Shown here: positions 1 through 20,381 of the stretch, piece by piece | Numbering within the stretch: the stretch's first letter is position 1 | Layout: each line of letters opens with the position of its first letter | Made by a program: the position numbers and the translations under genes | Notes under the pieces: model-generated | What the model was told of the DNA's origin: nothing | What the model saw: only the letters and a program-made list of their open reading frames with translations | Database searches by the model: none | Virus record (IMG/VR): IMGVR_UViG_3300022864_000019 | Coordinates: 1-20,381 of that record | Source: a virus | DNA: 20,381 nucleotides | Reading direction: 5' to 3' (one strand)

Positions 1-1
1 A

Positions 2-115
2 AAAATCAAAAGGTTTGGATGGGAAGGAATTATAAGAAAAGGAAATTTTTATTTAAAAATGCCAAGTGGCAAATATTTTAGCGTTAATAGTTTGTCGTAT
101 GTGGAGGGCAATTAA
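2..115 (+). CDS. C-terminal end of an upstream phage gene (partial)
   Basis: This frame is open from the left edge and stops at TAA 113-115, directly against the GTG of the next gene. The 37 visible residues include KGNFYLKMPSGKYFSV. A basic stretch followed by a K/R-x-PSG-K/R pattern recalls the C-terminal end of some phage family A DNA polymerases, but the fragment is too short to assign. I prefer this frame to the other open one (1-81) because it runs to the next start codon with zero spacing, matching the packing elsewhere. The start lies outside the window. Confidence 0.5.
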   Translation, partial: KIKRFGWEGIIRKGNFYLKMPSGKYFSVNSLSYVEGN

Positions 116-685
116 GTGAAGAAGAAGATAATACTTGACCTTTGTGGAGGAACTGGTAGTTGGAGCTTACCTTATAGGGAGGCAGGTTATGATGTGCGGA
201 TAATTACCTACCCTTTAGAAGATGTGCGGTTTTTTGAGAAGTATCCTAAGTTAGAGATATATGGGGTACTAGCTGCTCCTCCATGTACTGTATTTTCATT
301 AGCTGGTAACCGGTGGAAGAGGACAAGGGAAGAGATGATTGAGGGAATAAGTGTGGTTGATGCCTGTATAAGAATTGTCCATGTTTACAAGCCGAAATGG
401 TGGGCTTTAGAAAATCCGGTCGGTAAATTAGTCCGCTTTTTAGGAAAGCCTAAAATGTATTTTCAGCCATATCATTATGGAGATAAATACAGTAAGAGGA
501 CTGCCTTGTGGGGTGAATTTAATATCCCGGAGAAGAATATAGTTAATCCAATCCCTCCAAAAGCTAAAGGCAAGCCCGACTGGCACCATAACTGTATCGG
601 TAAACCGAAGGGAATGGATAGGATGACTTGGCGGTCAATGACACCTAAAGGCTTTGCTAAAGTATTTTATGAGGCAAACAAATGA
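116..685 (+). CDS. Short C5-cytosine DNA methyltransferase-like protein
   Basis: Resembles the catalytic core of C5-cytosine DNA methyltransferases, which transfer a methyl group from S-adenosylmethionine to cytosine. Visible motifs are a SAM-binding motif I, LDLCGGTGSWS (residues 7-17), a motif IV-like PPC with the candidate catalytic cysteine (55-57) followed by TVFSLAG, and an ENP tripeptide (99-101) where classical enzymes have ENV. At 189 aa it is far shorter than usual family members (roughly 300-400 aa) and shows no obvious target-recognition domain or late motifs. It may be a minimal phage enzyme or a related SAM-dependent enzyme. The start is GTG with GGAGG at 102-106. The stop overlaps the next start (ATGA). 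It may protect phage DNA from host restriction, but no partner nuclease is visible. Confidence 0.7.
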   Translation: MKKKIILDLCGGTGSWSLPYREAGYDVRIITYPLEDVRFFEKYPKLEIYGVLAAPPCTVFSLAGNRWKRTREEMIEGISVVDACIRIVHVYKPKWWALENPVGKLVRFLGKPKMYFQPYHYGDKYSKRTALWGEFNIPEKNIVNPIPPKAKGKPDWHHNCIGKPKGMDRMTWRSMTPKGFAKVFYEANK

Positions 686-825
686 CTGAAAGACTCACCC
701 ACACCAGAGAAGATAGAGAAGACCCAAGGGATTATAAAAAGGAAAAGGGTAGGCACTACTCAGAGCAAACAGGGCATAAAAAAAGGGGTGAGGCTGCTAG
801 AGCAGAAAGGAAGGCAGAGGAATGA
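682..825 (+). CDS. Small charged hypothetical protein (47 aa)
   Basis: Unrecognised gene of 47 codons plus stop. It is joined by ATGA overlaps at both ends: its ATG overlaps the methyltransferase stop at 682-685, and its TGA (823-825) overlaps the next ATG at 822. A GAGG lies about 7 nt before the start. The product is almost entirely hydrophilic, rich in Arg, Lys, Glu and His, with no hydrophobic core segment, so it is probably disordered or nucleic-acid-binding. The double overlap is the main evidence that it is a real, translationally coupled gene. Confidence 0.6.
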   Translation: MTERLTHTREDREDPRDYKKEKGRHYSEQTGHKKRGEAARAERKAEE

Positions 826-1385
826 TAAGCCCAGCCTTAATGCTGTCTTGGATATGGGGAAGAAAAAGAAAACCCATGCCAGAATACCAATCACCTAATA
901 CCTGGTCTGACTATCTTTCTAAGAATAATGAGGTATTAGCATTACAAGAGGAACTGGTAGACACCTTTAATGGCAAGCAGATGAAGTTATACCGGAAGCT
1001 GAGAGAAAAAACACAAATGGCTAGCATGGCTAAGCCTTGGCAGGGAGAATATGCAAAACTATTTAATATACAAGATTATTTGATGGGGAAGCAGAAAGGA
1101 AGGTTAAAGATGACTAATAAAGCAAAACTTGACGATAAATTATTAAACGAAGTGATAGGAAAATTAGATGTTTTGATTGCTTCTATTGTAAATGTACCTA
1201 GTAGAAGTTACAGCAAATGGTTAGATAGAAGTGAAGAAGTTGATGAAATAATAGAAAAAGCTTTAAAAGACCAAGAAAAGGAATTGGTCAGGAATTTCAA
1301 GAAGTGGTTAAAAGGCAGGAACATAAATGCTAGGGAGAAAGATTTAATTAGGGGGTATTTTAATTCCCTGAAGAAAGGAAAGTAA
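822..1385 (+). CDS. Hypothetical protein (187 aa), helical and basic
   Basis: Unrecognised. The ATG overlaps the stop of the preceding 47-codon gene, and AAGGAAGG sits about 7 nt upstream. The protein is Lys/Glu-rich and looks mostly helical. A short hydrophobic/aromatic N-terminal patch (residues 1-13) is followed by a long charged helical region; there is no convincing membrane segment or catalytic motif. The C-terminus ends in a basic cluster. The next gene starts at the very next base after the TAA. It belongs to the block of small pre-terminase genes, which in phages often holds host-takeover or defence-evasion functions, but nothing here shows such a role. Confidence 0.7.
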   Translation: MISPALMLSWIWGRKRKPMPEYQSPNTWSDYLSKNNEVLALQEELVDTFNGKQMKLYRKLREKTQMASMAKPWQGEYAKLFNIQDYLMGKQKGRLKMTNKAKLDDKLLNEVIGKLDVLIASIVNVPSRSYSKWLDRSEEVDEIIEKALKDQEKELVRNFKKWLKGRNINAREKDLIRGYFNSLKKGK

Positions 1386-1520
1386 ATGAAAAAGAAGATT
1401 AAGAAAATAGGATCAAAAGACTTCTGGCTTGTCGGGATTACAACTAGAGATAAAAGAATAGGAATATTAAAGGATAAGATTAACGAGCTAGTAGAAAGGA
1501 AAAATGAAAAAGAAAGCTAA
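1386..1520 (+). CDS. Small hypothetical protein (44 aa)
   Basis: Unrecognised gene of 44 codons plus stop, starting at the base after the previous stop, with AAAGGA upstream. The product has a Lys-rich N-terminus, a short beta-like segment (FWLVGITT, residues 13-20) and a charged helical tail. Its last codons overlap the start of the next gene at 1504. Tight packing and a recognisable ribosome site support it; no function can be inferred. Confidence 0.55.
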   Translation: MKKKIKKIGSKDFWLVGITTRDKRIGILKDKINELVERKNEKES

Positions 1521-1665
1521 AGGAATAGTCTTTTCTAAAAAAGCTAATATGTGGATTTGTTACGAGAGCTTTAACGATACTAAGGAAAAAGACAAAGTAA
1601 AGTGGTTCTCTACTAAGAAAGAGGCGGAAGAATTTTTAAAGAAGGAGGATATAGATGAAAACTAA
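1504..1665 (+). CDS. Small protein resembling an AP2/Arm-type DNA-binding domain (53 aa)
   Basis: The 53-residue product has a basic N-terminus, a beta-type segment around MWICYESF (residues 16-23), then KWFSTKKEAEEFLKK (33-47). The pattern, a strand with aromatic residues followed by (K)WF-x-T-KKEAE-x-FL, resembles the three-stranded-sheet-plus-helix layout of AP2-like and integrase Arm-type DNA-binding domains. This is a by-eye resemblance only. The gene overlaps the previous one by 17 nt and the next by 11 nt. AGAAAGG lies just before the ATG with short spacing. A small DNA-binding regulator is possible but unproven. Confidence 0.55.
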   Translation: MKKKAKGIVFSKKANMWICYESFNDTKEKDKVKWFSTKKEAEEFLKKEDIDEN

Positions 1666-1954
1666 AAAAGAGTTAAGAGGGGAGTTTAGTGCTGTGTTAA
1701 AAAAGGCTTATATCCAAAAAGAGTCGGTTGATAATGTTAAGGATAAGAAGTTCACCGACCCAACAGGATACGAGTTTCTTGAAAGTTGGACTTGGTCTTG
1801 GTTTGAAAAGCAACTAAAAGCCCAAGAAAAGGAAGTGTTGGAGAGGGTAGAGAAAGAAGTCAGAAAGTCATTTAGCGATATATGGGACTCATCACTTTTA
1901 GGTAGCGAAGCGTTTATTTTTCTTCAAGATGTTTTATCCTCCCTAAAGAAATGA
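1655..1954 (+). CDS. Hypothetical protein (99 aa)
   Basis: Unrecognised. A good ribosome site (AAGGAGG at 1642-1648) precedes the ATG, which lies inside the end of the previous gene. The product is Lys/Glu-rich and probably helical. An aromatic patch at residues 42-51 (tryptophans and phenylalanine) precedes a charged amphipathic helix. The stop overlaps the next start as ATGA (1951-1954), implying coupled translation. It has exactly the same length as the following gene, but I see no convincing alignment between the two proteins. Confidence 0.65.
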   Translation: MKTKKELRGEFSAVLKKAYIQKESVDNVKDKKFTDPTGYEFLESWTWSWFEKQLKAQEKEVLERVEKEVRKSFSDIWDSSLLGSEAFIFLQDVLSSLKK

Positions 1955-2250
1955 AGATACCAACCATAAAGAAAGCAAACAAGGAGTTTGATAAGAGGTT
2001 TACGATAGCTGGTGCTTACCTATTGGAGGAGTTTGAAGGATTAGACCAAGATATGTTGCGAGTAGATGCTATCAAACAATTCTACCAAGACGAGATTTTG
2101 AAGATATTGGGGTATTTGGATATGGAGGATAAGGAAGCTAAGGGGGATATAAGTAGTACGATTGGGTGTGCTTTAGATGTAGGTATGTTGGCTGGTTGGA
2201 ATAGAGCAGTTAAGGAGTTAAAGAGTAAAATAGAAAGAATAAAGAAATGA
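1951..2250 (+). CDS. Hypothetical protein (99 aa)
   Basis: Unrecognised. It starts by ATGA overlap with the previous gene and ends by ATGA overlap with the next. No strong Shine-Dalgarno is visible, so translation probably depends on coupling. The product looks helical: a basic N-terminus, an acidic middle (residues 28-70), then a small-residue segment TIGCALDVGMLAGW (71-84) that could be an amphipathic helix, and a Lys-rich C-terminus. No catalytic motif is seen. Confidence 0.65.
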   Translation: MKIPTIKKANKEFDKRFTIAGAYLLEEFEGLDQDMLRVDAIKQFYQDEILKILGYLDMEDKEAKGDISSTIGCALDVGMLAGWNRAVKELKSKIERIKK

Positions 2251-2369
2251 ATAAACTTAAAGAACTAAAGTCTTGGCTTAAATGTAGATTTGAAACCAAG
2301 ATTTACAAAGAGGACTTAGAGGATATTGAGTGTATTATGAAGTCTAAAAAGAAGGCGAAGAAATGCTAG
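2247..2369 (+). CDS. Small hypothetical protein (40 aa)
   Basis: Unrecognised 40-codon gene starting by ATGA overlap (2247-2250) and ending 7 nt inside the next gene. The product is basic, with three cysteines (C13, C29 and the last residue, C40) and a helical, charged character. The Shine-Dalgarno is weak, so translation is probably coupled to the upstream gene. Support comes only from packing. Confidence 0.5.
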   Translation: MNKLKELKSWLKCRFETKIYKEDLEDIECIMKSKKKAKKC

Positions 2370-2506
2370 TCTGGTATCCTAAAGAACCGCTAATAGAGAG
2401 ATTGTCTAAAATCTGTAACCCTTTTTATAAGAAAGTAGCAAAGCGGAGGGAAAAGAAATACCTAAGATTTATTAAGAAGTTAAGGAAGGAGGTGAAGAAT
2501 GTTTAA
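2363..2506 (+). CDS. Small basic hypothetical protein (47 aa)
   Basis: Unrecognised 47-codon gene overlapping its neighbours on both sides (ATG at 2363 inside the previous gene; stop TAA 2504-2506 inside the next). The N-terminus begins MLVWYPKEPL. From residue 23 onward the chain is a strongly basic helix rich in Lys and Arg, consistent with nucleic-acid or membrane-surface contact. The end of this gene also carries the strong ribosome site AAGGAGG used by the membrane-protein gene. Confidence 0.5.
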   Translation: MLVWYPKEPLIERLSKICNPFYKKVAKRREKKYLRFIKKLRKEVKNV

Positions 2507-2663
2507 TACTATATTAGGATTGGCGATGATAGGAGCTACGTTCTTAGTGATACTATACCTAGGTGGGTTTTTATTATCCATAGTTGCCTTTGGAGTTTCA
2601 CTATTATTTGGTAGTATTTGCTGGTTGTTTGAAAAGATAAAGAAGTTATGGCAAGAAAATTAA
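2499..2663 (+). CDS. Small two-helix membrane protein (54 aa), holin-like by topology
   Basis: A 54-residue protein with two hydrophobic stretches, about residues 5-21 and 23-45, separated by a short Gly-containing turn (YLGG), then a charged amphipathic tail rich in Lys. This two-transmembrane hairpin with a charged C-terminus is the topology of small class II holins, though many small phage membrane proteins share it and no endolysin gene is visible nearby. It has one of the best ribosome sites in the small-gene block (AAGGAGG about 7 nt upstream) and overlaps the HNH gene by 16 nt. Alternatives are a superinfection-exclusion or other membrane effector. Confidence 0.6.
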   Translation: MFNTILGLAMIGATFLVILYLGGFLLSIVAFGVSLLFGSICWLFEKIKKLWQEN

Positions 2664-3028
2664 GTCTAAAAGGAGCTAAGAAGAAAGCTGATAAGGCTTG
2701 GTCTTTAGCAATTAGAAGAAAGAATGGTGGTCGTTGCGAAATTTGTAATTCAAGACCTGGTAATAATCCGCACCACGTTGTTGGCCGGAGGAATTACACT
2801 TTGAGATTTAACCAAAGGAATGGGGTTTTGTTATGTAGTTACCATCACACTTTTGGCCGTGATTCTGCTCATCAGAATAGTGTTTGGTTTCTTGAGTGGT
2901 TTAAGAAAACTAGACCAGCAGACTTTGAACATGTAAGGTCAGTAAAGAACCGAATAATTAAAAGAACAATTAAAGATTATGTTAAAATAGCAGAAGAACT
3001 GTCCCATGACGAAAAAACTAACCATTAA
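2648..3028 (+). CDS. HNH endonuclease
   Basis: A 126-residue HNH-type nuclease. A CEIC pair (C30, C33) and a second cluster LLCSYHH (C63, H66, H67) would hold a structural zinc. The HNH motif is seen as PHHVVGRRNY (H42-H43) with N58 and the terminal histidines. Small HNH enzymes of this type commonly sit next to terminase genes and can assist DNA cleavage during packaging by nicking or cutting with a divalent metal. Here the gene overlaps TerS by 23 nt, which favours a packaging role over a stray homing enzyme. The length is normal for the family. Confidence 0.85.
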   Translation: MARKLSLKGAKKKADKAWSLAIRRKNGGRCEICNSRPGNNPHHVVGRRNYTLRFNQRNGVLLCSYHHTFGRDSAHQNSVWFLEWFKKTRPADFEHVRSVKNRIIKRTIKDYVKIAEELSHDEKTNH

Positions 3029-3449
3029 GCAAAGCAAATTCCTTTCCGAATATTTTAAGACTGGCAATGGCACTAAGAGCGCAATGAAAGTCTATAATTG
3101 CAAGAATGTTTACTCTGCTCAAGCATTAGCAAGTGAAACCCTATCAAAACTTAAGGATGTTGTTAAAGTTATGATGGAAGCAAAGGGATTATCTCTTGGT
3201 AAGTTAGTTGATGTGGTTGGTGATGCTACCAAGGCAAACAAAGTTATATCTTCTCATACCGAGCCAGATTATGCAGTACCAGACCACCAAGTAAGACTAA
3301 AAGCGGTAGAGATTGCATCTAAGTGGTTGAAGTTAGAAGCACCATCAACGTTGATTCAGATAAATGTTAAGCCAATACTAGGAGGGAAAACAAATGTACA
3401 AGGAAGTAAAGGCGACGACCAAGTTGTTGAAATTAAAGAAACGAATTAG
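3006..3449 (+). CDS. terS: Terminase small subunit
   Basis: The N-terminus has the typical TerS helix-turn-helix pattern: LTIKQSKFLSEYFKTGNGTKSAM (given as residues 5-27), matching the LT-x-KQ-x-F...Y...GN-x-T-x-A signature of many phage small terminases. It recognises the packaging site on phage DNA and hands it to the large subunit. A central helical oligomerisation region and a variable C-terminus follow, and the total of 147 aa is normal. The gene overlaps the HNH gene by 23 nt and TerL by 56 nt in a different frame, so the three are co-translated. Confidence 0.85.
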   Translation: MTKKLTIKQSKFLSEYFKTGNGTKSAMKVYNCKNVYSAQALASETLSKLKDVVKVMMEAKGLSLGKLVDVVGDATKANKVISSHTEPDYAVPDHQVRLKAVEIASKWLKLEAPSTLIQINVKPILGGKTNVQGSKGDDQVVEIKETN

Positions 3450-4566
3450 AGGAGTAGCTGGTGGAACAGGCGCAAGCAAGACTGTTTCAATAATGCTGTG
3501 GTTAGTAGACAAGGCTCAGTCTAATAAAGGTAAGCTCATCTCCGTTGTATCAGAATCCTTTCCCCACCTTAAGAGAGGCGTTATCAGAGATTTCCGCAAT
3601 ATAATGGAAGAGCACGGTTATTGGTTAAGAGATAGTTGGAATAAGACTGACTACATCTACTCATTTCCTACCGGCTCTAAGATTGAGTTCTTTAGTGCAG
3701 ATCAGCCAGGGAAGGTGCGTGGACCTAGAAGGGATATACTCTTCATAAATGAAGCTAACAACATCTCCTACGAGACCTACACCCAACTGGAGATCAGAAG
3801 TAAAGAGTTAATATGGTTAGATTGGAATCCCGTATCTGAGTTCTGGTGGTACGAGGAGATACTGGGCAAGCAGGATGTAGACTTCTTAACCTTAACTTAT
3901 AAGGATAATCAAAGCCTAGACCCAAGGATTGTAAAAACGATTGAAGCGCGCAAAAGTAACAAGAACTGGTGGCGTGTATATGGATTGGGATTACTAGGTG
4001 AAGCCGAAGGTAGGATATTTACTGACTGGAAGATGATTGACAAAGTACCCCATGAGGCTAGACTAGAGCGCAATGGAATGGACTTTGGCTACTCTAATGA
4101 CCCTTCAAGCATAGTAGCGATACATAAGTATGATGGTGGGTTCATCTTAGATGAGATATTGCACCGCAAGGGTATGAGCAACAAGCAACTGGCTGACACC
4201 CTACTTAACGCAAGTAATACCCTAACAATAGCTGATAGTGCCGAGCCTAAGAGTATTGACGAGATACGAAGCTATGGGGTAAACATCCTCCCATCGCAGA
4301 AAGGGCAGGGTAGTGTGCTTCAGGGGATACAGTATGTCCAAGACCAAAGGATCAGCGTAACCAAGCGCAGTTTGAACATCATCAAGGCATATCGTAACTA
4401 CTTATGGGAAACTGACAAAGAAGGTAAGATCATCAATGTACCCGAACATACCTTTAGTGATGCAATGGATGCCGTTAGGTATGGACTAGAGAGCTTAAAG
4501 CCGACCGAGGATGTTGTGGATTTACCAGATGATACTGCTATGTTTAGTGAAGAAGGGATTTATTAG
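3394..4566 (+). CDS. terL: Terminase large subunit (packaging ATPase and nuclease)
   Basis: The DNA-packaging motor and headful or site-specific nuclease. The Walker A motif is GGTGASKT (residues 23-30) and the Walker B is DILFINEA (114-121) with the catalytic Glu. The C-terminal RNase H-like nuclease has acidic residues in MDFGYSNDP (D230), IADSAEP (D281) and HTFSDAMDAVRYG (D356, D359). The 390 aa length suits a short Terminase_3/6-type enzyme. The start at 3394 has AGGAGG upstream and lies 56 nt inside terS. TerL is followed after 6 nt by a small gene. This gene is the best phylogenetic marker in the window. Confidence 0.95.
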   Translation: MYKEVKATTKLLKLKKRIRGVAGGTGASKTVSIMLWLVDKAQSNKGKLISVVSESFPHLKRGVIRDFRNIMEEHGYWLRDSWNKTDYIYSFPTGSKIEFFSADQPGKVRGPRRDILFINEANNISYETYTQLEIRSKELIWLDWNPVSEFWWYEEILGKQDVDFLTLTYKDNQSLDPRIVKTIEARKSNKNWWRVYGLGLLGEAEGRIFTDWKMIDKVPHEARLERNGMDFGYSNDPSSIVAIHKYDGGFILDEILHRKGMSNKQLADTLLNASNTLTIADSAEPKSIDEIRSYGVNILPSQKGQGSVLQGIQYVQDQRISVTKRSLNIIKAYRNYLWETDKEGKIINVPEHTFSDAMDAVRYGLESLKPTEDVVDLPDDTAMFSEEGIY

Positions 4567-4572
4567 CTTATA

Positions 4573-4809
4573 ATGAAATATGGGATGATTTTTACTTGGT
4601 GGGAATTTAACGGAAAGAGAAAAAGACTACCTAGGGAGATAGTTTTTACTAAATATGGTGGGATTGACCGAAGGTACAAGTTTAACAAGGAGTTTCTTAA
4701 AAACAAGAAATGGAAGTACCGAGACCCTGTTTGGGAGATGTATGCCCCTAAGATAGTAAATAGTGTTTTTGAGCCGAATATAATGTTAGAGCAGTTAATG
4801 AAGAAATGA
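4573..4809 (+). CDS. Hypothetical protein (78 aa)
   Basis: Unrecognised. It starts 6 nt after terL without a visible Shine-Dalgarno, probably by coupling, and ends with an ATGA overlap to the next gene. The product is basic and rich in aromatic residues (many Trp, Tyr and Phe, particularly in the first 12 residues and residues 41-58), suggesting a small compact beta-containing fold. Position between terminase and portal is often occupied by small variable phage genes. No motif assigns a function. Confidence 0.65.
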   Translation: MKYGMIFTWWEFNGKRKRLPREIVFTKYGGIDRRYKFNKEFLKNKKWKYRDPVWEMYAPKIVNSVFEPNIMLEQLMKK

Positions 4810-5027
4810 GGTACGATCTAGTAATTAAAGAACACAATGTTAAGCCACATCTAGACCTAGAGAACGATATTAGAGCCAGGAAGGAGGGTTTATTTACTTT
4901 CGTATTACGAGTGAACAACGGATTTATTACTGATTACAACTTAATGGAGAATGTAGATGCTAAAAGAAAATATCCTGGAGTTGAGGAAGTTATTAGAGGA
5001 AAACTTGCCTCTTCATCTAATAATTGA
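4806..5027 (+). CDS. Small hypothetical protein (73 aa), paralogue of the next gene
   Basis: Unrecognised family, but it aligns with the following gene. H15-L16-x-L-E19-x-D-I22, G28-x-x-T31-F32, G39, then KRKY (53-56) and EE-x-x-R near the C-terminus match HL-x-I-E-x-E-I, G-x-x-T-F, G and RRKY...EE-x-x-R in the neighbour with the same spacing apart from one-residue gaps. The core probably forms two or three beta strands. It begins by ATGA overlap with the previous gene and overlaps its paralogue by 71 nt. The pair probably arose by tandem duplication. Confidence 0.65.
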   Translation: MRYDLVIKEHNVKPHLDLENDIRARKEGLFTFVLRVNNGFITDYNLMENVDAKRKYPGVEEVIRGKLASSSNN

Positions 5028-5175
5028 AAGAGAGATTGAACAATCGCCTTACGGGCAAATGACCTTTAATGTTACTATTAAGGGCGGTAGGGCTGATCTA
5101 AAGACTCTAAATATAGTTAAAAGCAGAAGAAGGAAATATAAGATGCCAAAGGCAGAAGAACTTGACAGAATCTAG
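4957..5175 (+). CDS. Small hypothetical protein (72 aa), paralogue of the previous gene
   Basis: Unrecognised family. GGAGA (4946-4950) lies 6 nt before the ATG. The gene overlaps its paralogue by 71 nt in another frame. Shared positions are H20-L21-x-I-E24, I27, G33, T36-F37, G44, L51, V54, RRKY (58-61) and EE-x-x-R at the end. The extra N-terminal helix (residues 1-18) was built from sequence that also encodes the C-terminus of the upstream paralogue, so that part is overprinted rather than duplicated. The final codons contain the -35 box of the promoter at 5162-5190. Confidence 0.65.
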   Translation: MLKENILELRKLLEENLPLHLIIEREIEQSPYGQMTFNVTIKGGRADLKTLNIVKSRRRKYKMPKAEELDRI

Positions 5176-5190
5176 CAGTCATGTTAGTCT
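5162..5190 (+). promoter_or_regulatory. Putative sigma70-type promoter with extended -10
   Basis: A perfect -35 TTGACA (5162-5167), a 17-nt spacer, and a weaker -10 TAGTCT (5185-5190) preceded by TGT (extended -10 TGn). The predicted transcription start is near 5197. A CTAGCA/TGCTAG inverted repeat (5172-5177 and 5193-5198) brackets the -10 and could be an operator. The transcript would meet a strong terminator only about 50 nt later (5220-5245). The element at 18692-18786 has the same order of parts. Confidence 0.5.
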
Positions 5191-5219
5191 TTTGCTAGCT
5201 TAAACACTTAAGTTGGTGT

Positions 5220-5245
5220 GGCGCTCCCAGGTGGGGCGCTTTTTT
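5220..5245 (+). terminator. Intrinsic terminator or attenuator before the portal gene
   Basis: A GC-rich hairpin, 5221-5227 pairing with 5233-5239 (7 bp, one G-U), with a 5-nt loop and a run of six T (5240-5245). It is preceded by a small perfect hairpin, CTTAA-ACAC-TTAAG (5199-5212). It ends 9 nt before the portal ATG, so expression of the whole head operon must either read through it or be antiterminated. Confidence 0.75.
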
Positions 5246-5254
5246 AATGAAACA

Positions 5255-7063
5255 ATGAAGAAACAAGAGAAAAGAAACGAAATCCTAACAAGAAAAGAAG
5301 CCGCTTATAATTATCTCCGAGAGAAAAGAGTTTTATGGGACGATCTAGAGAAACTATTCCACAATCAGTTAGCTGGTTCAATAACCGAGCAAACTAAGTC
5401 CCAAGTCTTTGATCCCAAACTTACTACCCTAACACTAGAGCGAGGCTATCGAGTTATGGCGCAACTCCCTACTGGTAAAGTAAGGGGTATGTCCAAGAAC
5501 GATACCAGCGCTTCTCACTTAATGAACCTAGTATTAGATAAGTATGTACTTCCCCACGCTAACGCTCAGTTTGATTTCCTCACTAAACTCCGAATGATTG
5601 ATATTTACTCCAATGTATATGGTAACTTCTTTGCCATGGTGGATTGGGATATTAAAGCAAACGACTATATCGGGCCTGATCTTTGGATGCTCAACATCAG
5701 GGATGTATTCCCTCAAGTAGGAGCGGTATCCTTAGAGGACTCTGACTATGTTATTGTGCGAACCTGGCAGCCCTTGAGCTGGTTTGAGAGTAGAGCTAAG
5801 AAGAAAGAATACAAGAATATGTCTAAGGTTATCGCCAAGTTGAAGGATAAGACTGGTTCTAAAGATTCTAGGAGTAGTAACGATATATCTAAAAGAGAGT
5901 CATCACAATACCCTGAGTCAATCGCTGCTAACAAAGCAGGATACTTTGAGGTTCTAACTCAATATGAAAGAGATAAGTGGACTGACTTTAGTGTAGATGC
6001 GGACTTAGTATTTAGAGAGCAAGACAATCCTCACGAGAACGGAGAACTGCCTGTAGTATGCAAGTATTCTATTCCTTTAATAGATGACTTCATGGGAATG
6101 GGAGACTTTGAAAGAGGGCGGTCAATGCAGAATGTAACCAACTCAGTGTGGAATCTTTACTTAGATGCAGTTAAGATGTCTATCTTCCCACCTGCTTTAA
6201 TTAACAAGGACAATATCGCGGCAATGAGTTCAATCAAATGGGGAGCTGCCGAGAAGTGGCTAGTAAGAGGACAGGTAGACAACGCCGCTAAGGTCTTAGA
6301 TTTAAACCCCAAGGGGATAGCTACCTTTAACAACACCTACAATATTGCTAGTTCAGCCTTACTCAATATGTTCGGCACTACCGACACCACAGTAACCGCA
6401 GAAACAGAGGCGGGATATGGTAAGACACCACAAGCCTTACAGATGCAGCAAACCAGAGAGAACACCAGAGACAACGCTGATCGTTTCTATATGGAGCAAT
6501 TCTTAAAGAAGGTCATGGTAAAGATGGTCAACCTTATCAGCAAGAAGCAGTCTAAGGCGATTACTATTAGGCTTTTTGAGGACGAGATTGCCGACTTAAA
6601 GAGAGTCTACCCCGAAGCAGATGAGGATTATAACGAAAAGACTGGTAAGTTATCTATCAACACAGGCAAGACGGGATCAATCCTTTACGACTACGAGATG
6701 GTATCAGGTTCTACCTATGCAGTAGACCAGAAGAGCCAACAAGAGAACTTAGGTCAACTATTACAGTTATTTATTCAAAGCCCAGAACTTGTTCAGGTCT
6801 TGAGCCAAGAGGGATATACCCTAAAGATAGGCGAACTATTTAAGAGGATAGTTGCCAGCTCAGGGATTCAGGATTGGGACAAGATACTAGAGGAGAAAAC
6901 CGACGAGGAGATGGCTGATGATACCTTGGCAGCAGACAAGGAACGACTCATCCAGGCGGTACAGCAGTTTGAGATGAACCAAGTGCCACCTCAACCTCAA
7001 GGACAACCTCCAGTACAACAAGGGCCACCAACAGGAGGACTAGATGAGCAGCCCCAAGCCTAG
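5255..7063 (+). CDS. Portal protein
   Basis: A 602-residue portal protein, which forms the dodecameric ring at the capsid vertex through which DNA enters and leaves. Support comes from position directly between terminase and scaffold/capsid genes, from the length, and from portal-like features: an N-terminal helical stem, a region of alternating aromatic and acidic residues (MVDWDIKAND and LNIRDVFPQ, residues 127-152), a long helical section, and a low-complexity Pro/Gln-rich C-terminus. I chose ATG 5255. An in-frame TTG at 5213 would put the terminator hairpin inside the coding region. No Shine-Dalgarno precedes 5255; instead the ATG overlaps the stop of a three-codon ORF (5247-5258), which could couple translation. 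Confidence 0.85.
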   Translation: MKKQEKRNEILTRKEAAYNYLREKRVLWDDLEKLFHNQLAGSITEQTKSQVFDPKLTTLTLERGYRVMAQLPTGKVRGMSKNDTSASHLMNLVLDKYVLPHANAQFDFLTKLRMIDIYSNVYGNFFAMVDWDIKANDYIGPDLWMLNIRDVFPQVGAVSLEDSDYVIVRTWQPLSWFESRAKKKEYKNMSKVIAKLKDKTGSKDSRSSNDISKRESSQYPESIAANKAGYFEVLTQYERDKWTDFSVDADLVFREQDNPHENGELPVVCKYSIPLIDDFMGMGDFERGRSMQNVTNSVWNLYLDAVKMSIFPPALINKDNIAAMSSIKWGAAEKWLVRGQVDNAAKVLDLNPKGIATFNNTYNIASSALLNMFGTTDTTVTAETEAGYGKTPQALQMQQTRENTRDNADRFYMEQFLKKVMVKMVNLISKKQSKAITIRLFEDEIADLKRVYPEADEDYNEKTGKLSINTGKTGSILYDYEMVSGSTYAVDQKSQQENLGQLLQLFIQSPELVQVLSQEGYTLKIGELFKRIVASSGIQDWDKILEEKTDEEMADDTLAADKERLIQAVQQFEMNQVPPQPQGQPPVQQGPPTGGLDEQPQA

Positions 7064-7355
7064 TAAGTTCATTAAGATAGAGCAGTTTGTTCGGGAGAAG
7101 GAGCCAAAGATAGCTCCTAAGGACGAAGAGATAGTTATGGCTAAGTTTGCTAAGAGTGGTGCTTGGAAGGTTCTAAAAGACTATATCAACGATTTACTTA
7201 TTAACCTAGAGACCTTTAATGAAGTAGCAATTAGCAAAGGCTCGCCCGTTGAAGAGATTGGTAAGAACGCAATAGTTATAAGTTTAGCTAAGGGGATCGT
7301 TTACAAAGTGTTAAATAAGGTAGAAGATGCCGAAGAAGCAAGTAGAGGAAAATGA
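7044..7355 (+). CDS. Hypothetical protein (103 aa) downstream of portal
   Basis: Unrecognised. The ATG lies 20 nt inside the portal gene with AGGAGG just upstream (near 7035). The product is probably helical, with a Lys/Glu-rich N-terminal 35 residues and an amphipathic second half. Position after portal and length fit the small uncharacterised structural or assembly proteins seen in this slot of many phages. Its last 29 nt overlap the next gene. Confidence 0.65.
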   Translation: MSSPKPSKFIKIEQFVREKEPKIAPKDEEIVMAKFAKSGAWKVLKDYINDLLINLETFNEVAISKGSPVEEIGKNAIVISLAKGIVYKVLNKVEDAEEASRGK

Positions 7356-7542
7356 AGAAGAGGTACTTAACTTTGAAAGACCAGATTTCAAGTTTGTGCC
7401 GAAAGGTAACCATGAGTGGCGGCAACAAGGCCCGTACATTATATGTAAAAGTTGTGAACTTCAGCACGGGATTTGGATTGGCACTGAAAAAAGGCTTGTT
7501 GGACTTAAAGAAAATGGTGAACCGATCTTAGAGGATTTGTAA
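7327..7542 (+). CDS. Small protein with a possible single zinc-binding cluster (71 aa)
   Basis: Unrecognised. An acidic N-terminus (residues 7-13) is followed by HEWRQQGPYIICKSCELQHG (residues 29-48). The order His...Cys-x2-Cys...His (H29, C41, C44, H48) could bind one zinc ion, as in small treble-clef-like or half-ribbon domains. Such small proteins occur near phage head genes, but the role here is unknown. The gene overlaps the previous one by 29 nt and is followed by a 98-nt structured gap. Confidence 0.65.
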   Translation: MPKKQVEENEEEVLNFERPDFKFVPKGNHEWRQQGPYIICKSCELQHGIWIGTEKRLVGLKENGEPILEDL

Positions 7543-7640
7543 TTGGGGGATTTCGGGCAGGAGTCTCCCAGCTACAAGCCCTTCCAGGCTTGGGGTTCTC
7601 GCATAACCCGTTAATCGGTGCGTAAGAAAGGAGAATCATC
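7543..7640 (+). promoter_or_regulatory. Structured leader upstream of the scaffold gene
   Basis: A 98-nt non-coding gap, long for this compact region, holds three consecutive hairpins. The first is 7544-7550 with 7562-7568 (7 bp, one G-U). The second is CAAGCC/GGCTTG, 7575-7580 with 7587-7592. The third is GGGTT/AACCC, 7593-7597 with 7605-7609. A further CCG/CGG pair (7608-7610 and 7616-7618) competes with the third. AAAGGAG follows, about 8 nt before the scaffold ATG. I see no tRNA fold and no T-run. It may be a translational control or mRNA-processing region. Confidence 0.4.
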
Positions 7641-8408
7641 ATGGATGATACTCAAAAGGAAAAGGCGTTACAAGAGGACATTGGTGGAATCCCAGTACCA
7701 TCGCCAAGTACAGAAACATCAACTGAGGAGGCTGTTGAAGTAGAGGAGGAAGCGCAAGCTGAACCCAAAGCGGAGGAAGCCAAAACAGAGGAAGGTTCCA
7801 AGAAGGGAGCAAGCAATCGGATTAGGGAGCTTAATGCAAAGAAGAAGCTAGCCGAAGCACGAGCTGAGGAGGCTGAAACAAAAGCTCAATCGTTAACCGA
7901 AAAACTTGGGGAATTGATGACTCCAATAGAGTCTGCACCTGCTAGTCAGGAGCAATTTAAACCCAAAGTTGAGCCTGGAGCCGAAATTAGTCTTGATGAC
8001 TATAAGCGGGATGTTACTTTAACAGCCCAGGGATTAGTCAATTTAGAGCTAAGGAAGGAACGGGCGATCAATAGAATTGATAAGGAGGCGACAGAGGTTG
8101 TTTCTAAGTATCCTGAACTTGATCCTGATAGTGACTCTTTTGACAGAGAACTTTCCGACACTATTACCGAGGCGGTTGAAGCCCATGTAAAGGCTAGCCC
8201 GTATACTGCATCAGTGAAGAAATTCACCGCAAGACTGATGAAACCCTACCAAAGGGCGGTAAAGAAAGAGGCAGGAAAGGTTACTGAAAACGTTGCCAAG
8301 CAAGCATCAGAGACCGCTGCAAGGCCTACCTCAGTAAAAGGCGGCGAGAAGAAATTTGAGGAACTATCTGAAGAAGAGATGGAAGAACGGTTAGGGATAG
8401 TCTACTAG
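7641..8408 (+). CDS. Capsid scaffold-like assembly protein
   Basis: A 255-residue, highly charged, Glu/Ala/Lys-rich protein directly upstream of the major capsid gene, the classic position and composition of a scaffolding protein that templates procapsid assembly and is later removed. The N-terminal 55 residues are acidic and low-complexity. Residues 58-95 form a probable coiled coil, followed by a helical central region (about 118-210) and a basic-then-acidic C-terminus ending in a short helix, which in known scaffolds contacts the coat protein. There is no protease motif. A strong ribosome site (AAAGGAG) precedes the ATG. Confidence 0.75.
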   Translation: MDDTQKEKALQEDIGGIPVPSPSTETSTEEAVEVEEEAQAEPKAEEAKTEEGSKKGASNRIRELNAKKKLAEARAEEAETKAQSLTEKLGELMTPIESAPASQEQFKPKVEPGAEISLDDYKRDVTLTAQGLVNLELRKERAINRIDKEATEVVSKYPELDPDSDSFDRELSDTITEAVEAHVKASPYTASVKKFTARLMKPYQRAVKKEAGKVTENVAKQASETAARPTSVKGGEKKFEELSEEEMEERLGIVY

Positions 8409-8482
8409 GATAAGTTCGGGCAAGTAAGGATGCCAAAACGACTTGGCTATTAGCATAGCTTTAGAAGTGAGGTGAATATAAA
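8409..8482 (+). promoter_or_regulatory. Leader between scaffold and capsid genes with alternative hairpins
   Basis: A 74-nt gap that can form CAAGT/ACTTG (8421-8425 with 8441-8445) or GCCAA/TTGGC (8432-8436 with 8443-8447); the two share bases and cannot coexist. The second would also compete with GCTAT-TAGC-ATAGC (8446-8459). It contains TTCGGGCA (8415-8422), an octamer also present in the gap before the scaffold gene (7552-7559). A GAGGTGA ribosome site follows. The stems are short, so the structure is tentative. Confidence 0.3.
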
Positions 8483-9439
8483 ATGACAGTAGGTATAGGC
8501 GGAACTGGGTCGGAAAATGCCAATGTCGCAACGACTGGTGGATTGGTTCAGGAAATTAGCACATATTATGAGCGAGTTTTCTTGAAGAGAGCAGAGTATG
8601 AGTATGTCCTAAAAGAGGGCGCTCAAATTCGGACTCATCCTGATGGTGAAGGTCATTCTGTAAATTTTACACGATATGATCCTTTGACTATCATCACCGA
8701 TAATATTGGCGAGGCTTCCAACCCTGTTACTTGTGCGATTACAGCTTCAACTGTAACCATGACTCTATCTGAGTATGGTTTAACAGTGAACACTTCTCGT
8801 TTTCAATCCTTAGTATCAATAGATGCAGGAATGAAAGAGAAGATTGCTTTAGTTGGTCAAAATATGGGAGAAACATTGAATCGTTTAGTTCGTGAGGAAC
8901 TAGCAAACGGTACTTCGTACTACCCCAATGGCCATTTTGTAAGCTCAATCGCAGCTGGCGATGTTTTGGATTCTTGTAACATCAGAATGATGGTACGAAC
9001 TCTAGAACTCAATAAGGCTCGGAAATACCAGGATGGTATGTATATGGGTAAAACCGATTCTTACAGCAAATATAAATTACTTGGCGACACGGTGTGGATC
9101 GCAGCAAAGGAATACTCCGATGTAAAGGATTTATATAAAGGTGAAATGGGTGAACTCTACCAAGTACGTTGGATGTTGAATAAAGATTTGGCTTCAGGAA
9201 TTGAAGCTCAATCCACGGCTGCATCATTAGTGAACAGATACTGGACTTATGTCCACGGAGCTGACGCACTAGGATGTTACGACTTGAGTAAAGATAAACC
9301 TAAGCTGTACATTCTACCTAATTTGATTGATTCTAATTCCCCAGCAGGGCGTATTAGTAAAATCTCCTGGGCAGGGTCTTACGCAACTAAGATTCTTAAC
9401 AGTAATTGGGTATTAACAGCACGGTTCACAGATAACTAA
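8483..9439 (+). CDS. Major capsid protein, N4-gp56-like family
   Basis: A 318-residue main coat protein with HK97-type fold expected. The N-terminus has the N4-gp56-family look: NVATTGGLVQEISTYYERVF (residues 14-33), then a basic-aromatic strand HSVNFTRYDPLT (58-69) and a segment matching the family's 'LTEGxTP'-type position (IGEASNPV, 75-82). Helical and beta-rich regions follow, ending in a C-terminal strand NWVLTARFTDN. Members of this family form the icosahedral shell of several podoviruses and siphoviruses. Position after the scaffold gene and a good ribosome site support the call. It is probably among the most highly expressed genes here, and the mRNA has structured elements on both sides. 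Confidence 0.85.
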   Translation: MTVGIGGTGSENANVATTGGLVQEISTYYERVFLKRAEYEYVLKEGAQIRTHPDGEGHSVNFTRYDPLTIITDNIGEASNPVTCAITASTVTMTLSEYGLTVNTSRFQSLVSIDAGMKEKIALVGQNMGETLNRLVREELANGTSYYPNGHFVSSIAAGDVLDSCNIRMMVRTLELNKARKYQDGMYMGKTDSYSKYKLLGDTVWIAAKEYSDVKDLYKGEMGELYQVRWMLNKDLASGIEAQSTAASLVNRYWTYVHGADALGCYDLSKDKPKLYILPNLIDSNSPAGRISKISWAGSYATKILNSNWVLTARFTDN

Positions 9440-9446
9440 GTTGTTT

Positions 9447-9486
9447 GTCGGGGGATGACCTTATAACATCTCCTGACTTTATAAGG
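9447..9486 (+). promoter_or_regulatory. Competing hairpins after the capsid gene; one hides the next ribosome site
   Basis: Hairpin 1 pairs 9447-9456 with 9468-9477 (10 bp, two G-U) and is followed by only three T, so it could act as a weak terminator. Hairpin 2 pairs CCTTATAA (9459-9466) with TTATAAGG (9479-9486), a perfect 8 bp. The 5' arm of hairpin 2 lies in the loop of hairpin 1, and the 3' arm of hairpin 1 lies in the loop of hairpin 2. Hairpin 2 buries the AAGG used to start the gene at 9494. The one-nt linker makes a full pseudoknot unlikely, so I read these as alternatives. Confidence 0.5.
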
Positions 9487-9493
9487 AAACAAC

Positions 9494-9730
9494 ATGGATA
9501 CAAGAAAAAACGATTTGGAAACATTAAGAAGAGATCATCGCAATACGCGAGACCCTAAACTGCGCAAGATAATGGAGAGGGCTGGGGAGAGGATCAGTAA
9601 GGAGTCTGGGGTGATTAGAGACATGAGGAAGAGCTTAATTAGGGAGAAGAGGGCTGGTAGAGATGATAATGTTAAAGAGATTAGGGAGGATGTATTTAAA
9701 AATGACAAGTACCAAAACGAGCGACACTAG
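9494..9730 (+). CDS. Hypothetical protein (78 aa), highly charged
   Basis: Unrecognised. The product is almost all Arg, Lys, Asp and Glu and should be one long helix, with an N-terminal Arg/Asp-rich repeat-like stretch (DLETLRRDHRNTRDPKLRK, residues 7-25). The ATG follows AAGGA by 7 nt, and this ribosome site can be hidden in a hairpin (9459-9486). The last 29 nt overlap the next gene. Position after the capsid gene suggests a small head-completion or connector role, but there is no motif for it. Confidence 0.6.
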   Translation: MDTRKNDLETLRRDHRNTRDPKLRKIMERAGERISKESGVIRDMRKSLIREKRAGRDDNVKEIREDVFKNDKYQNERH

Positions 9731-10148
9731 TTTTAGAGCTAAAGCAGAACCAGCGGCACCAGAGGTTATGCCAAAGGGAATAACACCTGATCGGAGTGCT
9801 GACGAGGGTAAAAGAGAAGAAGTGCCTTTTACCGATTATAAGGGGGAACACCACCATCCTTATACTGTAGACTACTTTAAGCTGGGAGAGACTTGGGATG
9901 ATCCTACGGGGGGTTTCCCTAAAGAAATTGGTTTGATTGAAAGTTATTTAAAAGATAAAATAGAAAGAGGTGAATTACTAAATGAAACTAAAGAAGTTGA
10001 AAAGCGTATTAAAGAAATGGAAAAAGTGGCTGGTGTTAAAGATGAAAGCCGTAAGATCGTTAAAATTGAAGCGTTAGCAGGATATGTTAAATTTTTAATG
10101 GGTACCGATGAAACCAAATACAAGGTAGAACACTATGGCAATAACTAA
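9702..10148 (+). CDS. Hypothetical head-neck region protein (148 aa)
   Basis: Unrecognised. I chose ATG 9702 over the longer ATG 9663 because AGGGAGG (9683-9689) precedes it, although at a long 12-nt spacing, and because the longer form adds an unusual basic extension. The N-terminal 45 residues are Pro/Glu/Lys-rich and probably disordered. A centre with HHHPYTVDYFKLGETW-like aromatic content (residues 49-64) and a Lys/Glu helical C-terminal half follow. Its position between capsid and fibre genes fits a connector or decoration protein, without motif evidence. It ends with a 14-nt overlap to the next gene. Confidence 0.6.
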   Translation: MTSTKTSDTSFRAKAEPAAPEVMPKGITPDRSADEGKREEVPFTDYKGEHHHPYTVDYFKLGETWDDPTGGFPKEIGLIESYLKDKIERGELLNETKEVEKRIKEMEKVAGVKDESRKIVKIEALAGYVKFLMGTDETKYKVEHYGNN

Positions 10149-10461
10149 GGCAGCAGACAAAATAAATAAGACACCGCAGGAGATGCAGAATCTCGGCTTT
10201 GACACTGAGTTTAATCTTCCGACAGTAGAGGCTTTGGTTTATAATTCATCTACTGGGGGGATGGATAGAATGGTTCAGTCAATAGACCTGGTACCAACTG
10301 CCTTTGACTATATTGCTTTGACTTATGTAGCTGCTGGTAATGGAGTTGGAGAGGTTGAAACTGCTATTTTTAAAACAGGCGGTTCAGGGGGGACTACGGT
10401 TGCTACTTTAACGCTGACTTACAATGCCAGCAATGAGGTTGCGACTGTAACCAAAGCATGA
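10135..10461 (+). CDS. Hypothetical beta-rich protein (108 aa), probable virion or fibre component
   Basis: Unrecognised. The product has a helical N-terminus (residues 1-20) and then a beta-strand-rich, Thr/Val/Gly-heavy body with regular alternation in the last 40 residues (for example TTVATLTLTYNASNEVATVT, 86-105), typical of tail-fibre or adaptor domains. The stop overlaps the next start as ATGA. The next gene is a fibre-hinge-like fragment, so both are probably tail-fibre-module proteins. Confidence 0.6.
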   Translation: MAITKAADKINKTPQEMQNLGFDTEFNLPTVEALVYNSSTGGMDRMVQSIDLVPTAFDYIALTYVAAGNGVGEVETAIFKTGGSGGTTVATLTLTYNASNEVATVTKA

Positions 10462-10658
10462 GCTTAGTTTTTAATCCGATTACTGCGAAATTTGATGTAG
10501 TTCGTAGTAAGTCATTCTTAGACACCAGATATGTCAATGTAACGGGCGACAATCTTGAGGGAAATCTAACTGCGGATGCTGGAGTGTTAATAGATGGTTA
10601 TGATGTCTCAGTAGAGTTTGCCTCTATTGATACTGGAATAGATGGGGGGGCATTCTAA
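10458..10658 (+). CDS. Small tail-fibre-like protein (66 aa)
   Basis: The central sequence RYVNVTGDNLEGNLTADAG (residues 24-42) matches the 'YV-x-VTGD-x-M-x-G-x-L' hinge found near the N-terminus of many phage tail fibres and repeated in the next + strand gene as LKTTGDTMTGPLVI. At 66 residues it is much shorter than a working fibre, so it may be an attachment module or a remnant separated from the larger fibre gene by the inserted endonuclease. It starts by ATGA overlap with the upstream gene. Its TAA (10656-10658) overlaps the stop of the convergent endonuclease gene. Confidence 0.65.
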   Translation: MSLVFNPITAKFDVVRSKSFLDTRYVNVTGDNLEGNLTADAGVLIDGYDVSVEFASIDTGIDGGAF

Positions 10659-11215
10659 TGAAAAAGATATTTATCAAACTTACTAGATTTATGACCAAAA
10701 GCAACAGAGTTCTTTGTAGCTGGAAAAACATTAGATGGAATAAGCCAACATTTAGAAAGTTTATCTCCAATGTATCCCATACAAAAAAGATAGTCGCAGT
10801 TTACCTGAGTACCAGCAAGTCCAAAGGAAAACTTATAGTTGGCAAGACGAGAAGATTTAACATTAACTCTTTTTCCATCCCACATAACATCAAAAGGTTG
10901 TTCAGCCTTAAATCTTTTATTAACTCTTGTAGAGCCAGTCAATATTTTAACCGCTTCTTTCTCAGCCTTCATTCCCTTATAAACATTAGTTTTAGTATAT
11001 TCACTTCTTGTCTTAGATTTGCGAGAACGTTTGTTTTCTTTAGAAAGAACAATGAGTCTGTTGCGAGATTTGTATCGCCTTTTATTCTCAAGGAGAGTAT
11101 CTTTCTTCTCAATAGCTATCCATTTAGAGTAACATTTTTTACAAAACCCATGTCCAGAATGAGGGACAGATTTAGTTCCACATTTGAAGCATTGTTTATG
11201 TTTAATAGACCACAT
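10655..11215 (-). CDS. Zinc-finger plus PD-(D/E)XK-like nuclease, probable homing endonuclease
   Basis: The only convincing minus-strand gene. Residues 9-28 carry two Cys-x2-Cys pairs (C9, C12, C25, C28), a zinc finger that would bind DNA. A very basic linker follows (35-80). The C-terminal half looks like a PD-(D/E)XK nuclease: GMKAEKEAVKIL with E85, then PFDV (D109) and VNVKSS with K120. Asn stands where Asp/Glu is usual (N118), so activity is uncertain. Zinc-finger plus nuclease layout, free-standing position between late genes and opposite orientation are typical of homing endonucleases, which cut a neighbouring site and spread by repair. It has its own promoter and apparently no 5' leader. 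The opposite frame is open throughout but has no protein-like pattern. Confidence 0.65.
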   Translation of the reverse strand: MWSIKHKQCFKCGTKSVPHSGHGFCKKCYSKWIAIEKKDTLLENKRRYKSRNRLIVLSKENKRSRKSKTRSEYTKTNVYKGMKAEKEAVKILTGSTRVNKRFKAEQPFDVMWDGKRVNVKSSRLANYKFSFGLAGTQVNCDYLFCMGYIGDKLSKCWLIPSNVFPATKNSVAFGHKSSKFDKYLFH

Positions 11216-11221
11216 AATTAT

Positions 11222-11250
11222 AGTATATCAATGACAGGTCAATATGTCAA
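11222..11250 (-). promoter_or_regulatory. Near-consensus minus-strand promoter for the endonuclease gene
   Basis: On the minus strand, TTGACA (plus coordinates 11245-11250), a 17-nt spacer and TATACT (11222-11227). A start about 7 nt past the -10 falls on 11215, the A of the endonuclease ATG, so the mRNA would be leaderless. The promoter overlaps the ATG of the tail-fibre gene (11244). The spacer holds a small dyad, TGAC-AG-GTCA (11232-11241), a possible operator. Confidence 0.65.
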
Positions 11251-12653
11251 GTAAAGTAACTAAAATACAAATTAAGAGGGGGTTGGAAGCAAACCTACCA
11301 ACATTATCTGCTGGTGAGCCAGCTTTTACAACTGACCAAAAGAACTTCTATGTTGGAGATGGAACATTAAATCAGCGTTATTTGAAAACAACGGGCGACA
11401 CCATGACAGGGCCTTTGGTTATCACTCCGACAGCAGACTCCACTACTGCTATTCAAATAAACAAAGCAGATGGTTCTACTAATGTTCTTAATGTAGATAC
11501 TACTAATGCTAGGGTGGGGATTGGGACAACTAGTCCTGAAGAATTGTTTGATGTTACAGGAACCCTTGGAAGTGTTCAGATTACTTACCATGGTAATTAC
11601 CTTTTATTCACTAGAGATTCTACAAACTATATTTCGGCAACGGGGGCATCAGCGGCCTTAAGCCTTGGTGCTGGAGGAAATGCAACTGACCTACAGATTC
11701 TTTCAAATCATGATGTACACATAAACAACGGTAACCTTGTTTTAAATAGCAATTGGCTTTCTGGAGATGGGGGGGACGAAGGGCTGGCAGTAGATAGTAG
11801 CGGCAACGTCGGCATTGGGACGACGGGGCCGAGTACCATACTCCATGTTAAAGCGACCAATCCTGAATATAGACTTGAGAGTACAAATGCTTCTAATTAT
11901 AGGGTGGGTTTTCGTTTAAAAGCGGCAAATGGTAGTGATTGGATGTTCGGAACATCTTATACTAATGATACAACAAATTCGTTTTTTATTTCGTATTGGG
12001 GAAGTAATGCGTTTCTTATAGCACCTACGCTTAACATTGGCATCGGAACACGGGCTCCCCTTTCAAAATTAGGTATCCTTGGGAATCTATCAGTAGGAGG
12101 AACATATGGGGCAGTGGCTGCGCCAGCCGGTGGAATGATAATAGAAGGCAACGTCGGCATTGGGACAACGGGGCCTGATGTAAAACTAGAAGTATTTGGG
12201 AGTACAGGATTAAAGATTAGTTTTGATGCTACTGACAATACAACCCTAGTAACCGATACTAATGGGGACTTGACGATAACACCTAGTGGAACAAAAACCA
12301 TCTTGGCAAGCGGCTTAACTTTGAGTGGAGCTGTTGTGGCAACCCCTGATGCGATAACGGCAACAGGTGAAGGGGTAGCGGCTTCTATAGTAACTGTAAA
12401 CACTGAAGTAACCACTAACGATGATAATGACCTTGACAATGTAACTTTAGCCAATGGCACATCAGGGCAGATTAAACACATCTATTGTGTGGCTTCTTTT
12501 GCAGGTGATACTTGGAAGATAACCCCTGCTACCCTGTTAGGAGGAACTCAGATAACTTTTGGTGATAATTCTGTAGGAACTGGCTGTACATTGACATACG
12601 CTGATAATGAGGGTTGGATTATAATAGGAAATAACGGGGGAACAATAGCTTAG
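11244..12653 (+). CDS. Tail fibre / receptor-binding protein
   Basis: A 469-residue fibre-type protein. The N-terminus (residues 5-40: KIQIKRGLEANLPTL, then AGEPAFTTD and FYVGDG) is the usual start of phage fibres and appendages. A hinge LKTTGDTMTGPLVI follows at 47-60. Four VGIGT-type units (about residues 90-97, 190-197, 264-271 and 303-310) resemble the repeats of fibre shafts upstream of host-binding tips. The C-terminal 100 residues are Thr/Gly/Asn-rich and beta-like. It probably binds the host surface as a trimer. The ribosome site is weak (AGG only), perhaps because the adjacent endonuclease insertion replaced the original upstream DNA. No C-terminal chaperone domain (intramolecular autoprotease) is evident. 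Confidence 0.8.
   Translation: MSSKVTKIQIKRGLEANLPTLSAGEPAFTTDQKNFYVGDGTLNQRYLKTTGDTMTGPLVITPTADSTTAIQINKADGSTNVLNVDTTNARVGIGTTSPEELFDVTGTLGSVQITYHGNYLLFTRDSTNYISATGASAALSLGAGGNATDLQILSNHDVHINNGNLVLNSNWLSGDGGDEGLAVDSSGNVGIGTTGPSTILHVKATNPEYRLESTNASNYRVGFRLKAANGSDWMFGTSYTNDTTNSFFISYWGSNAFLIAPTLNIGIGTRAPLSKLGILGNLSVGGTYGAVAAPAGGMIIEGNVGIGTTGPDVKLEVFGSTGLKISFDATDNTTLVTDTNGDLTITPSGTKTILASGLTLSGAVVATPDAITATGEGVAASIVTVNTEVTTNDDNDLDNVTLANGTSGQIKHIYCVASFAGDTWKITPATLLGGTQITFGDNSVGTGCTLTYADNEGWIIIGNNGGTIA
11802..11830 (+). repeat. Fibre-gene repeat, copy 1
   Basis: A 29-bp unit encoding the GNVGIGTTGP segment. It matches the unit at 12147-12175 at 28 of 29 bases. The other two VGIGT units in this gene are conserved in protein but clearly diverged in DNA. 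Confidence 0.8.
12147..12175 (+). repeat. Fibre-gene repeat, copy 2
   Basis: The second 29-bp copy, differing from 11802-11830 only by one synonymous G-to-A change (ACG to ACA, Thr). The spacing between the two copies is 345 bp, a multiple of three, so recombination between them would delete or duplicate an in-frame block. Confidence 0.8.
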
Positions 12654-12665
12654 AAAGGAGAAAAT

Positions 12666-12881
12666 ATGGATAAATATGTATATGAATCACAAGACGAGAA
12701 GCCATTAGATGAGAAGGTTATCGTTAAAACATTTAGCTTAGCTCAAGAGGAGAAGTTCACTATCAAGCAATTAGAAGATAAAATTGTTAGAATAGAGGAG
12801 CAGAAAGATAATCTTGATTTGGAGATAGTTAAGACTCAAGCAAAGATAGACGAAGCAACAGCAGCGTTATCAATTAAATAA
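12666..12881 (+). CDS. Small coiled-coil protein downstream of the fibre (71 aa)
   Basis: Unrecognised. Strong ribosome site (AAAGGAG, 7 nt before ATG). Residues 25-70 have heptad spacing of Ile and Leu with Glu/Lys partners, a clear coiled coil. The acidic N-terminus lacks a pattern. Position right after the fibre suggests a fibre-assembly chaperone or accessory protein, but this is inference. Gap to the next gene is 12 nt, so the two are co-transcribed. Confidence 0.65.
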   Translation: MDKYVYESQDEKPLDEKVIVKTFSLAQEEKFTIKQLEDKIVRIEEQKDNLDLEIVKTQAKIDEATAALSIK

Positions 12882-12893
12882 AAGGAGAGAATA

Positions 12894-13082
12894 ATGTCTA
12901 AAGACAAAGTTCAGCCTAAAAAAGAGAAAGCATATAATGCTCAAGATTTCGCAAAAGAATACGAAGCTCTGTGCCAAAAGGGCTTTCAAATAGTGGCTAA
13001 TCCTGCATTGGTGGCAACAAACCACGGCTCATACGAGATCGTTGTTCGCCTTCAAGTAGGACAAACACCAAAACAAGAATAG
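12894..13082 (+). CDS. Small hypothetical protein (62 aa)
   Basis: Unrecognised. Strong ribosome site (AAAAGGAG). A basic N-terminus (residues 3-13) is followed by a helix (15-30) and a strand-rich end, FQIVANPALVATNHGSYEIV (31-50), suggesting a small alpha/beta domain. It ends the fibre module, and its stop lies 4 nt before the -10-like element at 13086 that precedes the glycan operon. Confidence 0.6.
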   Translation: MSKDKVQPKKEKAYNAQDFAKEYEALCQKGFQIVANPALVATNHGSYEIVVRLQVGQTPKQE

Positions 13083-13091
13083 TGTTATAAT
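13083..13091 (+). promoter_or_regulatory. Extended -10 promoter-like site before the glycan operon
   Basis: TGTTATAAT (13083-13091) is a perfect -10 TATAAT with the extended TGn. No -35 is visible at 16-18 nt upstream (the region is ACAAACACC). Predicted start near 13098 gives a leader of about 18 nt. The leader holds a perfect tandem 8-bp repeat, ACTTAGGA twice (13101-13116), which duplicates the weak ribosome site just before the epimerase ATG. Confidence 0.5.
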
Positions 13092-13115
13092 CGGTTAGAA
13101 ACTTAGGAACTTAGG

Positions 13116-13889
13116 ATGAAAGAATATATAACAGGAGCCAATGGCTTTGTTGGTAAACATCTGGTAGAGAAGGTGCCAGGTGCTATTACTATTCCTCACG
13201 AACAAATTCTCTCAACTAACCTAGAACCCTTTAACCGACTATTCTTCTTATCAACCTTTGGCAATATGTCTTTTCATGATGACCTTGATGCTATTATCCG
13301 CGCCAATCTACTAGACTTGGTATTCCTTAGTTCACAAGCTAAGTTTGTAGGCTTTAAGTCGTTTGTTTATGTCAGCACCTCATCTGTTAGACTGCCGAGA
13401 CAGACCATGTACTCTAGAAGCAAAAAGGCTGGGGAAGAGATCATGCTGGGTATGGCTGAGAACACTGGAATGTCTTTCTGTTCGGTAAGACCTTATTCTA
13501 TCACTGGCGTGGGTGAACAAAAGAAACACTTAATCCCTAAACTTATTAACTCTTGTCTAACGGGTGAACCAATGGACTTTGTACCAAGCCCTGTACATGA
13601 CTTTGTTGATGTGGAGGATGTGGTTGATGCACTACTTAACTTATCAGAAAACGAAGCTAGGGGAGTATTTGAGGTTGGCACTGGTGTAGGGTACTCAAAC
13701 GAAGATGTTAAAGAGATAGTAGAGTCGGTTACTGGGAGGAAGGCCAAAGTCAATTATGTACAAAACATGCGCGATTATGATACGGAAGATTGGGTGTGTA
13801 AGAACTATCGGGCAAGGAGTTTTGGTTGGTTGCCCACAAAGTCGCTTGAAGATTCAATTAGAGAGATGGTAGCTATCAATGAGAACTAA
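13116..13889 (+). CDS. NAD-dependent sugar epimerase/dehydratase (extended SDR family)
   Basis: A 257-residue extended short-chain dehydrogenase. The NAD-binding motif is TGANGFVG (residues 6-13), the active-site Ser lies in VSTSS (86-90) and the catalytic pair is Y99-x3-K103 (YSRSK). The substrate-binding half has the RPYSITGVGEQ and HDFVDVEDVVDAL signatures of nucleotide-sugar epimerases, dehydratases and reductases. It is shorter than the usual ~310 aa, mainly by a compressed middle of the Rossmann half. It would act on an NDP-sugar in the cytoplasm. It is first in an eight-gene glycan operon and overlaps the next gene by 11 nt. The exact reaction cannot be told from motifs. Confidence 0.85.
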   Translation: MKEYITGANGFVGKHLVEKVPGAITIPHEQILSTNLEPFNRLFFLSTFGNMSFHDDLDAIIRANLLDLVFLSSQAKFVGFKSFVYVSTSSVRLPRQTMYSRSKKAGEEIMLGMAENTGMSFCSVRPYSITGVGEQKKHLIPKLINSCLTGEPMDFVPSPVHDFVDVEDVVDALLNLSENEARGVFEVGTGVGYSNEDVKEIVESVTGRKAKVNYVQNMRDYDTEDWVCKNYRARSFGWLPTKSLEDSIREMVAINEN

Positions 13890-14496
13890 GCTAGAGAAGA
13901 GATGCCTGGAATTGTCTTATGAGAACAAACTATCCCACTTATCCTCGGTATTAAATTCGGTAGACATTATTGACCATATTTACAACACTAAAAAGAAAGA
14001 CGATGTATTTGTATTGGGAAACTCCCATGCTGCCGTAGCCCTCTATGCGGTCTTAGAAAAGAATAAACTAGCCAACGCTCAGGATTTGGTAGAAAAGCAC
14101 GGTACGCACGCTTGTAGGGACTTAGATAACGGTATTTGGGTATCAGGGGGTAGTCTAGGACAGGCAGAGACTATTGCGGTGGGTTTAGCAATAGCTGACC
14201 CCACTACCAATGTGTATTTGCTAACTTCAGACGGAGCTTGTACAGAAGGGGCAATTTGGGAGTCTTTGGGACTTGCAAGGGAGATGGAAGTTGAGAACCT
14301 GAGAATCACAGTAGTAGCTAACGGACATGGGGCTTATTCTAATATAGATGTGGAAGATTTGGACTCAAGGTTAAATGCCTTCTATCCTACCCTAGTAGTA
14401 AGAACTCACATGTTTGAATGGCCTGACTGGCTACAAGGAACTGCTGGACATTATGTGGTTATGACAAAGGAACAATACAAGGAGGCACTAGAGTGA
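13879..14496 (+). CDS. Transketolase-like subunit, N-terminal (TPP-binding) half
   Basis: Matches the N-terminal pyrophosphate-binding domain of transketolase, the half that binds thiamine diphosphate and Mg. Visible features are VLGNSHAAVALYAVL with H50, the SGGSLGQ turn (89-95, transketolase TGSLGQG), SDG at 117-119 where the family has GDG (Asp retained), E123 and N148 in VANGHG. At 205 aa it is shorter than the separate N-terminal subunits of about 270 aa. With the next gene it would form a split enzyme moving two-carbon units between sugars. Such split pairs recur in surface-sugar gene clusters. The gene ends with a GTGA overlap to its partner. Confidence 0.85.
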   Translation: MRTKLEKRCLELSYENKLSHLSSVLNSVDIIDHIYNTKKKDDVFVLGNSHAAVALYAVLEKNKLANAQDLVEKHGTHACRDLDNGIWVSGGSLGQAETIAVGLAIADPTTNVYLLTSDGACTEGAIWESLGLAREMEVENLRITVVANGHGAYSNIDVEDLDSRLNAFYPTLVVRTHMFEWPDWLQGTAGHYVVMTKEQYKEALE

Positions 14497-14990
14497 AAGA
14501 CTGGCACCCATCAATGAGAGGTTGGTTTACTGGAGCCTTACTGGAGATTATGAAAGAGAATAAGAGAGTTGTGCTGATTACTTGCGACTTAGGCTTTGGA
14601 CAGTTTGACAAGATACGAGATGAGGTTGGGTTGCAGTTCTACAATGTAGGAGCAGCAGAACAGGCAGCTTTGGGCGTGGGTATCGGGATGGCCATGAAAG
14701 GCAAGATACCGATAGTGTACTCAATTACCAACTTTGTACTTTATAGACCTTACGAGTGGATTAGGAACTATTTAGAACACGAACAAATTCCTGTGAACCT
14801 AGTAGGTTCGGGTAGAGACAACGACTACTCACATGATGGCTGGACTCACCAATGCCCTGATGCCAAAGCTGTAATAGATACCTTGCCCAATGTTAAGCAG
14901 TTTTTCCCAAAGACTAAAAAAGAAGCAGCGGAACAATTAAAAGTTATGCTCGGAAACGGGAAACCAAGTTTCATGAGTTTAAGGAGGTAA
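14493..14990 (+). CDS. Transketolase-like subunit, pyrimidine-binding half
   Basis: The second half of a split transketolase: residues 49-62 read QFYNVGAAEQAALG, corresponding to the NVGIAEQ region in which the catalytic Glu (E56 here) activates thiamine. IPIVYSITNF and the DYSHDGWTHQCPD segment (111-123) match the family's substrate and dimer-contact regions. It lacks the C-terminal third domain of full transketolases and is 165 aa, so the pair is minimal. GTG start overlapping the previous stop, with AAGGAGG upstream, implies tightly matched translation of the two subunits. Confidence 0.85.
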   Translation: MKDWHPSMRGWFTGALLEIMKENKRVVLITCDLGFGQFDKIRDEVGLQFYNVGAAEQAALGVGIGMAMKGKIPIVYSITNFVLYRPYEWIRNYLEHEQIPVNLVGSGRDNDYSHDGWTHQCPDAKAVIDTLPNVKQFFPKTKKEAAEQLKVMLGNGKPSFMSLRR

Positions 14991-14991
14991 A

Positions 14992-15648
14992 ATGCTAGGC
15001 GCACTATATTATCCGAAAGGAACAAAGAAAGAACCGATTGATTTTGATAGCTTATTTATTCCCTATATATACAAGGAAATCTACTTAGATGGGCTTTACA
15101 TAGACATCTTCAACACTAAGAAAAACATGGTGGTTTTGGATGTGGGGGCGAATATTGGAATTGTTACTGATTACATGAGGCCTTTCTGTAAGAAGATTTA
15201 CTCCATAGAGCCTTCTAATGAACACTTTGCTGCTCTTAAAAAGAACAAAGAGTATAACGAGTGGGAGAATGTGGAGCTCTTTAAAATGGCAATCGCTGAC
15301 AAGGATGGGGAGATGGATTTGAATCAGAATCATAATAATCGTACTTGCCATTCTCTGACTAATGTTGCTGGAACTTCTAGTACCGAAAAGGTTAAAACAA
15401 TGCGCTTAGACACTTTTTTTAAGAAGAATAATATTACGAAGGTAGACTTTATGAAGTTTGATGTAGAAGGCGCGGAGGACATGATTCTTAGGGGTGATGG
15501 GTTTAAGAATGTAGCTGACAAAATTAGTGCTTTAGAGGTAGAGTTTCACTATCCTAATTGGCAAGACTTGGTTAAATATTTAATAGAGATGGGTTATAAA
15601 GCCAGGCGCTACGAGTGTTCGGCTGTAGTCTTGCTCTTTACAAGATGA
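14992..15648 (+). CDS. FkbM-family SAM-dependent methyltransferase
   Basis: A 218-residue Rossmann methyltransferase of the FkbM type. Motif I is VLDVGANIG (48-56), the acidic ribose-binding residue is in SIEPSNEH (71-78) and the FkbM signature is LDTFF...[12 protein letters not shown] (139-162). Family members O-methylate sugars or small molecules and are common in capsule, O-antigen and S-layer glycan clusters, so a sugar substrate is likely here. AAGGAGG precedes the ATG, one base after the transketolase stop. The stop overlaps the next start (ATGA at 15645). Confidence 0.85.
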
Positions 15649-16127
15649 CAGTATACATAGCTGATAAACAAGAATTGAAGGACAATGTTGAGGTTGGTAA
15701 TTATGTGGCTATTGCTGGAGGGGTTCACTTTCATTATAAGGATCAGCACCCATACACCATGCATCACGAAGTAGTTGCTCTTTTCCCATTTGCTGAGTTG
15801 GCTGGTTTAACTCAATATTATGGGTGTGGGGATCGGGGGGATATAGAGATTGGTAATGATGTGTGGATCGGCAGAGAGGCGAAGATACTGGATGGGGTAA
15901 AGATTGGCAACGGAGCGATTGTTGCTGCTTATAGTGTAGTAACCAAGGATGTTCCTGATTATGCTCTAGTCGCTGGAAACCCTGCTAAGGTTAAGAAATA
16001 TAGATTTGACAAAGAGACTATAAATAGGCTAAACGAGATAAAGTGGTGGGATTGGGAAAAGGATAAGATAGCCGAGGCGGTTGAAGATTTTAAAGACATA
16101 AAGGAGTTTATTAAGAAATACAAATGA
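15645..16127 (+). CDS. Hexapeptide-repeat acyltransferase (CatB/sugar acetyltransferase type)
   Basis: A left-handed beta-helix acyltransferase of 160 aa. The hexapeptide signs are [38 protein letters not shown] and the tail [10 protein letters not shown] (residues 65-121 overall; motif shown in parts: [21 protein letters not shown]). The H residue at FHYK, with HPYTMHHEV (30-43), matches the acetyl-CoA/substrate region of the Vat/CatB group. The family O- or N-acetylates sugars and antibiotics; the context makes a sugar acceptor likely. I use ATG 15645, which overlaps the FkbM stop, instead of an in-frame ATG 30 nt upstream inside that gene. Confidence 0.85.
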
Positions 16128-16867
16128 AAACCGCCTTTTTTACTTTGGCTTCTGACGACTACTACTACCCAGTAGGGACTCATGTGTTAATCAACACCTT
16201 TAAAAGATTCCACCCTGACATTGATTTGATAGTCTTTAGGCAGGATATGATTGACAAGGTCTTTGCTGAGAAGAATATCAACTTCTACATGGCCAAACCT
16301 ACCTTCGCCAAGTTACTTACCAAGAAGTATGACCGAGTGGTGAACATAGATGCAGATACTATCATCTTGGCTCGCTTAGATGAAGTCTTAGATCAAGACT
16401 ATGAGGTTGGGACAGTTACCAACTTCAACGATTACGAGAACGCCACTTTGTCTGACATTAAAGAAGAGGACTACTTACAAGCAGGATTGGTCGCTTCTAC
16501 CAATAAGAAGTTCTGGGATATTTGGGAAGAGGCTAATAAAGAGGCGATGAAGTATCTAAGGCAAGAGAACGATGTAATGAACATGATTTGGTACAAACAC
16601 CCCGAAGTGATGAAGATGAAAAAGGTGGTCTTTGACAAGAAGAAGAACTATCTAGGATGTAAGTCTTTAGGGCGCGAGGGAGAGTTCTACCTAGAGAAGA
16701 AGAGGGTAATGTGCCGAGGAGAACAAGTTAAAGCCTACCACCACGCCAAAGGAAGGCCAGCCTTACCTAAGTTAGTAGTAGAAGAGATGGGTTTCCCTTA
16801 TGATGTTGCTACTTATATGCGGTATCTAGCTAGTTCAGGAGTAACGGAGGTATATGGGAACATATAA
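16124..16867 (+). CDS. Glycosyltransferase, GT8-like (GT-A fold)
   Basis: A 247-residue GT-A enzyme. The DxD metal site is NIDADTI (D76, D78), preceded by the nucleotide-binding start [13 protein letters not shown] late HHAKG (206-210) matches the GT8 metal/phosphate motif H-x-x-G region. It would transfer a sugar from a nucleotide donor with retention of configuration, as GT8 members do. It starts by ATGA overlap with the acyltransferase and overlaps the next gene by 14 nt, so it is firmly in the operon. Acceptor unknown. Confidence 0.8.
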
Positions 16868-17639
16868 GCCATATACTGTTTGCATGCCTCCTTTTGATCC
16901 AGTCAGCGGAGGAATTAGGGTAATGTGGGGACTTTATGGCTGGTTATTAACTAAGGGTCAGGTTGTTTACGCTAATGCTAAGTACGACACTCCCTCAATC
17001 GCTATCTACCCAGAGATTTATCACGGCAATCCGGCAGGATCAGAAACAGTAGTAAGATACATTCTTAATAAACCAGGAATAATGGCTTCTGGTGGAGTTC
17101 CTGGTCCAATGGAGTTTGAACCTACTGATCTAGTCTATGTTTTCTCCAAGATTTACGATACCTTTGGTGTAGATAATGACCACTTAATGTTTCTTCCTAT
17201 TCTAAACACCAGCCTTTTTAAAGATCAGAGGCGCAAGAGAACCAAGAGATGTGTTTTTGTAGGCAAGGGACAAGACATTCCCTTAAAAGAAACCAAGGGA
17301 CTTGAGAGAGTTGATCGTGGTTTAGCTATGGATCAGGGGAGATTAGCAGACTTCCTTAACGAGTGCGAAGTGATGTACTCTTTTGAGAACCCAACAGCCA
17401 TGAATGAGATTGCTAGATTATGCGGATGTAAGGTAGTTTTCATTCCTGAAGGAGCTACCCTTAAGTACACCAAAAAGGAGCTTGACACCCTATATGAGCC
17501 GACAGGGCATGGGATTATATGGGGACTAGGCAATGATGCTAAGTTTGACTCTAAGTTGTTCCGCGCGCATTACATGGGATTAAAAGATGAGTTTAGCCTT
17601 AAATTAGATGTTTTTATAAAGGAAACCCAGCGTGCATAA
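16854..17639 (+). CDS. Glycosyltransferase-like protein (GT-B fold, 261 aa)
   Basis: The N-terminus has the GT-B pattern: a hydrophobic strand, then PFDPVSGGIRVMWGLYGWL (residues 13-31), a GG loop followed by a helix. YPEIYHGNPAGSETVVRYIL (50-69) is a motif recurring in phage and bacterial glycan-cluster transferases. Residues 134-204 show a second Rossmann-like lobe, with VFIPEGA (201-207). At 261 aa it is short for GT-B, but the DxD is not expected in that fold. ACGGAGG precedes the ATG. It overlaps both flanking genes, by 14 and 8 nt. I am less sure of this one than of its neighbours. Confidence 0.65.
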   Translation: MGTYKPYTVCMPPFDPVSGGIRVMWGLYGWLLTKGQVVYANAKYDTPSIAIYPEIYHGNPAGSETVVRYILNKPGIMASGGVPGPMEFEPTDLVYVFSKIYDTFGVDNDHLMFLPILNTSLFKDQRRKRTKRCVFVGKGQDIPLKETKGLERVDRGLAMDQGRLADFLNECEVMYSFENPTAMNEIARLCGCKVVFIPEGATLKYTKKELDTLYEPTGHGIIWGLGNDAKFDSKLFRAHYMGLKDEFSLKLDVFIKETQRA

Positions 17640-18705
17640 AGTATTCGCACTCCCAAGCCATGCGGTAGTAGAACGAACCTCGGGAGTAGACTTTGCTCGT
17701 GTAATCCAACCCATGCAGCATTTAGACAAAGAGAAGGACTTTAAGATACAACTCTACGACCCTAAGCTAAACGACAAGTTAGATTGGGTTGAGCTTATTC
17801 CCCAACATGATATTTTGTTTCTAAACTACACCACTAACCCCTGGGCGTTTGCAATTATGGGAACAATAGCTCGTAAGGAAAACAGACAGATCGTGATGGA
17901 CATAGACGATGCTTTATGGGAGGTTCTACCCGACAACACCGCTTATGAAGTATTTAAGAAAAAAGAGGTTAAAAAGACCCTAACTGCTATTTGTAACGAG
18001 GTAGACTATGTTACCTGTACTAACAAGTATTTGAAGAAAGTAATACTTGATCGGACTACTAAGAGATATGATGAGGTAATAGTGATGCCTAACTTCATAG
18101 ACCTTGACCTTTACAAGTATAGATCGCCGTTTAAAGACTCCCTAGATATTAAGTTGCTCCACTTTGGTTCTAGCTCCCACTTCTCAAGTTTACAAGAAGT
18201 TGAGTTTGAAAAAGGATTAAATCGGATTTTGGGTGATTATCCTAATGTAACCTTCAAAACCATAGGCTCACTCATTCCCAAGTATAAGAATAGATGGGGA
18301 CAAAGGTATAGCCATGGGTTCGGAGATGTAGATGTATATAAGTGGATTCAAGAGAAATTCCCAACTTTTCTTGAGGAAGCAGATATCATGGTAGTGCCTT
18401 TAACGAACAATATCTACAATAAGGGGAAGTCTTGTATTAAGTTCATAGAAGCTAGTAGTGCTATTAAGCCTGGCGTATGGCAGAATATTAGACAATACAG
18501 CGAGATAATTCAGGAAGGAGAAAATGGTTTCTTGGCTGAGACAGAGGATGAGTGGTATGATGCTATTAAAAAGTTAGTTGAGAGTGCTTCACTAAGGAAA
18601 AGTATAGCTAAGAAAGCGTTTGAAACTGTACAGAATGGATGGCAAATGAAGGACAACACTCACTTATACGCTGATTTCTTTAGGAAAATCCTTGACAGGA
18701 AGTAA
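17632..18705 (+). CDS. Glycosyltransferase, GT4-like (GT-B fold)
   Basis: A 357-residue GT-B enzyme. The C-terminal lobe has DIMVVPLTNNIYNKGKSCIK (residues 254-273), then FIEASSAIKPGV and IIQEGENGFLAE (288-305), matching the donor-binding region and the 'P-x-x-x-G-x-x-G' loop of GT4 family transferases. The N-terminal lobe has the DIDDALWEVLP acceptor-side segment (86-96) seen in many capsule-cluster enzymes. GTG start, with AAGGA upstream, overlapping the previous stop. It is the last gene of the glycan operon; its final codons carry the -35 of the promoter at 18692. Confidence 0.85.
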   Translation: MHKVFALPSHAVVERTSGVDFARVIQPMQHLDKEKDFKIQLYDPKLNDKLDWVELIPQHDILFLNYTTNPWAFAIMGTIARKENRQIVMDIDDALWEVLPDNTAYEVFKKKEVKKTLTAICNEVDYVTCTNKYLKKVILDRTTKRYDEVIVMPNFIDLDLYKYRSPFKDSLDIKLLHFGSSSHFSSLQEVEFEKGLNRILGDYPNVTFKTIGSLIPKYKNRWGQRYSHGFGDVDVYKWIQEKFPTFLEEADIMVVPLTNNIYNKGKSCIKFIEASSAIKPGVWQNIRQYSEIIQEGENGFLAETEDEWYDAIKKLVESASLRKSIAKKAFETVQNGWQMKDNTHLYADFFRKILDRK

Positions 18706-18720
18706 ATATAATGCTATTTT
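18692..18720 (+). promoter_or_regulatory. Putative sigma70-type promoter with extended -10
   Basis: TTGACA (18692-18697), a 17-nt spacer, and TATTTT (18715-18720) preceded by TGC (extended -10). Predicted start near 18727, followed by a hairpin (CTAAC/GTTAG, 18731-18735 with 18745-18749) and a strong terminator at 18756-18786. The order and spacing copy the element at 5162-5245, and the -35 again lies in the last codons of the upstream gene. Confidence 0.5.
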
Positions 18721-18755
18721 TAATAAAGTCCTAACTGACACAAGGTTAGCACAGG

Positions 18756-18786
18756 AACGGCTAGCGGAAACGCGTGGCCGTTTTTT
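18756..18786 (+). terminator. Strong intrinsic terminator or attenuator
   Basis: Hairpin pairing 18756-18766 with 18771-18782 (11 bp with one G-U and one bulged G), a GAAA tetraloop (18767-18770), and six T (18781-18786). It lies in the 102-nt gap between the glycan operon and the next structural genes. It can end the glycan transcript, and it also lies about 30 nt downstream of the predicted start of the promoter at 18692. Confidence 0.85.
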
Positions 18787-18807
18787 ATTTGGTTAAAAGG
18801 AGGATAA

Positions 18808-19017
18808 ATGGCTAGAAAGAAAAAAGAAAATCCAGTAGAAAAGCTGGTACTAGAGTTGGAAGAGTTATATTTACGAGAGGATTCTGAGATGGCAGGAAGA
18901 GGTCTTTATCAAAAAGGCATCCATAGCATTGTACATCTTGGCGGTCATGTAGATAAGAACAGCGCTCTTCTAAACCGAATCAAAGAGATAGTCTTAGAGT
19001 TAAAAGAGTTAGTTTAA
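18808..19017 (+). CDS. Small hypothetical protein (69 aa)
   Basis: Unrecognised. Strong ribosome site (AAAAGGAGGA) after the terminator. The product is charged and helical: a basic N-terminus, a Leu/Glu helix (residues 10-25), a Gly/His-containing turn (HLGGHVD, 43-49) and a final Leu/Ile/Glu helix (52-69). Heptad-like hydrophobic spacing suggests a helical pair or coiled coil. Nine nt separate it from the large virion-protein gene. Confidence 0.6.
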   Translation: MARKKKENPVEKLVLELEELYLREDSEMAGRGLYQKGIHSIVHLGGHVDKNSALLNRIKEIVLELKELV

Positions 19018-19026
19018 GGAGATAAT

Positions 19027-20325
19027 ATGGCATTAAAAGATTTTGCTAGTAGCAACTTAGGCTCTTCACTTATAGGAGGGCTTGGTAGGGCTATAGATAC
19101 CGTTGGCGGTGCGCTTGGTAATCCTTTCCCAGATTGGGGTATATCAGAGGGAATGGAAAGTTCTGGTGGGTTTTGGCCACAGGTTCAAGCTACTGGTACA
19201 GCACAAATTCCTAGCCCAGTAGTTCAGCCGAGTCAATACACTGGCCCTCAAGCAGATACAGCTAGAGATACTTTTGTAGAAGCACAACAAGCGGGTCAAG
19301 TACAGGGAACGCAAGCTCCTCAACCAGCCCAGCAAACAAATACGGGCGGAGGATTTGATATGGGTCTTTACCCAGGATGGGGAGAAACAGAAGCTAGAGC
19401 AGATTTTGCTAATACTGGTGGGCCACAACAGAATACTGGAGATGCTCAGGCAGCAGCCCAAGCAGAGATAGATGCTCAAAACGCTAGAATGAGGGGAGAA
19501 ATTGAAAGTGGATATGGAGATTATTTTGCCAATCTTACCGCAATGCTTAATGAGGATTTGCCTACACAGCAACAGAATCTACAAGGTATTGCTCAGAGTC
19601 AGCAAAAACAAGGGGAATCCGGTTATGGTTTCCAAAGAGAACAGGGATTGGGAATGTTGGGAGACGAAAGAGGTAGAGTAACCGAAGCCCAAGACAAGAA
19701 CCTGAAGAACATCTCAGAGAACCTCAGAAACGCTTTTAGAGCAGGAAACATTTACCTTGGTACTAGAGGAGCGAGTGATTCCTCAGCAGCCAAGCAGTAT
19801 TCTTACGCTTTAACTAAGCTAGGAAGTCAGCGCAGAGGCGAGGTTATGGGTCAGGGAGCAGAGAGCATGAGACAAATTGCTACTAGGGAAGGGAAACTCC
19901 AAGACCTTTACACCCAAGAAATAAATGTTTTAAAGGAAAATACCAACCAAAAGGTTATGGAAATAGCTAACTGGTTTAGCGAAGCTCAGGGTCAGATTAA
20001 GACAGCAATAGCGGAAGGGAAACTTAACAAGGGCAAGGATTTAGCCCAGATTTCCTCACAGCTATTGAATAGCGCTCAAAGTGAACTTGGTATGCTTCAG
20101 CAGGAAGCCTCTAACAAGAGACAAGGGCTAGACGAGTGGAAGATGAACCAAGCTACTATGATTAACCAAGCTAAGTTAGCAATGGGTAATGTATCTGATT
20201 TCCAGGCAACGATGCCCCAGGATATCGGACTAGGCGTTGGTACTCCTCAAGAAACAGAAACAGGATTTAATACCCCAGTCTTCGGACAGGGCAGCACAGA
20301 AGAAGATAAGAAATTATTTGGTTAA
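19027..20325 (+). CDS. Gln/Ala-rich probable virion (internal or tail) protein
   Basis: A 432-residue protein not matched by name. The N-terminus is Gly/Ser/Leu-rich (residues 10-33). A disordered segment rich in Gln, Ala, Thr and Gly follows (55-130), then a long helical region (145-385) with many Gln, Ala, Glu and Met, and a Gly/Thr-rich tail. This composition is common in phage internal/ejection proteins and in tail proteins that travel with the DNA, but no lytic transglycosylase or other enzyme motif is visible. AAGGAG precedes the ATG. It is well short of a typical tape measure. Position after the fibre/glycan block fits a podovirus-type late cluster. Confidence 0.6.
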   Translation: MALKDFASSNLGSSLIGGLGRAIDTVGGALGNPFPDWGISEGMESSGGFWPQVQATGTAQIPSPVVQPSQYTGPQADTARDTFVEAQQAGQVQGTQAPQPAQQTNTGGGFDMGLYPGWGETEARADFANTGGPQQNTGDAQAAAQAEIDAQNARMRGEIESGYGDYFANLTAMLNEDLPTQQQNLQGIAQSQQKQGESGYGFQREQGLGMLGDERGRVTEAQDKNLKNISENLRNAFRAGNIYLGTRGASDSSAAKQYSYALTKLGSQRRGEVMGQGAESMRQIATREGKLQDLYTQEINVLKENTNQKVMEIANWFSEAQGQIKTAIAEGKLNKGKDLAQISSQLLNSAQSELGMLQQEASNKRQGLDEWKMNQATMINQAKLAMGNVSDFQATMPQDIGLGVGTPQETETGFNTPVFGQGSTEEDKKLFG

Positions 20326-20336
20326 AGGAGGCATGA

Positions 20337-20381
20337 ATGAGTCTAATGGGACTTACCTCTAAAGTTAGAGACTTCTTCTTT
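20337..20381 (+). CDS. Start of a further phage gene (partial)
   Basis: AAAGGAGG (20324-20331) precedes an ATG at 20337 that stays open to the right edge. Only 15 residues are visible (MSLMGLTSKVRDFFF), too few to assign. A nearer ATG at 20333 runs into a stop after nine codons, so 20337 is the better start. It is likely a further structural gene in the same transcript as the gene ending at 20325. Confidence 0.6.
   Translation, partial: MSLMGLTSKVRDFFF

Follow-up and report, generated by a model that had tools for sequence, protein, structure and literature searches.

Many uncultivated phages, forming a large group, have at the head of the capsid operon, and often of further late operons, a promoter which runs into a stop signal. 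Being set against the first start codon, the stop signal looks like a gate to be opened before particle building. With several units per genome, all of one layout and mostly ending at a start codon, the arrangement provides a testable rule of late gene control for diverse phages known from metagenomes only. In the favored reading, to which a probability of about one half is given, the unit would stand at the start of a late transcription unit, and transcripts would be aborted as a leader of ~50 nt until antitermination in the late phase opens the terminator, in the manner of lambda pR'-tR', AlpA or Xp10 P7.

The portal unit and its parts

The window, i.e. the whole stretch of DNA analyzed, comes from IMG/VR, where it forms a record of 20,381 bases; terminase, portal and major head genes are present in it. 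The whole analysis was computed from sequence, by using promoter and terminator rules of E. coli-like polymerases, which may not be those of the host. The parts of the unit, along with the genes on either side, are the following.

4957..5175, plus strand: ORF for a conserved protein of ~70 aa with a basic C-terminal tail (..LNIVKSRRRKYK..); 41 relatives collected, 35 of them aligned (alignment A4)
5162..5167, plus strand: -35 hexamer TTGACA, read directly; exact TTGACA in 48 of the 55 parsed relatives
5172..5198, no strand: 27-bp dyad CTAGCA-N15-TGCTAG, centered on the -10, with the spacing of CIRCE (the HrcA operator); 12 of 18 positions match TTAGCACTC-N9-GAGTGCTAA
5185..5190, plus strand: -10 hexamer TAGTCT, weak, with TGT upstream; read directly, spacer to the -35 of 17 nt
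5197, plus strand: transcription start inferred from promoter geometry, about 7 nt past the -10; the predicted RNA, ending at the U-tract, is about 50 nt long
5199..5212, plus strand: hairpin 1, CTTAA-ACAC-TTAAG, 5 bp with loop ACAC, read directly; a covarying hairpin lies at the same place in relatives
5220..5245, plus strand: intrinsic terminator, an 8-bp stem GGCGCTCC/GGGGCGCT (5220-5240) followed by T5 to 5245; position kept before the portal genes of relatives
5255..7063, plus strand: portal gene, ATG at 5255, 15 nt past the stem, with no Shine-Dalgarno; sub-threshold match to Pfam SU10_portal PF23899 (E 3.4e-4)

The order described in the earlier note, i.e. promoter, hairpin, gap of 7 nt and terminator ahead of the portal gene, was read directly at these positions. 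The 5-bp hairpin of that note stands too, and is extendable to 10 bp with G-U pairs (5194-5217), about 7 bp of which would be left by a transcription start near 5197. The terminator hairpin has a folding energy of -13.3 kcal/mol. The portal gene most likely starts at ATG 5255, ATG 5247 giving merely an overlapping 3-codon ORF.

Conservation ahead of portal genes

Evidence from the single sequence is weak, because promoter-like sites are as frequent in the window as in shuffled sequences (41 found, 42.2 expected, i.e. no excess); the terminator at 5220-5240 is at the top of the list of candidates. A scan of viral contigs yielded 80 portal relatives, and a second scan 80 terminase relatives; a second portal query, L108, matched itself alone. 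Among named phage records no DNA match was found, and the portal gave one partial match, 27% identical, in a Microcystis phage.

In 41 of 70 non-redundant relatives, which share descent and are not independent, a strict unit, defined by promoter and terminator, lies ahead of the portal gene. None of 1400 shuffles has such a unit, and within these contigs it is found at 3 of the 528 starts of other ORFs. With looser limits a unit was parsed in 55 of the 70 portal upstream regions. Since the strict rule had been fixed after inspection of the first relatives, the 12 relatives found later provide the fair test: a terminator is found in 10 of them and a strict unit in 8. The portal upstream regions differ in sequence and retain TTGACA, the -10, the small hairpin, the terminator and the ATG, with a promoter spacer of 17-18 nt in 48 of the 55 parsed units. 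Several more distant relatives have no portal unit, which thus marks a clade.

The number of promoter-like sites in the window is what would be expected if promoter-like and terminator-like sequences met here by chance. This explanation is already refuted by the shuffle and ORF controls, along with conservation over relatives whose portals (29 sequences aligned) are 56-71% identical to that of the window, and its probability is negligible. Judged from these comparisons, the promoter-hairpin-terminator unit before the portal gene is real and conserved; what is easily put down to chance when seen in a single genome can prove to be a conserved device. In one relative a tRNA gene (L034:3800-3872) lies just upstream of the portal unit.

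Further units and layout of the late genes

A second unit is located in the window, ahead of another gene.

18692..18720, plus strand: promoter TTGACA-17-TATTTT, from sequence reading
18731..18749, plus strand: hairpin 1, from hairpin folding
18757..18786, plus strand: terminator, from hairpin folding
18808..19017, plus strand: first gene past the unit, of family F39, with a good Shine-Dalgarno (AAAGGAGG); in relatives G007 and G008 a unit precedes the same gene family

The earlier note had seen at 18692-18786 a repetition of the order and of the hairpin-to-terminator spacing. This is confirmed, the gap of 7 nt being identical in the two units; the terminator hairpin is stronger in the second one (-17.2 vs -13.3 kcal/mol).

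Further units are found in most of the larger relatives (32-43 kb). In the 13 genomes, some of them fragments, on which the genome-wide counts rest, 32 of the 39 strong terminators on the coding strand are preceded, at a distance of up to 95 nt, by a TTGAC-type promoter, compared to 24% of random positions. Almost all of them are located before the portal gene or before members of families F9/F39, F13 (the SU10-type adaptor, PF24175), F15 or F4; gene blocks on the opposite strand have almost no units.

The major capsid gene is located about 3.2 kb downstream of the unit. Between portal and major capsid gene no strong promoter is found in 10 of 14 genomes, and weak candidates alone are found in the other 4. 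In most genomes capsid expression must therefore pass the terminator, in agreement with the attenuator proposed in the earlier note.

Two other features were observed in the window. Between head and tail genes, a block (13116-18705) contains genes which, named by eye, resemble those for a sugar-nucleotide epimerase, a split transketolase, a methyltransferase, an acetyltransferase and a glycosyltransferase; it mostly recurs in about 13 relatives (families F1, F4-F8, F12). Within the late region, an ORF of 186 aa on the minus strand, with two CxxC motifs (10655-11215), overlaps a plus-strand ORF of 198 aa, and has a promoter match of 11/12 upstream; it is possibly an inserted nuclease gene.

The leader RNA

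Over 76 units, the length predicted for the leader RNA has a median of 54 nt. Hairpin 1 is more stable than hairpins of shuffled leaders (-4.0 vs -0.9 kcal/mol, the best hairpin being taken in both sets), and in a subgroup of 15 members it covaries: all cells are paired, with 19 two-sided changes affecting 4 of 4 pairs, a covariation score attained by none of 500 shuffles. Its loops vary between subgroups and among the units of one genome. An unpaired RCYRATR-like stretch lies ahead of hairpin 1 in about half of the units. A search of Rfam gave no match to a known family at the gathering score.

No enrichment is seen, among the first bases of the transcript, for a sigma pause element resembling a -10: a match at 4 or more of 6 positions is found in 33% of portal units and 41% of shuffles. 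An attenuator based on competing hairpins, switched by ligand or ribosome, was rejected, as pairing between leader and terminator arm reaches -5.1 kcal/mol vs -5.4 in shuffles.

The earlier note had likened the element to the put and nut sites of phages. A small hairpin soon past a phage promoter is indeed a trait shared with HK022 put and lambda nut; here, in contrast, the terminator directly follows the hairpin, and units of one genome share no sequence. In a comparison by eye within G005, G007, G012 and G013, both stem and loop of the hairpin differ from unit to unit, whereas sites of one N protein should share them. For this reason a common RNA site of nut/put type was rejected, and the likeness is unsupported.

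In a subgroup of portal leaders (L009, L024, L026, L030, L045, L046 and others), where the loop is TNTAAT, hairpin 1 could encode an ORF of three codons (ATG and two more, then TAA). The leaders which precede F13/F15 genes in G005, G012 and G013 share TCTTT, a stem and a GAGTG-containing loop; portal leaders differ.

A start codon placed against the terminator

In 36 of 55 units the portal ATG lies 4-8 nt past the terminator stem. Shine-Dalgarno pairing of -5 kcal/mol or better is found for 14% of unit-headed starts compared to 35% of other conserved genes (21 and 272 genes, respectively). By eye, an AGG at the 5' foot of the terminator appears frequent; it might be a Shine-Dalgarno, the hairpin then forming a bridge from there to the AUG.

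The poorer pairing, and a U-tract adjoining the start codon, would be expected if the unit were primarily a translation device, in which hairpin and U-tract beside the AUG steer ribosome entry or yield a processed, leaderless-like mRNA, termination being secondary. Such a device leaves unexplained both the conserved promoter directly upstream and the complete anatomy of a terminator, and is considered very unlikely.

A CIRCE-like dyad in portal promoters

The exact 6+6 dyad is matched once in the window. Matches to CIRCE (TTAGCACTC-N9-GAGTGCTAA) at 12 or more of 18 positions are found in 24 of 55 portal units, compared to 1.04 expected when -35 and -10 are kept fixed and the remainder is shuffled; at 13 or more, in 21 of 55 compared to 0.17. 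The excess is seen at gap 9 only, and the top copy upstream of a portal gene matches 15 of 18. A test independent of the CIRCE sequence gave a peak of perfect 6-mer inverted repeats at inner gap 15, with 10 found and 1.25 expected. Ahead of portal genes the density of 13/18 matches is about 60 times that of the remaining parts of the contigs. Overall about 40% of portal units, the window among them, contain the dyad, at a variable position around the -10; the listed non-portal units do not, except one in L034 (the G016 row is a portal unit).

The 27-bp dyad resembles the HrcA operator in its TTAGCA..TGCTAA half-sites and 9-nt gap, but phage copies match 12-15 of the 18 positions, rather than all 18, and binding of HrcA is putative. 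The dyad may be an operator for a repressor, which would add repression to the portal promoter. No phage-encoded HrcA was found above cut-off in 16 phage records. In a Chloroflexi MAG with a relative, hrcA is present along with CIRCE copies whose half-sites are TTAGCAGTC, and a Patescibacteria MAG with another has hrcA and CIRCE-like sites, the presence of a contig in a MAG being, in both cases, weak evidence about the host. These data suggest that some phages may sense the chaperone status of the host by means of a CIRCE-like operator. The fuller proposal, namely a phage lineage which gates its structural operons by promoter-proximal terminators fused to start codons and keys the head operon to host HrcA, so that capsid genes open on GroEL overload, is held to be quite unlikely as a whole.

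A proposed gated late operon and its alternatives

In the favored mechanism, host RNA polymerase would start at the TTGACA promoter, transcribe about 50 nt of leader, including one small hairpin, and be released by the intrinsic terminator, which ends against the portal start codon; polymerase arriving from the terminase genes would be stopped there as well. Portal, scaffold and major capsid genes would be expressed only once polymerase ignores the terminator, most likely owing to an antitermination factor of the phage that acts late, and the other structural-gene units would be headed by the same gate. Repression would be added by the dyad operator which a large minority of relatives, the window among them, have on or close to the portal -10.

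The promoter is predicted to fire and the terminator to work in the host. Readthrough would be needed, because polymerase from both the promoter and the terminase genes meets the terminator, with the capsid gene behind it. An antiterminator is expected to exist; no gene was identified for it. A gate opened late would account for units being confined to structural operons, and for the large amounts of capsid protein required. The earlier note had proposed either a short RNA of ~50 nt or an attenuator needing antitermination, and both fit the conserved layout, the ATG abutting the U-tract and the several units per genome.

The RNA might itself be the product, as a small-RNA gene whose ~50-nt transcript (5' hairpin and terminator) targets, in trans, mRNAs of the phage or of the host or, like IsrK, switches on translation of the readthrough mRNA. 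Its two-stem anatomy is that of a small RNA, compensatory change maintains hairpin 1, the unpaired RCYRATR-like stretch is frequent, and IsrK is a precedent for one prophage promoter with two RNA products (PMC4825925). For a free small-RNA gene, however, an end located 4-8 nt ahead of a start codon without a Shine-Dalgarno is not required; moreover units recur before structural genes only, and the hairpin loops are not conserved either between subgroups or among the units of one genome. As the main function this is rather doubtful, but, given the IsrK case, a small-RNA role can coexist with the gate.

Virions contain few copies of portal and adaptor. The output of such proteins would be kept low and fixed if the unit were a leaky divider, in which the terminator blocks upstream polymerase while polymerase from the nearby promoter partly escapes, at a constant rate. 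The location of units at operon boundaries and the lack of a Shine-Dalgarno at most unit-headed starts agree with it. Against it, the major capsid protein, needed in hundreds of copies, is encoded downstream of the same terminator, mostly with no strong promoter of its own, and the divider is considered unlikely.

Comparison with known systems

The Q families of antiterminators are mutually unrelated in sequence. Both Q and AlpA use a promoter-then-terminator arrangement (PMC9371919, PMC7969949). The proposed gated operon shares with lambda pR'-tR'/Q a promoter, a short leader and an intrinsic terminator before late genes, with a short aborted RNA expected in the absence of the antiterminator; it differs in having several gated units per genome and a terminator abutting the start codon, and no Q homologue was recognized. 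In the AlpA system of Pseudomonas aeruginosa (alpB, PA0807) a promoter with an embedded binding site is followed by a terminator just before the first gene, at more than one target (PMC7969949, PMC9371919); the promoter, the terminator and the plurality of units are shared, and the dyad is a candidate for such a site in part of the portal units. Here, in contrast, the operons are phage structural ones, and the dyad, mostly absent from the other units tested, is not confined to the region between -35 and -10. In Q-type leaders (lambda pR'-tR', 21, 82; AlpA), as here, late genes have before them a promoter and then an intrinsic terminator; the pause element needed by Q and AlpA is not enriched here, and for this reason the unit was filed as working like, rather than belonging to, the Q/AlpA kind.

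P7 of Xp10 is a phage factor which lets host polymerase bypass intrinsic terminators ahead of late genes (PMC6624301); such terminators are common to both systems, but the unit described here has its own promoter and a conserved hairpin, and no homologue of P7 was identified. IsrK of Gifsy-1 shows that one prophage promoter may give a terminated small RNA along with a translationally inactive readthrough mRNA (PMC4825925), a pair of products which the unit may share. IsrK, however, precedes the operon of an antirepressor, and pairs with the readthrough mRNA made from its own promoter; such pairing would be hypothetical in the present unit. No paper describing this promoter-terminator layout, or a phage that uses CIRCE, came up in a literature search largely limited to open papers. 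The findings point to a search for a new antiterminator, and provide compact natural gates for tests of terminator bypass.

The protein encoded upstream

The last codons and the stop of the 4957..5175 ORF overlap the promoter. In most relatives the protein ends in or beside the promoter, and in about 14 of them the stop TGA lies within TTGACA. An AlphaFold model (pLDDT 86) consists of two helices and a beta hairpin. Identification as a known antiterminator was rejected, no match being found in Pfam, NCBIfam or solved structures, and no fold match with E below 0.001; the protein is a candidate regulator, no more. Two small ORFs located between terminase and portal, 4806-5027 and 4957-5175, contain similar motifs, GLFTF..VN.G and GQMTFNV..K.G, and both families recur in relatives.
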